From contig JAQULP010000002.1 of NCBI GenBank assembly GCA_028718525.1, positions 1 through 64,000 on the forward strand: a stretch of DNA of 64,000 bases, in the 5' to 3' direction. Source of the stretch: Sulfuricurvum sp. Lineage in GTDB: Bacteria > Campylobacterota > Campylobacteria > Campylobacterales > Sulfurimonadaceae. Each line of letters starts with the position of its first letter. Position 1 is the first letter of the stretch. Below the pieces are notes generated by a model. It searched no databases. It saw nothing but the letters and a program-made list of their open reading frames with translations, and was not told the DNA's origin. The position numbers and the translations under genes are program-made. Below, piece after piece: positions 1-64,000 of this stretch.

Positions 1-38
1 TGGTATCGTTGTACCATGGTCAATTGGTTGTAACTCAT
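1..38 (-). CDS. IS30-family transposase, N-terminal fragment (runs off window)
   Basis: Reading leftward from an ATG at 38-36 gives MSYNQLTMVQRY, twelve residues before the window edge. This resembles the N-terminus of IS30-family DDE transposases, which typically read M.Y..LT..ERYQI. A fair ribosome site (AAAGGGA) lies seven bases before the ATG. Only the start of the helix-turn-helix part is visible, so intactness of the transposase is unknown. Confidence 0.5.
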   Translation of the reverse strand, partial: MSYNQLTMVQRY

Positions 39-122
39 GAAAGTCCCTTTATCTCTGGTCGGATAAAATCGACTCTAATCTACAACCTCTTGATCAACCC
101 TGTTGCACTTTAAATTTGAATT
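1..122 (-). mobile_element. Right end of an IS30-like insertion sequence
   Basis: The window opens inside what looks like an IS30-family element running off the left edge. Two things support this: the start of a leftward transposase-like reading frame at 38, and outside it an end-like sequence at about 101-122 (TGTTGCACTTTAAATTTGAA then tt). From memory this resembles terminal inverted repeats of IS30-family elements, which often contain a TTGCACTT core. The exact boundary and target duplication cannot be fixed because the other end is outside the window. Confidence 0.5.
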
Positions 123-217
123 GGCGAAATATTAATTTTTGTTAAATGCGTTTATGCATTAATCATTTACCGTCGTGTATTCCTAAAAATTGAGAATGAG
201 GATGAACATGAGAGTGT

Positions 218-233
218 GTGAGGCAACCCTCAC
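218..233 (-). terminator. Small hairpin after rsfS
   Basis: GTGAGG and CCTCAC form a perfect six-pair stem with a four-base loop just beyond the rsfS stop codon on the minus strand. No T-run follows, so this is a weak or Rho-assisted terminator candidate at best. The rest of 123-239 shows nothing I can identify. Confidence 0.3.
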
Positions 234-239
234 GTGTGA

Positions 240-569
240 TTATTGTTTGTTTTTACGTGCGGCAACTTCCGCTAGGAAGCTTTCAAGATCGTATTTGATG
301 CGGAATTGAGGGGTAAGAATATGGATAAGAATGTCACCCAAATCAATGGCAATCCAATCACCGCTTTCATCAATATATAAAAATTGTTCATCCGGTTTGA
401 GACCTTTTTTTAAGTGGTCCAAAAGGGCAAAGGTGTGACGTTCTCCTAATGACGAAGCGATGACAACGTAATCGGCAAAGTAATCTCCCCCTTTAAGGTC
501 GAAGACTTCGATGGCCTCTGCTTTATTCTGATCTAAAATCGCACTAATCTTTTCAATTCGCGGGTTCAT
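240..569 (-). CDS. rsfS: Ribosomal silencing factor RsfS (Iojap/DUF143)
   Basis: RsfS binds ribosomal protein uL14 and blocks joining of the 30S and 50S subunits, lowering translation when nutrients run short. The 109-residue product has the family pattern: GGDYFADYVVIASS near the middle, GDWIAIDLGDILIHI, and a C-terminal RIKYDLESF segment. An upstream in-frame start at 617 exists, but the ATG at 569 gives the usual family length. The gene overlaps the end of nadD by 17 nt, the standard nadD-rsfS pair, so the two are probably translated together. Confidence 0.93.
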   Translation of the reverse strand: MNPRIEKISAILDQNKAEAIEVFDLKGGDYFADYVVIASSLGERHTFALLDHLKKGLKPDEQFLYIDESGDWIAIDLGDILIHILTPQFRIKYDLESFLAEVAARKNKQ

Positions 570-1098
570 TGTGTTCCTTATAATAGGTGATAATTTTGTT
601 TTCGATATCTGTTTCAAGTCCTAACGGGCAATAGGATGAACGAAAATCGCTCGAGCTGATCGGAATATCTACATCCAACCGAATCATGGTTTTCGGGATA
701 GGAATGTTTTGCCGTGCCGCAACAACCCAATGCACGAGTGCATTAAGCTCATCGGCGCAGTACCAATCGGATAGTTTTTCGAGATTATCCGCTCCGATTA
801 TGAGATAAATCTCATCATAGGATTGGGCATAGTGTTTAACTGTTTCTATAGTATAGACACTACGACGCTGTGATATTTCAAAATCACTAATTTCCACCTG
901 CTTATAGGGGCTGAAAATCTCTTTTAACCATGCATAGCGCTGTAAACCGCTTGCAATTACAGAAGTTTTAAACGGATTTCGTGATGCGGGAACGATAATG
1001 ATTTTATCTACTGGTAAAATCTTTAACGCTTCGGTCACGACAGCAACATGACCTGCGTGCGGCGGATCGAAACTGCCGCCGTAAAGTGCAAGCTTCAT
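553..1098 (-). CDS. nadD: Nicotinate-nucleotide adenylyltransferase NadD
   Basis: NadD transfers AMP from ATP to nicotinate mononucleotide to make deamido-NAD, the penultimate step of NAD synthesis. The 181-residue protein opens with GGSFDPPHAGH, the nucleotidyltransferase nucleotide-binding loop with its HxGH-type motif, and later has ISSSDFR matching the ISSTxIR motif. It is the first gene of a leftward pair with rsfS, behind a GGTTATAAT promoter element at 1123-1131. nadB at 52.1 kb supplies the quinolinate branch of the same pathway. Confidence 0.95.
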   Translation of the reverse strand: MKLALYGGSFDPPHAGHVAVVTEALKILPVDKIIIVPASRNPFKTSVIASGLQRYAWLKEIFSPYKQVEISDFEISQRRSVYTIETVKHYAQSYDEIYLIIGADNLEKLSDWYCADELNALVHWVVAARQNIPIPKTMIRLDVDIPISSSDFRSSYCPLGLETDIENKIITYYKEHNEPAN

Positions 1099-1122
1099 AA
1101 GGTTTAACTTCTTTTAATTAAA

Positions 1123-1131
1123 ATTATAACC
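1123..1131 (-). promoter_or_regulatory. Extended -10 box for nadD-rsfS
   Basis: On the minus strand this reads GGTTATAAT, an excellent TATAAT hexamer about 16 nt before the nadD ATG once the expected start site near 1115 is allowed for. No recognisable -35 is needed for campylobacterotal sigma-70 promoters, which often have only AT-rich periodicity upstream. Confidence 0.55.
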
Positions 1132-1140
1132 GATTTTTGG

Positions 1141-1146
1141 TAAAAT
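1141..1146 (+). promoter_or_regulatory. Probable -10 box for gapA operon
   Basis: TAAAAT preceded by TTTTTGG in the 78-bp divergent spacer between nadD and gapA. A start near 1153 would give a leader of about 24 nt carrying the AGGA ribosome site at 1166-1169. Confidence 0.4.
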
Positions 1147-1176
1147 CTTCCCCTATTTTGTGTTTAGGATTAGGTG

Positions 1177-2211
1177 ATGACGTTGAAGGTTGCTATTAAC
1201 GGATTTGGCCGGATAGGTCGTTGTGTTACCCGTCTCATAGCTGAGCGTTCCGATATCGAACTTGTTGCTATTAACGATATGGCTTCACTCGATATGATTC
1301 TCTATCTATTACAAAATGATTCAGTGCATGGTTCTTTTGAAATGGAAACGTTTATTTCGGAAGACAATTACCTTTGTATCGGAAAAAATAAGATTCGTGT
1401 ATTGTGCGAAAAAAACCCGGAAAATATTGATTTTGCTGCACTCGGAGCAGATGTCGTTTTTGAATGCAGCGGTCTGTTCCTGACCGGAGAATTAACAAAA
1501 CACCATTTGAAAAAAGGGGTTAAAAAAGTTATTTTATCGGCTCCGACATTGGATAAGAATATCCCGACATTCGTTTTGGGGGTCAATGAACACCTTTACG
1601 CAGGTGAAGATATCATCTCAAATGCATCATGTACGACGAATTGTCTGGGCCCGATTGCCCGTATACTGGATGAGGCCTTTGGTATTGAAAAAGGTTTAAT
1701 GACGACTATTCACGCCTATACGAACGGTCAGGCGATTATCGATTCGGCTCATGGCGATGATAAACGCCGTTCTCGTGCAGCAGCTTTGAATATGATTCCG
1801 ACTACGACAGGGGCGGCAAAAGCGATTAGTATCGTTTTGCCGAATTTGGAGGGTAAGCTTCATGGACAGAGTGTACGTGTACCGACACCGGATGTATCAA
1901 TGGTCGATTTAAACGTTTTGGTTCGTCAAGAAACCTCCAAAGAGGAGCTGAGTAAGCTCTTTAAATCGTATGCAAACGCTCAGATGAAAGGGATTTTGGC
2001 GGTAGATGAACGTTACCGTGTCTCGCAGGATTTTGTTGGCTCCCGTTTTAGTGCCACAGTGGCGGATGACCTTATTCAGGTTGTTGACGGGAATCTCATC
2101 AAAATTATGGCGTGGTATGATAATGAATGGGGCTATTCCAACCGTCTTATCGAAATGGCATTATTTATCACTAAAGAGCGTTCGGACTCTTTTATGAAAC
2201 AAACATTTTAA
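1177..2211 (+). CDS. gapA: Type I glyceraldehyde-3-phosphate dehydrogenase
   Basis: This cytosolic enzyme interconverts glyceraldehyde 3-phosphate and 1,3-bisphosphoglycerate using NAD(P). The Rossmann start [11 protein letters not shown] and the catalytic-cysteine motif [12 protein letters not shown] (Cys152) are intact, as is the C-terminal [15 protein letters not shown] immediately precedes the ATG at 1177; I prefer the ATG because AGGA lies seven bases before it. It heads a gapA-pgk-tpiA-fabI run in the order I recall from Campylobacter jejuni. In an autotroph-like lineage it more likely serves gluconeogenesis (inference). Confidence 0.96.
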
Positions 2212-2234
2212 ATCTTACAGTAAGAAGGAAAAAC

Positions 2235-3425
2235 ATGCAGTTACTCGGTATCAAAGAGTGTGATATTCACGGCAAAAAAGTATTTATTCGATGTGATTTT
2301 AACGTTCCGATGGATGATTACGGAAATATCACTGATGATCGCCGTATCCGCTCTGCGGTTGCAACTATTAATTATTGCCTTGATCAAGGGTGTGCCATTA
2401 TTTTGGCCTCCCATTTTGGACGTCCTAAAGGGGAACCGGATGAAAAATATTCGCTTTCTCCGATTGCCCGCAGACTGCATCAATTGTTAAAAGTTGAGGT
2501 TAAAATGGCAATGGACGTTATCGGTGAAGATGCCAAGAAACGTTCGTCAGAGTTGAAAAACGGAGAGATATTATTACTTGAAAACTTACGTTTTGAAAAA
2601 GGGGAGACGAAAAACGATCCTGAACTGAGCGCGGCACTTGCTTCTATGGCTGAGGTGTATATCAATGACGCTTTTGGGGTGAGTCATCGGGCGCATGCCT
2701 CTGTCGAGGGGATTACGGCACACTTTGATAACGAGCATAAAGCTGCTGGTTTCTTACTCCAAAAAGAGATCCAGTTCTTCGGAACCTTGCTTGACCGTCC
2801 GGTTAGACCGTTTGCCGCTATTGTCGGTGGATCGAAAGTATCCGGAAAGTTAGAAGCTTTAATCAATTTATTGCCGAAAGTGGATAAAGTGCTTATTGGC
2901 GGCGGTATGGCATTTACCTTTTTAAAAGCGTTAGGGCATGATGTCGGCAATTCGTTGGTAGAAGATGATCTTCTGGATGAAGCGCTTAATATTATGAGCG
3001 AAGCCAAACAACTCGGAGTAAAGTTTTATCTGCCTGTTGATGTGGTTGCAGCAGAAAAATTTGCTCCCGATGCTATGAGCCGTCTTTGCAGTGTCCAGGA
3101 GATCCCATCAGGCTGGATGGGATTGGATATCGGGCCGGCCACGGTACGTTTGTATCGTCAGGTATTGAACGACGTTCAGACTATTTTGTGGAATGGTCCT
3201 ATGGGTGTTTACGAAATGGATCGTTTTGCAAGAGGGTCAAACAAAATAGCCCATTTTGTAGCGGATTCGTACGCGACAACCGTAGTCGGAGGCGGCGATA
3301 CGGCGGATTTGGTACAACGTATCGGTTTGGATGAAGAGATGACGTTTATTTCAACCGGAGGCGGTGCATCATTGGAATTGTTAGAGGGTAAAATTCTTCC
3401 GGGCGTAAAACCGTTGATGAAGTAG
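2235..3425 (+). CDS. pgk: Phosphoglycerate kinase
   Basis: Pgk transfers phosphate between 1,3-bisphosphoglycerate and ADP. Family signatures are clear over 396 residues: [13 protein letters not shown] at the N-terminus, [22 protein letters not shown], the [15 protein letters not shown] segment, and the C-terminal nucleotide site [10 protein letters not shown] and [15 protein letters not shown]. It lies 23 nt after gapA with an AGAAGGA ribosome site and is followed 49 nt later by tpiA, consistent with one transcript. Confidence 0.97.
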
Positions 3426-3474
3426 TTTTATCGTTTCCCCAAGAAAATTTTACAAAGAAAGAAGGGAGATTGTT

Positions 3475-4182
3475 ATGATAGTTTGTGCCAACTTTAAAGC
3501 GAACAAGACACGTCAAGAGACGCAAGCGTACATGGCGGTAGTCGAGTCGTTTGTAAGTGCGAATGATATCTCGGATACGATTATCGTATTTCCGCCGTAT
3601 ACGGCATTGGAACATCTTTCCCGTAATGTTCTGATAGGGGTACAAAATGCCTATCCGGTTCGTAACGGAGCCTATACGGGAGAAATTGCCCTTGAACAAC
3701 TTGAAGAGTTTGATATCAAAACAATTTTGATCGGCCACTCTGAGCGTCGGCATATTATTGGGGAAACACAAGAACAAATCGCTGCAAAATTCCGTTTTTT
3801 TGCTGAGCAGGGGTTTGTTATCGTTTATTGTGTCGGCGAACCTTTGGCAATCCGTGAAGCGGGGCATGATGCTCTTATGGACTATATTGACAAACAGTTT
3901 GATGGCATCGATTTGAACTACAGTGATTTGATCATAGCGTATGAGCCGGTATGGGCAATCGGTACAGGATTAACCCCGTCTAACAGCGACATAGAACAGG
4001 TGCACAGAGAGCTTAGAAGCAAAACTGCCGCACCTCTTTTGTACGGAGGAAGTGTGAAGACGGATAATGCAGGCGAAATTATGGCACTTGAAAACGTGGA
4101 CGGTGTTCTTGTCGGATCTGCAGCTTTGAGTGCAAACGATTTTTGTGAGATGATCGTTCAAGCTTCTGAATTAAATGGATAA
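3475..4182 (+). CDS. tpiA: Triosephosphate isomerase
   Basis: TpiA interconverts dihydroxyacetone phosphate and glyceraldehyde 3-phosphate. The 235-residue protein has the active-site set: CANFKANKT (Asn6, Lys8), IGHSERR (His88), AYEPVWAIGTG with the catalytic Glu157 and flexible loop, and LYGGSVK for phosphate binding. It is somewhat shorter than the ~250 residues of most bacterial enzymes, which is typical for this phylum. The AAGAAGGGAG ribosome site precedes ATG 3475, and fabI follows after 12 nt. Confidence 0.96.
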   Translation: MIVCANFKANKTRQETQAYMAVVESFVSANDISDTIIVFPPYTALEHLSRNVLIGVQNAYPVRNGAYTGEIALEQLEEFDIKTILIGHSERRHIIGETQEQIAAKFRFFAEQGFVIVYCVGEPLAIREAGHDALMDYIDKQFDGIDLNYSDLIIAYEPVWAIGTGLTPSNSDIEQVHRELRSKTAAPLLYGGSVKTDNAGEIMALENVDGVLVGSAALSANDFCEMIVQASELNG

Positions 4183-5019
<837 letters not shown>

Positions 5020-5052
5020 ACCCTTTCCTCAATCCGATAATCACCCTCTAAC

Positions 5053-5068
5053 CCACCCTGTAGGGTGG
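5053..5068. terminator. Hairpin between convergent fabI and lipoprotein gene
   Basis: CCACCC-TGTA-GGGTGG is a perfect GC-rich six-pair hairpin 33 nt after fabI, followed by a pyrimidine-rich tract. It sits between two converging genes and may serve both strands. Confidence 0.55.
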
Positions 5069-5106
5069 ATTCTCTCCTTTATACTCTTATCAAATGTTAC
5101 CGAATG

Positions 5107-5508
5107 TTACTTGCCAATGACAGGGAAATTGTTAAGTTCTTCGTTCAACGAGGGCTCTTTGGGTTTCGCGCTATCGATTACCGCTTTATTCGTATGGTAA
5201 TTTTTCCATTTATCCACATAGTTTTGCAGTAAAAAAGAGCTCTCTTCCGAAGAGGGTGTTTCCGTTTTCGCTACCGAAGATCGGTTTTGTTCAGATCCGT
5301 CTGCGGAAGGAGAACTAAGGGGTAGCCACTCTTCTTTTAGCCATGAATCTAGCGATCGCTGCATTGCACCGCCCTTTGCACGTGACGTCGTATTGGGTGA
5401 GATAACATTGAGGGTCTGATTTTGGTTAGGAGAGACTCCATGGTGTTGTGTACAGCCTTGAAGCATCAAGAGAGAAGCACCGATAAGATAGAGTGCAGGT
5501 AATTTCAT
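5107..5508 (-). CDS. Small lipoprotein of unknown function
   Basis: A 133-residue protein with a classical type II signal peptide: short positive start, hydrophobic core, and lipobox LQGC with Cys19 as the lipidated residue. The mature part is polar, rich in Ser, Asn and Pro and probably largely unstructured up to about residue 90, followed by a short helical stretch (LLQNYVDKWKNYH). I do not recognise a family. It stands alone, converging on fabI and divergent from the porin gene. Confidence 0.7.
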   Translation of the reverse strand: MKLPALYLIGASLLMLQGCTQHHGVSPNQNQTLNVISPNTTSRAKGGAMQRSLDSWLKEEWLPLSSPSADGSEQNRSSVAKTETPSSEESSFLLQNYVDKWKNYHTNKAVIDSAKPKEPSLNEELNNFPVIGK

Positions 5509-5706
5509 CGATTCAGTTCCTTTGGAATATTTGATTTATCCTTATTAGATTCTTACTATAACATAATGATACAAGAAGTCGTGTGGATTCTAAAGAAAAA
5601 AATAAATTACAAATTTGTCACATTCCCAAATATAGGGGTTTGTACCCTTTTTCCTCACTCTTTCAAATAAGGTTTAATTTACAGCAATGTTTAAGAATAG
5701 CGTCGT

Positions 5707-5712
5707 TACAAT
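5707..5712 (+). promoter_or_regulatory. Probable -10 box of the porin gene, in the 5509-5763 spacer
   Basis: TACAAT in GTTACAATT, about 50 nt before the porin ATG; a start near 5719 would give a leader of about 45 nt ending in the strong AAGGAGA ribosome site. The rest of the 255-bp spacer is AT-rich and holds no gene I can support. Confidence 0.4.
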
Positions 5713-5763
5713 TAACATTGACGAAACAAAAACATAAGGTCAAGCTTAACTTAAGGAGAATCA

Positions 5764-6990
5764 ATGAAGTTAGTTAAAATGAGTCTTGCGGCAGCAGTAT
5801 TGCTCGGAGCAAGTGCTTTCGCACTCGACAATGTAAAAGTAAGCGGAGATGCTAAACTTTTTTACGGTACAGATGATATAGGAACTGCAGGCTTGTTGGA
5901 TCAAGGATCTAGCTATGCGGATACAGCGATTCGTTTGGGTGTTACAGGTGATTTGATCAAAGGTGTATCATTCGGCGTAACCGGGTATACTGTTAGTACA
6001 CTTGGGCTCGAAAAAAATCTTGTTGCTAATACTTGGACTGCAGGACACGATTCTACAGCGGTTGGTGACAATACATGGATCGGTGAAGCATGGTTGGCAA
6101 CGACTGTAGCTAAAACAACCGCAAAAGTTGGTCGTATGTCACTGGATACTCCTTTAGCGTTCAGTGAAACATGGTCGGTTACTCCAAATACGTTTGAAGC
6201 AGCGGTTGCTATCAATCAAGACCTTGCGGACACTACTTTGGTAGGTGCATGGGTTGGAAACTCTAACGGTCGTGATGCTGCGCATACAGCGGCTACTGGT
6301 GCTGCTAGAGACGGAATTATGAGAATCGGCGGAGAGTTCGGTACTTTTGCTGCTAAAGGTGCGTATGCAGCTGCAGCGGTTAACAACTCTTTGAAATTCT
6401 TGACGGCGCAAGCATGGTATTACAATGTTGTTGACGTAGCGGATGCATACTGGTTGCAAGCCGATTGGGATTGCCAATTGGTAAAAGGTGTAAAATTGGG
6501 TGCACAGTATGCAGCATTGTCTCCTAAAGGGGTTGGTGTAGTCGTTGCAACTACAAACAAAGATACCAAAGCATTCGCTCTTAAAGCGGCTTATACTGCA
6601 ATTCCTGACTTAACCATCTCTGCGGCATATTCAGATGTTTCAGGTATTGGACAAGCGGGTGGTCTTAAAGCTGGGAACGTTGCAGGTAGCGGTCAATCAA
6701 AACTTTATACTGAGTCATTCTGGACGTATGGAAAAGTAAGTGCTCCGGATGCAACTTCTATGAATTTGACAGCTGAATACAACGCAAAAGATATTGCTAA
6801 ATTCGGTGGTTATTATACTTCTGTAAGCAATGATACAGCGTCAACTGGTGATTTGAAAGAATTGGCATTGACTGCAAGCCGTTCATTCGGACCATTGGAT
6901 GTTACCGCAGTGGTTATGAACACTAAAGATACTGCTGTTCAAGCTTCTTCATACAATACCGTACAAGCGTATTTGACTCTTAATTTCTAA
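5764..6990 (+). CDS. Major outer-membrane porin
   Basis: The 408-residue product starts with a signal peptide (hydrophobic core SLAAAVLLGASAF then AL) and continues with alternating beta-strand segments rich in Ala, Gly, Thr and aromatic residues. It ends in YLTLNF with the C-terminal phenylalanine needed for BAM recognition. Layout and composition fit the campylobacterotal major porin family (MOMP/OprD-like). A strong AAGGAGA ribosome site and regular codon use suggest high expression. A perfect hairpin terminator follows at 7011. Substrate preference cannot be read from the sequence. Confidence 0.8.
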   Translation: MKLVKMSLAAAVLLGASAFALDNVKVSGDAKLFYGTDDIGTAGLLDQGSSYADTAIRLGVTGDLIKGVSFGVTGYTVSTLGLEKNLVANTWTAGHDSTAVGDNTWIGEAWLATTVAKTTAKVGRMSLDTPLAFSETWSVTPNTFEAAVAINQDLADTTLVGAWVGNSNGRDAAHTAATGAARDGIMRIGGEFGTFAAKGAYAAAAVNNSLKFLTAQAWYYNVVDVADAYWLQADWDCQLVKGVKLGAQYAALSPKGVGVVVATTNKDTKAFALKAAYTAIPDLTISAAYSDVSGIGQAGGLKAGNVAGSGQSKLYTESFWTYGKVSAPDATSMNLTAEYNAKDIAKFGGYYTSVSNDTASTGDLKELALTASRSFGPLDVTAVVMNTKDTAVQASSYNTVQAYLTLNF

Positions 6991-7010
6991 GAGAAATAGT
7001 ATTCTTCTTC

Positions 7011-7030
7011 ATTCTCGCATCTGCGAGAAT
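7011..7030 (+). terminator. Rho-independent terminator of the porin gene
   Basis: ATTCTCGC-ATCT-GCGAGAAT, eight perfect pairs with a tetraloop, 21 nt after the porin stop codon, followed by a CCTCTTT tract. On the opposite strand it lies beyond the end of the convergent barrel gene at 7052 and may act there too. Confidence 0.7.
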
Positions 7031-7051
7031 GAATCCTCTTTAAAAAATCAT

Positions 7052-8113
7052 TTAAAAATTGTAGATTATCCCCATTTTGGCCCAGCCGTATTTGTGATCA
7101 AAACTGGTTTGTGTATATTGATTATACAAATAAGGAATTTCTCCGTTAAATTGATTACTCATCGCTTTCCCACCAATAAATACATTTAGATTTTGAGTCG
7201 CTTTATAGCCGATTGAAAGTTCGATTTTATGGTTATGATTGATGTAGTCCAAACCGCTGTCACGAATAAAATAGTTGTATTCGTATCCTGCATCGAGTGA
7301 AAATTTTCCGACGAAAGCACTGTAATTGACCCCTATGGCAATTTTTTGCTCACTGCGATCGAGATTTTTATAAGGGGTAATCCCTCTTTTGGTCAGTTCG
7401 CTTTGCAGCGTTGCATCGCTCTCATAATGGATACTGCTATCGACCAAAGTTTTAATAGCCGTGTAATTCCAGCTGAGATAGGTATCAATACTCTCATTAC
7501 CGGCCACAAAGCTTTTGATCGCCCTTAGATAGAGTGTATTGTCTTCGAGATTTTGACTCGAAATAAACGGGGTAATGGTAGCGGATGTCCGTAATTGCGC
7601 TTGAGAAGTGTTGTACACGATATCGTAGGCTCCGTTGGAACCCTCAAATTTACCGCCTGTCCCGATAAAACGTGAAACTACGGAATTGATTTGGTTGATA
7701 TCCCGGGTGACGATGTCATCTCCTTCATTATGCACCATTCCCACATCGAGTGCAAACGTTTTGGAACCGATATTTTTGCGGGCATAGAGCTCACTTTGGT
7801 AATTGGTGAGTTCGCCTGCTCCATAGCTGATTGTCGATTGTTGAAAACGGCCTGCTACCATCCAATCATTATTGAATCGGTATCGTGAGAATATTTCCCC
7901 ACCCTGCATATCTCCGATAGCTGTTTCACTGAGTGTTCCGCTAAATTCGTTCTCTTTGATATTTAACAGATCAATTTGATCGTTCATGTTTAACAGGGTA
8001 ATTCCAAGCGATAGATTGTTCGGCGGGAGGTAACCATGCTTGTCTGAGACAAAATAGGGGAGTTGATTAGCGAATAATGTAAAAGGGGCCAACAGTAAAA
8101 ATCGTTTTTTCAT
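7052..8113 (-). CDS. Predicted outer-membrane beta-barrel protein, unknown function
   Basis: A 353-residue protein with a short signal peptide (MKKRFLLLAPFTLFA) followed by alternating strand-like segments such as GGEIFSRYRFNNDWMVAGRF and a final WAKMGIIYNF. The terminal phenylalanine and strand periodicity suggest a barrel of roughly 14-16 strands. I do not recognise a named family. The start overlaps the preceding lipoprotein gene by the four bases ATGA, so the two products are probably made in step and may work together as a lipoprotein-barrel pair (inference). Confidence 0.6.
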   Translation of the reverse strand: MKKRFLLLAPFTLFANQLPYFVSDKHGYLPPNNLSLGITLLNMNDQIDLLNIKENEFSGTLSETAIGDMQGGEIFSRYRFNNDWMVAGRFQQSTISYGAGELTNYQSELYARKNIGSKTFALDVGMVHNEGDDIVTRDINQINSVVSRFIGTGGKFEGSNGAYDIVYNTSQAQLRTSATITPFISSQNLEDNTLYLRAIKSFVAGNESIDTYLSWNYTAIKTLVDSSIHYESDATLQSELTKRGITPYKNLDRSEQKIAIGVNYSAFVGKFSLDAGYEYNYFIRDSGLDYINHNHKIELSIGYKATQNLNVFIGGKAMSNQFNGEIPYLYNQYTQTSFDHKYGWAKMGIIYNF

Positions 8114-8832
8114 TGAATCGTAATATTCCCTTCGAGTTTTGATGATCCTATTGGAAAAATCTGACTTTTTACATTGGTGAGTTCAAAAACAACCGGATTG
8201 GAGAGTTTCTGAGCTCCGCCAATCTCCATATTGGTTGCGTAGATTTCCATTTGATAAGACTCTTTTGAGGTGAAACGAGTGCTCATTTCCGATAAAGTTG
8301 AATATCCGGAGAGGATAAGATAATCAATGATCGAACTAAAATTGAGTTTGCATAACGTTGACGATAGTGTTACAGGATTGGTGACGTTACTGGTTCCAAT
8401 GTATCCGGATTTATCGGTTTTGGCAATTTGAACATACGACGTATTGCTGTCCACAACATAATAATAGGATGAACCGGAAGAAGTTTTAGTCATTTTAATA
8501 CCAATTACCGGCTTGGAAAGTATGGTTTTGTTGGATTGGAGGGTAAGATCATAATTTTGGAGTATATAGTTCACTAACTCGGTTTGTGTTGTAATGGTAG
8601 AACTATTTTTGTCGAACCCTTGAAAAATACCGTTTTGGAGTGTGATATTGATGTCACCTATTTGGTTAAGCGTTGTATTCAAATCGTAATAAACGGGAGT
8701 AGTGTTTGTGTCGACAGAAATGTTATTTTCAGTGGTTAATTGCGTAACCGAATTTGACCCTCCACCGCATCCTGTAAGCAAAAAAGTAATGGTCAGTGCT
8801 ACCCCAATGGGGATAATTTTTGGAGATTTCAT
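8110..8832 (-). CDS. Lipoprotein of unknown function, paired with barrel gene
   Basis: The start at 8832 is chosen because GAGGTAAAACGA precedes it; a longer frame begins at 8862. The 240-residue product has a type II signal peptide with lipobox LTGC (Cys22) followed by a glycine-rich linker, as in many surface or periplasmic lipoproteins. The mature part is rich in Thr, Ser, Asn and hydrophobic strand segments (SSYYYVVDSNTSYVQIA). No known domain is recognised. Its stop overlaps the start of the barrel gene, and it is divergent from another large lipoprotein gene at 8959. Confidence 0.65.
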   Translation of the reverse strand: MKSPKIIPIGVALTITFLLTGCGGGSNSVTQLTTENNISVDTNTTPVYYDLNTTLNQIGDINITLQNGIFQGFDKNSSTITTQTELVNYILQNYDLTLQSNKTILSKPVIGIKMTKTSSGSSYYYVVDSNTSYVQIAKTDKSGYIGTSNVTNPVTLSSTLCKLNFSSIIDYLILSGYSTLSEMSTRFTSKESYQMEIYATNMEIGGAQKLSNPVVFELTNVKSQIFPIGSSKLEGNITIQ

Positions 8833-8958
8833 TCGTTTTACCTCAGTAGAATATTGTGTCATATTACCTTAAATATGTTAAAATACTTTTTTAATCAACT
8901 GTATTTAAGCTTAAAGCACATAGAATTAGCAAAGTTAATACATGAAAAAGGGTGGCAA

Positions 8959-10533
8959 ATGACTACGAAAAATTTAATTAGCTTAGCAGCAAGCGCTGTT
9001 ATAGCAGGGACATTATTAACAGGATGCGGCAATTGGGACGCTGAAAAATCATCATACACCGGGACGGCGGTAGATGGATATTTAAAAGGTGCAAAAGTAT
9101 GGGCAGACTTTAATAAAGACGGTCAAGAAAGCGCTGATGAGCTAACGACTACGGATGCAAATGGTAATTACTCATTTAACCGACAAGTAACAGGCGATAC
9201 GATCGTCAAAATCAGCGGCGGTATCGATATCTCAACCGGCCAGGCATTTCTAGGTTCATTGGAAGCGATTGCCGGTGCGGGTGCAGCGTCGACTGTTGTC
9301 TCTCCTATGAGTTTAATGGTTGTTCAAGCGGTTAAAAGCGGTAAGACCCTAGCGCAAGCAAAAGCAGATGTTGCACAACAAACCGGTGTCGCTGAAGCAG
9401 ATTTGTTGAAAGACCCTATTGCTGAAAGTACGAAAAGTGCGGCGGGAGCCAAGCTTCTTCTTGAATCGGTAAAAATGGCAAAAGCAATCGAAATTTTGGT
9501 GGCAAAAGGGCAAAGTTATGCACAAGCAAGTGCATCGGTTGCTACCGCTGTACAAGCAAACAATCTCTCTACGCTTGCTCCTGAGATTGGAACCTTGGTA
9601 ACTGCAATCGATGCACAAAAAACAGCGACAACAACCGCTCTTGCAAGTGCAGATGCAGCAAAAGTTGTCGAGCAAGCGGTTACCGTTGCAGCATCTATGA
9701 TTGTTGCCAATCCATCTGCACAAGTTAGTATTGCAAACCTTCAAACCATCGTTACGAACGTTAACACGAATACGACGGCAGGAAAGGTTGTTGACTACTC
9801 GGCGCTAGGAACAGCAATTCAATCGATCGATACGACTAATGCTGCAAACAATACTAATGCAACAAACACAGGTAGTACAGCAATTGTTGACAAAACAACA
9901 TATGAAACTGCACAAAACACGGCTGCCAATACGGCTGCAGGAACAACAAACGCTCCGAGTGTAACAGTAAGCGATATGACCTTGACTTTAGGCAGTTCAG
10001 CTACGGTAAACGGAAATAACTTCAGTACCACTATGGCTGCTGGAACACCGACTGATGTCGTTCTTGGCTTTACTGCGACGGGTGCTAACGGTTTTGCGGT
10101 AACAAACGGCGTATTGAAAGCAAAAATTGCTTTGGATGCGAATAACTATCTTGTTATCAGTGTTGATGGTGTGACAGTTACGACCGGAACCGACGGTGCC
10201 TTGACAATGACTATCGCTTCTGGAGCCAATGTAACGGTTGACTCTAACGGTGTTCAAAGTGTTAACAGTGCTGCCGGTAAATTGGACAGCGCATTAACGT
10301 TGAATACAATGTCTCTTTCAATGAATGCATTATTGAATAAGATTTCTACCAATGCAACGGCTATCAATGCATCAAGAACACAAATTTTGAATCGCTTGGC
10401 TGTTAAAGCTACGTATACCGTTACGGTCGGTGTATATGGTATCAATAGCGTTACGACATCTAATTTGTTTGATCAAAGTGCAATTTTAGGAACCGGATTT
10501 AAAGGGTATACAGGAACTGTTGTTCTTAACTAA
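8959..10533 (+). CDS. Large Ala/Thr/Asn-rich lipoprotein
   Basis: Start chosen at 8959 because GGGTGG precedes it and a lipoprotein signal with LLTGC (Cys23) follows directly. Residues ~36-80 form a carboxypeptidase-regulatory or SdrD-B-like repeat: VDGYLKGAKVWADFNKDG followed by a TTTDANGNYSF turn, with a DxNxDGxxxxxxE calcium-loop-like pattern. The rest of the 524 residues is very rich in Ala, Thr, Asn and Val, with a helical Ala-rich middle and a beta-rich C-terminus. It has no cysteines after the lipobox. It is likely a surface-exposed or periplasmic structural or adhesive protein; no specific function can be assigned. Confidence 0.65.
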   Translation: MTTKNLISLAASAVIAGTLLTGCGNWDAEKSSYTGTAVDGYLKGAKVWADFNKDGQESADELTTTDANGNYSFNRQVTGDTIVKISGGIDISTGQAFLGSLEAIAGAGAASTVVSPMSLMVVQAVKSGKTLAQAKADVAQQTGVAEADLLKDPIAESTKSAAGAKLLLESVKMAKAIEILVAKGQSYAQASASVATAVQANNLSTLAPEIGTLVTAIDAQKTATTTALASADAAKVVEQAVTVAASMIVANPSAQVSIANLQTIVTNVNTNTTAGKVVDYSALGTAIQSIDTTNAANNTNATNTGSTAIVDKTTYETAQNTAANTAAGTTNAPSVTVSDMTLTLGSSATVNGNNFSTTMAAGTPTDVVLGFTATGANGFAVTNGVLKAKIALDANNYLVISVDGVTVTTGTDGALTMTIASGANVTVDSNGVQSVNSAAGKLDSALTLNTMSLSMNALLNKISTNATAINASRTQILNRLAVKATYTVTVGVYGINSVTTSNLFDQSAILGTGFKGYTGTVVLN

Positions 10534-10541
10534 TCCCAAAG

Positions 10542-10568
10542 CCAATGATAGCTCTTGGCTATCATTGG
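10542..10568 (+). terminator. Perfect hairpin after the large lipoprotein gene
   Basis: CCAATGATAGC-TCTTG-GCTATCATTGG, eleven perfect pairs with a five-base loop, nine nt beyond the stop. The tract after it is CCTCTCTATT rather than a pure T-run. It separates this gene from the promoter of the permease gene. Confidence 0.65.
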
Positions 10569-10581
10569 TCCTCTCTATTGC

Positions 10582-10610
10582 TTGACTCCTCCATACCTCT
10601 TCGTTATAAT
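10582..10610 (+). promoter_or_regulatory. Consensus sigma-70 promoter, TTGACT-17-TATAAT
   Basis: TTGACT at 10582-10587 and TATAAT at 10605-10610 are separated by exactly 17 bases. The predicted start, six to eight bases after the -10, falls at 10616-10618, on the ATG of the permease gene at 10617. Confidence 0.65.
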
Positions 10611-10616
10611 CACCAG

Positions 10617-11570
10617 ATGAAATACTTTCTTCGCTCATTGTCGTATACGCTCATCATGTTTTTTTTGATTTCCCTTATTTCCTTCGGTGCGATTCATATG
10701 GCTCCTAACAGCTTTCTCGGGGGTGAGTTGAATCCGAATATGACTCTCGAAGCGATTGCGCATTTACGGGCCGTATACGGGCTTGACAAGCCGCTCTTCG
10801 TTCAATACACCGATTGGGTCACGAATCTTTTGCTCCTTGATTTTGGCATTTCCTTTGTCAGCGGAGAGGATGTGAGCCAAGTCATCAGGGAACGGATCCC
10901 CGTGACGCTCTGGATGAACCTTAGTGCAATGGTGCTGACCTTTTGTATCGCGATGTGGATGGGTATCAAAGGGGCATTGGCCCATGGTGAACCAAAAGAT
11001 TCCCTATTCAGCCAATTCTTTCTGCTGAGCTTTGCAATGCCGTCGTATTATCTGGCTTTGATAGGGATTATGTTCTTTAGCGTAACGTTAGGGTGGTTTC
11101 CGATTGCGGGGATGCATTCTCTGGAGGTTCCTGAGGGGATACACTATTATACGGATATGCTGTGGCATTTAGCGCTGCCGGTCTTTGTCATGGTTTTTGT
11201 AGGCATAGGGAGCCTGGCCCTTTACATCCGCTCCCTTACCCTTGAAATTCTTAAAAGCGATTATATCTATTTTGCCCGTTCGCGGGGGATAGAGGAGGGT
11301 AAAATCATCCGTTTCTATATTTTGCCGAATCTGTTGCCCCCTATTGTGACGATGCTCGGATTGTCTTTGCCGGGATTGATCGGCGGATCGGTGATTTTAG
11401 AGTCGATTTTCGGGATTGAGGGGATGGGGCAGCTTTTTTATTTCAGTGCAATGAGCCGGGATTATCCGGTGATTATGGGAATTTTGATGATGAGTGCGTT
11501 TTTGACGCTGATCGGTAATCAGATTGCGGATGCAATCTTGCTTAAATTGAATCCATTCGTTAAGCGGTGA
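10617..11570 (+). CDS. ABC transporter permease, DppB/OppB family (orphan)
   Basis: A 317-residue inner-membrane protein with six predicted membrane segments. The N-terminal part (SLISFGAIHMAPNSF, LRAVYGLDKPLFVQYTDW, DFGISFVSGEDV) and the EAA loop (YIYFARSRGIEEGKIIRFYILPNLL read in parts) match permeases for di- and oligopeptides or nickel. The ATG at 10617 replaces an upstream frame at 10545 because homologues start at MKYFLRSL. No second permease, ATPase or binding protein lies beside it, so its partners must be encoded elsewhere. The promoter places the transcript start at or next to the ATG. Confidence 0.82.
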   Translation: MKYFLRSLSYTLIMFFLISLISFGAIHMAPNSFLGGELNPNMTLEAIAHLRAVYGLDKPLFVQYTDWVTNLLLLDFGISFVSGEDVSQVIRERIPVTLWMNLSAMVLTFCIAMWMGIKGALAHGEPKDSLFSQFFLLSFAMPSYYLALIGIMFFSVTLGWFPIAGMHSLEVPEGIHYYTDMLWHLALPVFVMVFVGIGSLALYIRSLTLEILKSDYIYFARSRGIEEGKIIRFYILPNLLPPIVTMLGLSLPGLIGGSVILESIFGIEGMGQLFYFSAMSRDYPVIMGILMMSAFLTLIGNQIADAILLKLNPFVKR

Positions 11571-11571
11571 T

Positions 11572-11599
11572 GTACTTTTCTGTTTAGTCAGAAAAGTAC
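11572..11599. repeat. Perfect inverted repeat after the permease gene
   Basis: GTACTTTTCTG and CAGAAAAGTAC form eleven perfect pairs around a six-base loop two nt after the permease stop. It may terminate that gene and is the first of a series of palindromes filling the spacer to nusA. Confidence 0.7.
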
Positions 11600-11611
11600 C
11601 AAAAGAACATA

Positions 11612-11681
11612 CCGTGATCCAAGAACGCTCGTTCCTTTCGGCACTGTTGCCTTCGGAACGGCTCTTGGTATTGGATCACGG
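11612..11681. repeat. Long imperfect palindrome
   Basis: CCGTGATCCA at 11612 pairs with TGGATCACGG at 11672, and inside it GTTCC at 11631 pairs with GGAAC at 11655, giving a 70-nt cruciform-capable structure with no coding content. It looks like a small dispersed element rather than a simple terminator. Confidence 0.6.
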
Positions 11682-11698
11682 GACTATAGTTAATTATG

Positions 11699-11771
11699 CC
11701 CTCACACGACACCAGAAGCAAGGTCGCCTGCAGTAGTGCGAAGGCGTACCGCTAGCGTTTTGGTGTGAGGG
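11699..11771. repeat. 72-bp cruciform repeat, copy 1
   Basis: This copy begins CCCTCACACGACACC and ends TTTTGGTGTGAGGG, with an internal AGCAAGGTCGC and GCGTACCGC. It matches the sequence at 35451-35522 almost base for base, so it is a dispersed intergenic element. Its ends are inverted repeats and an inner hairpin is possible. Confidence 0.75.
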
Positions 11772-11784
11772 TGATTTTCTTTTG

Positions 11785-11812
11785 TTTCTTTTCTTGTGAA
11801 AAAGAAAAGAAA
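11785..11812. terminator. Bidirectional terminator-like hairpin
   Basis: TTTCTTTTCTT and AAGAAAAGAAA form eleven pairs around GTGAAA. A closely similar hairpin follows copy 2 of the repeat at 35537, so it travels with the element. It may stop transcription entering from nusA on the minus strand. Confidence 0.5.
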
Positions 11813-11854
11813 GAGAGAATTTGGTATTGAGGTATGGAAAAGATCCGGAAAGGA

Positions 11855-12988
11855 CTAGTTTCCAAAAAGTGCTTCGAGAGAACTTAGCCCCTCTTTTTTC
11901 TCTTCCTGAGCTTTTTCACCCATTTGCGCAGTTCCCCCCATCTCATTAAGCTCGATGGTGTATCCGGTCAGCATCGATGCAAGGCGGATATTGATACCGC
12001 TTTTACCGATCGCTTTAGACTTCTGGTCGCTCGGAAGGGTGACGATTGCTTTTTTCTCGCCGCTTTCAGACTCTTGAACGACTACGGCACTGATGATTGC
12101 CGGAGACATTGCACGAGAGATAAAGAGTTCCGGAGAAGCGCTGTATTCGACACAATCGATATTTTCGCCGCAAAGTTCTTCGCTGACGGCGTTGATACGG
12201 ACCCCTCGAACACCGACGGTGGCTCCGATCGGATCGATTTGAGGACGGTTGGTATAGAGGGCGATTTTTGCACGTTCACCCGGGATACGGGCACATTTTT
12301 CAATGATAACGATACCGTCTTTGATTTCGGGTACCTCGAGAGCCAAAAGCTCTTCAAGGAATTTTGGAGAGGTGCGTGAAAGCTCCATTGAAATACCGCT
12401 GCTTTTGTCTACATGAACTCGGCGGACAATTGCACTGACAACATCGCCCACTTTGAATTTTTCCCCTTTGATACGGCTTTTCATCGGTAAAACAGCACGA
12501 ATTTCATCAACTTCGATCGTGGTGTTTTGCTCACTGTCGACACGGGTTACCCGTCCTGAGACAATTTGATTGATTTTGCTTTTGTATTTGTCAAAAAGGA
12601 GGTTTTCAACCAGACGCTGGATGTGAAACTCGATTTCACGGTGAAGGGTTGCAAAGGCGCTTCGGCCGTAGCTTTCGATATCGTGTTCCATTTGGAGCTG
12701 ATCGCCGATTTCGGCTTCATCGTCAATTTCTAAAGCTGTTGTTATTCCCATAAACGCACCGGACTCTTCCCCCTCGAGTTCCGGGGCGTTATCCGCGACA
12801 ACGGTGATGATCTGGCGTAACTTGACATGCTTCGTGCGCGTATCAATATCGGCTTCAAAAGCAAATGTCGGATTGATGATCCGTTTAGCCGTTTGAATAA
12901 ACGACGTTTTGATGGCCTCTTGAACATGCTCGGTGCTAAGCCCTTTTTCATTGGCGATTGAATCAATAATATCTAAAATATTTTCCAT
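11855..12988 (-). CDS. nusA: Transcription termination/antitermination factor NusA
   Basis: NusA binds RNA polymerase and nascent RNA and modulates pausing and termination. The 377-residue protein shows the N-terminal polymerase-binding domain (MENILDIIDSIANEKGL), an S1 domain around residues 135-200 (VSGRVTRVDSEQNT), then the two KH domains with the GATVGVRGVRI and KAIGKSGINIRLAS motifs. It lacks the C-terminal acidic repeats of E. coli NusA, as is usual outside gammaproteobacteria. Transcribed alone from a TATAAT promoter at 13064. Confidence 0.95.
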   Translation of the reverse strand: MENILDIIDSIANEKGLSTEHVQEAIKTSFIQTAKRIINPTFAFEADIDTRTKHVKLRQIITVVADNAPELEGEESGAFMGITTALEIDDEAEIGDQLQMEHDIESYGRSAFATLHREIEFHIQRLVENLLFDKYKSKINQIVSGRVTRVDSEQNTTIEVDEIRAVLPMKSRIKGEKFKVGDVVSAIVRRVHVDKSSGISMELSRTSPKFLEELLALEVPEIKDGIVIIEKCARIPGERAKIALYTNRPQIDPIGATVGVRGVRINAVSEELCGENIDCVEYSASPELFISRAMSPAIISAVVVQESESGEKKAIVTLPSDQKSKAIGKSGINIRLASMLTGYTIELNEMGGTAQMGEKAQEEKKEGLSSLEALFGN

Positions 12989-13063
12989 AGGACTATCCTT
13001 GTTCGTGGCGGTAACTCATAAAAAATTGTGTTGGTTGGGAAAGCTTTTTTATGAAGGATAAAC

Positions 13064-13069
13064 ATTATA
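13064..13069 (-). promoter_or_regulatory. -10 box of nusA
   Basis: On the minus strand the sequence reads GGGTATAATG. A start near 13056 gives a leader of about 70 nt before the nusA ATG at 12988. Confidence 0.5.
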
Positions 13070-13108
13070 CCCCAATTTCTCTTAATGCGATATTTATCCT
13101 ATCCCCGC

Positions 13109-13114
13109 TATAAT
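13109..13114 (+). promoter_or_regulatory. -10 box of the HP0268-like/miaB operon
   Basis: CGCTATAATCC carries a perfect TATAAT. A start near 13121 gives a leader of about 36 nt to the ATG at 13157. It is divergent from the nusA promoter about 40 bp away. Confidence 0.55.
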
Positions 13115-13156
13115 CCCCCTAATATCAAGAAATTTCTAAAATCAAGGGAATACAGT

Positions 13157-13399
13157 ATGGAACTCAAAATCGCCCGCAACGAACAAGACGCAAAACCAAA
13201 GAAAATCGATCTTAAAAAGATTAGCGAAATGGTAGAAAAAAGCAATTCGCTGATCCTCTATTTTGACCGTGAAAATTCTCACAAAGATCTTTTGGCATTG
13301 CAGGATCATTTTGAAGGTGAAGGGAAAAGTTTTTATATGCGTGAAGTCCGTTTCGGCCTTTCGGCTAACGAATATATGTACGAAGTCCACATCTTATAA
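13157..13399 (+). CDS. HP0268-family small protein (putative nuclease)
   Basis: An 80-residue protein beginning [10 protein letters not shown], with [13 protein letters not shown] in the middle and a C-terminal EYMYEVHIL. Length, lack of signal or membrane segments, and its position directly before miaB match Helicobacter pylori HP0268, which I recall being described as a nicking endonuclease and ribonuclease of an unusual fold. Start chosen at 13157 after AAGGGA; a longer frame from 13085 would run through the promoter. The stop overlaps the miaB start (TAATG), implying coupling. The enzymatic role here is inference. Confidence 0.75.
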
Positions 13400-14700
13400 T
13401 GTCCAAAAAACTTTTTATTGAGACCCTCGGATGCGCGATGAATGTCCGCGATTCCGAGCATATGATCGCAGAGTTGAATGCCCATGAAGGGTATGAGTTG
13501 ACTGAAGACGCTTCATCGGCCGATTTGATTCTGATCAACACCTGTTCCGTAAGGGAAAAGCCCGTTCATAAGCTTTTTTCCGAATTAGGTGTTTTTAACA
13601 AGCTGAAAAAAGCCGATGCAAAGATCGGCGTATGCGGATGTACCGCATCGCATCTCGGCAAAGAGATCATTAAACGGGCTCCTTACGTCAGTTTTGTGTT
13701 GGGTGCGCGTAACGTTTCCAAGATAGCGGATGTTTTGCATCGGGATAAGGCGGTTGAAATCGAGATTGACTATGATGAATCTCAGTTTGCCTTTAAAGAT
13801 TTTCGAAGCAGTCCGTACAAAGCCTATATCAATATTTCAATCGGATGCGATAAGCAGTGTACGTTTTGCATCGTCCCTAAAACCAGAGGCGATGAGATCT
13901 CGATTCCGGCGGATTTGATTGTAGCGGAAGCACGTAAAGCGGTAGAGAACGGAGCCAAAGAGGTTTTTTTACTGGGGCAAAACGTCAATAACTACGGACG
14001 CAGATTTTCAGGTGAGAATGAGAAAATAAACTTTACGGAGCTTTTGCGTCGTGTAAGCGCCATTGAGGGGTTGGAACGTATCCGATTTACCTCTCCGCAT
14101 CCGCTTCATATGGATGATGAGTTTATCGAGGAGTTTGCACGCAACCCTAAAATCTGTAAATCAATGCACATGCCGCTTCAGAGCGGTTCGAATGAGATCC
14201 TAAAATCGATGAAACGGGGGTATACGAAAGAGTGGTTTTTAAACCGTGCGGCAAAACTGCGTTCGCTTGTCCCCGACGTCAGTATCAGTACCGATATTAT
14301 TGTTGCGTTTCCCGGCGAGAGCGATGCCGATTTTGAAGATACGCTCGATGTTATGAAACAGGTGCGGTTTGAGCAGGTCTTTAGTTTTAAATATTCTCCC
14401 CGTCCTTTGACCGAGGCGGAAGGATTTACGAATTCCGTGGATTCGGAAGTGGGTTCTCACCGCCTTTCGGCATTGCAGGCCTATCAAGATACGATTCTGG
14501 ATTCCATCAGTGCGGCGATGCTCGGAAAAGAGGTTGAAGTCTATTTTGAAGAGCTTCGCAGTGACGGGTACGTCGCCGGACGGAGCGACAACAATGCGGT
14601 CGTCAAAGTCAAAGGCTCGGAAGAGTGGCTGGGGCGTATCGCACGCGTTAAAATTACGGAGGTTTCTCGTTCCGTTCAATACGGAGAGATCGTTGCGTAA
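13399..14700 (+). CDS. miaB: tRNA-2-methylthio-N6-dimethylallyladenosine synthase MiaB
   Basis: MiaB adds a methylthio group to i6A37 of tRNAs reading UNN codons. The 433-residue protein has the N-terminal UPF0004 domain with cluster cysteines ([29 protein letters not shown]), the radical-SAM motif [10 protein letters not shown] around residue 150, and a C-terminal TRAM domain. The related rimO lies at 24.1 kb; MiaB is told apart by the CAMN and TRGDEISIP features. It overlaps both neighbours and sits in a long rightward operon. Confidence 0.95.
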
Positions 14701-15316
14701 ACGTTTTTTACGCACTTTGGCATTATGGGTTATCCCCCCGCTGGGGGCATTATTGATTCGTCTCATCTACTTCACTAACCGAAAACGCTTTCATCTTCCT
14801 GCTGCCATTCCCAACGAGCCGGTTGTTTTTGCCTTTTGGCACGGGAATCTTTTAATGCAGCCGTATCTGTATTACCGTTACCGTGCAATTCCCAAAGTCA
14901 AAGTAATGATCTCGGACCATTTTGACGGTCAAATCATTGCCCGAACCATTCGCTATTTTCATCTTGGTACTATTCACGGCTCCTCAACGCGCGGAGGGGC
15001 AAAAGTACTGATAAACGGCCTTAAATCATTGAATGAAGGGTATGATATCGGGATCACCCCCGACGGCCCTAAAGGACCCCGTTACAGCATGAGCGACGGA
15101 GTAGTGATATTGGCACAGAAGCGGAAGACGAAAGTGGTTGTTTTCAGCTGTTCTCCTTCATCGTATTGGCAGCTCAGCAGTTGGGATCGTTTTATTATCC
15201 CTAAACCGTTTGGCACTATCGATTTTTACGCGTCAGAGCCGATTGATACGGAAGGGTTAGAGACGGAACGTGCCAAAGATCTGATTCGAGAGGAGTTGAT
15301 GAAGCATGCTTTCTAA
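14693..15316 (+). CDS. DUF374 lysophospholipid-acyltransferase-like protein
   Basis: The likely start is the TTG at 14693, inside the end of miaB and behind GGAGAG, giving 207 residues beginning with basic residues and a membrane segment ([19 protein letters not shown]). The body has [20 protein letters not shown] and the [12 protein letters not shown] block typical of DUF374 proteins in the LpxL/PlsC acyltransferase superfamily. It probably transfers an acyl group to a lipid or lipid A precursor at the inner membrane. The gene order miaB-DUF374 matches Helicobacter (HP0269-HP0270) from memory. Substrate unknown. Confidence 0.8.
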
Positions 15317-15761
15317 ATGGTTAATCATCGTCATCGCAACAGTTCTCGGACTGGGAGGATGGATTCTGTTTCACCCCTCTTATCAAAAATCGATAGAGTC
15401 ACGTTTTTTTTATACGCTGGGCCATTACGATCAAGCGTATGCTCTTGCCAAAGAATCTTTTGAACTCGATCCGTACAATCGCATGGCCTCTACGATTATG
15501 GCTCAGTCGCAGATAGCCCTAAAATACGTCTATTATAATGCGCAAGCAGAGAAATATAAAAAAGAGATCCGGCGGATAGCGGCCCAAAAAAATGTCACAC
15601 CTCAGGAGAGAGCGAAGATTAAAATGATCTCCACGATTATGGTTGATTCGTATAGTAAAATTGCTCCAAGCGTCATTACCGATGAGGGTTTAGTCGCTAA
15701 TGCGGCAGAAAATTACAAGCAGTTTAAGATGCTCCACGATGAACTCACTTCACCGAAATAA
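15306..15761 (+). CDS. Membrane-anchored TPR-like protein
   Basis: A 151-residue protein with an N-terminal membrane anchor (residues 4-24) and a single tetratricopeptide-like pair of helices (GHYDQAYALAKESFELDP) facing the periplasm, followed by a helical basic segment. No catalytic motif. It overlaps the acyltransferase gene by 11 nt and the recombinase gene by 23 nt, so it is part of the same operon. A scaffolding role for the downstream pilus-like platform genes is possible but unproven. Confidence 0.65.
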   Translation: MLSKWLIIVIATVLGLGGWILFHPSYQKSIESRFFYTLGHYDQAYALAKESFELDPYNRMASTIMAQSQIALKYVYYNAQAEKYKKEIRRIAAQKNVTPQERAKIKMISTIMVDSYSKIAPSVITDEGLVANAAENYKQFKMLHDELTSPK

Positions 15762-16581
15762 AGAGGAATTCTTAAAATACCTCGATGCGATTCGAGGATA
15801 TTCGGCATTGACGATACAGAGCTATAACGATTCGATCGAATCGATGATCGAGTACGCGGAGATTCATGAAGAATCGGAGGCGATAACCATTAATCTTATG
15901 CCGCTTCGACTTAAAGTTGCGGCTTTGAATCCCAAGTCTATTGCGACAAAGCTCAGTGCAATCCGCAGCTTTGTCAAATACCTTCGAATGAACGGGGTAA
16001 CGATAGAACTAACCGGAGATGAGAGTGTCAAAATTCCTAAAACACTCCCGAAACCGATTGCGCATGAACATATCGTACATGCTTTGGAATATGCGGAACC
16101 GACGGCAAAATTGGCCATTTTATTGCTGTATACTTTAGGGCTTAGGATATCAGAGCTTTCAGCACTTCGGTATGCGGATTTGGAGAACGGATGGTCCCGT
16201 ATTCGGGGGAAAGGGGATAAGCAACGCGATGTCCCTATGGTCGAAACCATGGGTGCTGTATTGGAAGAATATCGGCAGCTTCATCCGTCCAAAGAGTATG
16301 TTTTTGAGGCTTTGGGTGAAAAATTAAGCGAAAATAGTCTAAGATATATGATTACCAAGGCATTTGCAAAGGTTGGACTTAAAGTGACCCCACATCAACT
16401 GCGCCATACGTATGCGACTGAGCTGTTAAATAATGGGGCACGTATTGCTGACGTCAGTGAATTATTAGGTCACGCAAGCATGGCAACAACACAGATTTAT
16501 ACCAAATTGGGTAATTCCCTGAAGATGGACCATTACCGACATTCCCATCCATTATGCCGATCTCATGAGGACACTTTGTGA
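15739..16581 (+). CDS. Xer-type tyrosine recombinase
   Basis: A 280-residue site-specific recombinase with a SAM-like DNA-binding N-terminal domain (residues 8-90) and a complete catalytic domain: Arg136 in GLRISEL, Lys159/161 in RGKGDKQR, His219-x2-Arg222 in HQLRHTYATELL, His245 in LGHASMATTQIYTKL and Tyr254. It could resolve chromosome dimers like XerH or XerD. It is shorter than the ~355-residue XerH of Helicobacter and Campylobacter, so I leave the symbol open. The gene is embedded in a housekeeping operon, which argues against a phage or island integrase. Start at 15739 is the best of two nearby ATGs. Confidence 0.82.
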   Translation: MNSLHRNKEEFLKYLDAIRGYSALTIQSYNDSIESMIEYAEIHEESEAITINLMPLRLKVAALNPKSIATKLSAIRSFVKYLRMNGVTIELTGDESVKIPKTLPKPIAHEHIVHALEYAEPTAKLAILLLYTLGLRISELSALRYADLENGWSRIRGKGDKQRDVPMVETMGAVLEEYRQLHPSKEYVFEALGEKLSENSLRYMITKAFAKVGLKVTPHQLRHTYATELLNNGARIADVSELLGHASMATTQIYTKLGNSLKMDHYRHSHPLCRSHEDTL

Positions 16582-17609
16582 TAGCGTGGTTATACCGTAA
16601 AATATTTATTGCCATTGTCCCTGACGGAACGGGTCATGATGTCCAGGTACGTGTATACAAGCAAAAAAAACTGCTTTTTAAAGAAAACAAACGTTTCGAG
16701 GGGGTGTTACCCAAAGAAGAGATGTTGTCCTACATCCAAAAACAATGCGATGAATCTCCTCTTTTTTATATCGCTTTACTAAACCCTGAGAATAATCAGG
16801 GGGGATTGGCGGGATGTTCTACCCATGAAAGCAGCGAAGCACTAAGCGGAGCCAAAACGTTATGCCGCAACAAAAAATGGTTACTCTACGCTTCAATCCG
16901 GGAATTGGAAGGGCTCAAAAAGCGTTACGACCGGGTAGGCCTCGATTATATTTTTTCCCCTTTTTCGGTTTTGGAACGCTTTTTTGCGGATAAAATCTCC
17001 GAGGGATTCGCCCTTTACGCCTTGGCGCAAAAAAATTCTTTCAGTATCGCGTTTTTTGAGGGGGGAAAACTCGAATATGCCCACCATTATCCCATGAATC
17101 TAAATTATTCTTTGGAATTGGAAGATGAGGAGATCGGGGCAGGATTCGGATTCGCGGAAGAGGAAGAAGAGGTTGAAGAGCAAGGGATAGATCTCGATGA
17201 GATCGAGAGTCTGGACGATCTGGATATTCTGGATGAATTGGATGATTTGAGTGATATCGAAGATCTTGATTCGCTGGATGAAATTATCGAATTTAGCGAA
17301 GATGCGCCAACGTTTGAAGAGAAACGTGCCGCAGTACCGCGTGCTGATGAGGTCAAAGGTGAAATGGAGCGTTTCGGTAATGATTATTCACGATTTGAAT
17401 TTATCCAAAAAACGTTAGCCCATTTTTATGCCGGCGAATATTGTCACGGGCGATTTGTCGAAACGGTTTATATCGCTGATGCATACGGGAGCGGAACGGA
17501 GCTGAAACGATATCTGGAAGAAGAGCTGTTCCTCAATGTCCTTATCCGCAAAATAGATGTTGTGGAGGAAGTGGCGGCACTTGCGATCACGGAAGAGGAG
17601 GAGTCGTGA
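16578..17609 (+). CDS. PilM/GspL-like protein with acidic central insert
   Basis: Starts at GTG 16578, overlapping the recombinase stop (GTGA). The 343-residue protein has an N-terminal part with an actin-like feel (FIAIVPDGTGHDVQVRVY) and a C-terminal helical-beta part. They are separated by a striking acidic segment, residues ~184-245, made of Glu and Asp with repeated LDDL/LDEL units. It is followed by genes with PilN-like and PilO-like architecture in coupled order, so I infer the cytoplasmic PilM/GspL component of an inner-membrane assembly platform. Sequence identity to PilM is not evident by eye. Confidence 0.5.
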   Translation: MIAWLYRKIFIAIVPDGTGHDVQVRVYKQKKLLFKENKRFEGVLPKEEMLSYIQKQCDESPLFYIALLNPENNQGGLAGCSTHESSEALSGAKTLCRNKKWLLYASIRELEGLKKRYDRVGLDYIFSPFSVLERFFADKISEGFALYALAQKNSFSIAFFEGGKLEYAHHYPMNLNYSLELEDEEIGAGFGFAEEEEEVEEQGIDLDEIESLDDLDILDELDDLSDIEDLDSLDEIIEFSEDAPTFEEKRAAVPRADEVKGEMERFGNDYSRFEFIQKTLAHFYAGEYCHGRFVETVYIADAYGSGTELKRYLEEELFLNVLIRKIDVVEEVAALAITEEEES

Positions 17610-18130
17610 TTCACAGTTTCATTACTCCGCGACCTAAAAAGCTTGTCAGTGGCGAGTTGAAACTTGTCCTTTTCTTTTTTGTGGTTACTCTGATGATGTT
17701 AGCCGCCACCTATCTTTTTCTTTTTTATAAAACGTATGATTTTGTGCATGAACGAAAAAGTGTCGTACAAAAAGAGGCGGCTCTGCGAAAAACGATTGAC
17801 CAAATGGAAAAGCAGATCAAAACGATTGAACTTGAAGCGAAAATTGCGGAGCGGGTTACTACCGATAATGCGGTATTAAAAGAGAGCATTCATAACCTTT
17901 TTGATCTTGTGCCGGATGGGATTACCCTGACCCGTGCCGAGCTGGATTCCTCTTCGCTGATTTTGTACGGTATAACGCCGAATAAAGATACGTACGAATA
18001 CATGCTTCATGCACCGTTACGGTCGATATTTCATCGTACCTATACCGGATTTTATCCCATCGAAAACGGATGGTACCGATTCGTCTCTTCCAACTTTTTG
18101 GATGATGAAAAATCTGAGGAGATCGAATGA
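17606..18130 (+). CDS. PilN-like bitopic membrane protein
   Basis: A 174-residue protein starting at GTG 17606 (GTGA overlap). A short basic cytoplasmic tail, one membrane segment at ~22-43 (LVLFFFVVTLMMLAATYLF), a coiled coil at ~50-85 (KEAALRKTIDQMEKQIKT) and a small ferredoxin-like domain that includes LVPDGITLTRAELDSSSLIL. This is the classical PilN/GspL C-half layout, and the phrase PDGITLT recurs in PilN proteins. It sits between the PilM-like and PilO-like genes, overlapping both. Confidence 0.65.
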   Translation: MIHSFITPRPKKLVSGELKLVLFFFVVTLMMLAATYLFLFYKTYDFVHERKSVVQKEAALRKTIDQMEKQIKTIELEAKIAERVTTDNAVLKESIHNLFDLVPDGITLTRAELDSSSLILYGITPNKDTYEYMLHAPLRSIFHRTYTGFYPIENGWYRFVSSNFLDDEKSEEIE

Positions 18131-18651
18131 GCCGCCAGACACTTTATATTGTGATTCTCTCCATCATTCTTTTAACGGTAGTCATCGCTTTTTCTTTCTT
18201 TTTGCTAATCCCTAAAGGCAAAGAGTACCGTTTATTGAGGTTGGAGAGCAAACGGGAGTTTCAGCAGCTCGATTTAACGCAAAATCGCTACGATAACACC
18301 TATAACCGTTTGAAAGACCTCCAAGCCCAAAATCGTCATACCATTACGGCATTTGAGACGAAATTTAATGCAGAACGTTTTGAGAAACTGTATAAAAAAG
18401 AGTTTACCGACCTTTATCTCACGGAGATGACGGCATCGGATTCGAACGGGACCTTTAAAGTGTATGAAGTGAATGCAACCTCAAAGATTACCTCTCCCCA
18501 AAGCTTTTATACTTTTGTAGACGGAGTCAATAAAAGCGAGTGGATTATCGGAGTCAATTTTCCTATCCATTTCGAGCGAGACGGGGATAAAATCCGTTCG
18601 TCGTTTACAATGAAAGTACATAACAATGAAGTGAAGAAGGGGGAGAAATAA
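18127..18651 (+). CDS. PilO-like bitopic membrane protein
   Basis: A 174-residue protein beginning at ATG 18127 within ATGA of the preceding stop. One membrane segment (residues ~7-29), a coiled-coil stalk (LLRLESKREFQQLDLTQNRY) and a C-terminal beta-alpha domain with SPQSFYTFVDGVNKSEWIIG, which resembles the PilO/GspM pattern of residues before the final strand. Together with its two upstream neighbours it forms a PilMNO-like inner-membrane module, probably supporting pilus-like filaments such as the pseudopilins at 42 kb (inference). Confidence 0.65.
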   Translation: MSRQTLYIVILSIILLTVVIAFSFFLLIPKGKEYRLLRLESKREFQQLDLTQNRYDNTYNRLKDLQAQNRHTITAFETKFNAERFEKLYKKEFTDLYLTEMTASDSNGTFKVYEVNATSKITSPQSFYTFVDGVNKSEWIIGVNFPIHFERDGDKIRSSFTMKVHNNEVKKGEK

Positions 18652-18673
18652 GCCTCTCCCTAAAGAAGCTATT

Positions 18674-19435
18674 CTAAAACTTTTTTGCCCGTTCGTGAGC
18701 GGCATGGATCGCTTCCATGCATCCGTGACGGACATTTCCCTTTTCCAGCGCTCCATATCCTGCCGCTGTCGTTCCTCCCGGGCTCATGACGTTGTCTTTT
18801 AACTGTGCGGGATGGATATTTTGGATGAGACTTCCAAATCCTGAGAATAATCCGCGCATTAATACCATCGCATCGTCACGTTTTAACCCCTCGCGTACCG
18901 CTCCGTCGCATAACGCTTCGGCAACCAGGGCTAAATAAGCCGGTCCGCTTCCGGCCAGGGCGGTAGCAATATCCAGCTCTTTTTCATTGTTGAGCCACAA
19001 TGTCGTTCCGATCGATTCAAAAAGGGAAATCGCTTGGGCTGAGATGGCATGATCCCCTACAAGGGAGGTCATTGATAGGCCAACTTCAGCGGCAAGGTTA
19101 GGCATAGCACGGCAATAGTGCTCCGCAGGGATAAGGGTAAGAGAAGCAAGGGGAGTTCCGGCAAGCACCGAATACAGGACGTTTGCTTTTCCTTTTAGCA
19201 AAGGGGCAACTTCGGAAAGATTGGCGGGCTTAACGCACAGAATAACCGTTTTATGGGTAATATCGGCTGATGCATAGAGAGTCTTTTTGATCGGTGTTTG
19301 AAGTGCCGATTCAAATTGCTCGAGGGCGGTCATCGTACGACCGATGACTTCGATAGCATGAGTCTTGCATAGCCCTTTAGCTATGGCAAGGGCCATTTTA
19401 CCGTTTCCGACAAGGGTGATGGTTCTATTGGGCAT
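18674..19435 (-). CDS. proC: Pyrroline-5-carboxylate reductase
   Basis: ProC reduces pyrroline-5-carboxylate to proline with NAD(P)H. The 253-residue protein shows the Rossmann start TITLVGNGKMALAIAKGL, the PNLAAEVGLSMTSL segment and the C-terminal LKDNVMSPGGTTAAGYGALE signature. It is slightly shorter than the ~270 residues common elsewhere. Its start overlaps the end of fliW by 11 nt, so both are on one leftward transcript. It converges on the PilO-like gene with a spacer of only 22 bp. Confidence 0.93.
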   Translation of the reverse strand: MPNRTITLVGNGKMALAIAKGLCKTHAIEVIGRTMTALEQFESALQTPIKKTLYASADITHKTVILCVKPANLSEVAPLLKGKANVLYSVLAGTPLASLTLIPAEHYCRAMPNLAAEVGLSMTSLVGDHAISAQAISLFESIGTTLWLNNEKELDIATALAGSGPAYLALVAEALCDGAVREGLKRDDAMVLMRGLFSGFGSLIQNIHPAQLKDNVMSPGGTTAAGYGALEKGNVRHGCMEAIHAAHERAKKF

Positions 19436-19817
19436 CCTCTGATCCTTTTAGATAGTTCTTAATCGGTTCGGAAATGCCGAAGTCACTGCGGTTGTCGATA
19501 ATAATCTGTGCCATAGTATGATTATCGGTATTGAAAATAAGGGGAGCTACAAAATTGATCGTCGAATTTTCGATAGGTGTTTGCAGAATCATGATATTGT
19601 AAATCAAAAGGTTGCTTTCAGGCGTAATCCCCATCAAAGCCTGGAGAGACGAGGGGATATCAAATGAATACTCACGAAGGGCAAAAGGGTTGATCAACGT
19701 AAAGGAAGGGCCTTCTCCAACGGTTTCAAGACGTAAAAAAATTTCATCGATTTTTTGCAGTTCCATTTGGGATACGGTTTCGAAACCGAGCAGGGGAAGT
19801 TTTAAATCAAATTGCAT
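19425..19817 (-). CDS. fliW: Flagellar assembly factor FliW
   Basis: FliW binds the translational regulator CsrA and flagellin, linking flagellin output to its secretion. The 130-residue protein has the family run LLGFETVSQMELQKIDE, FTLINPFALREYSFDIP and a C-terminal NFVAPLIFNTDNHTMAQIII close to the consensus NL.APIVIN. It indicates a flagellated organism. The divergent promoter region with bamD is 123 bp; TAAAAT on the minus strand at 19846-19851 is a likely -10. Confidence 0.92.
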   Translation of the reverse strand: MQFDLKLPLLGFETVSQMELQKIDEIFLRLETVGEGPSFTLINPFALREYSFDIPSSLQALMGITPESNLLIYNIMILQTPIENSTINFVAPLIFNTDNHTMAQIIIDNRSDFGISEPIKNYLKGSEDAQ

Positions 19818-19906
19818 AACTACCTTCTTATGACATAATGGTCTGATTTTAACACATGTAAGTAAAAAGTTTCAACCTATTGTAGAGGTGTTTAATCTCT
19901 TTACGG

Positions 19907-19912
19907 TAAAAT
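19907..19912 (+). promoter_or_regulatory. Probable -10 box of bamD-lon
   Basis: CGGTAAAATAG about 30 nt before the bamD ATG. A start near 19919 would leave a short leader with GTAGGT as ribosome site. Confidence 0.4.
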
Positions 19913-19940
19913 AGCCCAAAAAAGAAGAGTAGGTTTCAGT

Positions 19941-20663
19941 ATGATTAGAACGTGGTTCACGGCAATGGCGGTACTCATTCTTTTGGCCGGATGCGGCAGT
20001 AAAGAGCTTGAGGAATTTAATAAGCCCGCAGAGTATTGGTACGAAAAAATGGTGACATCGGTCTCCAACGGCAATTTGGAAAAAGCGGATAGCTATTACA
20101 GCTCACTGCAAAGCGAACATATCAGTTCTCCTTTTCTGGCGGAAGCAACGATGATCATGGCACAGGCCCATATGGCCCATGAAGAGTATCTGTTGGCAGA
20201 ACACTTTTTAGGCGAGTATATTCGTCGCTACGCAACGGTTGAAGGACGCGAATATGCCGAGTTCCTGAAAATCAAATCGAAGTTTCTGGCACTGCCGAAT
20301 CCGGGGCGTGACCAAGGTCTTATTGACGAGACGCTTAGCGGCGTGGAAAGTTTTAAAAAATCTTATCCCCATTCAACGTATCTTCCATTGGTCAATTCGA
20401 TGGAAACTCAGCTTCAGATCTCTAAACGGTCATTGAATGCGCAAATCGCGGATTTGTACGATCGTTTGGGAAAACCGAAAGGGGCTCAGATCTATCGTGA
20501 TCTTTCACCGCTTACTTGGATTGATCCTAAAGAGATCGTCAGTGCCGAGGTTCCGTGGTATCGTAGAATGTTTGAGGGAGACGGAAGCAGCAGCTGGTAC
20601 GATTTTTTAATCCCGAAAACACGCAGTGTCATCTCTATGGATGACAATGCGAGTCAACAATAG
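19941..20663 (+). CDS. bamD: Outer-membrane assembly lipoprotein BamD
   Basis: BamD is the essential lipoprotein partner of BamA in inserting beta-barrel proteins. The 240-residue product has a lipoprotein signal with LAGC (Cys18), the motif FNKPAEYWYEKMV that opens the first TPR, and further TPR helices (AEATMIMAQAHMAHEEYLLAEHF read in parts, LGEYIRRYAT). The order bamD-lon matches Helicobacter as I recall. The porin, barrel and LptD products encoded in this window would be its clients. Confidence 0.9.
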   Translation: MIRTWFTAMAVLILLAGCGSKELEEFNKPAEYWYEKMVTSVSNGNLEKADSYYSSLQSEHISSPFLAEATMIMAQAHMAHEEYLLAEHFLGEYIRRYATVEGREYAEFLKIKSKFLALPNPGRDQGLIDETLSGVESFKKSYPHSTYLPLVNSMETQLQISKRSLNAQIADLYDRLGKPKGAQIYRDLSPLTWIDPKEIVSAEVPWYRRMFEGDGSSSWYDFLIPKTRSVISMDDNASQQ

Positions 20664-20712
20664 TTACGGTACTATATGAAAATTTAAATTTTGAAAATAG
20701 GAAATCTTTATT

Positions 20713-23136
20713 ATGCAACTAAGTAATTACAGCTCTTTTCCGACCAATTTACCGGTTATTGCGGAAGATGAACTTTTTTTATATCCGTTTATGATCTCCC
20801 CGCTGTTTTTGAGCGATGAAAAAAATATTGCCGCAGCCGCCGAAGCCATCGATAACAATTCCCTCATCATTGTCTGTCCGGTCAAACCGGACCATGAAGG
20901 GGAACGGGATGGGAATTCGATCTATGATGCCGGGGTCATCGGCTCGATCATGCGCAAGGTCGTATTGCCGGACGGTCGAATCAAGGTACTGTTTCAAGGG
21001 CTTGCGCGAGGGCATGTCGTTGAGATGGTCCATCAGAACCCTTTGCGGGCCCATGTCAATCTGATCGAATCGACCAGTGTCAATGAGCTCAAAATGGACG
21101 CCATTTTGGAAATCTTGCGGGAGAAAGTGCGTGCCTTGTCACAGGTAAGCAATTTTTTTCCTCCCGATTTGCTCCGAACGATTGAAGAGAATCATGAGTA
21201 CAACCGTATCGTCGATTTAATCTGCAGCTCAATCAAGATGAAAAAAGAGAATGCCTATAAACTGTTTATTGAGCGGGATCCTGAAAAACGTTTTCTAATG
21301 TTGATTGATGAACTGATTGAAGAGACGGAAGCCAACAAACTTCAAAAAGAGATCCGTTCAAAAGTGCATACCCGCATTGAAAAAGTCAATAAAGAGTATT
21401 TTTTAAAAGAACAGCTCAAACAGATTCAAAAAGAGTTGGGGACCGATGCCCACCGCGACGAGGAGATTGAAGAATTTCGTAAAAAGCTCGAAGCTAAAAA
21501 AGAGAAAATGCATCCGGATGCCTACAAAGAGATTAACAAGCAATTGGAACGTTTTGCACGGATGCACCCCGACAGTGCGGATGCGGGGATGATTCAAACG
21601 TACCTGGAATGGGTACTGGAAATCCCTTACGGCGAAGAGGCCAAGAAAGCATTGAATGTCCATGATGTGGAAAATCAGCTGAATAAAGACCACTTTTCGC
21701 TCAAAAAGCCGAAAGAGCGTATTTTGGAATATTTTTCGGTCAAAGAACTTCTTGAATTGCGCGGTATCGGCGATAAAGAGGGACGCGGGGCTATCCTCTG
21801 TTTTGCAGGCCCTCCGGGTGTGGGTAAAACCTCATTGGCAAACTCGATTGCCACAGCGTTGAAACGCCCGCTCGTCCGAATCGCATTGGGGGGATTGGAA
21901 GATGTCAACGAATTGCGAGGACACCGCCGAACCTATATCGGGGCCATGCCGGGGCGCATTGTTCAGGGGGTTATCGAAGCGAAAAAGATGAATCCGGTCA
22001 TTGTCCTGGATGAGATTGATAAAGTGGCGAAGTCGCATCGGGGTGATCCGACGGCAGTATTGCTGGAGATTCTCGATCCGGAGCAAAACACCCATTTTAG
22101 AGATTATTATCTTAATTTTAATCTCGATCTTTCCAAAGCGATTTTTATTGCAACGGCGAATGACGTGGGGCAGATTCCAGGTCCTTTGCGCGATCGTATG
22201 GAGTTTATTTCGGTCAGCTCTTATACGCCGCAGGAGAAGTTTCAGATCGCCAAACAGTATTTGATTCCGCAAGAGCTGAAAAAACACGGGCTTAAACCTT
22301 CTGAGATCTCTATCTCGAAAACGGTATTGGCCGAAGTCATCGAAAAACATACCCGTGAAGCGGGGGTCCGTAACTTGCGCCGTCGTATTGCCGATATTGT
22401 TCGAAAAGCGGCTAAGAAAATTCTTGAAGAGCCGGGTACCCAAAAAGTGACGGTAAGTCTGAAAAATCTCAAAGAATTTTTGGATAAAACCATTTTCGAA
22501 ATCGACCGTACCGATCATGTGGATCGAGTCGGAGTCGTCAACGGCCTAGCCTGGACGGCAGTAGGGGGAGACGTTCTGAAAATTGAGGCGATCCGCATCA
22601 ATGGAAAAGGGGCATTACAGCTCACCGGAAGTTTGGGGGATGTAATGAAAGAGTCGGCACGAATTGCCCTTTCGGTCGTTAAAACCCTGATTGACAGCGG
22701 AAAGTTGAATGTCGATCATTCCATTATCCCTCTCTCCCCTGCCGAGAGAGAAAGCGATACTCCGATCGATGCCAGTGAAGTGTATAAGCGGTTTGATCTC
22801 CATATCCACGTACCTGACGGGGCTACTCCGAAAGACGGTCCGAGTGCGGGTATCGCAATGTCTACGGTCATCGCATCGATTTTGACCAATAAAAAAGTGC
22901 GTGCCGATATTGCCATGACGGGTGAAGTCTCTCTTACCGGGAACGTGCTCCCGATCGGGGGATTGAAGGAGAAATTAATTGCTGCACACCGTGCAGGGAT
23001 GAAACTCGCCCTGATCCCGCAAAAAAACTACGATCGTGATTTGAGCGATATTCCCGATGAGGTGAAAGCAGCCATCGAGATTGTCGGTGTTACTCGGATC
23101 GAAGAGGTATTGACTCGCCTTTTAATCGACGGATAA
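20713..23136 (+). CDS. lon: ATP-dependent protease Lon
   Basis: Lon degrades misfolded and regulatory proteins. The 807-residue protein has the N-terminal substrate domain, a coiled coil (LKQIQKELGTDAHRDEEIEE), the AAA+ domain with Walker A GPPGVGKTS and Walker B VIVLDEIDK, and the proteolytic domain with the Ser-Lys dyad in PKDGPSAGIAM and the later GGLKEKLIAA segment. It follows bamD by 49 nt. Its last 47 bases overlap the convergent tilS gene on the other strand. Confidence 0.97.
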   Translation: MQLSNYSSFPTNLPVIAEDELFLYPFMISPLFLSDEKNIAAAAEAIDNNSLIIVCPVKPDHEGERDGNSIYDAGVIGSIMRKVVLPDGRIKVLFQGLARGHVVEMVHQNPLRAHVNLIESTSVNELKMDAILEILREKVRALSQVSNFFPPDLLRTIEENHEYNRIVDLICSSIKMKKENAYKLFIERDPEKRFLMLIDELIEETEANKLQKEIRSKVHTRIEKVNKEYFLKEQLKQIQKELGTDAHRDEEIEEFRKKLEAKKEKMHPDAYKEINKQLERFARMHPDSADAGMIQTYLEWVLEIPYGEEAKKALNVHDVENQLNKDHFSLKKPKERILEYFSVKELLELRGIGDKEGRGAILCFAGPPGVGKTSLANSIATALKRPLVRIALGGLEDVNELRGHRRTYIGAMPGRIVQGVIEAKKMNPVIVLDEIDKVAKSHRGDPTAVLLEILDPEQNTHFRDYYLNFNLDLSKAIFIATANDVGQIPGPLRDRMEFISVSSYTPQEKFQIAKQYLIPQELKKHGLKPSEISISKTVLAEVIEKHTREAGVRNLRRRIADIVRKAAKKILEEPGTQKVTVSLKNLKEFLDKTIFEIDRTDHVDRVGVVNGLAWTAVGGDVLKIEAIRINGKGALQLTGSLGDVMKESARIALSVVKTLIDSGKLNVDHSIIPLSPAERESDTPIDASEVYKRFDLHIHVPDGATPKDGPSAGIAMSTVIASILTNKKVRADIAMTGEVSLTGNVLPIGGLKEKLIAAHRAGMKLALIPQKNYDRDLSDIPDEVKAAIEIVGVTRIEEVLTRLLIDG

Positions 23137-24106
23137 GTTCATAGGCACGGGGGGCTCCGTAGAGGTAGCCTCTGAGTTTCGTGCCGATCTTCAATTTTCT
23201 GCACGACTCCCTAAACCCCTTGTCCATAACGACCTTCTCCTCATACGGGGCAACAAACGTATAGCGGCTGTCGATTGAAACACAGAAACGTCGGGCAATA
23301 ATGTGTTCTCCCCCCAGTTTAAGCGCTTCTTTGTCACTTTTACTCAAAACATGCCCCAACGATTTAAAAAAGCGATCAATGCCGTAAACAAGCGAACGGA
23401 GATTGGGCGGGTTGTGGGCGTATGCAAAATCCTCAAGAGAGGCAAATTCCATCGGTTCGATCAGCGTATCGTTATCCTCTTCGAGATAGCGGAAGCTTCG
23501 GCGGATTGCGTCACGGTAATCCCGCATCATCGGGGTACTGTAGTGACGGCGAAAAAAGTTGCGAGTATAGCGTTCATCCGCATTGCTTTCATCGATGTGA
23601 TAATCGATGGCGTGCTCATGCAGATAGGCCTCGATGGAGTCGCGATCCCATTCCAGCAAAGGGCGGAGAATTTCGATCCCCTCACGCGTATCGTGCGAAC
23701 GGATTCCGAGCATCTCCGGCAATCCCGATCCGCGACAGATCTGCATCATGAGCCACTCAAGCCGATCATTAAGCTGATGGGCGGTTAGGAGATAGCGGTA
23801 ACGGTATTTTTGTATCAGATAGTGAAAAAAACGGTATCTCTCGTCTCGGGCGCGGGACTCGAAATTGGATCCGCTTAGACGGCAGGAGTGGGTATAGCAG
23901 GTTAGTCCATGGAAAGCGGCCATAGCAATTGCGCTTTGTTCTTCGCTGTCGCTGGATTCTCGGGTATGGTAGTTAACATGGGCGATGTCAAACGCAATGT
24001 CATGTTCACGAAGGAGATGAAAAAGGGCGGTGGAATCAACCCCTCCGGAGAAGGCGAGGAGAACTCTCCCCTCTTTGAGACGATCAAGATGGAGAAGTTT
24101 AGACAT
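23090..24106 (-). CDS. tilS: tRNA(Ile)-lysidine synthase TilS
   Basis: TilS converts C34 of the CAU-anticodon tRNA-Ile to lysidine so that it reads AUA. The PP-loop LLAFSGGVDSTALF (Ser20-Ser25) and the conserved TAHQLNDRLEWLMMQICRGSG and LRPLLEWDRDSIEAYL blocks are present. Start set at 24106, since a longer frame from 24271 would lie wholly inside rimO; the eight-base overlap with rimO suggests coupling. At 338 residues it is a short form without the large C-terminal domains. Its 3' end overlaps lon by 47 bp. Confidence 0.92.
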   Translation of the reverse strand: MSKLLHLDRLKEGRVLLAFSGGVDSTALFHLLREHDIAFDIAHVNYHTRESSDSEEQSAIAMAAFHGLTCYTHSCRLSGSNFESRARDERYRFFHYLIQKYRYRYLLTAHQLNDRLEWLMMQICRGSGLPEMLGIRSHDTREGIEILRPLLEWDRDSIEAYLHEHAIDYHIDESNADERYTRNFFRRHYSTPMMRDYRDAIRRSFRYLEEDNDTLIEPMEFASLEDFAYAHNPPNLRSLVYGIDRFFKSLGHVLSKSDKEALKLGGEHIIARRFCVSIDSRYTFVAPYEEKVVMDKGFRESCRKLKIGTKLRGYLYGAPRAYELIRRLKGESIPLRSE

Positions 24107-25415
24107 TTCCCGTAACGGTAGCCAACGGCCGTTTCCCGGCAATTTCTGTAATTCGGGCACGGTAAATTTTTCCGAAACTGAGTTCCTCTTCGATTTCGCG
24201 GTCGTTAACGTAGATTTCCCCGTCGACATCCGGTGCCCAGAGGAGGGCGCGGGAACTGAGGAGATATTCATGCTCGTCGCTCATCCCGTCTATGACGATT
24301 GCAATTTCGCGACCGACCATTTTTTGGAGGCTTTCATCTTCGACGGTTGAAGCGATTTTTCCCAATTTTTTCGCGCGTGCATTGATGGTTTTGGAAGGGA
24401 TTTTTTCTTCCATCGTGTAAGCGCTGGTCCCCTCTTCATCCGAATAGCTGAAGACGTTAAGGCGGTCAAATCCGAACGATGCGGTAAAATCAGCCATTTC
24501 ATTAAACATCGCTTCACTCTCTTGCGGGTGACCAACGATAAAGCTGGTACGGATGAACGCATTTGGCAAAGCTTTCATCGCATTAAGGAGCTCTACCGTT
24601 TTTTCTTTTCCGAATCCGCGTTTCATGATTTTCAGCATATCGTCGTTAATGTGCTGGATCGGCATATCGAAGTAGTTATGAAATACTGTGGAATCGCCGA
24701 TGGTTTTAATCAGTTTCAGGGTTGTCGTGGATGGATAAAGATACAGAATACGGGCACTTTGAACTCCGTCGATCAGTTCGATCCGCTTGATGAGGTGAAT
24801 CAATCCGTCGCTGATGTTCTGATCACGCAGATAGGAGCTTGAATCCTGAGAAACAAAGCTGAAATCGACGTATCCTTTGGCTACCAGCCCTTCGACCTCT
24901 TTGGCGACACTCTCCAAATCACGCGAGTGGAGTTTCCCTTTAAATGAAGGGATGGCGCAGAAACTGCATTGCTGATTGCACCCTTCGGAAAGTTTGATGT
25001 AGGCGTGATAGGTCGAACCGGTTACAACACGCTCCGCCCCGTCGATCAGATAAACCTCAGGGGTAAAACGGCTTTGTTTGGCGGCGAGGAGTTCATCGAT
25101 TTTATCGTAATCCCCGACACCGGTAAAGATATCGACTTCACTGAGTTCTTTGGAAAGTTCCTCTTTGTAGCGTTCAGAGAGGCATCCCGCCATAACCAGC
25201 ACCGAATCTTTTTTGCGTCCGGCATCGAGATTGAAAATCGTGTTCAGCGACTCTTGTTTTGCCGCATCGATGAATCCGCAGGTATTGACGATAATGACAT
25301 CGGCTTCGGTACTCGCATCGGTTATTTCGAAATCTTTGAGCCGTCCGAGCATGACTTCGGTATCGACGAGATTTTTAGTACAGCCTAATGAAACGATGTG
25401 GAGCTTTTTGGACAT
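24099..25415 (-). CDS. rimO: Ribosomal protein S12 methylthiotransferase RimO
   Basis: RimO methylthiolates an aspartate of ribosomal protein S12. The 438-residue protein has the UPF0004 domain (VSLGCTKNLVDTEVMLG, NTCGFIDAAKQES, VMAGCLSERY), the radical-SAM motif SEGCNQQCSFCAIPSFKG and a C-terminal TRAM domain. The CTKNLVD and CGFIDAAK motifs distinguish it from MiaB, which is at 13.4 kb. Leftward operon with tilS. Confidence 0.95.
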   Translation of the reverse strand: MSKKLHIVSLGCTKNLVDTEVMLGRLKDFEITDASTEADVIIVNTCGFIDAAKQESLNTIFNLDAGRKKDSVLVMAGCLSERYKEELSKELSEVDIFTGVGDYDKIDELLAAKQSRFTPEVYLIDGAERVVTGSTYHAYIKLSEGCNQQCSFCAIPSFKGKLHSRDLESVAKEVEGLVAKGYVDFSFVSQDSSSYLRDQNISDGLIHLIKRIELIDGVQSARILYLYPSTTTLKLIKTIGDSTVFHNYFDMPIQHINDDMLKIMKRGFGKEKTVELLNAMKALPNAFIRTSFIVGHPQESEAMFNEMADFTASFGFDRLNVFSYSDEEGTSAYTMEEKIPSKTINARAKKLGKIASTVEDESLQKMVGREIAIVIDGMSDEHEYLLSSRALLWAPDVDGEIYVNDREIEEELSFGKIYRARITEIAGKRPLATVTGNV

Positions 25416-25594
25416 AAATAACCTTGCATTTTATTTTCTTCCCGGTTTGGGGAAATTTGAGTGCCGTAGCGGCAGCATTGCCCAATAGTGTTAACCTATT
25501 CGGCGTTCACAATCAAGAGGTCGATAGGGAGTTTTTTGGACATTTACCAACCCTTGGATACTATGATGGAATTATAGCCAACTGGAGGTTGAAG

Positions 25595-26515
25595 ATGCTT
25601 AGACGTAACAATTACGGTTTGATCCCCTCATCCGAGATTACTTCCGAGTCGCTCTATCAAGAACGCAGAGCGTTTATGAAACTGGGAGCTTCGGCGGCAT
25701 TGATGGGAAGTGTCCCTTTAATGGCCGCATTGGATTTTGAAAAATCGAAACGAGGGTTGGAACCGACACCGTTTGATCAGATTACCACCTATAACAATTT
25801 TTATGAATACGGGACCGATAAAGAATCCCCCGCAAAGCTTTCCAAAAATCTTAAAATCCGTCCATGGACGCTCACTATCGGGGGAGAAGTTCAAAAAAGT
25901 CTGACGTTGGATATCGATACTCTGATAAAAAAGATACCATTGGAAGAGCGAATCTACCGGTTTCGCTGCGTCGAGGGGTGGGCGATGGTGGTTCCATGGG
26001 TAGGATTCACTCTGGCATCGCTTCTAAAACAGGCCGGACTGACATCAAAAAGCAAATACGTTGAGTTTGAAACGCTCTTCGATCCGGTACAATTTCCGCA
26101 GCAATCGAAAAGTTTCGGTAATATTCCGTTTCCTTACCGTGAAGGGTTGCGGATTGATGAAGCGATGCATCCGCTGACAATTTTGGCGGTTGGATTATAC
26201 GGCAAAGAACTGCTGCCCCAAAACGGCGCTCCGATCCGATTGGTCGTACCGTGGAAATACGGGTTTAAAAGTATCAAAAGTATCGTGAACATCACCCTGA
26301 AAGAGCATCAAACCCGTTCGACCTGGAATCAGATCGCTCCACAGGAATACGGATTTTATGCCAATGTCAATCCCTCGGTAGATCATCCTAGATGGTCACA
26401 GTCGAGGGAGCGGGTACTGGGAAAATTTTTTAAACAAGAGACCCTGGCGTTTAACGGGTACGGCAACGAAGTCGCCCATTTGTATAAAAATATGGATTTG
26501 AAAAAGTACTATTAA
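25595..26515 (+). CDS. msrP: Protein-methionine-sulfoxide reductase catalytic subunit MsrP
   Basis: MsrP is a periplasmic molybdopterin enzyme that repairs oxidised methionines in envelope proteins. Start at 25595 behind TGGAGG gives 306 residues. A twin-arginine signal (ERRAFMKLGASAALMG) sends it folded through Tat. Cys125 in YRFRCVEGWAMVVPW is the Mo ligand, and later PLTILAVGLYG and LVVPWKYGFKSIK fit the family. It pairs with msrQ 53 nt downstream. The upstream frame to 25424 overlaps rimO signals and is not used. Confidence 0.95.
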   Translation: MLRRNNYGLIPSSEITSESLYQERRAFMKLGASAALMGSVPLMAALDFEKSKRGLEPTPFDQITTYNNFYEYGTDKESPAKLSKNLKIRPWTLTIGGEVQKSLTLDIDTLIKKIPLEERIYRFRCVEGWAMVVPWVGFTLASLLKQAGLTSKSKYVEFETLFDPVQFPQQSKSFGNIPFPYREGLRIDEAMHPLTILAVGLYGKELLPQNGAPIRLVVPWKYGFKSIKSIVNITLKEHQTRSTWNQIAPQEYGFYANVNPSVDHPRWSQSRERVLGKFFKQETLAFNGYGNEVAHLYKNMDLKKYY

Positions 26516-26568
26516 ACGGGTATTGCGTACACTTGGTTGCGGTTAGAACGAGAAAATAAAGAGGTTCA

Positions 26569-27171
26569 ATGAGAGTAATAATATGGTTTGGGGCGCTGCT
26601 GCCGATCGTCTATGCGGCAATCCGTTTTAGTGCCGAATTCCATCCTGTATGGCTGCGTGATATTTTTGTCTTCATCGAGGGGTATGCCCGGATTGTTTTG
26701 ACCAAAACACCGACCGATCCTCTCAAATTTTTGACCGATTTGAGTGGGAACAGTGGTTTGTGGCTTTTAGCCGTCACGTTGAGCATTACCCCTTTGCGCA
26801 GTTATCTGAAAATCAATTTTTTGAAATACCGCCGCTTTTTAGGATTGTTTGCTTTTTTCTATGCGCTGATTCACGCCCTGTTGTTTATAGCCGTCGATCA
26901 GCAGTTTGATCTTGCCGCAACAGCGCACGAGGTGATCACGAAACCTTTTATCGCTTTCGGAATGGGCGCGTTTGCCATCTTGTTATTGATGGCGCTGACA
27001 TCAACGAGAAAACTCTATCCAAAATTCAGAGGGTGGCACAAACTGGTCTATTTTGCAGTAGTTTTGATTGCCGTACACTTTTTGATGAGTCATAAAACCG
27101 TTACTTTTAGCCATGTGACGGTTGTCGGGGTGTTGTTGATGCTTTTGGCAATGCGGCTGGTTAAACGATGA
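26569..27171 (+). CDS. msrQ: MsrQ haem-binding membrane subunit
   Basis: MsrQ passes electrons from the quinone pool or flavin reductase to MsrP. The 200-residue protein has about six membrane segments of the ferric-reductase-like type with histidines on facing helices (FYALIHALLF, FRGWHKLVYFAVVLIAVHFLMSHK). Placement directly after msrP confirms it. The stop overlaps the next gene (ATGA). Confidence 0.93.
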   Translation: MRVIIWFGALLPIVYAAIRFSAEFHPVWLRDIFVFIEGYARIVLTKTPTDPLKFLTDLSGNSGLWLLAVTLSITPLRSYLKINFLKYRRFLGLFAFFYALIHALLFIAVDQQFDLAATAHEVITKPFIAFGMGAFAILLLMALTSTRKLYPKFRGWHKLVYFAVVLIAVHFLMSHKTVTFSHVTVVGVLLMLLAMRLVKR

Positions 27172-28316
27172 AACGCTATGACGTCATGATTTTAGGGGGC
27201 GGTGCAAGCGGACTTATGTGTGCGGCACAGCTACGCCAAAACAGTTCTCTGTCGATTGCCATTATTGAGGGGAACCATCGTCCGGCATTGAAGCTTAAAG
27301 CTTCCGGAGGGGGAAAATGCAATCTCACCAACGTCGAAGTAGACCCAAGCCATTTTTTAGGCGATGAAGCGCTCGTTTCCTACGCTCTGAACGTATTTTC
27401 GCAGCACGCCCTTCTGACCTATTTTAAAGCCGGCGGCATCCGTCCGGTTATCCGTAAAGAACGGTACTATTTCTGCCCGAAAAGTTCTGATGAGGTAATT
27501 TCCGTGTTGATGGGGAAAATTTCCGGAAGCGATTTATTGACGGGGCATAAAATCCTTTCGCTCAGCGGTACAGATCCTTTTTGCATCGTTACCGACAAAG
27601 GGAGATTTGAGGCAAAACGCGTGGTTGTAGCTACGGGAGGGGCGAGCTATAAAGAACTCGGAGCAAGTGATATCGGTCTTAAAATAGCTCAAAGCTACGG
27701 GATAACAACCTTCCCTTTTTCTCCCGTACTGGTTGGACTGACGTTACAACCCAAAGAGTTTTGGATGAAAGAGTTGAGCGGTATCAGTTTTCCCGCACGT
27801 ATCCGTGTCGGCGAAAAAGTTCTGGACGAAGATTTGCTTTTTGCCCACAAAGGGATCAGCGGTCCGGTTGTCCTTTCCGCTTCACTCTATTGGCACAAAG
27901 GGGAGATCGTAATCGATTTTTGCCCCGATTTTGATTTGAACAGTGTCAAAAAAGAGAAAAAACTTCTCAGTACGGCACTGCCGCTTCCCAAACGGTTTAT
28001 CAAAGCATTTTTGGATGCTGTGGAACTTGAGGACAAACCGTGTAATCGGCTCAATCCCCAAGAGTGGGAAAAAGTGCTTCGAATCCGTAATTATTCTATG
28101 GCACCGTCAGGTACTTTCGGGATGAGTAAAGCCGAAGCGTGCCGGGGGGGAGTAGCGTGCGACGAGATTGACCCTTTTACGATGGAGAGCAAAAAAACAA
28201 GGGGGCTCTATTTCATCGGCGAGACGGTCGATGTAACGGGAGAATTGGGGGGATATAATTTCCAGTGGGCCTTTAGCTCCGCTGTGGTTTGTTCCGCCGC
28301 AATAATAAAACAGTGA
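27168..28316 (+). CDS. HI0933/BaiN-family flavoprotein
   Basis: A 382-residue FAD-dependent oxidoreductase. It has the dinucleotide fold VMILGGGASGLMCAAQL, then the family signature LKASGGGKCNLTN, VVVATGGASYKELGASDIGL, and the C-terminal FIGETVDVTGELGGYNFQWAFSS that defines the HI0933 (YhiN-like) group. The true substrate of these proteins is generally unknown. It overlaps msrQ by four bases, so a link to redox repair is possible but only by context. Confidence 0.85.
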   Translation: MKRYDVMILGGGASGLMCAAQLRQNSSLSIAIIEGNHRPALKLKASGGGKCNLTNVEVDPSHFLGDEALVSYALNVFSQHALLTYFKAGGIRPVIRKERYYFCPKSSDEVISVLMGKISGSDLLTGHKILSLSGTDPFCIVTDKGRFEAKRVVVATGGASYKELGASDIGLKIAQSYGITTFPFSPVLVGLTLQPKEFWMKELSGISFPARIRVGEKVLDEDLLFAHKGISGPVVLSASLYWHKGEIVIDFCPDFDLNSVKKEKKLLSTALPLPKRFIKAFLDAVELEDKPCNRLNPQEWEKVLRIRNYSMAPSGTFGMSKAEACRGGVACDEIDPFTMESKKTRGLYFIGETVDVTGELGGYNFQWAFSSAVVCSAAIIKQ

Positions 28317-28353
28317 TATAATCTTCGCCAACGCTTATGCAGTGAGGAAGAGA

Positions 28354-29583
28354 ATGAAACGTCATCGCGTCGTTATCGTCGGCGGAGGGTATGCCGGAGT
28401 CAAGGCGTTGAATATCCTGGCAACGTCAGGGGTGTGTGACATTGTATTGATTGATCAGCACCCCTATCACTATCTCCAAACCGATGCGTATGAGTTGATC
28501 GCCAATGAGTGCTCGATGACGACGGTTACGATCGATCTGGTAGCGCTGTGCCTGAGTTACGGAGAACATGTCCTGTATGTCAAAGATACGGTTCGGGAGA
28601 TTGATTTTGCAAACCGGCATGTACTCGGAGAAAATTCGGGGCATCCGTACGATTATTTGCTGCTATGCGCCGGAAGCCGTACGGCCTATCAGAGTTCGAT
28701 CGTCGGGTTAAGAGAACACTCCCACGGGGTAAAAACGCTTTTGGGCGCTTTGTCGTTTAAACAGCAGTTTGAACAGCGTTTGTATGAAAAAATGGAAAGC
28801 GAAGGGGGATGGCGAAACGAACCTTTTAATATCGTGATCGGCGGGGGTGGGTTAAGCGGTGTCGAAATCGCCGCCGAAATGGCTTTTTACATTCGTCAAT
28901 TTCATCTGGACAATACCCTCACATGCGACAACCTCCATATTTTTTTAATTATTCCCCATGAAAACGTTCTGGACGGTATGGAAACGTATATGGTTCAGCA
29001 GGCGACCAAACGGCTGTTGGAACTCGGGGTCAAAATCATCAATCACTCCCGTATCACTTCGGTTGAGGAGCATCTCCTGATCCTCAATGAGAAAGAGTCC
29101 CTCTGCTTTGACTTCATGATCTTTGCCGGAGGGATTGTCGCATCGACGTTAACGGCATCTTTGGACGTTCCGAAAAATAAAAAAGGGCAATTAATCGTAG
29201 ATGAGTATTTATCCCTTCCCCCCTATGAGAATGTATTTGCGGTTGGAGATATAGCCCAATTACGTGACAAACAAGGGAATATCATTCCGCCAACAGCCCA
29301 AAGTGCCGAACAAAGCGGTATCTGCGGCGCCAAAAACATCCTTGCCCTCATGCATAATAAAAAGAGAACGGCCGCCGATTTGCGGATGCGGGGAACTCTG
29401 ATCGCTTTAGGGGGACCATACGCCTGCGCATCGTTGTTCGGGTGGATCCGGCTGAGCGGTTTAGGGGGATATTGGGTCAAGACAATCGCAATGGGCTTTT
29501 ACCGTTACCGCATCAATGCGCAATGCGCCAGAGGGTTAAAACGGCTGCAAAAAAAGAATCCGTCCTGCCGAAAGGGATTTTAA
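28354..29583 (+). CDS. Type II NADH dehydrogenase-like FAD oxidoreductase
   Basis: A 409-residue flavoprotein with two dinucleotide folds: VVIVGGGYAGVKALN for FAD near the start and IVIGGGGLSGVEIAAEMAF for NAD(P)H around residue 160. The C-terminal FAD segment FAVGDIAQLRDKQGN and PPTAQSAEQSG fit NDH-2/SQR-like enzymes. It could oxidise NADH to reduce quinone; sulfide:quinone reductase is less likely because I see no matching cysteine trio. Start at 28354 follows GAGGAAGAGA; a GTG at 28342 is less well placed. Confidence 0.75.
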   Translation: MKRHRVVIVGGGYAGVKALNILATSGVCDIVLIDQHPYHYLQTDAYELIANECSMTTVTIDLVALCLSYGEHVLYVKDTVREIDFANRHVLGENSGHPYDYLLLCAGSRTAYQSSIVGLREHSHGVKTLLGALSFKQQFEQRLYEKMESEGGWRNEPFNIVIGGGGLSGVEIAAEMAFYIRQFHLDNTLTCDNLHIFLIIPHENVLDGMETYMVQQATKRLLELGVKIINHSRITSVEEHLLILNEKESLCFDFMIFAGGIVASTLTASLDVPKNKKGQLIVDEYLSLPPYENVFAVGDIAQLRDKQGNIIPPTAQSAEQSGICGAKNILALMHNKKRTAADLRMRGTLIALGGPYACASLFGWIRLSGLGGYWVKTIAMGFYRYRINAQCARGLKRLQKKNPSCRKGF

Positions 29584-29626
29584 TTTTTTCACAGTACAAT
29601 ATCACTATTAACTCATAGGAGTATGG

Positions 29627-30421
29627 ATGATACTTTTAGCCGGACCGTGTGTCATAGAAAGCGAAGAATCGATTTTTAGAATTGCTAAATCTCTCGAACG
29701 CTATCAGAATGATCCCCGTTTTGACTTTTATTTCAAATCGAGTTTTGATAAAGCCAACCGTACCTCTCTCGACAGCTATCGCGGACCCGGGATTGAAGAG
29801 GGGCTGCGGATTTTACAAAAAGTAAAAGACGATTTCGGATACAAAATCGTCACCGACGTCCATGAGAGCTATCAGGTCCCTATCGCCGCCGAAGTGGTTG
29901 ATATGATCCAGATTCCCGCTTTTTTGTGCCGCCAAACCGATCTTCTTGTCGCGGCGGCAAAAACCGATAAGATTGTCAACATCAAAAAGGGGCAGTTTAT
30001 GACTCCGGGTGATATGCAATATTCGGTGATGAAAGTGCTCAAAACACGAGGATGCGACGAATTGAGTTATGAAGCGGCGCAGAAAAACGGAGTCTTTTTA
30101 TGCGAACGGGGATCAAGCTTCGGATACGGTAATCTTGTGGTCGATATGCGATCGTTAGTGATTATGCGCCAATTTGCCCCCGTTATTTTTGATGCGACCC
30201 ATTCGGTACAGATGCCGGGAACGGGGACGGGAAAAACAGGCGGAGACAGTTCTATGGTTCCCCACCTTGCACGCGCCGCGGCAGCGGTCGGGGTAGACGG
30301 ATTTTTCTTTGAAACCCATTTTGATCCTATTTGTGCCCTCAGTGACGGGCCGAATATGTTAAAATTAGAACAACTGGAAGAACTCAGCGAAACATTATTG
30401 CAGTTGAACGCAATACACTAA
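29627..30421 (+). CDS. kdsA: 3-deoxy-8-phosphooctulonate synthase KdsA
   Basis: KdsA condenses arabinose 5-phosphate with phosphoenolpyruvate to make KDO-8-phosphate for lipopolysaccharide. The 264-residue protein shows [42 protein letters not shown] and [11 protein letters not shown]. It starts the kdsA-ribH-nusB group, the same order as HP0003-HP0001 in Helicobacter pylori as I recall. Confidence 0.96.
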
Positions 30422-30473
30422 TCAACAGTGTCGGGAAATATGCCGACAGCATAATTAATAAAAAAGGAATAGT

Positions 30474-30944
30474 ATGAAGCTAATTGAAGGACAACTTCGT
30501 GTCCGCACGGATAAAAAAGTAGCGATTGTCAGTACCCGTTGGAACCATTTTATCGTGGATCGTCTTGTCGAAGGGGCAAAAGATGCCTATGCCCGCCACG
30601 GCGGTAACAGCGACGATTTGACCCATGTTTTGGCGCCGGGCGCGTTTGAGCTTCCTATGGTTATCGAACAGCTTCTCTCCAGCGGTCAATATGATGCTGT
30701 GTGTGCATTGGGTGCAGTTATCCGCGGTTCGACCCCCCATTTCGATTACGTATCCGCCGAAGCGACCAAAGGGATCGCCACGGTTAGTCTGAAACATAAA
30801 AAACCGGTATCGTTCGGTCTTTTGACAACCGACACGATTGAACAGGCGATTGAACGTGCAGGGACAAAAGCAGGGAACAAAGGGTTTGAAGCGATGACCG
30901 TTGTGATCGAAATGCTTGATCTCTACGAAGCGATCGGTGCATAA
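30474..30944 (+). CDS. ribH: 6,7-dimethyl-8-ribityllumazine synthase
   Basis: RibH makes the lumazine precursor of riboflavin from ribitylamino-uracil and dihydroxybutanone phosphate. The 156-residue protein has the family motifs [42 protein letters not shown] and the [11 protein letters not shown] region. It overlaps nusB by one base (TAATG), so the two are coupled. Confidence 0.96.
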
Positions 30945-31342
30945 TGGCAACACGTCATCAAGCCCGTATGGCCGTTGTCAGCCTTTTGTATGCGTATGAT
31001 TTGGGGAATCAGAGCATTGCCGATTTCAGCGATGAAATTCTCGAAGAGAAAAAGATCCGTAATAAACAGCGCGATTTTGCCCTTGATTTGTTCAAAGGGG
31101 TAACCGAACATTTGTCGGAAGTAGACGATGCGATTATCAAACACCTGAAAGATTGGGATTTTGACCGTTTAGGTTCAATAGAGCGGGCAACCCTCCGTTT
31201 AGGCGGCTACGAAATCATGTTCGGCGAGCTCGATTCTGCGGTGATTATCAACGAAGCGATCGAAGTGGCCAAAGCGTTCGGAAGCGAACAATCGCCAAAA
31301 TTTATTAACGGTGTCCTTGACGCCATTTCGAAAGATAAATAA
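30944..31342 (+). CDS. nusB: Transcription antitermination factor NusB
   Basis: NusB binds boxA RNA with S10 in rRNA antitermination. The 132-residue all-helical protein opens with TRHQARMAVVSLLYAYDLG and ends with VIINEAIEVAKAFGSEQSPKFINGVLD read in parts, the strongest family signature. Start coupled to ribH; mqnC follows after six bases. Confidence 0.95.
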   Translation: MATRHQARMAVVSLLYAYDLGNQSIADFSDEILEEKKIRNKQRDFALDLFKGVTEHLSEVDDAIIKHLKDWDFDRLGSIERATLRLGGYEIMFGELDSAVIINEAIEVAKAFGSEQSPKFINGVLDAISKDK

Positions 31343-31348
31343 ACCCCG

Positions 31349-32395
31349 ATGCGTCTGAGTAAAGAAGAAGCCCTCCATCTGATCCGTCATGCGGATCTCA
31401 AGGAACTGGGTAAAATGGCAACCGCACGGAAAAAAGAGCTTCATCCCGACGGGATCACCACCTTTGTCGTCGACCGCAATATCAACTATACGAACGTCTG
31501 CTGGGTCGATTGCAAATTTTGCGCTTTCTACCGCCACGGCAAAGACGACGATGCCTATGTCCTCACTTTTGACGAGATCGATCAAAAAATCGAAGAGCTT
31601 TTGGAAATCGGCGGAACCCAGATCCTGTTTCAAGGAGGGGTTCACCCCAAACTGAAAATCAAATGGTACGAAGATTTGGTGGAACACATACATACGAAAT
31701 ATCCGCAAATCACGATTCACGGATTCTCCTCGATAGAACTGGATTTCATTGCCAAAGTGTCCCATATCACGATTCAAGAGTGCCTTTCCAGGCTTCATGC
31801 CAAAGGACTCTCATCCATTCCGGGTGCAGGGGCGGAGATTCTGAGTGACCGGGTACGCGACATTATCGCTCCTAAAAAAATCGATAGCGAAGTATGGCTG
31901 GATGTCCATCGTCAAGCCCATAAATTAGGTATTAAATCGACGGCTACGATGATGTACGGAACGGTTGAAACCGACGAAGAGATCATCGAACACTGGAATT
32001 TGATCCGTGACCTTCAAGAGGAAACGGGCGGATTCCGTGCTTTTATTATGTGGTCGTTTCAGGGGCTAAATACGCAGCTGATGGAAGAACACCCCGAAAT
32101 CGAGAAACAGTCCAGTAACCGCTACCTTCGCCTTTTGGCGGTATCGCGTCTGTTTTTGGATAATTTCCCGAATATCCAAAGCTCGTGGGTTACACAAGGG
32201 CCCTATATCGGACAGATGGCATTGTTATATGGGGCAAACGATTTGGGGTCCACTATGATGGAAGAGAACGTTGTCCGCAGTGCGGGTGCCGGTTTCCGTA
32301 TGGCCAAAGATGAGATGATCCGTCTCATCCGCGATATCGGGGAAACACCGGCCATCCGAAATACGGCGTATGAGATACTTGAGACGTTTGAGTGA
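31349..32395 (+). CDS. mqnC: Dehypoxanthine futalosine cyclase MqnC
   Basis: MqnC is the radical-SAM enzyme that cyclises dehypoxanthinyl futalosine in the futalosine route to menaquinone, used by Campylobacterota. Over 348 residues it has the radical-SAM cluster Cys51-x3-Cys55-x2-Cys58 in TNVCWVDCKFCAFYRH, then GGTQILFQGGVHP and the C-terminal SWVTQGPYIGQMALLYGANDLG block shared with MqnE and CofH. The family-specific LSSIPGAGAEIL favours MqnC. It precedes a M16 peptidase homologue, as in H. pylori HP0656-HP0657. Confidence 0.92.
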   Translation: MRLSKEEALHLIRHADLKELGKMATARKKELHPDGITTFVVDRNINYTNVCWVDCKFCAFYRHGKDDDAYVLTFDEIDQKIEELLEIGGTQILFQGGVHPKLKIKWYEDLVEHIHTKYPQITIHGFSSIELDFIAKVSHITIQECLSRLHAKGLSSIPGAGAEILSDRVRDIIAPKKIDSEVWLDVHRQAHKLGIKSTATMMYGTVETDEEIIEHWNLIRDLQEETGGFRAFIMWSFQGLNTQLMEEHPEIEKQSSNRYLRLLAVSRLFLDNFPNIQSSWVTQGPYIGQMALLYGANDLGSTMMEENVVRSAGAGFRMAKDEMIRLIRDIGETPAIRNTAYEILETFE

Positions 32396-33678
32396 AATTT
32401 TTAACGGTTATTATTTTATTTTTGGGGCAAGCACTTATGGCAAGCACGGTTGATTTTGTAGAGGTTAAAGGGGTGAAAATCCCGGTTATATTTGAGGAGG
32501 ACAAGCGTCTGCCGATCGTCTCGATGCAGCTAGTGTTCACCGGAAGCGGCAGTGTCGATGAGGGAAAAGAGTTCGGTTTGGCACGCTTAAGTGCAAAAAT
32601 GCTCAACGAAGGGAGCAAGTCCCGCGGATCGGTCGGTTTTGCCGATGCCCTCGATGCGCGTGCGATACAGCTTAGCGCTACCGCCGGAAATGAGACGTTT
32701 GTGATTGAACTCGGGGCACTGAAAGAGGAATTCGATACCGGCCTTTCTCTCTTGAGCGAGCAGCTGCGCGAACCCAATTTAACTCCTAAAACGTTAGAAA
32801 AAATCAAAACAATGACGCAAAGCGAAATCTCCCGTAAAGAGGCCGATTTCGATACGGTCGCTTCCAACGAGCTGATGAAAGTGCTGTTTGAAGGGACACC
32901 GATGGCCGTTCCGAACATGGGTACAAAAGAGAGTATCCAAGCGATTAAACTCGAAACCGTCCAATCGTTTATCGCTTCTCATCTCGTCCTCTCCAATGCG
33001 CTCGTCGTTGTGGGTGGCGATATGGATGCCCAAACGGCAAAAGAGAAAATCATCAAGGTTTTAACACCCCTTCAGGTGGGAAAAGCCGGAAATCCCCGTT
33101 ATTACGAACCGCGTAAAGTACCGAACGAATCGATCGTAAAACGCCCTTCGACAGAACAGGCTTATCTCTATTTCGGTGCCCCTTATGCAATGCGAGAAGG
33201 GGACAGTGAATTTTACAAAGCACGCGTAGCGATGTTTATTCTCGGATCGAGCGGATTCGGAAGTCGATTGATGGAGGAGATTCGGGTGAAACGGGGACTT
33301 GCGTATTCGGCCTATTCCCGTCTGTCGGTGGCTAAAACCAATACCTATTTCAGCGGTTATCTCCAAACCAAAATCGAGTCGGGGGATGAAGCGAAAAAAA
33401 CGGTGATAGAGGTGATCGATACGTTTGTCCGTGATGGAGTCACACAGAGCGAATTGGATCAGGCACGTAAATTTCTGCTCGGTTCCGAACCGCTTCGGGT
33501 GGAGACCCTCTCTCAGCGTTTAGGGAGAACTTTTGCCGAATACTATTCCGGGAAACCTTTGGGGTCAAGTGCTCAGGAACTTGAACGTATCCGAAATCTA
33601 ACCCTGGACGAACTGAACGATTTTATCAAACGCCATCATGAAATAACCAGCCTTAGTTATGCTATCGTTACCAAATGA
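32392..33678 (+). CDS. M16-family peptidase homologue lacking the zinc motif
   Basis: A 428-residue exported protein (signal peptide MKFLTVIILFLGQALMAS) with the two-domain fold of M16 proteases: GSGSVDEGKEFGLARLSAKMLNEGS at the front and VKRGLAYSAYSRLSV in the second half. Where active M16 enzymes have HxxEH, this protein reads ARLSAKM, so zinc-binding residues are missing and it is probably a non-catalytic subunit or chaperone-like partner. The GTG start overlaps the mqnC stop (GTGA). A catalytic partner is not in this window. Confidence 0.82.
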   Translation: MKFLTVIILFLGQALMASTVDFVEVKGVKIPVIFEEDKRLPIVSMQLVFTGSGSVDEGKEFGLARLSAKMLNEGSKSRGSVGFADALDARAIQLSATAGNETFVIELGALKEEFDTGLSLLSEQLREPNLTPKTLEKIKTMTQSEISRKEADFDTVASNELMKVLFEGTPMAVPNMGTKESIQAIKLETVQSFIASHLVLSNALVVVGGDMDAQTAKEKIIKVLTPLQVGKAGNPRYYEPRKVPNESIVKRPSTEQAYLYFGAPYAMREGDSEFYKARVAMFILGSSGFGSRLMEEIRVKRGLAYSAYSRLSVAKTNTYFSGYLQTKIESGDEAKKTVIEVIDTFVRDGVTQSELDQARKFLLGSEPLRVETLSQRLGRTFAEYYSGKPLGSSAQELERIRNLTLDELNDFIKRHHEITSLSYAIVTK

Positions 33679-35488
33679 GGACGCTGAGAAATACCAACGG
33701 CTAGGGGTCGGCAGTGTTACCGCCCTCTCCCTGATCGCACCCTCCTCATTTGAAGACCGCCGCTTAAGCACCCAGTTGCTGATGAACACCGTATGCGTGA
33801 TCGATGCGACGGTAGAGCATCTACTCCGAACTCCGAAAACGCTTAAAATCACTTTTTTTGCCCATAACCTGGATCAGACGATCGTTGGGATAATCTTTCA
33901 TCCAAAACCGTATATGCTCCATCAGTTTCCTCTGGGTCAACGCGGATTTTTCAGCGGCAAAGCGGTACTGAATCTAGGGGTGTGGGAGATTATCCACCCT
34001 TTGAAAATCACTTCGGTCGGGTCATTGGTTCCGATGTATAAATCGCCGTTGCGCGTCGATGTGATGCGTCGCCTGATCGAAAAAAGCGTGACGGTTGCAT
34101 CGTTGATTGCGGACGGACTCCCCGAGAAGATAGCCGAAAAACTGTATTCGATCCATTTCCCGCTATTTCCGAAACCGCTCGGAGAGGAAGAACTCTATGC
34201 CCTCAAATTCGGCGAGCTTTTTGACTATATGCGCCGACTTAGCCTCAAACGCCGATACCATGCGACCCGTTACCGTCCGTTTAGAAACGTGGAGTCATGG
34301 ATGGAGAGCCTCCCTTTTGTATTGACGGACGATCAGAAAAAAGCGATCGGCGAGATCCGGCAAGACCTTGCGGGCGAATACGCTTCCCGCCGAATGATTG
34401 TCGGCGATGTCGGTTCCGGGAAAACGATGGTGATTTTGGCTTCCGTCGTTTTGATGCGCCCTTATCGCTCTATCCTCATGGCCCCTACAACAATCCTTGC
34501 CGCGCAGCTTTATGAAGAGGCACAAAAATTTCTGCCCGATTTGCGGATTGCGCTTGTCACCAATGCAACCAAAAAAGGGCCGTTGGAAGGGTATGATTTT
34601 ATTATCGGCACCCATGCCCTGTTGCATCGCGATTTGCCGGAAGCGGGGCTGGTGATGGTCGATGAACAGCACCGTTTCGGTACGGCACAGCGCCATTCCC
34701 TGAGTAAACTGACCGATAACGCCACCTCACCGCATTATCTGCAATTTTCAGCTACTCCGATCCCCCGAACGCAGGCGATGATTGATTCCGCCCATATCGA
34801 TGTAAGCCTGATCGTTCAAACACCGTTTACAAAGACGATTGCTACCCGTCTGATCGGCAAAAGCGATTTTCCTTCGTTGTTGGAACATATCCGTTCCGAG
34901 ATTTCGTTGCGTCACCAGGTATTGATCGTCTATCCGCTGGTGGAGCAAAGCGAGACCATTGATTACCAAAGCATCGATGAAGCACGGGGATATTGGGAAA
35001 AAAACTTTGAAAACGTCTACGTTACCCACGGAAAGGATAAAGAGAAGGGGGCGGTTCTGATGGAGTTTCGTGAGCGAGGGGATATTCTTCTGGCTACTAC
35101 CGTCGTGGAAGTGGGTATCTCGCTGCCGCGCCTCTCTACCGTGGTGATTGTCGGGGCAGAGCGGCTTGGCCTTTCGACGCTGCACCAGTTGCGCGGCCGG
35201 GTCAGCCGTACGGGATTGCAGGGATATTGTTATCTCTATACCAATAAAAGCGACAAAAACGAACGTTTGGAATCGTTTAGTACGTGTACCAGCGGTTTTG
35301 AGATCGCGGCACTGGACCTTAAATTCCGATCAAGCGGCGATTTGCTGGAAGGGAGTATCCAAAGCGGTAAGAAATTTCGCTGGGCGGATATCGCAGAAGA
35401 TGAGTCTATAGTAGCTGAAGTTAAAAAGTGGTTAGACAATAATCATTCTGCCCTCACACCACACCCAGAGCAAGGTCGCTTGCCGTAG
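33659..35488 (+). CDS. recG: ATP-dependent DNA helicase RecG with repeat-derived C-terminus
   Basis: RecG reverses stalled replication forks and remodels D-loops and R-loops. The 609-residue protein has the N-terminal wedge domain, Walker A VGDVGSGKTMV (residues 248-258), DEQH (335-338), QFSATPIPRTQ (motif III) and the C-terminal QLRGRVSRTGLQGYCYL. Start overlaps the M16 gene by 20 nt. Oddity: codons from about Leu599 (LTPHPEQGRLP) lie inside the dispersed repeat at 35451, so its natural stop was apparently replaced by an insertion. Confidence 0.93.
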   Translation: MLSLPNEDAEKYQRLGVGSVTALSLIAPSSFEDRRLSTQLLMNTVCVIDATVEHLLRTPKTLKITFFAHNLDQTIVGIIFHPKPYMLHQFPLGQRGFFSGKAVLNLGVWEIIHPLKITSVGSLVPMYKSPLRVDVMRRLIEKSVTVASLIADGLPEKIAEKLYSIHFPLFPKPLGEEELYALKFGELFDYMRRLSLKRRYHATRYRPFRNVESWMESLPFVLTDDQKKAIGEIRQDLAGEYASRRMIVGDVGSGKTMVILASVVLMRPYRSILMAPTTILAAQLYEEAQKFLPDLRIALVTNATKKGPLEGYDFIIGTHALLHRDLPEAGLVMVDEQHRFGTAQRHSLSKLTDNATSPHYLQFSATPIPRTQAMIDSAHIDVSLIVQTPFTKTIATRLIGKSDFPSLLEHIRSEISLRHQVLIVYPLVEQSETIDYQSIDEARGYWEKNFENVYVTHGKDKEKGAVLMEFRERGDILLATTVVEVGISLPRLSTVVIVGAERLGLSTLHQLRGRVSRTGLQGYCYLYTNKSDKNERLESFSTCTSGFEIAALDLKFRSSGDLLEGSIQSGKKFRWADIAEDESIVAEVKKWLDNNHSALTPHPEQGRLP

Positions 35489-35522
35489 GGCAAAAGCGTA
35501 CCGCAAGCGTTTTGGTGTGAGG
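35451..35522. repeat. 72-bp cruciform repeat, copy 2 (in recG 3' end)
   Basis: Near-identical to 11699-11771: starts CCCTCACACCACACC, ends TTTTGGTGTGAGG, with CGCTTGCC and GGGCAAAAGCG able to form an inner hairpin and GGT/ACC flanking it. Its terminal repeats are CCTCACACCA and its complement. It begins inside the recG reading frame and contributes its stop codon. Confidence 0.78.
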
Positions 35523-35536
35523 ACGATTTTCTTTGG

Positions 35537-35565
35537 TTACTTTTCTTTATTAAAAAGAAAAGTAA
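35537..35565. terminator. Bidirectional terminator between recG and hpf
   Basis: TTACTTTTCTTT and AAAGAAAAGTAA form about twelve pairs around a short loop, between the convergent recG and hpf genes. It resembles the hairpin after copy 1 of the repeat, so it may belong to the same element. Confidence 0.55.
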
Positions 35566-35574
35566 AAATCGTTT

Positions 35575-36114
35575 TTAATAGAGTCCGAATTTTCCGTCAC
35601 TGCGTTTGTAGAGGACTCTCATTTTTCCGTCGTTGTCGTAAAACACTTCAAAGACTTTATTCGTGCTCTCTTTGAGTCTTTCCAACACTTCGGCAACTTC
35701 CTGTGGTTTATGAAGAATCGGTTCCGCCGGAACAATCTCATCTTCGAGTGCTTCATGCGCTTCATGCAGATCAATACCGTGCGCAGCCGAATTTTTTGCC
35801 TCATTCAACCCTTCGTTTTTATGATCGCTTAGACGGTCATGAAGGCGGCGGAGCGCTTTTTGGGCACGGTCGATAGCGATATCGATTGCGGCATAGAGGT
35901 CATCGTCACGCTGAGTAATCACAATAGTATTTTTTCCGGCAACGTTGATCGTAAATTCGATCGTTACCCCTTTTTTGCGTTCGTTTGCACTGGCAACCGC
36001 ATTGACGCTGATAAGGTCGAGATGATATTTGCTGAGAGTATCGATAGAGTGCATCAGATGATCTTTAATGGCATCGCTGAGCTCGATGTGGCGTCCGACG
36101 AGAGAGATATTCAT
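35575..36114 (-). CDS. hpf: Long ribosome hibernation promoting factor HPF
   Basis: Long HPF dimerises 70S ribosomes into inactive 100S particles in stationary phase. Start at 36114 (MNISLVGRH) is chosen because AAGGTGG precedes it. The 179-residue protein has the N-terminal YfiA domain (residues 1-100, RDDDLYAAIDIAIDRAQKALRR) and the C-terminal dimerisation domain (VFYDNDGKMRVLYKRSDGKFGLY in parts). The product ends at GLY with its stop inside the terminator region. A TATAAT promoter lies at 36150. Confidence 0.92.
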   Translation of the reverse strand: MNISLVGRHIELSDAIKDHLMHSIDTLSKYHLDLISVNAVASANERKKGVTIEFTINVAGKNTIVITQRDDDLYAAIDIAIDRAQKALRRLHDRLSDHKNEGLNEAKNSAAHGIDLHEAHEALEDEIVPAEPILHKPQEVAEVLERLKESTNKVFEVFYDNDGKMRVLYKRSDGKFGLY

Positions 36115-36149
36115 AATGTCCACCTTGTATTAATATTGGAGAAAAGTTG

Positions 36150-36155
36150 ATTATA
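36150..36155 (-). promoter_or_regulatory. -10 box of hpf
   Basis: The minus strand reads GTTATAATC, an ideal TATAAT about 36 nt before the hpf ATG; the expected start is near 36143. Confidence 0.55.
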
Positions 36156-36257
36156 ACACACATACATCAAACGTCAAGGGTTTTGGACAAAAACCGGAGC
36201 TTATCCGTCTGAAATGATTATCGGTGATTATTCAACAATTTTTAATCTACATAGCAC

Positions 36258-36402
36258 TACAATCAAACAAGTTACGACCTCTCTAAAATTTTAGAAACGG
36301 GGTCATTTGGCCGATATGATTGGAAGTGTAGGCTCAGCGTTACTGTTTGACTGCTACCGAGCCCTGATGGCGAGTGCCATAAAAAGTCCCAAGGAGGATG
36401 AA
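36258..36402 (+). promoter_or_regulatory. Promoter and structured leader of the giant surface-protein operon
   Basis: TACAAT at 36258-36263 is a likely -10; a start near 36270 gives a leader of about 133 nt. Within it are a palindrome CTAAAATTTTAG (36283-36294), a hairpin closed by GGCTC 36331-36335 and GAGCC 36359-36363, and a second hairpin ATGGC-GAGT-GCCAT (36367-36380) 11 nt before the very strong AAGGAGG ribosome site. It matches no riboswitch class I know. Confidence 0.45.
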
Positions 36403-39400
36403 ATGAAAGCTTTTGGTGTGTTTTCACGGCTGATCGCCGTTTTTGGTGTGATGGTAATATTGGCTGTTTCAGGATGGGGATGGGGAGGTGGTGGAAGTTC
36501 ATCAAATAACCCCGCTGTTTCGCTGAGTTGTTCTCCTCTTAGTCTGAATGAAGGGAACAGCGGAAAAACTAATGTCACTTGTACGGTTTCATTGGATAAG
36601 GCACCCAATACCAAAGATTTGAAGCTGACGATTAAGACTTCTGACGGTACCGCAAAAACGAATGACAATGATTATAATAAACTGGATGATGATTTTAAAT
36701 TTAATAAAGACACATCTGAGTTAAATAAAGAATTTACTATTGAAATTAATGGTGATACGTCAGTAGAAAGTGATGAAACGTTTACCGCGAAAGTTCAAGA
36801 TAATGATACGGATAATGAGCAAGATTTTACACTGCCAAGTAATCAATCCATTACGATAGTCAATGACGACTCTGGAGGGGGAGGATCAATTTCGACTTGT
36901 CCCGGACAAATTATCACTAATCTTAACGGTGCAACGGCAAGTGCTACCGATTCAGCAAGTGGATCTATTTCGGCAAACGCAACCTACTATTATCAATTTA
37001 CCCCTGCTGTAACGGGGACGATACAGGTTAATTCAAGCGGGAGTAGTAGTAAAAATTCTCTTTTTATTAAAAATGGATGCGGTTCGAATTTATGGAGCCA
37101 GACTGATAATACGGATTCTAAAGCGTCAACGGCTATCAGTGTAGCGGCCGGTCAACAGATTGTCATTGCGTATGAAAATCGAAAAGATAGTTCGAAGACA
37201 TACAGTCTTGAATTTACCTTTACGGCCGGCGGATCAGGTACTACCACCCTTGATGTTACTAAAACTGTTGATAGCCCGAGTGCAAAAATTGGAGATCAGG
37301 TTACATTTACGATCGTAGGGAAAAATAATGGCAGTTCCAGTACACAAATAGAGATTATTGATACTTTACCAGCAGGATTAACCTATGTATCAGCTAATGA
37401 AAACAAACAAAATTTTAGCTGTTCACGAAGCGGACAAGTCATTACCTGTAATGGAAGCCGTAATTTTTCTCCAAATGAAAGTGTTGCAATAACGGTTACC
37501 GCTACCGTAGCAGCTAGTGGTACATTAACCAATACAGCTACGATCAAAGGGGCAAGCGGTACCAGTGTCATTGATACTGCTACAGCATCGGTAACGGGTG
37601 ATAATGGGGCACTTTCTGTATCAAATGCTTCTTTGAGTGAGGGTGACAGCGGTAGCAATCCAATGACATTTACCGTTTCACTCGATACATTGAATCCAGC
37701 ACAAGATGTAACTGTATCGTATGCTACGTCAAATGGAACCGCTACAGGGGGAACAAGTTGTACCAGCGGAGTCGATTATGTTACTAAAACAGGAACGGTA
37801 ACCATACCTCATAATACATTGTCAGCGACATTTCAGGTATCGGTATGCGGTGATACAACCGATACCGTAGATGAAACGTTTAATATAACACTTTCGAATC
37901 CGGTGAATGCAAGTATCGACGGTGCGACAGGAATAGGGACAATCAATGATGATGATGGAGTTATTCTTGGGTCAAATGACATGTGTTATGATACTCCGAC
38001 AACAAGTGGAGTATGTACAGGATTGGCAGGATTGAATTGTACGGTAACGACAACGATTAGGAATAAAAGTGGGGTCGCTTTAGACAATGTTCAACTGATT
38101 AAAGCGTATAATGGGATCAGCATGGGGGTTATCAGTGCAATTGGAATTGATGCTACCGCTAAGACAACTGCAACGGATACTGATAATGCGGAAACAAATG
38201 CTGCTCTTTCTTCATTCGGTTCAAATTTCGGGTTTAGCGGAACATACAATAAAGGGATTGTCTATCGCCCAGATACTTCTTCCCCATGGGGAACAAGTGA
38301 ATCCCATACGGTATATGATCGAACGGGCTTTGCATTCAACTTGGGAACAATGGAATATGTCGCTCAATATACAAAAGGGGGCAAAACTTATCAAAGTCAG
38401 CTAGCTTCATGTTCAATTAATACGTCTAGCCCTAGTACACGCGATTTTACAAAAACATTTAGTGCGAATATAAATGGTAACATGCAAATTATTGGTAACT
38501 CAGTCATGTTAAGCGGAACGCAGTGTGCTCCGGCAACAACCAACAATAATAATTTAACGCTTAAATTTGCGAATAAAGATACAGCTGTATCAACATTTAC
38601 ACGTTTCAACTCAACGTCTGCCGATTTATCGCTTCCGGATGGTATTGTAGCGGATGATATAGAATGGGCAGGATTGTACTGGCAGGGTCGATTAAGCAGT
38701 TCTTCATCCAAAAAAGCAAACGGGCAAAGTGTTCTTTTAAAAACGCCGGCCATGAACGATTATGTGACTATTCAGACGGATCCAAGCAAGTTTAATTGGA
38801 CAACCAGTCAATTTGAATATCAAGGTGTTGCCGATATAACCGATTATGTCAAAAGTGGAATGGATGGAACGTATTGGGTAGCCAATGTGAATGCTGAAGA
38901 GATGAGTAATGGATATGGTGCTTGGTCATTGGTAATCGTTTATAAAGAACAAGCAGCGTCTCTTAAAAATATTTCGGTCTATGATGGATTCATGGGTATC
39001 TATAAAGGGGCAAGTGGAACGAACGGAATTTATAACAATAAACCGGTTACTTTATCAGGTTTTTTAACCCCTACAAGTGGGGATGTTAATTCTAAATTTT
39101 TAGTCTTTGCCGGGGAAGGGGATATATCACTTGCTGATAGTGTAACTATGACAGATAATACCAATACAGCTCAATCATTCGGGAGTAATGTTTTTAACTC
39201 CAGTGAACAGATTGAAGGAGTGAATGTCATATCGCGCAACCCTTCTTGTGCCAATACTATAGGCGTTGATATCGATACGTTTAATGTTGGTTCTACTAGT
39301 TCTACAACACCTATCATTGGGAATGCTCAAACAGAGACAACAGTGACACTTACCAGTGGAGGAGATGAATATTTTCCAGGGGTATTTGCATTTTCAACCG

Positions 39401-41991
39401 AATTGTATACTCCAGATGTCTGTTACACAGAAAATGTTCTTTTTAACAACTTACCAGTTTCATCAAGTAATTTACCATCAAGTGGCGATGTAGTGACGTA
39501 TGATGTCGGTATTACCAATAAAAATAATGAAACTGCAAAAGGGGTTTTTATCGAAAAAGTTTTCGATAAGCCTCGTGAGATTACTTATGTTGCCAACAGC
39601 ATGAGTATTGCGCCGATTCCGGGAACCACGTATTCGAGCAAAACGGATACACTCAATGATGATACAGCAGAATTTGCAAGTGATACCAATACATCAAAAT
39701 TTTTCTTAGGAACGGGTGCATCTGCGGGAATGGGTGGGAGCATTGCCAAAGACGTTCTAACCAAGTTTAAATACAATACCCAAATTGGTGATCAGAATGC
39801 AAGTGAAAATATCTATCTTGTCAGTTATCGAAATGATCAGCTCGGGGTAGATTTTACCGGAATCCCGATCCGTAAATGTCAGGATTTCAATAATAGTTTC
39901 GGTATCCAAGTTCCAATTCCAGGAAAATTTAATACGGTAATGACAGGTCGGGTAACTGATGGCAGTGATAATGGAAGTCCTTACAGCGAAAATAGATTAT
40001 TGACCCAAATAACAAATAAGAATTTTTCACTCGATGTTCTATCATTGGCAGATGATTTAAGAACAATAAATACTGGATTTAAAGGGGTGGTTCAAGTTGA
40101 GTTTATTACGCCTCCGTATGATACGTGTGCGGATGCTCCATTGTTGGCAGGAAGCCCTACATTGTACGCTGGATTTGTTGGTACAAGTCAAGGAGGAGGG
40201 CGTGCTGCTGTAGAAACCGATAACGGTGCGACTTCCTTCGCTATTCCTACTGCATCAAGTAATACAGCTGCTCGGGTTCGATATGTTGTCAATAGCTCAA
40301 ACAGTACAGTTCAATGGAATTGCACGAATAATACAGATGCGTGTATTTGGGGAATGCTTGTAAGTACATTCGGAAATAATGCCAATACTCCTTGCAGCGC
40401 TGAATGTCAGCCTGGTGGTGGTAGCGGTGCCAATCAAAAAACTCCAGCATGTGTTGAATGTGTTTTTGGTCCCTCCCATACAAAAACATCCTGTTCTAAA
40501 GATGTATTCGCAATCCGTCCTGATCGAATCAATATTGATGTCAATGAGACACGATTGATTGGAGGAAAGTTATACCAATATAATATGGATGCAACGCAAT
40601 ACGGGATCACGACAGCTTCAGCCGGGTATACACAAACAATTGATAATACATCAGATAAAAATGGAACTATGCAACTTATTGTTCCAACGGGTTGTACGTT
40701 GGCATCATCTCCTATACCTTTGAATCAATCGATAACCTTTAACAGTGGGGATGGAAGTTTAGCATGGCAATATCCAAATGTTGGAGATGTGAATATTACT
40801 GTAGCTGATCAGAATTGGGTTATGGCAGATTTGAATAGTTCTTCACCTTCAGATAGTGATTGTGTAGAAGGAAGCACTTCAAATTCCATTGACGAAAATG
40901 GAAAAGTCGGGTGTTTGATCAAAGGGATAAAACAGGTAACTTTTTTCCCAAAACAGTTGGATGCAGCGATGACAATAGTCAACAAAGCTTCAAGTGGAAG
41001 CTATACGTATTTATCAAACGAGCGAAATATGTCAGTACCAATGAATGTCAATATTACTGCCTCCATAGAAGGTGGTGGAACAGCAACCAATTATACTGCT
41101 AACTGTTTTGCAAGAGATATTAACACATCAATATCATTAGTAAATGATAAACCACTTTTATGGAATACGGCAAAAACAAGAATTAATTTTTATGATGATT
41201 TAAATATAACATCAAAACAAATGAGTCAAATAAGACCATCAGCTATTTTTAAAAGTGGAGAGGGAAATTTTACAAATGGTGTTGCCCCAATTAAGTGGTA
41301 TTTTAATTTTGATAGAAATCAAACCATTCCTGAACCTTCATTTAATATAGCTCGAAACGATTTTAATATTACGTCAATTATTGATCAAAATTCAACGAGT
41401 GGTAATGATTTTGATCGAACAAATGATATGAATGTTACTTTTGTTTACGGCCGTTTTATCCCAAGAGACGTACGGGTTTTCGGTAACAGCGGATTCAGCG
41501 CCAATGGATGGTATGAAGTGTTTGCTGCGCCGGCAATCGGAGCAACGGCGTTAGTCCCAAGCCGCAATGAAAGCGGATGGTATATCAACAGTTTACATAA
41601 CGATGCAACCGATGGAGACGCTTCGGTGAGTCGTGTAAGCCCGGCTCCTACGGGTGTCGCTTTGCCGTTAACATCGGTATCGAATGCAACGGGGATAGAG
41701 ACGTATACTTTCGTCGGGCAAACACCGCCGTACAGTGCGAAAGCGCATATCGATACCGACTCGTGGCTGTGGTACGGTATCAATGCTAGCGGTTACGTTG
41801 ATCCCGACGGAACACATATGGATTGCTTTACCCATCCGTGTTTCAATATCAATGTGGTTCAGCCGCTAGGGGCATCGGGAAGTGCAAAAAGCGGAGCCGA
41901 GCAAAACAAAGGGAGCAAATCAACCGTAAACAGTGCCAAATCCGGCAGCACCTTTAAAAGTACGAGCGAATACGCTCCTTCGATCCGATGA
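36403..41991 (+). CDS. Giant secreted multidomain surface protein, putative pilus-tip adhesin
   Basis: 1862 residues; start 36403 follows AAGGAGG. A signal peptide (VFGVMVILAVSG) is followed by WGWGGGGSSS where a lipobox cysteine might be expected. Domains by pattern: Calx-beta-like (~40-157), a pre-peptidase C-terminal-like domain (~165-275), DUF11 (~283-396), a second Calx-beta (~403-520), a DUF3344-like region with DDIEWAGLYWQGRL and GAWSLVIVYKEQ (~700-1000), a second DUF11-like domain (~1026-1132), a cysteine-rich stretch (~1331-1366) followed by DVFAIRPDRI and NVGDVNITV, recalling MshQ-type proteins, and a conserved C-terminus (~1680-1862). It overlaps the first pseudopilin gene by ATGA. 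I infer a tip adhesin carried by pseudopilins. Confidence 0.65.
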   Translation: MKAFGVFSRLIAVFGVMVILAVSGWGWGGGGSSSNNPAVSLSCSPLSLNEGNSGKTNVTCTVSLDKAPNTKDLKLTIKTSDGTAKTNDNDYNKLDDDFKFNKDTSELNKEFTIEINGDTSVESDETFTAKVQDNDTDNEQDFTLPSNQSITIVNDDSGGGGSISTCPGQIITNLNGATASATDSASGSISANATYYYQFTPAVTGTIQVNSSGSSSKNSLFIKNGCGSNLWSQTDNTDSKASTAISVAAGQQIVIAYENRKDSSKTYSLEFTFTAGGSGTTTLDVTKTVDSPSAKIGDQVTFTIVGKNNGSSSTQIEIIDTLPAGLTYVSANENKQNFSCSRSGQVITCNGSRNFSPNESVAITVTATVAASGTLTNTATIKGASGTSVIDTATASVTGDNGALSVSNASLSEGDSGSNPMTFTVSLDTLNPAQDVTVSYATSNGTATGGTSCTSGVDYVTKTGTVTIPHNTLSATFQVSVCGDTTDTVDETFNITLSNPVNASIDGATGIGTINDDDGVILGSNDMCYDTPTTSGVCTGLAGLNCTVTTTIRNKSGVALDNVQLIKAYNGISMGVISAIGIDATAKTTATDTDNAETNAALSSFGSNFGFSGTYNKGIVYRPDTSSPWGTSESHTVYDRTGFAFNLGTMEYVAQYTKGGKTYQSQLASCSINTSSPSTRDFTKTFSANINGNMQIIGNSVMLSGTQCAPATTNNNNLTLKFANKDTAVSTFTRFNSTSADLSLPDGIVADDIEWAGLYWQGRLSSSSSKKANGQSVLLKTPAMNDYVTIQTDPSKFNWTTSQFEYQGVADITDYVKSGMDGTYWVANVNAEEMSNGYGAWSLVIVYKEQAASLKNISVYDGFMGIYKGASGTNGIYNNKPVTLSGFLTPTSGDVNSKFLVFAGEGDISLADSVTMTDNTNTAQSFGSNVFNSSEQIEGVNVISRNPSCANTIGVDIDTFNVGSTSSTTPIIGNAQTETTVTLTSGGDEYFPGVFAFSTELYTPDVCYTENVLFNNLPVSSSNLPSSGDVVTYDVGITNKNNETAKGVFIEKVFDKPREITYVANSMSIAPIPGTTYSSKTDTLNDDTAEFASDTNTSKFFLGTGASAGMGGSIAKDVLTKFKYNTQIGDQNASENIYLVSYRNDQLGVDFTGIPIRKCQDFNNSFGIQVPIPGKFNTVMTGRVTDGSDNGSPYSENRLLTQITNKNFSLDVLSLADDLRTINTGFKGVVQVEFITPPYDTCADAPLLAGSPTLYAGFVGTSQGGGRAAVETDNGATSFAIPTASSNTAARVRYVVNSSNSTVQWNCTNNTDACIWGMLVSTFGNNANTPCSAECQPGGGSGANQKTPACVECVFGPSHTKTSCSKDVFAIRPDRINIDVNETRLIGGKLYQYNMDATQYGITTASAGYTQTIDNTSDKNGTMQLIVPTGCTLASSPIPLNQSITFNSGDGSLAWQYPNVGDVNITVADQNWVMADLNSSSPSDSDCVEGSTSNSIDENGKVGCLIKGIKQVTFFPKQLDAAMTIVNKASSGSYTYLSNERNMSVPMNVNITASIEGGGTATNYTANCFARDINTSISLVNDKPLLWNTAKTRINFYDDLNITSKQMSQIRPSAIFKSGEGNFTNGVAPIKWYFNFDRNQTIPEPSFNIARNDFNITSIIDQNSTSGNDFDRTNDMNVTFVYGRFIPRDVRVFGNSGFSANGWYEVFAAPAIGATALVPSRNESGWYINSLHNDATDGDASVSRVSPAPTGVALPLTSVSNATGIETYTFVGQTPPYSAKAHIDTDSWLWYGINASGYVDPDGTHMDCFTHPCFNINVVQPLGASGSAKSGAEQNKGSKSTVNSAKSGSTFKSTSEYAPSIR

Positions 41992-42656
41992 GGTTACCGA
42001 TGCGTTCGGCAATGGCGATGATCGAACTGATTTTTGCTATCGTCATTATTGCCATAAGCATAATGACGATACCCTCCATGATGAATATCGCCGACAATGC
42101 GACGAAAAAGGCGGTAATCGATGATGATATCATCCCCCGCCTAAGCGGATGGGTCTTTGATAAATTTCAGGCCCGTTGGGATCAAAATTATCAGACCGGA
42201 GGATCGGGACCGCTGATCATGAACCCGGATACGGGGGATTTGAATTGTACCCGTAACGGTAGGTACCGATGGGGATCGGATGAAAATATCACCTCAATGG
42301 AGTGCAATACAGCCGCTAATCCATCGGTTATCCCTGCTCCGGGTGACGGAAACGTCTCACAGGGGATTGAACAGTTAAACGGCGGTAGCGAGACGATTAG
42401 CGTAACGGCAACGGGTGGAGTAACCTATAGCGTGGATGCGACCTACAGTGTCCGTTACGTTGATTCTACGGTGGTTCGTAACGGCAATACCGAAACGGCG
42501 GTTTGGAGATTGGGATCTTCAGGAGATATGGTGCCGGACGGCTCTGTCGGGACGGCTATGAATACGCGGACTCATCTCAAACGGGTTGTAACACGGTTTG
42601 AGAGTCCTGATACGAACATCACGCTCACTTTTTTCAAATCCAACAAAGGGAACTGA
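41988..42656 (+). CDS. Type IV pilin-like (pseudopilin) protein 1
   Basis: A 222-residue protein with a class III signal: a short basic leader, then RSA^MAMIEL with alanine at -1 and the conserved glutamate at +5, and a hydrophobic helix IFAIVIIAISIMTIP. The mature domain is strand-rich with two cysteines (DLNCTRNG and SMECNTA) that could form a disulfide. Start at ATG 41988 overlaps the giant gene stop (ATGA). It resembles MSHA- or GspH/I-type minor pilins; exact class unknown. Confidence 0.75.
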   Translation: MRLPMRSAMAMIELIFAIVIIAISIMTIPSMMNIADNATKKAVIDDDIIPRLSGWVFDKFQARWDQNYQTGGSGPLIMNPDTGDLNCTRNGRYRWGSDENITSMECNTAANPSVIPAPGDGNVSQGIEQLNGGSETISVTATGGVTYSVDATYSVRYVDSTVVRNGNTETAVWRLGSSGDMVPDGSVGTAMNTRTHLKRVVTRFESPDTNITLTFFKSNKGN

Positions 42657-43540
42657 TGAAAAAGGTTACGATTAGACCTGCCTTCACGATGATAGAGCTT
42701 CTGTTTGTCATAGTTGTTTTGGGGATTGTCGGAGGGCTCGCGCTTGAAGCGGTTCGCCAATACTATGAGGGGATCTACAGAACGGGAGAATACGCCAAAC
42801 GATCGGCCGATGCCGATCACATTCTCGATCAACTCTCAAAATATTTTGAATATGCGATTGACAGTTCCATTGTCAATATAGATAGTTCGGAAACATGTTT
42901 GGGGCGGCCGGACACGAGCAGCAGCGGAAATTATACGGTCGCGTTTGTCGGGGTTGACCGTGACGGCTTGCAAGGGATCTGGGACGGTATCCGCTGGAGC
43001 CCGACATGGAGCGAAGAGGTTATGACGGCAACGGGAAGCACGATTGTGACGGCCAGTGACACGAACTATACGGCTGGTGGAATCAGTAATAATAACGATG
43101 CCCTTTTTGATGATGACATCAATAATACCAATATTTGTGACGATTATAAATGGAACAGTACCTCGACAACCACCAAATACAATCTGATAACGGCGCATAC
43201 CGATCATACCCTTACGCTGCAGACGACCCCCGCAAACGGTAAACGAAAGTATCTGTTGCGCAGCGGTTACGCCTTTAAGGTAGAATCTGACGGAAAATTT
43301 GTGATGTATGATAATTTCAGACCCTGGAAAGGGGAAACTTATTCAACCGGAAGAGATAACACGCTGGGTGAAAATGTTGCCCACTTCTACGTGAATTACG
43401 CCTCAGATGCCAATGAATCGACACAGGGGTTGATATGGCGATTAAAAGTATGTATGCAGGGGATCGATACAAACTTAAGCAACAGCAGTTCAAGCTCTAA
43501 TGATATCTGCAGAGAAAGGACGGTACATGTACGTTACTAA
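42656..43540 (+). CDS. Type IV pilin-like (pseudopilin) protein 2
   Basis: A 294-residue pseudopilin, the clearest of the three: leader MKKVTIRPA, cleavage before FTMIEL with Glu+5, then LFVIVVLGIVGGLALEAV. Its large globular part contains several cysteines (SETCLGR, NICDDYK, LKVCMQG, DICRERT) and many Asn/Asp/Thr. Size fits a J- or W-type minor pseudopilin (GspJ/PilW-like). It overlaps the genes on both sides, by one base upstream and 14 bases downstream. Confidence 0.8.
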   Translation: MKKVTIRPAFTMIELLFVIVVLGIVGGLALEAVRQYYEGIYRTGEYAKRSADADHILDQLSKYFEYAIDSSIVNIDSSETCLGRPDTSSSGNYTVAFVGVDRDGLQGIWDGIRWSPTWSEEVMTATGSTIVTASDTNYTAGGISNNNDALFDDDINNTNICDDYKWNSTSTTTKYNLITAHTDHTLTLQTTPANGKRKYLLRSGYAFKVESDGKFVMYDNFRPWKGETYSTGRDNTLGENVAHFYVNYASDANESTQGLIWRLKVCMQGIDTNLSNSSSSSNDICRERTVHVRY

Positions 43541-43973
43541 ACGCCCTGCATTCGCAATGATATTGGCTATTTTTGTCGTATTGCTGGTGGCTATGGGTGG
43601 GGTCATGCTCCTGAATAAAGCCTCTTTGCGGGGCAAATCAATCGGTGACAATTATCTGAAAGCCCAAGCCGAACTTCTGGCTGAGAGTGCTACGGAATTT
43701 GCGGTTATGCGTGCACAAGGGGACGCTCATGCCGCTAACAGCTGTTTGAACGAGCTGAATATTACGGTAAATGACGCTTCGAATAATCCTATGTTCGATG
43801 TTAATGTTAGTTTAGCCTACTCTTTTATGGGAGCGGCGACATCTCCGGCGTGTACGACGTTAGCTTCATTAACGGGGAAAACTACCATGATATTGATTGA
43901 TACGACGGTTACCGATCATAATCTGAGTACGGAACCGATACGGGTTCATAGACGTTCTTGGCAAAAATTATAG
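43527..43973 (+). CDS. PilX/GspK-like minor pseudopilin without Glu+5
   Basis: Start at 43527 behind AGGACGG gives 148 residues. The leader TKRPA is followed by FAMILAIFVVLLVAMGGVMLL, so position +5 is leucine and not glutamate. Loss of Glu+5 is characteristic of tip pseudopilins such as GspK and PilX-like proteins. The mature domain has the LKAQAELLAESATEFAVM helix and a cysteine pair (NSCLNEL, SPACTTL). Last gene of the operon; a weak hairpin follows at 43988. Confidence 0.72.
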   Translation: MYVTKRPAFAMILAIFVVLLVAMGGVMLLNKASLRGKSIGDNYLKAQAELLAESATEFAVMRAQGDAHAANSCLNELNITVNDASNNPMFDVNVSLAYSFMGAATSPACTTLASLTGKTTMILIDTTVTDHNLSTEPIRVHRRSWQKL

Positions 43974-43987
43974 ACGGCTCTTAAAAA

Positions 43988-44000
43988 GGGGTAAATCCCC
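43988..44000. terminator. Weak hairpin between pseudopilin and response-regulator genes
   Basis: GGGG-TAAAT-CCCC between two convergent genes, flanked by A-runs on both sides, so either strand would be followed by a partial T-tract on transcription of the other. Only four GC pairs, so weak. Confidence 0.35.
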
Positions 44001-44040
44001 AAAAGGGAAGATATTTCTTTGGAAGAAATAGGAAGAAATA

Positions 44041-44418
44041 TTATAAGACGAGTTGAGAGATTTTAGCGACAACGTCTTTTTCGCGTACCGGTTTCATCAG
44101 AAAGCCGTTTGCTCCGCATTCAAGCGCTTCACCTTTTTTAGTCTCATCGGTCGTAAGGACGATCACCGGAAGTTGGCGAAGGGATTCATCGGCGCGTATG
44201 ACTTTGAGCATTTCGATCCCACCCATCACCGGCATAATAATATCCAGCAGGATGATATCGATGTCATCCTGCGTCTTGAGTACACCGATAGCGTCGGCTC
44301 CGTTTTTCGCCTCGACAACTTGGGAGACATTGGGTGTTTTCATCAGCATAGTTTTGAGTAGTTTGAGATTGATCATATCATCATCAACCGCAAGTACTTT
44401 TAATTTTTTATCGCTCAT
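44041..44418 (-). CDS. CheY-like single-domain response regulator
   Basis: A 125-residue receiver domain with the acidic pocket VDDD, phospho-acceptor Asp in ILLDIIMPVMGG (~residue 57), the signalling threonine in VLTTDE and the lysine in FLMKPV. No output domain. It is the last gene of a leftward four-gene phosphorelay and lies 14 nt after the hybrid kinase, which is its likely phosphodonor through the Hpt protein (inference). CheY-like action on flagellar motors or another target is open. Confidence 0.9.
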   Translation of the reverse strand: MSDKKLKVLAVDDDMINLKLLKTMLMKTPNVSQVVEAKNGADAIGVLKTQDDIDIILLDIIMPVMGGIEMLKVIRADESLRQLPVIVLTTDETKKGEALECGANGFLMKPVREKDVVAKISQLVL

Positions 44419-44432
44419 TTACTTTCCCTGCT

Positions 44433-47400
44433 TTAGATAAATTTTTCGAACACTAGGCGCAAAAGGTCTCTATTAATAACGTTTTTAATAATCTCATGAA
44501 CGTACATAGTGTCTTCGCTATCGTTCGGTGTACTTGGATCGGTTAACATAACCAACGAAATATCATTATTGGACGACTTGATTATATCATAGAGATCCTT
44601 GAGATTAAGCCCCTGTAACGTTTTATCAAATAATGCCAGTTTATAACGTCTTTCCGTAATCTCATCTACCATCTGATCGACTGAGCTGACACTTTTATAG
44701 GTGTACCCCAAGTCATCCAAAATACGGCAGAAGAGTTTTAATTCGAGAGGATTCTGTTTTGCAATTAATATATCCGCATCATACGCAGAACGGTGATCAT
44801 CAGAGATAAGCACTTCTTCTTCTATCTCATCATTAGCCGAAACGAGATCGTCGTTAGCATAATAATTAGGCATGATTTCTATCGCTTCTTCTTCCATGAT
44901 CTCGCTAACAGTCTCAACTGAAGGTTCCTCATCGGCTGTAGCTATCTCCTCATCGACGGCTTCATCATCAACAGTTATCGGTGAATCAGCCATTTCGTTG
45001 ACCATAGGTTCCTCGTCCATTTCCTCAGTAAACGCAGGTACCTCTTCAATACTTGGGGTATTTTCCTCTACCGTTTCACTGAGGGCAGCACTCTCATCCA
45101 CCGTATCAACGGATTCATTGCTTAACTCACCCGCATCTTCGAATGCAGAAAGTCCCTCATCGGCCGTTTCCACAACCGCTTCATCGGCAATTTCAATCTC
45201 CGCTGAATGGCTATCTTCTACCGGCTGGGCAGGGGAAGCGATATCGTGAATGGATTTTGGAACAGCCTTAATATCAACGATTTTGTGAGACAAGAAATTA
45301 TTGAGTAAGGTAATCAGTTCAGAACGTACAAGCGGCTTAGTCGTATATTCATCCATACCGGCTGCTAGGAAACGCTCACGGTCACCTTTAAGGGCATTTG
45401 CGGTGAGTGCAATAATCGGGATATGGTGCTGTGAATAATCTTCTTCAAAATCCAATATCTCTTGCGTTGCTTCAATACCGTCAAGTACCGGCATTTGGAT
45501 ATCCATGAAGATAATATCAAAATTGCCGTTTTTACGTTTTTCAAATGCTTCAAGACCGTTATTGGCGATGGTAATTTCCAATCCGATATCTTCCAAGGTT
45601 CTTCGGATCAGTTTTTGGTTAATAATATTGTCTTCGGCAACTAAGGCACTCGCCGCAAAGCGTGAGTTCTTTTCATCGAATTTTTTGCGGCGTGTAACTT
45701 TTTGTTTACGGTTGCTGAACGCTTCGGCATCGTAGGCATCAAGTGTGGAACGAATTTTTGAGCTGTTGAGTGGTTCATACAGAACTTTGAAAATATCGAT
45801 TCCCATCGAGTCGATTTTTTTCATGTAGTACGATTTGGTAATGAGTACCAACTGCTCCTGTGCCGTAGCGTACGCCAACAGATCATTTTCGTTGGTGTAG
45901 TCGTTATCGACAAACAAAAGGTCATAATTGACTTGACGCTCTAACATTTTGAGTTCGTCTAGCTCATGGAAGGTTGTATAGCTGACACCGAAATAATCCA
46001 GATACTCTTTTAGATAGGTATTTTGGAGTTTTTTCTTGGCACTGTTTTCCAAGATTACGGCGTTGATGTTTGAAAATGACCCTTTAAGCGGATCGTTCAG
46101 GGTTTCGATCTCTTCAAATTCAAGGGTGAAGAAGAACATTGTTCCGTTACCCGGCTCACTTTCAAGATCGAGTTTAGATCCCATAAGCTCTACGAAACGG
46201 CTCGAAATGGTTAGACCGAGACCTGTACCGCCGTATTTACGGGTAATAGAGGTATCCGCTTGAGAAAATGCTTCAAAAATACGGGATTTTTGTTCACTGG
46301 TGACACCGATACCGTTGTCTTTGACTTCAAAACGGACGCGTGCCCGATTAAGGTGCTCACATTCGACACGACGGATATCGACGCTGATCGATCCGCCGCT
46401 ATTGGTAAATTTGACAGCATTGCTGAGGAGGTTGATGATGACCTCTTTGATTTTGGTCGGATCCCCTTTAAGCGGACGCTCAAGACTCGGATCGACATAA
46501 CAGGCAAGGTCGATATGTTTTTCGGAAGCACGGACACCGTAAACCTCGACGGCACTTTCAAACTCATCCATAGGATTAAAGACGATCTCTTCAATTTCGA
46601 GTTTATTGCTCTCGATTTTAGAGAGGTCAAGGATATTATTGATAATTTCAAGGAGATTTTCGGAACTTTTTTCGATGATGTCGATAAATTCACGCTGTTC
46701 ATCATGCAATTCGGTATCTTTTAACAATTCGGTAAATCCGACGATACCGTTCAACGGTGTACGAATCTCATGGGACATGTTGGCGAGGAACATCGATTTG
46801 GCTTCGGATGCTTCCAAGGCATATTGTTTATCGTTAAGGGTTTGCTCAATGATACGTTCGAGCAATGAGTACGCCTGGGCGGTCCCCTCTGCGGTATCGA
46901 GATTGATGGTATGGCTTAATGCTTCGGCCTCGGTATCATGGGCATCTTCAGCAACCCGTTTAAGAACCGATTCAAGGTTTTTAATATTTTTGGTGATTTC
47001 GGTTGAGAGCAATACGCCCAGAATCCCGACCAAAACAGCAACGACCCAAACGATAACGGCAATAATGAGGAGTTGAACGGCATTGTGTTGAACGGTCGAT
47101 GCCCGTTCATCCATGGCGGAAATCAGTACTTTCTGGGCTGCGTCAATCGCATTGATCTTTTCGGAGATCATTGCGAACCAAACCCCCGATTGTGTTTCGT
47201 AGGCGCCGGTTGCACTGGCTTGCAATATACCGGTTCGTTCGGTGGTAATGTCTTGAAAGAGTTCGGTATTGTCTTCATTGAACAGGGTTGATTGCAGTTG
47301 AGCTTGAATCTCTTTGTCTTTCATCCCCTCTATGGTGAGAGAGTCGGCTTTACTGACAAGGGCGATCCATCGATCGAGTTCATCGGCGCTAAGGGGGGTA

Positions 47401-48005
47401 GCACGGGAGAGAAGATAGGTAATGTAATCCCGTTCGATACTACTGTATTCGTTTGCACGTACCAATGAGAGGTAGGTACCGGAGAGGGCATTGATCTCTT
47501 CGTCGAAATGGAGCCCCGCCAACTCGGTTAATTCATTAATAAGGGTCTCTTGCGATTTTCCGTAAACATTGGAAAAGATCTGATTGAAGTCAGCCGTTTG
47601 GGCATCAACGGTAGGACGGGATTGGTTGATATTGGTCTTGAGTTTGGCAATGACTGAATTAAGGTTGACGGCTTTATCGCTTTCGGCATTGTGGGCATCG
47701 GCTACCGAAGATAAATATTTTTGATAGTCGGCAATTTTTTGATCAACAATAGATCGTTGTGCATGAAGGGATCTTTGTGTAGCCGGCGATCCGTTCCCCA
47801 TATACATCACGGTCATACCCCGTTCACGGGAAAGATTATTAATCAAATCGGTGAGCTGTTTATTGCCTTCCAGGCGCACTTGTAATTGTTGTGCACCCTG
47901 ATAGCTGACATACGCATTAAAAACGTAATAACTCGCTAACGTGAAAAGAATCAGAATCGGTAAGAGACTGATGAGTCGAAGTCGATTTCTAAGTCCTAGT
48001 TGCAT
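44433..48005 (-). CDS. Hybrid sensor histidine kinase with NIT domain and multiple receivers
   Basis: A 1190-residue inner-membrane kinase. TM1 ~11-30; periplasmic all-helical nitrate/nitrite-sensing (NIT) domain ~45-300, with SRERGMTVMYMGNG; TM2 ~311-335; linker; HisKA with phospho-His412 (NMSHEIRTPLNG); HATPase with NLLSNAVKF and GGTGLGLTI; a degenerate receiver ~645-760; an intact receiver ~786-905 with Asp835 (FMDIQMPVLDG); a very acidic linker ~925-1075; and a C-terminal degenerate receiver ~1083-1190 (phospho-Asp region LALFDKTLQG). A nitrate or related ligand is inferred from the NIT domain only. Confidence 0.88.
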   Translation of the reverse strand: MQLGLRNRLRLISLLPILILFTLASYYVFNAYVSYQGAQQLQVRLEGNKQLTDLINNLSRERGMTVMYMGNGSPATQRSLHAQRSIVDQKIADYQKYLSSVADAHNAESDKAVNLNSVIAKLKTNINQSRPTVDAQTADFNQIFSNVYGKSQETLINELTELAGLHFDEEINALSGTYLSLVRANEYSSIERDYITYLLSRATPLSADELDRWIALVSKADSLTIEGMKDKEIQAQLQSTLFNEDNTELFQDITTERTGILQASATGAYETQSGVWFAMISEKINAIDAAQKVLISAMDERASTVQHNAVQLLIIAVIVWVVAVLVGILGVLLSTEITKNIKNLESVLKRVAEDAHDTEAEALSHTINLDTAEGTAQAYSLLERIIEQTLNDKQYALEASEAKSMFLANMSHEIRTPLNGIVGFTELLKDTELHDEQREFIDIIEKSSENLLEIINNILDLSKIESNKLEIEEIVFNPMDEFESAVEVYGVRASEKHIDLACYVDPSLERPLKGDPTKIKEVIINLLSNAVKFTNSGGSISVDIRRVECEHLNRARVRFEVKDNGIGVTSEQKSRIFEAFSQADTSITRKYGGTGLGLTISSRFVELMGSKLDLESEPGNGTMFFFTLEFEEIETLNDPLKGSFSNINAVILENSAKKKLQNTYLKEYLDYFGVSYTTFHELDELKMLERQVNYDLLFVDNDYTNENDLLAYATAQEQLVLITKSYYMKKIDSMGIDIFKVLYEPLNSSKIRSTLDAYDAEAFSNRKQKVTRRKKFDEKNSRFAASALVAEDNIINQKLIRRTLEDIGLEITIANNGLEAFEKRKNGNFDIIFMDIQMPVLDGIEATQEILDFEEDYSQHHIPIIALTANALKGDRERFLAAGMDEYTTKPLVRSELITLLNNFLSHKIVDIKAVPKSIHDIASPAQPVEDSHSAEIEIADEAVVETADEGLSAFEDAGELSNESVDTVDESAALSETVEENTPSIEEVPAFTEEMDEEPMVNEMADSPITVDDEAVDEEIATADEEPSVETVSEIMEEEAIEIMPNYYANDDLVSANDEIEEEVLISDDHRSAYDADILIAKQNPLELKLFCRILDDLGYTYKSVSSVDQMVDEITERRYKLALFDKTLQGLNLKDLYDIIKSSNNDISLVMLTDPSTPNDSEDTMYVHEIIKNVINRDLLRLVFEKFI

Positions 48006-48028
48006 GGGATCTCCTCTATCCTTAATTT

Positions 48029-49636
48029 TTACAGTTGTTCAAGAAAACTATTGAGTCGTTTGGAGGCTTTATGGGCTTCCTGGGCATCATTGGTTTTAGA
48101 CAAGATTGCCAATTCATCTGAAATCTCATTTAGACGCAGGTTGTCACTAATTCCTTTAAGTTGGCTTGATTGTTCTTGCCATGTATGGGTGTCAAACGCG
48201 CTGATAGCGTTAGCGATCGCTTCGGCAGTGATAAGGGCATCTTGCTTGTATTCATCAATCAATTCGTCGAAGAAATGGATTCCGATTCCCAGCTGCCCGG
48301 AAATGGCCACTTTGTCCAAACGCAGTTTTAACGGCGCAGATTCAGGTGCTCCGATAGGTTCGGTTATCGGGAGAACCGGGGTTAAAGGTTCAGCAATGAA
48401 GGTGTCGGTTTTTGTTTCGACTGTGACCGGTTCAGGCGAAGAAGAAGGGGTTCGCTCCTTGAGGATAAATTCATAAATATCGTCATCCTGTGGAAGAGGA
48501 GCCTCTTTAGCAATAGCCGGTTCGGATACGATTGTCTCTTTTTCTTTTATCTCTAAAGGGATAATTCCCTCTTCTTCTGAAAGGATTGGCTGCACTTTTG
48601 TTTCAGGAATAAAGTGGGTCTCTTCGGCTGGGATCTCTTTCCCCTCTAATTTACTGATAATCGTATAAAAATATTTGAGGTTGGCTTCAACTTCTACAAT
48701 CTCGTTGGAAGAATTGATTATGCTAAGTGTTTCGAAAGCATCTTCTATACGAAGATTTGCGGCAACCCCTTTGAGTTTATGTGAAAGGATCTTAAGATTG
48801 CTTAAATCACCTTTCATCGCGGATTCGAAAAGTTCTGCTTTAAACTCATACGATTGTTGAATAAAGTCACCGATAAATTCTTCGATCAAATCGACCGGCA
48901 ATCCAAGCTCATGCGCGGCAACATTCGGATCAAAACGGTAATTTTTGTCAACTTTTAAATTGGTAAGGTAATCTTTTTCAGCATTGGAGTAGTAAATATC
49001 CCCAAGCATAGGGCGCTCGCTTGGGTGTTCTTCTTCCAGCGGAAGCTCTTCCGTCGCCGGAAATTCCGGTTCATAATACGAAGCGTCGGCAGTGTAGTGG
49101 ATATCCTCAACAGGGGCTCCGATAGAGCTGAATTCATCTTCATGAAAATCCGGGACATCAAGTGTACCGGGTTCTTTGAGTGCAGTAGGGGTAATGTGTG
49201 TATAATCAGGGAGAATATCCAAAACCGGTTCAACCGGAGGGACGGATAGGATAGGTTTGGCTTCAATCGGACGTTTGGGCGGTATTACGTGAGGCTTGAT
49301 CTCATCTCCGCTCAGGGTCTGTACATGAAGCAATTCAACAATAAAACCGTTCTGTGCAGGATCTGCACACAAAAAAAGATTGCTGACGGCTAAGGTACAA
49401 GAAAAAGTCCGTTTGTTACCGTGGACGATTGCCGAGCGGGCATCGGAATCGGCATGGAGTAAAAAGTCGATCCATCCAAAACTTTTGAAATTATGGATAT
49501 AGCCCGGTTCTTTCGCAAAAAGATCGGCGACATCATCACATACTTCCAATAAGGCTTCAAGCGAAGGGTAATTCAGAAGCTTTAAACCTTCTTCATCGAT
49601 ACCGATAAATTCGTGTTTATGATTATAAAATAACAC
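48029..49636 (-). CDS. Histidine phosphotransfer (Hpt) domain protein
   Basis: A 535-residue cytoplasmic protein. Residues 1-110 look like a PAS-type domain (FIGIDEEGLKLLNYPSL, VELLHVQTLSG). A long acidic, Pro-rich linker follows, then an Hpt domain with phospho-His286 in ILSHKLKGVAANLRI. After a second linker the C-terminus repeats the Hpt fold (SSQLKGISDNLRLNEIS) but has Gln where the histidine belongs, so this second copy cannot carry phosphate. Sits 23 nt before the hybrid kinase gene and is its likely phosphotransfer partner. Confidence 0.8.
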   Translation of the reverse strand: MLFYNHKHEFIGIDEEGLKLLNYPSLEALLEVCDDVADLFAKEPGYIHNFKSFGWIDFLLHADSDARSAIVHGNKRTFSCTLAVSNLFLCADPAQNGFIVELLHVQTLSGDEIKPHVIPPKRPIEAKPILSVPPVEPVLDILPDYTHITPTALKEPGTLDVPDFHEDEFSSIGAPVEDIHYTADASYYEPEFPATEELPLEEEHPSERPMLGDIYYSNAEKDYLTNLKVDKNYRFDPNVAAHELGLPVDLIEEFIGDFIQQSYEFKAELFESAMKGDLSNLKILSHKLKGVAANLRIEDAFETLSIINSSNEIVEVEANLKYFYTIISKLEGKEIPAEETHFIPETKVQPILSEEEGIIPLEIKEKETIVSEPAIAKEAPLPQDDDIYEFILKERTPSSSPEPVTVETKTDTFIAEPLTPVLPITEPIGAPESAPLKLRLDKVAISGQLGIGIHFFDELIDEYKQDALITAEAIANAISAFDTHTWQEQSSQLKGISDNLRLNEISDELAILSKTNDAQEAHKASKRLNSFLEQL

Positions 49637-49645
49637 TCATTCCCC

Positions 49646-50059
49646 TTATTGTTCGTCGAGTAGCATTCGTTTATACAGCGCTGCCGTCTCTTCGATGTTT
49701 TTACGTGCTGCCGGCTTGCGCGCGGCCATGTACCCTTTTACGTTTCCGTTATCATCATAGGTCGGGGTGACTTCGGTATCTACCCAATAATAACGGCCGT
49801 CTTTACGTAGATTTTTGACTAATCCATGCCATAACGTACCGGATTGAATCGTTTTCCACATTTGTGCAAATGCGGCACGCGGCATATCCGGATGACGAAT
49901 GATATTATGCGGCTGTCCGATAAGCTCTTGAACCGTATAGCCGGAAATTTCGCAAAACTTCCGGTTGGCAAAGGTTATGATCCCATTTAAATCGGTTTCA
50001 CTTACAATGGCCCGTCCGTCGAAAAAGTATTCCTCGTCTATTGGAATAGGTTGCTCCAT
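49646..50059 (-). CDS. Aer-like PAS domain protein
   Basis: A 137-residue soluble single PAS domain with the Aer-type pattern: GIITFANRKFCEISGYTVQELIGQPHNIIRHPDMP in parts, then WHGLVKNLRKDGRYYWVDTEVTPTYD. Proteins of this type bind FAD and sense redox or energy state. It has no output domain, so it probably signals by contact with the Hpt or kinase proteins encoded next to it. First gene of the leftward phosphorelay operon, 75 nt after uvrC; CGTATATT on the minus strand could be its own -10. Confidence 0.85.
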   Translation of the reverse strand: MEQPIPIDEEYFFDGRAIVSETDLNGIITFANRKFCEISGYTVQELIGQPHNIIRHPDMPRAAFAQMWKTIQSGTLWHGLVKNLRKDGRYYWVDTEVTPTYDDNGNVKGYMAARKPAARKNIEETAALYKRMLLDEQ

Positions 50060-50134
50060 CCTTTGTCCCCTTAGCTAAAAAACTGCTGAATATACGTTGC
50101 TATGGAATATGGCATAAACTCCATAAAAGATTAC

Positions 50135-51940
50135 TTAGACGCTGCTACTTCGGTAGTAATTTTGGATATTTTTAGCATCTCGAGGACCAATTAAATCGGA
50201 TAGGGTTTCAAAATCGCTTTGGGCGATCGCCTCAAAGGTGCCGAAATATTCGATTAATTTATAAATTTTTGGCTGGGAGATACCGTGAATTTTAAGCAAT
50301 TTTGACTCTTGATCACGTTTTAGTTTGGTTTTTCTGTGGAAGGAGATAGCACTTCGGTGCGCTTCATCTCTGAGCATTTGGAGAAATTGCAGCCGTTTAT
50401 CGGAGCTTTCGAGTTGAAACGCCGTATCGATACCATGCAGGATATCTCTTGCCGACCCTTTTGCACGATGGGATTTTGCATCAATTTTTTCTTTGCTGAT
50501 GGCAATCACATCCAAGTCAATACCGTGCGAATTGAGGAGTTCAACGGCCAAGGAACGTAAGGTGGCTCCGCCGTCAAGTACCCATAGATCCGGCGGAGGA
50601 TTTTTGATAAATCCGTCAATTCTCCGCGTCAGCATCTCTTTCATTTGCCCATATTCATCGTGTGCATGGAGATGAAACGTACGGTAACCTTTTTTATCGA
50701 ACGTTCCGTTTTCGTAAACAATCATGGCACCTACCGTGGCCGATCCCCCCTGATGAGAGTTGTCAAAAACCTCAATTCTCCTTGGGAGGGAAGTTAGGGA
50801 GAAGAGATCTTGAATATGATCCAAAAGGAGTTCTTTGGACGGTAGAGGGGCTTTTAATAATTCCTGTGCATTTGTCAGTGCCAGATCAGTCAGCTCTTTT
50901 TTAGAACCCCTTTGGGGTGTTTCTATATAGGCCTTTTTCCCGAAAAGGGTACTGAGGTGTTCTTGGACCCATTCGCTGGATTCAAAAGAGTGTGCGGTCA
51001 GGATCGTGGCGATAATGGGCGGTTTTTCCGTACCGTAAAATCCGATTAGCGTCCGTTCGTAAGCTTCATCACGTGAAAAATAGGAGGTGATTGGGAGAAA
51101 ATCATGGGTGGACGAGGCCACCTTGCCTTCCCGGATAAAGAGTCTGAGAATGCATCCGCGTGTTTCGTTTTGGGCAATGGCGAAAAGGTCGTAGTTCTCG
51201 GTAGAAGCCAGATCGATTTGAGAAGAGATTTCGCTTTTTGAAATGCGTTCTATCCGGTCTCGAAGTGTAAGCGCCTCTTCAAAACGGAGTGATTCGGAAT
51301 AAAATTCCATTTTTGTCCGGAGCTGCTGAATTAAAAGCTCCTTATTCTTAATCCATTCGATCCCTTGCATCACCATGGGAAGATAGCTCTCACGAGGCAA
51401 GGGGAACTCGCAAGGGGCCAGGCATTGCTGCATCTGGTAAAACAGACACCCTTTTTTCCCTTTGAGACAGCTCTTTTTCTGTACCAGTCGGAGGAGCTCG
51501 TACAGCGAGTCGAGAATATCCCGCGCCCCTACTGAAAATGGGCCGAAGTAGCGGACGGATTTCCCTTTGATAATTTTGCGGGTAAGCTCGAATCGGGGAT
51601 AGGTCTCATCAAGGTCTACATAAAGATAGGGGTAGGTTTTATCATCACGAAGGAGAATATTGTACTTCGGTTTGAGCTGTTTGATCAGTGAATTTTCCAG
51701 AATGAGAGCATCATGCTCATTTTCGACAATGATGTAATGGAGTTTTGCCGTTTCCGAGAGCATTTTTTGAATTCGCAGGGAGAGCGTTGTTTTTGGGGAG
51801 AGATTGGGTGTGAGATTAAAATAGCTTTTTACCCGTTTGGAAAGGTTTTTGGCTTTGCCGATATAAAGAATTCTCCCCTTTTCGTCAAGGTACTGATAAA
51901 TGCCTGGCTGATGGGGTAATGAACGAATTTGATCAATCAT
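50135..51940 (-). CDS. uvrC: Excinuclease ABC subunit C
   Basis: UvrC makes both incisions in nucleotide excision repair. Start placed at 51940 (MIDQIRSLPHQPGIYQY), which matches the family, giving 601 residues. The GIY-YIG domain (PGIYQYLDEKGRILYIGKA), the UVR domain (EEALTLRDRIERIS), the RNase H-like domain with VFDNSHQGGSATVGAMIV and the C-terminal helix-hairpin-helix pair (LLKIHGISQPKIYKLIEYFG) are all present. The four-Cys block KSCLKGKKGCLFYQMQQC hints at an iron-sulfur site known in some UvrC. Confidence 0.95.
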   Translation of the reverse strand: MIDQIRSLPHQPGIYQYLDEKGRILYIGKAKNLSKRVKSYFNLTPNLSPKTTLSLRIQKMLSETAKLHYIIVENEHDALILENSLIKQLKPKYNILLRDDKTYPYLYVDLDETYPRFELTRKIIKGKSVRYFGPFSVGARDILDSLYELLRLVQKKSCLKGKKGCLFYQMQQCLAPCEFPLPRESYLPMVMQGIEWIKNKELLIQQLRTKMEFYSESLRFEEALTLRDRIERISKSEISSQIDLASTENYDLFAIAQNETRGCILRLFIREGKVASSTHDFLPITSYFSRDEAYERTLIGFYGTEKPPIIATILTAHSFESSEWVQEHLSTLFGKKAYIETPQRGSKKELTDLALTNAQELLKAPLPSKELLLDHIQDLFSLTSLPRRIEVFDNSHQGGSATVGAMIVYENGTFDKKGYRTFHLHAHDEYGQMKEMLTRRIDGFIKNPPPDLWVLDGGATLRSLAVELLNSHGIDLDVIAISKEKIDAKSHRAKGSARDILHGIDTAFQLESSDKRLQFLQMLRDEAHRSAISFHRKTKLKRDQESKLLKIHGISQPKIYKLIEYFGTFEAIAQSDFETLSDLIGPRDAKNIQNYYRSSSV

Positions 51941-52010
51941 CGCGCGATTCTTTAATGAATAATTTATTGAAGCTATTATACCATCCGTCATTAAAGAAAA
52001 AGGGGGGAAG

Positions 52011-52136
52011 ATGGCAAAAATACCGTTTGGTGCCGCCGTTATCGCCATAACTATATTTCTAAGCGGATGCGGTCATAAAGCTCCCCCGTCTTATCAAAAC
52101 GCTTCCGTGAAAGCCGAGTTTTCCGTTGCGGTATGA
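52011..52136 (+). CDS. 41-residue lipoprotein, LptM/YifL-like
   Basis: A short gene with a strong ribosome site (AAAGGGGGGAAG before ATG 52011). The product has a compact lipoprotein signal (FGAAVIAITIFLSGC, Cys20) and a 21-residue mature part beginning CGHKAPPSYQN. The CGxKxP start resembles YifL/LptM, the small lipoprotein that helps LptD mature in E. coli. lptD lies at 59.2 kb here. The stop codon at 52134-52136 overlaps the nadB start by 11 nt. Homology over so few residues is uncertain. Confidence 0.65.
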   Translation: MAKIPFGAAVIAITIFLSGCGHKAPPSYQNASVKAEFSVAV

Positions 52137-53562
52137 TGTAGTAATTATCGGCTCCGGGGTAGCGGGTCTGTATACGGCGCTTGCTTTGCCGAAAACGTTA
52201 AAGGTTTTGATTATTAACAAATCGTATCCGTGGGAGTGTAATACCTATTACGCTCAGGGAGGGGTTACAACTGCGTATGATAATGAAGATATCGCGTTGC
52301 ATATCCAAGATACGCTGAATGCGGGTGCCGGTATGTGTAATGAAGATGCCGTGGCGTTATTGAGTCAAAATTCCCAAGGGGTGATCCGGGATCTGATCGA
52401 GCGCGGATTTTCATTTGATAAGGACCATGAAGGGCATTTGCTCTATACGAAAGAGGCCGCTCATTCCCGTAGCCGGATTCTACATGCCGGAGGGGACGCA
52501 ACGGGGAGGCATCTCCATTTCTTTTTACTGAATCAAAACCCCCATCCGATGTTAAGCGATGCGTCGGTTATCGATTTATTGATCGAGAATAATCAATGCT
52601 GCGGCGTGGAAGTGATTGCCGAAGGGAAACGAAAAATCATTTTGGCGAATAATGTAGTGATCGCCAGCGGCGGAGTCGGATCATTGTACGAATATCATAC
52701 CAATGCTTCGACGATCAGCGGAGATATCCACGGGATCTGTATCGAAAAAGGGATTGCCCTGGAGTCGATGGAGATGATGCAATTTCATCCTACGGTTTTT
52801 GTCGCGAATAATTGGGCACGCAAACAGCTTTTATCGGAAGCGCTTCGAGGGGAAGGGGCCCATGTCGTTGATGATAACGGGTACCGTTTTTTATTTGAGT
52901 ATGACTCACGCGGCGAATTGGCTTCGCGTGATATTGTCAGTCGGGCCATTTTTGATTATAAGCAGCGTACCGGGAAACAGGTCTATCTCTCATGCGAACA
53001 TTTTGAGAGTGAATATTTTAAAGAGCGTTTCCCGAACATCTATAAATCATTAAATGATTTAGGCTTTCAGCTCCCCAAAGAGAGGGTTCCGATTTCGCCG
53101 GCTTTTCATTATGCAATCGGAGGGATAAAAACGAATTTAGACGGAAGTGTCCCCGGAGTAACAGGGCTTTATTGCGTTGGAGAGGCGGCTTCTACCGGAG
53201 TACACGGGGCCAATCGTCTAGCGAGTAATTCACTGCTTGAAGGGCTGGTGTACGGGCAAAAAGCGGCTGAGTCCATTCTTGTAAATTCAGTTCGACCATG
53301 TGAAAAAGTTTTTGAGGTTACTCAAGAGCCGCTTGAAGAGATTTCCGATAAAGAGAAAAAAGATTTTTTACGTCGAATTATGTGGGAGAATGTATCAATA
53401 AAACGTACGGTGGAAGGTTTGCACCATACTAAAGGGGTGATTGAGGCTATGTTGCATGAAAAGTGTGGTAGACTCTTGAAGCTCCGTCTTTTAACGGCTC
53501 ATGCTATTGTTGAAAGTGCAGAAAAAAGAACCGAATCGATCGGTGTTCATTATATAACATAA
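52126..53562 (+). CDS. nadB: L-aspartate oxidase NadB
   Basis: NadB oxidises aspartate to iminoaspartate in de novo NAD synthesis using FAD with fumarate or oxygen. The TTG start at 52126 lies inside the lipoprotein gene. The 478-residue protein has the FAD fold YDVVIIGSGVAGLYTALAL, YAQGGVTTAYDNED, SRILHAGGDATGRHLH, MQFHPT and GLYCVGEAASTGVHGANRLASNS (read in parts). It is told apart from succinate dehydrogenase SdhA by its short length and the absence of the haem/quinone partners nearby. nadD is at 0.55 kb. Confidence 0.93.
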   Translation: MRYDVVIIGSGVAGLYTALALPKTLKVLIINKSYPWECNTYYAQGGVTTAYDNEDIALHIQDTLNAGAGMCNEDAVALLSQNSQGVIRDLIERGFSFDKDHEGHLLYTKEAAHSRSRILHAGGDATGRHLHFFLLNQNPHPMLSDASVIDLLIENNQCCGVEVIAEGKRKIILANNVVIASGGVGSLYEYHTNASTISGDIHGICIEKGIALESMEMMQFHPTVFVANNWARKQLLSEALRGEGAHVVDDNGYRFLFEYDSRGELASRDIVSRAIFDYKQRTGKQVYLSCEHFESEYFKERFPNIYKSLNDLGFQLPKERVPISPAFHYAIGGIKTNLDGSVPGVTGLYCVGEAASTGVHGANRLASNSLLEGLVYGQKAAESILVNSVRPCEKVFEVTQEPLEEISDKEKKDFLRRIMWENVSIKRTVEGLHHTKGVIEAMLHEKCGRLLKLRLLTAHAIVESAEKRTESIGVHYIT

Positions 53563-53573
53563 GGGGTTAGTCA

Positions 53574-54902
53574 ATGACAACAGAAGTTGCAGAACATGCA
53601 GCAATAAATTTTGTAGGCAGTCCATTCGGATGGCTGCTGCTTGCCATCTTCGTGGTGGGGTACTACTTTATTGCGAGTGAAGAAAAATACCATATCGACA
53701 AAGCGAAACCGGCACTTTTTACCGGAACTTTTATGTTTGTCCTTATCGGGTTATATTACGCTTTTGAAGGGGCGAGTTTTACTCCGTTTGAGCATGAAGT
53801 TGACCATTTGATTTTGGAAATTTCCGAAATTTTCTTCTTCTTGTTTGTCGCAATGACCTATATCGAAGCCTTGATCGAGCGCGGTGTATTCAGTGCATTG
53901 CGAGCGAAACTGATTGCTAAAGGGTACAGTTACCGTGAACTCTTTTGGATCACAGGACTCTTGGCATTTTTTATCTCTCCGGTCGCGGACAATCTGACAA
54001 CGGCGCTGATTCTTTCAACGGTATTGTTGACGATTGACAATAAAAACAAAGCTTTCCTAGTCCCAAGTGCGATCAACGTTGTTGTTGCGGCGAATGCCGG
54101 CGGTGCATGGAGCCCGTTTGGCGATATTACGACTTTGATGGTTTGGGCAGCGGAAAAAGGGGCATTTGTCGAATTCCTTTATCTTTTCCCGGCATCGTTT
54201 ATCGGATGGGGCGTCACGGCATATCTCTTAAGCCGATACGTGCCTGATCTGGATCCGTTGAAAGACGGCGATCCGGCAGCGGCAGCCAAAATCGAGATCC
54301 TTAAGGGGGGAAAAGTCATTATTGCATTCGGTGCATTGACGATTGCTTTGGCGGTTCTCGGAAAACAGATTATCCATTTGCCTCCGATGTGGGGGATGCT
54401 CTTCGGTCTTGCGATCTTGCAGCTTTATATGTATTTTCTTAAGAAAAAACACAACGTGGATGTCAGCATTTTTGAAGCCATGAGTAAAATTGAGAACAAC
54501 ACCCTTTTATTCTTTTTCGGGATTCTAGCGGCAGTCGGAGCGCTCCATTTTACCGGCTTTTTGGAATATGCGGCACAGCTGTATACCATGTTCAGTCCGA
54601 CAGCGGTAAATATCGGGGTAGGGTTCCTTTCGGCGATTGTTGATAATGTACCGGTAATGTCGGCGGTATTGAAAGCGAATCCGGCGATTGATCAGGCGCA
54701 GTGGATGCTGGTGACGATGACTGCCGGAATCGGTGGATCATTGATCAGCTTCGGAAGTGCGGCAGGTGTCGGTGTTATGGGCAAAATGAATGGAATCTAT
54801 ACATTCGCATCCCATCTCAAACTCGGATGGACGGTATTGGTCGGATACGTCGTTTCAGTCGGAATCTGGTATGTGCAGTTCATTATTTTGGGCATTTACT
54901 AA
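53574..54902 (+). CDS. nhaD: Na+/H+ antiporter NhaD family
   Basis: A 442-residue inner-membrane protein with about twelve hydrophobic segments. The motifs ITGLLAFFISPVADNLTTAL and VVVAANAGGAWSPFGDITTLMVW are the NhaD hallmark, and SAIVDNVPVMSAVL repeats the DNxPxxS element in the second half. It exchanges sodium for protons and adjusts internal pH. It begins 11 nt after nadB with AAGGGG. Confidence 0.93.
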   Translation: MTTEVAEHAAINFVGSPFGWLLLAIFVVGYYFIASEEKYHIDKAKPALFTGTFMFVLIGLYYAFEGASFTPFEHEVDHLILEISEIFFFLFVAMTYIEALIERGVFSALRAKLIAKGYSYRELFWITGLLAFFISPVADNLTTALILSTVLLTIDNKNKAFLVPSAINVVVAANAGGAWSPFGDITTLMVWAAEKGAFVEFLYLFPASFIGWGVTAYLLSRYVPDLDPLKDGDPAAAAKIEILKGGKVIIAFGALTIALAVLGKQIIHLPPMWGMLFGLAILQLYMYFLKKKHNVDVSIFEAMSKIENNTLLFFFGILAAVGALHFTGFLEYAAQLYTMFSPTAVNIGVGFLSAIVDNVPVMSAVLKANPAIDQAQWMLVTMTAGIGGSLISFGSAAGVGVMGKMNGIYTFASHLKLGWTVLVGYVVSVGIWYVQFIILGIY

Positions 54903-54928
54903 GTCATATTCAAAATTAAACTACAATA

Positions 54929-54959
54929 GGGTACCCTTTCATTAACGCAATGGGTACCC
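54929..54959 (+). promoter_or_regulatory. Inverted-repeat leader and -10 of guaA
   Basis: Two copies of the palindrome GGGTACCC at 54929-54936 and 54952-54959 can pair with each other around a 15-base loop. TACAAT at 54922-54927 just before is a likely -10, placing the transcript start near 54934 within the first copy. It could be a terminator of nhaD or an operator or attenuator for guaA. Confidence 0.4.
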
Positions 54960-54996
54960 ACTCCCTACCCGATTATCTCCAATTAAAGGCTCTCCT

Positions 54997-56541
54997 TTGA
55001 AAGATGTCAATATTATCGTCCTTGATTTCGGTTCACAGTATACACAGTTGATTGCACGTCGTCTTCGTGAAGATAAGATTTATTGTGAAGTACTTCCGTA
55101 CCACACGAAAATCGATGCTATTAAAGCTAAAAATCCCAAAGGTATTATTCTCAGCGGAGGACCTTCATCGGTTTATAATAAAGATGCGTATGAAGTCGAT
55201 CAGGGAGTCTATGCATTAGATATTCCTGTCCTTGGAATTTGTTACGGTATGCAGCGTATCGCCGTCGATTTTGGCGGTTCGGTCATCCGAAGCGATCATC
55301 ACGAATACGGGAAAGCGGAACTTACGATCGACATGACACAACACTCTGTCTTGTTCGAAGGGTGTGAAGACGAGCGAACGGTATGGATGAGCCATTCGGA
55401 TAAAGTGGATGTCTTGCCGGAAGGTTTCGTCCCTATTGCTTATTCACCGAATTCTCCGTATGCGGCAATTGCCAATGAAGAGAAAATGGTGTATGCGATG
55501 CAATACCACCCGGAGGTAAACCACTCGGAAGAGGGGTATTTGATGCTCCGTAATTTCGCCCGCAAAATTTGCGGCATTACCGATAAATGGGATATGGGCC
55601 ATTTCCTCAAAGAACAAATTGTTAAGATTCGTGCCCAAGTAGGTGAGGGGAAAGTCCTTTGTGCCCTTAGCGGAGGAGTCGATTCATCGGTGGTTGCCGC
55701 ATTGTTGTACGAAGCGATCGGAAACCAGTTGATCCCGGTATTCGTCGATAACGGACTCCTCCGAAAAGGGGAGCGTGAATCGGTTGAGAATATTTTTAAA
55801 GTTCACCTCAAAGTACCTCTTGTCGTCGCTGATGCATCGGATATTTTCTTAGGAAAACTTGCGGGGGTAACCGATCCGGAAACCAAGCGCAAAATTATCG
55901 GGCATACGTTTATCGAAGTGTTTGAAGCGGAAGCTAAAAAACATGACGGGATCAAATTCCTCGCTCAAGGGACACTCTATCCTGACGTCATTGAATCGGT
56001 TTCGGTGAACGGACCGTCAGTGACCATCAAGTCTCATCATAACGTCGGCGGATTGCCGGATTGGATGGATTTTGAATTGATCGAACCGCTACGCGATTTA
56101 TTTAAAGACGAAGTGCGTAAATTAGGACTTGAACTGGGCTTACCGGATTCATTGGTTAATCGCCATCCATTCCCTGGGCCGGGTCTGGGTATCCGTATCA
56201 TGGGTGAAGTGAACAAACCTGATCTTGATTTGCTTCGTGAAGCGGATTCCATTTTGCTGGATGAATTAAAAGCAAGCGGCTATTACACCAAAACATGGCA
56301 GGCATTTGCCGTATTACTTAATGTAAAATCGGTCGGCGTAATGGGTGATAACCGTACGTATGACAATACGGTATGTGTCCGTGTCGTTGAAGCCGTAGAT
56401 GGAATGACAGCGACGTTCGCCCATTTGCCTCATACCCTTTTGGAGCGTATCAGCCGTCGTATTATCAATGAAGTTGACGGTATCAACCGTGTTGTCTATG
56501 ACATCAGTTCCAAACCGCCTGCAACAATCGAATGGGAATAA
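54997..56541 (+). CDS. guaA: GMP synthase (glutamine-hydrolysing)
   Basis: GuaA amidates XMP to GMP. The 514-residue protein has the class I glutaminase domain with nucleophile Cys in [11 protein letters not shown] (~residue 82) and His in YHPEVNH. The ATP-pyrophosphatase P-loop [13 protein letters not shown] is near 225, and the C-terminal dimer domain includes [13 protein letters not shown] and ends KPPATIEWE. Translation starts at TTG 54997 after TTAAAGG. It is followed by hemD with a ten-base gap. Confidence 0.96.
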
Positions 56542-56551
56542 GGCGCACTCT

Positions 56552-57202
56552 TTGCGCCCGATATATCTCATCTCCAAAACACCCTATGAGGGTGTTATCC
56601 ATATCCCTATCCTTACGATCTCTTTTTTAAATCCAAATATCGATTTTGCTCAGTATACAGGGATGATCATCACATCGAAACAAGCTCTTATAGCCTTGGA
56701 ACACTATACGTTTGACCGGGAACATTTCGAATATATCTGTGTATCGCAAAATACCGCTCAAGCAGCACGCGAAGCCGGTGCGGTACAGATTGAGACCGGC
56801 GACGGATACGGGAAATCGATTCCGCAGATTTTACGCCGGAAAGAGCGTAAGGGGAAGTGGCTGTATCTGCGTCCGAAAGTTATTGCCACAGAGTGGTTAG
56901 AGACAGCCCGCAGTGAAGGGTACATCATCGATGAAGCGATACTGTACGAAACAACCTGTAATAAAGAGGCGTATAACCACTGTATAGCGGACAACGGCAT
57001 TTTGGTTTTTACTTCCCCCTCGTCAATCAAGTGTTTTCGCGAAGCCTATAAAATACTCCCTACTCATACTGTTGTCGTCATCGGTGAGACAACTAAAAAT
57101 GCTTTTAGCGATGCAAAAGAAGTCTTGGTAAGCCCTCAAACCAGTGTCGCTTCAGCCGTCGAACTGGCACAGGAAATCGTTCAAAACTCTTCCCCCTTTT
57201 AA
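56552..57202 (+). CDS. hemD: Uroporphyrinogen-III synthase (HemD-like)
   Basis: HemD inverts ring D while closing hydroxymethylbilane into uroporphyrinogen III for haem synthesis. Best start is TTG 56552 (LRPIYLISKTPYEGV) after AAGG, as an upstream ATG at 56468 would lie inside guaA. The 216-residue protein has the typical sparse conservation: IIITSKQALIAL-type segment (MIITSKQALIALEHY), RPKVIATEWLETARSEG, LYET, and VFTSPSSIKCFRE with VVIGETTKNAF. Family assignment rests on these short motifs. Confidence 0.85.
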   Translation: MRPIYLISKTPYEGVIHIPILTISFLNPNIDFAQYTGMIITSKQALIALEHYTFDREHFEYICVSQNTAQAAREAGAVQIETGDGYGKSIPQILRRKERKGKWLYLRPKVIATEWLETARSEGYIIDEAILYETTCNKEAYNHCIADNGILVFTSPSSIKCFREAYKILPTHTVVVIGETTKNAFSDAKEVLVSPQTSVASAVELAQEIVQNSSPF

Positions 57203-57214
57203 GCATTTTGAGGT

Positions 57215-57220
57215 TATAAT
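57215..57220 (+). promoter_or_regulatory. -10 box of the 6S RNA gene
   Basis: GGTTATAATT carries a perfect TATAAT, seven bases before the predicted RNA start at about 57227. AT-rich tracts extend upstream. Confidence 0.6.
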
Positions 57221-57226
57221 TCTATT

Positions 57227-57415
57227 CTCTGGGCGTAGCGACTAATCGCATTTTGAGGGTTCTACATATACACGTAGTCACAGCCGTAGTCGCCTTTTAG
57301 TGTTGATGGTCTTGTTTGAGTGCAGTGCATGAGAGATTGTCGCCGGTTAAAGGCGCTCGAGTGGCTTTATTCGGCTTTGAGAACCAAAGCTATTGCGAAA
57401 CGCCCGCCCGGGCTA
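57227..57415 (+). ncRNA. ssrS: Probable 6S RNA
   Basis: About 190 nt that encode no protein but fold as a rod. GGGCGT 57231-57236 pairs with ACGCCC 57400-57405. CGCCTTT 57291-57297 pairs with AAAGGCG 57349-57355. GATGGTCTT 57304-57312 forms a GU-containing apical stem with bases near 57333-57341. Between them lie large unpaired stretches, with a hairpin GGCTTTG-AGAAC-CAAAGCT on the 3' side as in 6S RNAs. A TATAAT promoter sits directly upstream. From memory the 6S gene lies upstream of purD in Helicobacter pylori. 6S RNA sequesters sigma-70 RNA polymerase in stationary phase. The exact 3' end is unsure. Confidence 0.68.
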
Positions 57416-57423
57416 TGTTATAT

Positions 57424-57464
57424 GATCTGAGAAACGTTAACGTGTTTCAGATAAGATAATTAAA
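57424..57464 (+). terminator. Hairpin in the spacer before purD
   Basis: CTGAGAAACG-TTAA-CGTGTTTCAG pairs with one mismatch and is followed after an A-rich gap by TTTTTT. It could end the 6S transcript or act in the purD leader; the purD ATG is at 57484. Confidence 0.45.
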
Positions 57465-57483
57465 TTTTTTCTCAAGGTGATCT

Positions 57484-58752
57484 ATGCGAGTTATGGTAAT
57501 CGGAAGTGGCGGACGTGAGTTTTCAATTGGAAGAGTATTGAAAGAGGATCCTGCGGTTACAGCGCTCTATTTCGCTCCGGGTAACGGTGCTACAACAATG
57601 CTTGGCGAAAACGTCGCTATCAAAGATTATGAAGAACTTGCCCAGTATGCGCTTGACAATTCGATCGATTTGACGATTGTCGGTCCTGAAGGGCCGTTAA
57701 GCGACGGTGTCGTTGATGTCTTCAAAGCTAAAGGTTTGGTCATTTTCGGCCCTTCAAAAGCGGCAGCACAGCTTGAAGGATCGAAAGTTTATATGAAAAA
57801 CTTTTTGGCAAAGCACGCTATCCCTACGGCACGTTACATTGAAACCGATCATATCGGTGATGCATTTAAATTTATCGAGTCGCTGAGCGCACCGATAGTC
57901 GTCAAAGCCGATGGACTCTGTGCCGGCAAAGGGGTCATTATCGCGATGAGCCATGAAGAGGCAAAAGTAGCCGTCTCCGAAATGCTCAGTGGGAAATCAT
58001 TCGGCGATGCCGGTAAACGGGTAGTCGTTGAAGAGTTTTTGGACGGATACGAACTCTCGATGTTTGCTTTATGCGACGGAAAAGATTTTATCCTACTTCC
58101 CGCAGCACAAGATCATAAACGCCTTCTCGATAATGACGAAGGGCCGAATACGGGAGGGATGGGGGCTTACGCTCCGACACCGCTTGTGGATGACGTCATT
58201 TATGAAAAAGTGAAAGATCGGATTGTCCGTCCTACCCTAAAAGGGATGCAGGAAGAAGGGGCTCCGTTTGAAGGGGTCCTTTTTATCGGTTTGATGATTG
58301 TGAACGGGGAACCGATTACGTTGGAATTTAATGTCCGCTTCGGCGATCCGGAATGTGAAATTTTAATGCCGCTTTTGAAAACGCCGGCAAGTGAACTGTT
58401 TTACAAAGCGGCAACCAAACAGCTCGATACGCTTAATGTCGAATTCCATAACCGTTATGCAGTCGGCGTTGTGATGGCAAGCCGAAATTATCCGTACGAC
58501 AATTCCGAACCGGCGGAGATTATTGTAGACGAAGTCCATCATGACGAGATCGCCGAAAACACCCATATCGCTTATGCAGGGGTGAGCGAAGAAGATGGAA
58601 AATTGTATGCTAGCGGTGGAAGGGTCTTGGTGTGCGTCGGTGTCGGTGAAAGCATCAAACAAGCACGTGACCGCGCTTATATGCTTTGCGGACAGGTTCA
58701 TTTCGCCGGGAAAAAACTGCGTACCGATATTGCCTATCAGGCGCTTCGATAA
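57484..58752 (+). CDS. purD: Phosphoribosylamine-glycine ligase PurD
   Basis: PurD joins glycine to phosphoribosylamine in purine synthesis. The 422-residue ATP-grasp protein shows [24 protein letters not shown], the ATP loop [37 protein letters not shown] and [12 protein letters not shown]. Its stop and the next start overlap as TAATG. Confidence 0.96.
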
Positions 58753-59201
58753 TGGATGAACATCTCGATTCGCTCATTCAGCGTGAGCGTTTGGAACTCT
58801 CTACAATTCAGAAACGGGCAGCAGCTTTCGGCATAGATGAACTTCTGTTATCGATTTTAATGGTCGTTATTCTGTGGGACTCTATCGTCAGTGCTTCAAC
58901 GTTAGAATCAATGATTGCGGTAACCAATAATTTTTTGTTGGAGTTTATGGCCATTAAAATTGTCTATCATACTTTTTTTACGATGCAATACGGTGCCAGC
59001 ATCGGAAAAATAATTATGAAGATTCGAATCATTGAACTCTCTACCCTTTCCAACCCAAGTTTTTTATGTGCGTTTAACCGGAGTGTTTTTCGTGTCGTTA
59101 GCGAAATACTGTTTTATATGGGATTTATTTGGGCGATGTTGGATCCTTATCGGCGGAGTTGGCATGATCGAAGCGCCCGGACATTGGTGGTGAATGCGTA
59201 A
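58752..59201 (+). CDS. RDD-family membrane protein
   Basis: A 149-residue inner-membrane protein with three hydrophobic segments. The RDD signature appears as KRAAAFGIDELLLSILMVV (Arg and Asp conserved; second Asp replaced by Glu). YGASIGKIIMKIRII is the typical second motif. Role of RDD proteins is mostly unknown; some act in ion transport. Coupled to purD upstream and overlapping lptD by eight bases. Confidence 0.85.
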   Translation: MDEHLDSLIQRERLELSTIQKRAAAFGIDELLLSILMVVILWDSIVSASTLESMIAVTNNFLLEFMAIKIVYHTFFTMQYGASIGKIIMKIRIIELSTLSNPSFLCAFNRSVFRVVSEILFYMGFIWAMLDPYRRSWHDRSARTLVVNA

Positions 59202-61320
59202 CCTTGGTTGGATAAGTTTAATTGTCTCGTCGACCGTTTTATTCGGTAGTGAACGGATTGAACTGTTTGGAAAGGTTATGGAGGTCAACGCTTCAGCCGC
59301 GACGGCCACAAAGAATCCCGTTTTAATTTATAAAGATCAGATTTTAAGTGCCGATCAGATTGTTTATGACCGTAATTCAAGTACGGTTGAGCTTAATGGA
59401 TCGGTTTCTCTCTTTAAAGGGCAGCAGTATTACACGAAAAGTGAACATATGCGGGTCGATTTGCTCAATGATAAACGCTATTCTCATCCTTATTACGGAT
59501 TGGATCACAGTAGCGGACTATGGATGAGTACGGATGAAGCTACTTCGTGCAAAAATGAGATCGATTTACTCAGCGGAGCGGTTTCCGGATGCGATTCCAG
59601 CGATCCACTGTGGAAGATACGTTTTAGCAGTGCCGATTACGATACGGAATCGATGTGGGTCAATCTCTATAATGCACGGATAGAAATCGGAAATTTTCCT
59701 CTGTTCTATCTCCCTTATTTCGGTTATCCGACGGATCGCACCCGACGGAGCGGACTCCTGATCCCTACCTTGGGATGGTCGAATACCGAAGGATTTTATT
59801 ATCAACAGCCAATCTATTTTGCCCCTCGATCGTGGTGGGATTTGGAATTGACACCGCAAATACGGATGAACAGGGGTGAGGGGGTATACGGTGATTTTCG
59901 TTTCGTCGACTCGCCGGTATCTAAAGGGTATGTGAAATTCGGTCTTTTTAATGAACAGAACGGATACGTTGCTGAACACAATTTAGCACATAATAAGCAC
60001 TATGGATACGAACTTTTTTATCAGAATAGCGAGTTTTTACGTCAATGGTTCGGATCGGACTTAGAGGGAGAATCCGGGCTGTATGTAGACGGCCGGTGGA
60101 TGAATGATGTCGATTATCTTAATTTGCGTCATACCAATGAGCTCCATAATGTGATAAGCAATCAAGCGATTTCCCGGATTAACGGTTATTACAGCCATGA
60201 GCAAGACTATTTCGGAGCGTATTTTAAATACAGTCAATATCTGAATTTAGCCAGCAATGCCCAAACGATACAAACACTTCCTACCGTGCAATACCATCGC
60301 TATCTTGAGAGTTTTTTACAGGATAAATTACTGGTCAATGCGGATGCAACGGTAACGAATCTGTACCGTCCAAACGGAATCCGGGCTGTAGAGTCGGATA
60401 TGAATATCCCATTGTTATTCCAAACGTCGCTGTTGAATGATTACATGAATATGAGTTATACGGCTAATGCACGGGCAAGAATGATAGGATTTTACGGCAC
60501 CGATAATACGGCAAATTCATATTCGAACGGGAGATTCGCTCAACTGGATCATGAACTCAAGATTGAATCGATGCTAATCCGTCAGTATGACGGGTTCACA
60601 CATGTTTTGAATCCCGATATTGTGTACTCCTCTTCCGGAAATCGATTTTACAAAGGGTATTACGAGACCTATCAAAATACGTGTAATCAAAATAATACGG
60701 GTGCCCCTTGCGAGTTCTATACCATCAGCGAACCGAGCAATTCTCTCGGATTCGGTTTGAATAACTACCTATTTGAGGGTGGAAAACAAGTTTTTGTCGA
60801 TCGACTTAGTCAAAACTACCGTTATGATCAATACGGATCCTATTCGGGAGAGCTGCAAAATGAACTCGAATGGACGATCAATAGCGGATGGAGCTATTAC
60901 AACCAAAGCTCATTTAATCATGACCGAAACCGCATTACAAAAGAGCAGAATACACTACGCTATAATGATGAAATAATAGCCGCCAATATGAGTCACTATT
61001 ATACGGATATTTTGAGTGGAAATCAGATTAACTATACGAGTTACGTAACGGCAGACGCATCTTACCGGTATGGTGCAGACTACCGTTTTTCCGGCCTGAT
61101 CGCGTATGACTATCATAACAGTCTGCTCAAAAGAGGGGAAATAGGATTTTTACATTCGCAGCGATGTCTGGATTTCGGTTTGAAATTTGTACAAAACCGT
61201 CAGCCGATCGCAACCAATGTGAGTGCCAATGACTCGGTAGCGAATTCATATATTTTTATTACTATTATTCTGAAGCCTATCGGCGGATCAGGATTCAACT
61301 ATAAATTGACCAACAACTAG
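59194..61320 (+). CDS. lptD: LPS-assembly protein LptD
   Basis: LptD is the outer-membrane barrel that places lipopolysaccharide in the outer leaflet. The 708-residue protein has a signal peptide, an OstA/LptA-like beta-jellyroll (~residues 25-170, ILSADQIVYDRNSSTVELNGSV read in parts), and a barrel starting near PYFGYPTDRTRRSGLLIPTLGWS, a strong family signature. Cysteines at CKNE/GCDSS in the N-domain and CNQNNTGAPC in the barrel could make disulfides. Overlaps the RDD gene; same order as H. pylori HP1218-HP1213 from memory. Confidence 0.92.
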   Translation: MRNLGWISLIVSSTVLFGSERIELFGKVMEVNASAATATKNPVLIYKDQILSADQIVYDRNSSTVELNGSVSLFKGQQYYTKSEHMRVDLLNDKRYSHPYYGLDHSSGLWMSTDEATSCKNEIDLLSGAVSGCDSSDPLWKIRFSSADYDTESMWVNLYNARIEIGNFPLFYLPYFGYPTDRTRRSGLLIPTLGWSNTEGFYYQQPIYFAPRSWWDLELTPQIRMNRGEGVYGDFRFVDSPVSKGYVKFGLFNEQNGYVAEHNLAHNKHYGYELFYQNSEFLRQWFGSDLEGESGLYVDGRWMNDVDYLNLRHTNELHNVISNQAISRINGYYSHEQDYFGAYFKYSQYLNLASNAQTIQTLPTVQYHRYLESFLQDKLLVNADATVTNLYRPNGIRAVESDMNIPLLFQTSLLNDYMNMSYTANARARMIGFYGTDNTANSYSNGRFAQLDHELKIESMLIRQYDGFTHVLNPDIVYSSSGNRFYKGYYETYQNTCNQNNTGAPCEFYTISEPSNSLGFGLNNYLFEGGKQVFVDRLSQNYRYDQYGSYSGELQNELEWTINSGWSYYNQSSFNHDRNRITKEQNTLRYNDEIIAANMSHYYTDILSGNQINYTSYVTADASYRYGADYRFSGLIAYDYHNSLLKRGEIGFLHSQRCLDFGLKFVQNRQPIATNVSANDSVANSYIFITIILKPIGGSGFNYKLTNN

Positions 61321-61332
61321 AAAGGAATGGAT

Positions 61333-62733
61333 ATGAAACTAGAAGCGAAAATCGGTCTTTTTGTCATCATGGCGTTGGGCGCACTCCTGTTTCTATCGAC
61401 ACAAGTAACTTCTCTAGGAAAATGGGGGAAAGAGGGGTATCCGATACACGTTTATGTGGATGATGCATCCGGGGTTGAAAAGCATACTCATGTTTTGATG
61501 AACGGGGTAACCATTGGAGACGTTGAAGAGATTATGATTGATAAAAAGCGTGTACGTTTGACCCTCTCGATTGATGTTGGGGTAAACATACCGGAAGACT
61601 CGTCAGTCATGGTTACCCAAGAGTCTTTATTGGGTTCAAAAGTTCTGAATATCGTTGTCGGAGATTCGGAACGAACGCTTCAAAGCGGCCAGACGCTAAC
61701 CCAATCCAAACGATATGCTTCTTTCGATCAGACCAGTGATTCGGTCAATGCGGCAGCGAATGAGCTTGAGCTTCTTTTGCATGATTTCAGGGGGACTTTG
61801 GATGAAGAACATCGCAAAGCGATCCAAGAAGCCATCATCGCGTTTCGCAATGTAGGTGTCAATTTAGACGGAGTCATTGTCCAAAATAGAGATGACCTGC
61901 ATGCCGCAATTACCAATTTCAGGGCTATGAGTGCCGGATTTAGTCAGGCAGCGGATACGATCAATAAAGATTTACCGGAGATGATGGCGAGAATCAACTC
62001 GCTAACGGTACGTATGGATACGATGAGTGGCGCTTTGGAACAAAAACTTCCTGAAGCGGTAGATAAATTTGTTAAAATTGAAGATAACGTCAGTCAGATA
62101 ATTGATGAAAATCGTGTTCCGATCAAAACGACACTCGAATCAGCCGGGGCATTTTTCAAAGGGGGAGAGGAAGCGTTTAATAAGGTGGATGCACTCTTGA
62201 GTGCTTTTACCGCCAGTGAGCTGCAAGTGGCAATGCACGCGGATTATATGATGCGCGATCAATACGGAAAAATCTATTTAGGGGTAAATTATCTCCCTAA
62301 TCCGGAAACCTATTATATGTTCGATTTGATCAGCAAAGATGATTATTCGGCATCAACAGCAGCCCCCGCAAAACATGATAAAAGCGACACTCTTTATTCC
62401 TTGCAATACGGGAAACGTTTTGATAATACCCTTCTCCGTTTCGGAGCCATCGAATCGACCGGAGGCGTCGGTGTCGATTATTTTATGAACCATGATCGTC
62501 TGAAATTTACGGCAGAAGCATTTGATTTTAACGCCGTCAACGATATCCGTGCAACCCGTGCCCATCTTAAAGCACAGGCCCGTTACAAAATGCTTAAACA
62601 TCTTGAATTGTACGGGGGATGGGATGATTTCCTGAATCCGAAATCACAAAATGTCTATTTGGGGCTCGGAATCCGTTTTATCGATAATGATCTTAAATAC
62701 ATAATCGGCGGTGCTTCGTCGATGAAACGATAA
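61333..62733 (+). CDS. MCE/MlaD-family protein with beta-rich C-terminus
   Basis: Start at 61333 because AAAGGA lies six bases before it; an ATG at 61327 is too close. The 466-residue protein has an N-terminal membrane anchor (IGLFVIMALGALLFLS), one MCE domain (~36-115, VDDASGVEKHTHVLMNGVTIG) as in lipid-transfer MlaD, then a helical region (~135-260) and a beta-rich C-terminus (~300-466) ending VYLGLGIRFIDNDLKYIIGG. The family shuttles phospholipids across the periplasm. No MlaE or MlaF genes are adjacent. Confidence 0.8.
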   Translation: MKLEAKIGLFVIMALGALLFLSTQVTSLGKWGKEGYPIHVYVDDASGVEKHTHVLMNGVTIGDVEEIMIDKKRVRLTLSIDVGVNIPEDSSVMVTQESLLGSKVLNIVVGDSERTLQSGQTLTQSKRYASFDQTSDSVNAAANELELLLHDFRGTLDEEHRKAIQEAIIAFRNVGVNLDGVIVQNRDDLHAAITNFRAMSAGFSQAADTINKDLPEMMARINSLTVRMDTMSGALEQKLPEAVDKFVKIEDNVSQIIDENRVPIKTTLESAGAFFKGGEEAFNKVDALLSAFTASELQVAMHADYMMRDQYGKIYLGVNYLPNPETYYMFDLISKDDYSASTAAPAKHDKSDTLYSLQYGKRFDNTLLRFGAIESTGGVGVDYFMNHDRLKFTAEAFDFNAVNDIRATRAHLKAQARYKMLKHLELYGGWDDFLNPKSQNVYLGLGIRFIDNDLKYIIGGASSMKR

Positions 62734-62739
62734 CGGCAC

Positions 62740-63408
62740 ATGAAAACGCAACGCTATTTATTTAAAAACCGACTCGATGCCGCAGCCCAGCTGAAAGAAC
62801 TTCTTCCGCTGGACCGGATGAAATATGAGGTATGGAACATCATTGCCGTATCATCAGGAGGGCTTGTCATTGCATCGGAGATGAATAAACGTCTCAAACT
62901 GCCGATAGATTTTATTTTTTCAGCGGGAATTACGGCTCCTCAAAATCCTGATTGTGAATTGGCCCGGGTCAGTGAAACGGAAGAGATTGTTATCCATCAA
63001 GCTTTGGTGGATGCGTTTGATATTCAGGTTGATTATATTTATGGGGAAGCTACGCGTAAACATGAGGAGAAGATACTCAGTGCGATTTATCAATATCGAA
63101 AGGGAGAACATTTTAAATCAATGAAGGGGAAAAATATCCTTTTGATTGACGAAGGGAGTGAAACCGGTTTGAAGCTTATGTGCGCTATCAAAACTGCATT
63201 TTCACAAAAAGCGAAAGCGGTATACGTCGCTGCACCGATTATGCCATCCAGTGTCGTAGAAGCGCTGGATCCGATCGTTGACGGAATATTTTGTCTTCAA
63301 GAGATTGAAGACTATATCGATACGGGGTACTATTACCACGAATTTGAGACGGTAGATGAAGAGACAATAGAGACCATTTTGGAGAAAAGAGATGAAATAC
63401 AACGTTGA
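62740..63408 (+). CDS. Phosphoribosyltransferase-like protein
   Basis: A 222-residue protein with a type I PRTase-like core: [19 protein letters not shown] near residue 40 and the PRPP-loop-like [19 protein letters not shown] near 130, where the usual DDVxxTG reads DEGSETG. The family HP1214-like product between lptD and pnp matches Helicobacter gene order as I recall. The acceptor base and true activity are unknown. Overlaps pnp by 17 bases. Confidence 0.7.
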
Positions 63409-64000
63409 ATTAGAATTAAAAAATAAAAGCGAAGCCTATGCATTCGGTCAAGTAGCCGCCCAAGCAAACGGAGCCGCATGGCTTAAATGCGGAGATACGG
63501 TTATATTAGCCACTGTCGTTATTGATGAAACCGATTTTGTGGATGAGGATTTTTTACCTCTTACCGTACAATACATTGAGAAAAGCTATGCAGCCGGAAA
63601 GTTTCCAGGGGGATTCATTAAACGGGAAACAAAACCGAGTGATTTTGAGACATTGACCTCACGTATTGTTGACAGATCGCTTCGTCCGTTATTTCCAAAA
63701 GGGTTTGCAAATCCGATTCAAATCACCGTCATGGTTCTTAGTGCCGATAGTGAAGCTGATTTGCAGGTCTTGGCCCTTAATGCCGCATCAGCCGCATTGT
63801 ATGTTTCGGATATCGATATTTTTAATTCGGTGAGTGCCGTTCGGATTGGAAAAATCGACGGTGAAATTGTTTTCAATCCTACGTTGAGCCAGTTGGCCAA
63901 GAGTACACTCGATTTGTATTTAGCGGGAAGCAAAGATGATATGTTGATGATCGAAATGCAAACGCTCGGTTCGGATGAAATGGAGATACTGGATATAGCT
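63392..64000 (+). CDS. pnp: Polyribonucleotide nucleotidyltransferase, N-terminal part
   Basis: The gene starts at ATG 63392 and runs off the right edge; 203 codons are visible. [54 protein letters not shown] (in parts) and [12 protein letters not shown] define the first RNase PH domain of PNPase, which degrades RNA 3'-5' with phosphate. Confidence 0.95.

Follow-up and report, generated by a model that had tools for sequence, protein, structure and literature searches.

In the msh locus of Vibrio cholerae, mshQ is the last gene of the operon, and we take DUF6701 to be the family of the C-terminal domain of its product; among open-licence papers we found none that treats DUF6701 together with MshQ or LamG. 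Loss of this putative adhesin reduces surface MSHA, and the remaining pili still retract (PMC7096442); MshQ has also been listed among the MSHA components of unknown function (PMC9815625). Both reports are counted here against placing an MshQ-like protein at the pilus tip. In type 4 filaments generally, the tip complex is capped by a pilin that lacks Glu5 (PMC10191384), and strand complementation between PilX and PilY1 has been predicted for T4aP (PMC13190605).

MSHA-type machines (MSH systems) were reported from Epsilonproteobacteria in 2019 (PMC6668835), and MshL and MshM genes are annotated in Campylobacter ureolyticus (PMC3758288). Because of the 2019 report, and because MshQ has already been recognised as a putative adhesin, the suggestion made in an earlier note that the present locus is an undescribed system is unsupported in its broad sense. 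What appears to be undescribed is an unlinked, giant-first tip operon, since our search of open-licence papers found no description of one in Campylobacterota.

Here we analyse four genes on the forward strand of the window, a stretch of 64,000 nucleotides from Sulfuricurvum sp. Computation shows their order, the association of this gene set with a pilus machine, the pilin types (including a J-type fold) and the mosaic structure of the giant proteins. Together, the products of the four genes probably form the tip (priming) complex of an MSHA-type type IV pilus made by this cell.

The Giant Exported Protein and Its Relation to MshQ

The source genome (G000; 31 contigs, 83% complete) carries the tip operon on contig C2. 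Its first gene (36403..41991) gives a product of 1862 aa, the length stated in the earlier note, with an N-terminus that looks by eye like a Sec-type export signal. Pfam searches recovered the two domain families that had been named for this protein, each in two stretches: Calx-beta (PF03160, E 1.2e-19) and DUF11 (PF01345, E 1.5e-17). One Calx-beta domain covers residues 38-156 (36514..36870), the DUF11 domain covers residues 283-385 (37249..37557), and a second Calx-beta region, with approximate boundaries set by the second Pfam stretch and by alignments to relatives, lies at about residues 403-533 (37609..38001). It is followed by a central variable region at about residues 663-1250 (38389..40152), a string of beta-sandwiches according to the AlphaFold2 model, fold comparison and Pfam. 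The previously proposed DUF3344-like region was not found: the domain search gave no match at E<=1 in the giant, and this family is absent from the 25 that Pfam gave for the central part of 51 such proteins. LamG/ConA-like lectin modules were detected by Pfam in the central part of 10 of 51 giants.

The AlphaFold2 model of residues 663-1862, built with 51 aligned giants, is a string of beta domains with a mean pLDDT of 81.9. Set against known folds, this 1200-aa model matched nothing beyond generic beta-sandwiches, for example integrin, antigen I/II and Gram-positive pilin domains, and since these are confined to model residues 340-508, the comparison is uninformative on the DUF6701 part; a PDB sequence search returned nothing for the giant. 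The final 39 residues are of low confidence in the single-chain model, yet they end in a conserved motif. This extreme C-terminus is conserved per lineage, as YAPxIR in the window genus, RxIxW in the order and GVKxFR in machine-linked paralogs.

The C-terminal base domain, at about residues 1353-1823 (40459..41871), is homologous to DUF6701 by way of relatives. For the window protein, Pfam gave no match to DUF6701 at E<=1, which we count against its place at a pilus tip. This family was matched in 22 of 100 relatives' genomes, 17 of them over the cut-off, versus none of the 14 control genomes. Window-type giants with such matches include those of G075 (2.7e-23), G017 (an ortholog, 4.5e-15) and G008 (1.9e-10), and a direct match was obtained for 6 of 56 C-terminal segments. 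Residues 671-1839 of the window giant align to the G075 giant at 2.1e-87 (BLAST), and the window protein is thus homologous to DUF6701 at one remove. It may be described as a diverged MshQ-like relative, and a tip adhesin candidate; we do not file it as MshQ proper because its own DUF6701 match is missing. The MshQ-like part proposed in the earlier note is supported through relatives' giants, though not by a match in the window giant.

The likeness to MSHA of V. cholerae includes relatives' giants with a C-terminal domain of the DUF6701 type, some of them also with LamG or lectin modules, as well as adjoining minor pilins and an MSHA-type secretin and ATPase in the window genome. The window giant differs from MshQ in its Calx-beta and DUF11 head and in a DUF6701 part that lies below Pfam detection. 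The giant gene stands first in the window operon, whereas mshQ stands last in msh, and members of the window genus have the tip operon and the machine at separate loci.

The Three Minor Pilins

Three small genes follow in frames that overlap as the earlier note had described, the junctions being read directly: ATGA at 41988-41991 between the giant and pilin 1, TGATG at 42654-42658 between pilins 1 and 2, and a 14-bp overlap at 43527-43540 between pilins 2 and 3. Pilin 1 (P0002) occupies 41988..42656, although its start codon may be 42000 instead of 41988; pilin 2 (P0003) occupies 42656..43540 and pilin 3 (P0004) 43527..43973. Promoter and terminator scans of the locus gave a signal no higher than that of shuffles. 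Convergent to the operon, at 44041-48005, the window carries genes for a 125-aa response regulator and a hybrid histidine kinase of about 1190 aa; this pair keeps its position in most of the window-genus loci examined, which makes a regulatory link possible.

The class III (prepilin) leaders attributed to these proteins can be seen by inspection in all three (RSA/MAMIELIF, RPA/FTMIELLF and RPA/FAMILAIF), with a clear pass in a prepilin model for pilin 2 only (NCBIfam GFxxxE, 20.8 bits vs a cut-off of 16.3), which also exceeds the Pfam N_methyl cut-off in the genome search. Glu5 is kept in pilins 1 and 2 and absent from pilin 3. By its position and Glu5, pilin 1 is PilV/GspI-like. The model of pilin 2 (pLDDT 86.9) has its best fold matches in EpsJ (Z 8.9, rmsd 3.8, 138 aligned) and XcpW (Z 8.4), while non-pilin rows reach Z 3.1 or less; Foldseek alone put no pilin high for this protein, and the ranking comes from a second aligner. 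In a PDB sequence search pilin 2 gave matches to the N-terminal pilin helix only. With its Glu5 prepilin leader and predicted J-type fold, pilin 2 can be classed as a minor pilin of the GspJ/PilW type. For pilin 3, the PDB sequence search gave nothing convincing, the GspK match is weak (E 0.013), and the C-terminus RSWQKL belongs to a conserved end motif, RRSxQKL. Its prepilin leader without Glu5 and its last place in the I-J-K series point to a K/PilX-type pilin and hence to a putative cap.

The trio resembles GspI-GspJ-GspK in the I-J-K order, in the likeness of the pilin 2 model to EpsJ/XcpW and in the lack of Glu5 in pilin 3. It differs in lying outside the gsp cluster and in its coupling to a giant adhesin, and pilin 3, at 148-157 aa, falls well short of the 307 positions in the GspK model. 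With PilY1/PilC and the FimU-PilV-PilW-PilX pilins, the locus shares a large modular non-pilin protein encoded together with minor pilins of the I, J and K types, a variable N-terminus on a conserved C-terminus, and translational coupling. The beta-propeller domain of PilY1 (PF05567) has no match at E<=1 in the window genome; the comparison with PilY1 made in the earlier note holds as an analogy, and identity with PilY1 is ruled out.

Conservation of the Gene Set

Within the order, 74 of 100 genomes gave BLAST matches to the giant. The earlier note had held that relatives lacking the pilins would speak against its interpretation; this did not prove to be the case, and the trio lies immediately 3' of the giant, in the order I, J, K with a K pilin without Glu5, at 29 of the 35 related loci. 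Because so many loci repeat it, the giant-I-J-K order lies far beyond chance. The pilins are upstream of the giant at one locus, and at five (G032, G040, G075, G083 and G092) the adjacent trio is missing, which is counted against a tip complex; G032, the closest relative of the window giant, is a draft of 57% completeness. Some loci (L017, L074, L084) have an additional fourth pilin with Glu5. In G007 the operon is split by small genes between the trio and the giant (L071:4147-5722), which by eye resemble toxin-antitoxin, nucleotidyltransferase and HEPN genes.

Loci where the giant has no adjacent pilins, together with the occurrence of large Calx-beta/DUF11 surface proteins outside pilus systems, would suit a free or outer-membrane adhesin whose coupling to pilin genes is merely transcriptional. 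We hold this to be very improbable, as the gene order is conserved, the genes overlap, the set co-occurs with a pilus machine and the C-terminal end motifs of the giants are conserved.

The Pilus Machine

A search for pilin and ATPase genes elsewhere in the genome, proposed in the earlier note, located both. A cluster on contig C1 encodes a PilO-like protein, a secretin, an ExeA-like ATPase, a TPR protein, an assembly ATPase and a platform protein. The secretin is an MshL equivalog (TIGR02519, 256 bits vs a cut-off of 250.2), and the adjoining assembly ATPase matches PF00437 and PF05157 over the cut-off and has an MshEN domain. The platform protein has a T2SSF domain with no match to an MshG-specific model, and the AAA ATPase and TPR proteins occupy the places expected for MshM and MshN with no specific model matched. 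Candidate major pilins, of which none matched an MshA-specific model, are encoded on contig C3. The unlinked position of the tip operon relative to this machine is counted against a tip complex.

At 13 of 13 loci (L090-L102), a paralogous giant and pilins are followed on the same strand by a whole MSHA-type machine, comprising an MshL secretin and MshM-, MshN-, MshE- and MshG-like proteins. This machine-linked cluster carries an MshE-related c-di-GMP domain, and its giants, including a truncated fourteenth copy, form a separate clade in a quick tree (98% support). A profile of the giant C-terminus detected the giant in 144 of the 298 genomes of a phylum survey: in 142 of the 149 with a close MshE-type ATPase (E<=1e-140, a threshold set after the data had been seen) vs 2 of the 149 others. 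The Fisher p of 3e-73 is not to be taken literally because the genomes are related and the threshold was chosen afterwards. Seven genomes have a close ATPase and no giant, and these are counted against a tip complex. The survey pattern recurs inside two families: within f14, giant and close ATPase occur together only in genera g60 and g69, and in family f11, genus g41 has neither.

Four genomes of 99-100% completeness (G031, G055, G070 and G079) encode the giant with its minor pilins (loci L072, L084, L106 and L067), although each has exactly one assembly ATPase of full length and a single clear secretin, and these two lie at the MSHA-type locus. They are the strongest point for the MSHA-type assignment, and one independent of thresholds.

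These genomes also bear on the suggestion that the trio consists of pseudopilins for type II secretion, with the giant as their secreted substrate. The window genome does have a complete type II secretion system on contig C6, and pilin 2 matches GspJ-type pseudopilins. However, the C6 system is already supplied with G, H, I, J and K genes, complete genomes with only the MSHA-type secretin and ATPase keep both giant and minor pilins, and in 13 relatives giant and pilins lie inside MSHA-type clusters. The substrate interpretation is accordingly rejected, its probability being marginal. The window genome holds further secretins: one in a pilus-like system with pilins and an ATPase (C3:15000-24600, L051), present in only some relatives and with an ATPase that shares no more than 39% identity with its MSHA-type counterpart, and a fourth near a diverged T2SSE-family ATPase (C17:22291-27846).

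A tip complex serving mainly DNA uptake, with the giant as a DNA-capture head and the machine as a counterpart of Cts in Campylobacter jejuni, also deserves consideration. In the cts locus the genes run secretin, ExeA-like ATPase, assembly ATPase, platform protein, an order that the C1 cluster shares. Outside the window, at C3:80632-83940 (L052:5633-8941), three pilin genes stand directly before priA, which is the context of the C. jejuni competence pilin gene cj0683, said to be unique to Campylobacter (PMC10046745). We nevertheless consider this function unlikely: no DNA-binding domain was found, and lectin/LamG modules in relatives' giants point to adhesion. Moreover, the small-genome genus that we take, from genome size and placement, to be the C. 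jejuni group has no giant and only a diverged ATPase, which falls among the weaker matches of the survey, although C. jejuni is naturally transformable. A type IV pilus tip module of a giant surface protein coupled to three minor pilins and comparable to MSHA/MshQ, as the earlier note had proposed, is supported by the conserved trio and the association with an MSHA-type machine.

Mosaic Structure of the Giants

In pairwise comparisons of giants, stretches that are nearly identical alternate abruptly with stretches of 20-40% identity. Residues 1383-1662 of the window giant find their best match mostly in other families of the order (up to 65%, vs a genus median of 12-30%), whereas residues 1663-1862 (41389..41988) are of the window-genus type, with a median of 33-60% vs 10-25% for the order. 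Among 22 further members of the genus, the best match of the core region was never an order-type row. The window giant is a natural chimera whose match to the local lineage is confined to its last ~200 residues, and this suggests that they are the module that must match the local minor pilins, i.e., a docking module. Tandem giants in G043 (L107:3788-14365) have 2.3 kb 3' ends that are 99% identical at the DNA level and first ~1100 residues that are divergent; past the first giant, the sequence reads as the start of pilin 1 and then breaks off, and this copy resembles an alternative or silent cassette.

Perhaps the giants are a recombination-driven set of adhesive heads that can be exchanged while the docking tail stays fixed: the heads, and even the greater part of the DUF6701 base, would be swapped between species, and each lineage would keep only the last ~200 residues matched to its own minor pilins. 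We offer this as a tentative idea, somewhat less probable than its opposite.

Proposed Mechanism and Significance

We infer that the giant docks by its C-terminal tail, is located at the tip and functions in adhesion. Minor pilins I, J and K would assemble first in the inner membrane as the first layer of the filament, with the K-type pilin, devoid of Glu5, capping I-J-K as in other type 4 filaments. The giant, presumably exported by Sec, would dock via its last ~200 residues on the K cap, in analogy to the strand complementation predicted for PilX and PilY1. The MshE-type ATPase would then extend the pilus, the giant leading through the MshL-type secretin. Its N-terminal Calx-beta and DUF11 domains and central beta-sandwich modules would form a long, exchangeable adhesive head on the conserved DUF6701-like base, and this head may bind a surface, a cell or a glycan.

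With the giant present in about half of the 298 surveyed Campylobacterota genomes, a large natural data set for MshQ becomes available, and the natural domain swap predicts an adhesin docking site on the minor pilins. If heads are indeed exchanged on a fixed tail, the specificity of the pilus tip could change without rebuilding of the pilus. These data suggest that pilus-tip adhesins are common in this phylum, whose members live in sediments, vents and guts, including lineages that have been discussed mainly for DNA uptake.
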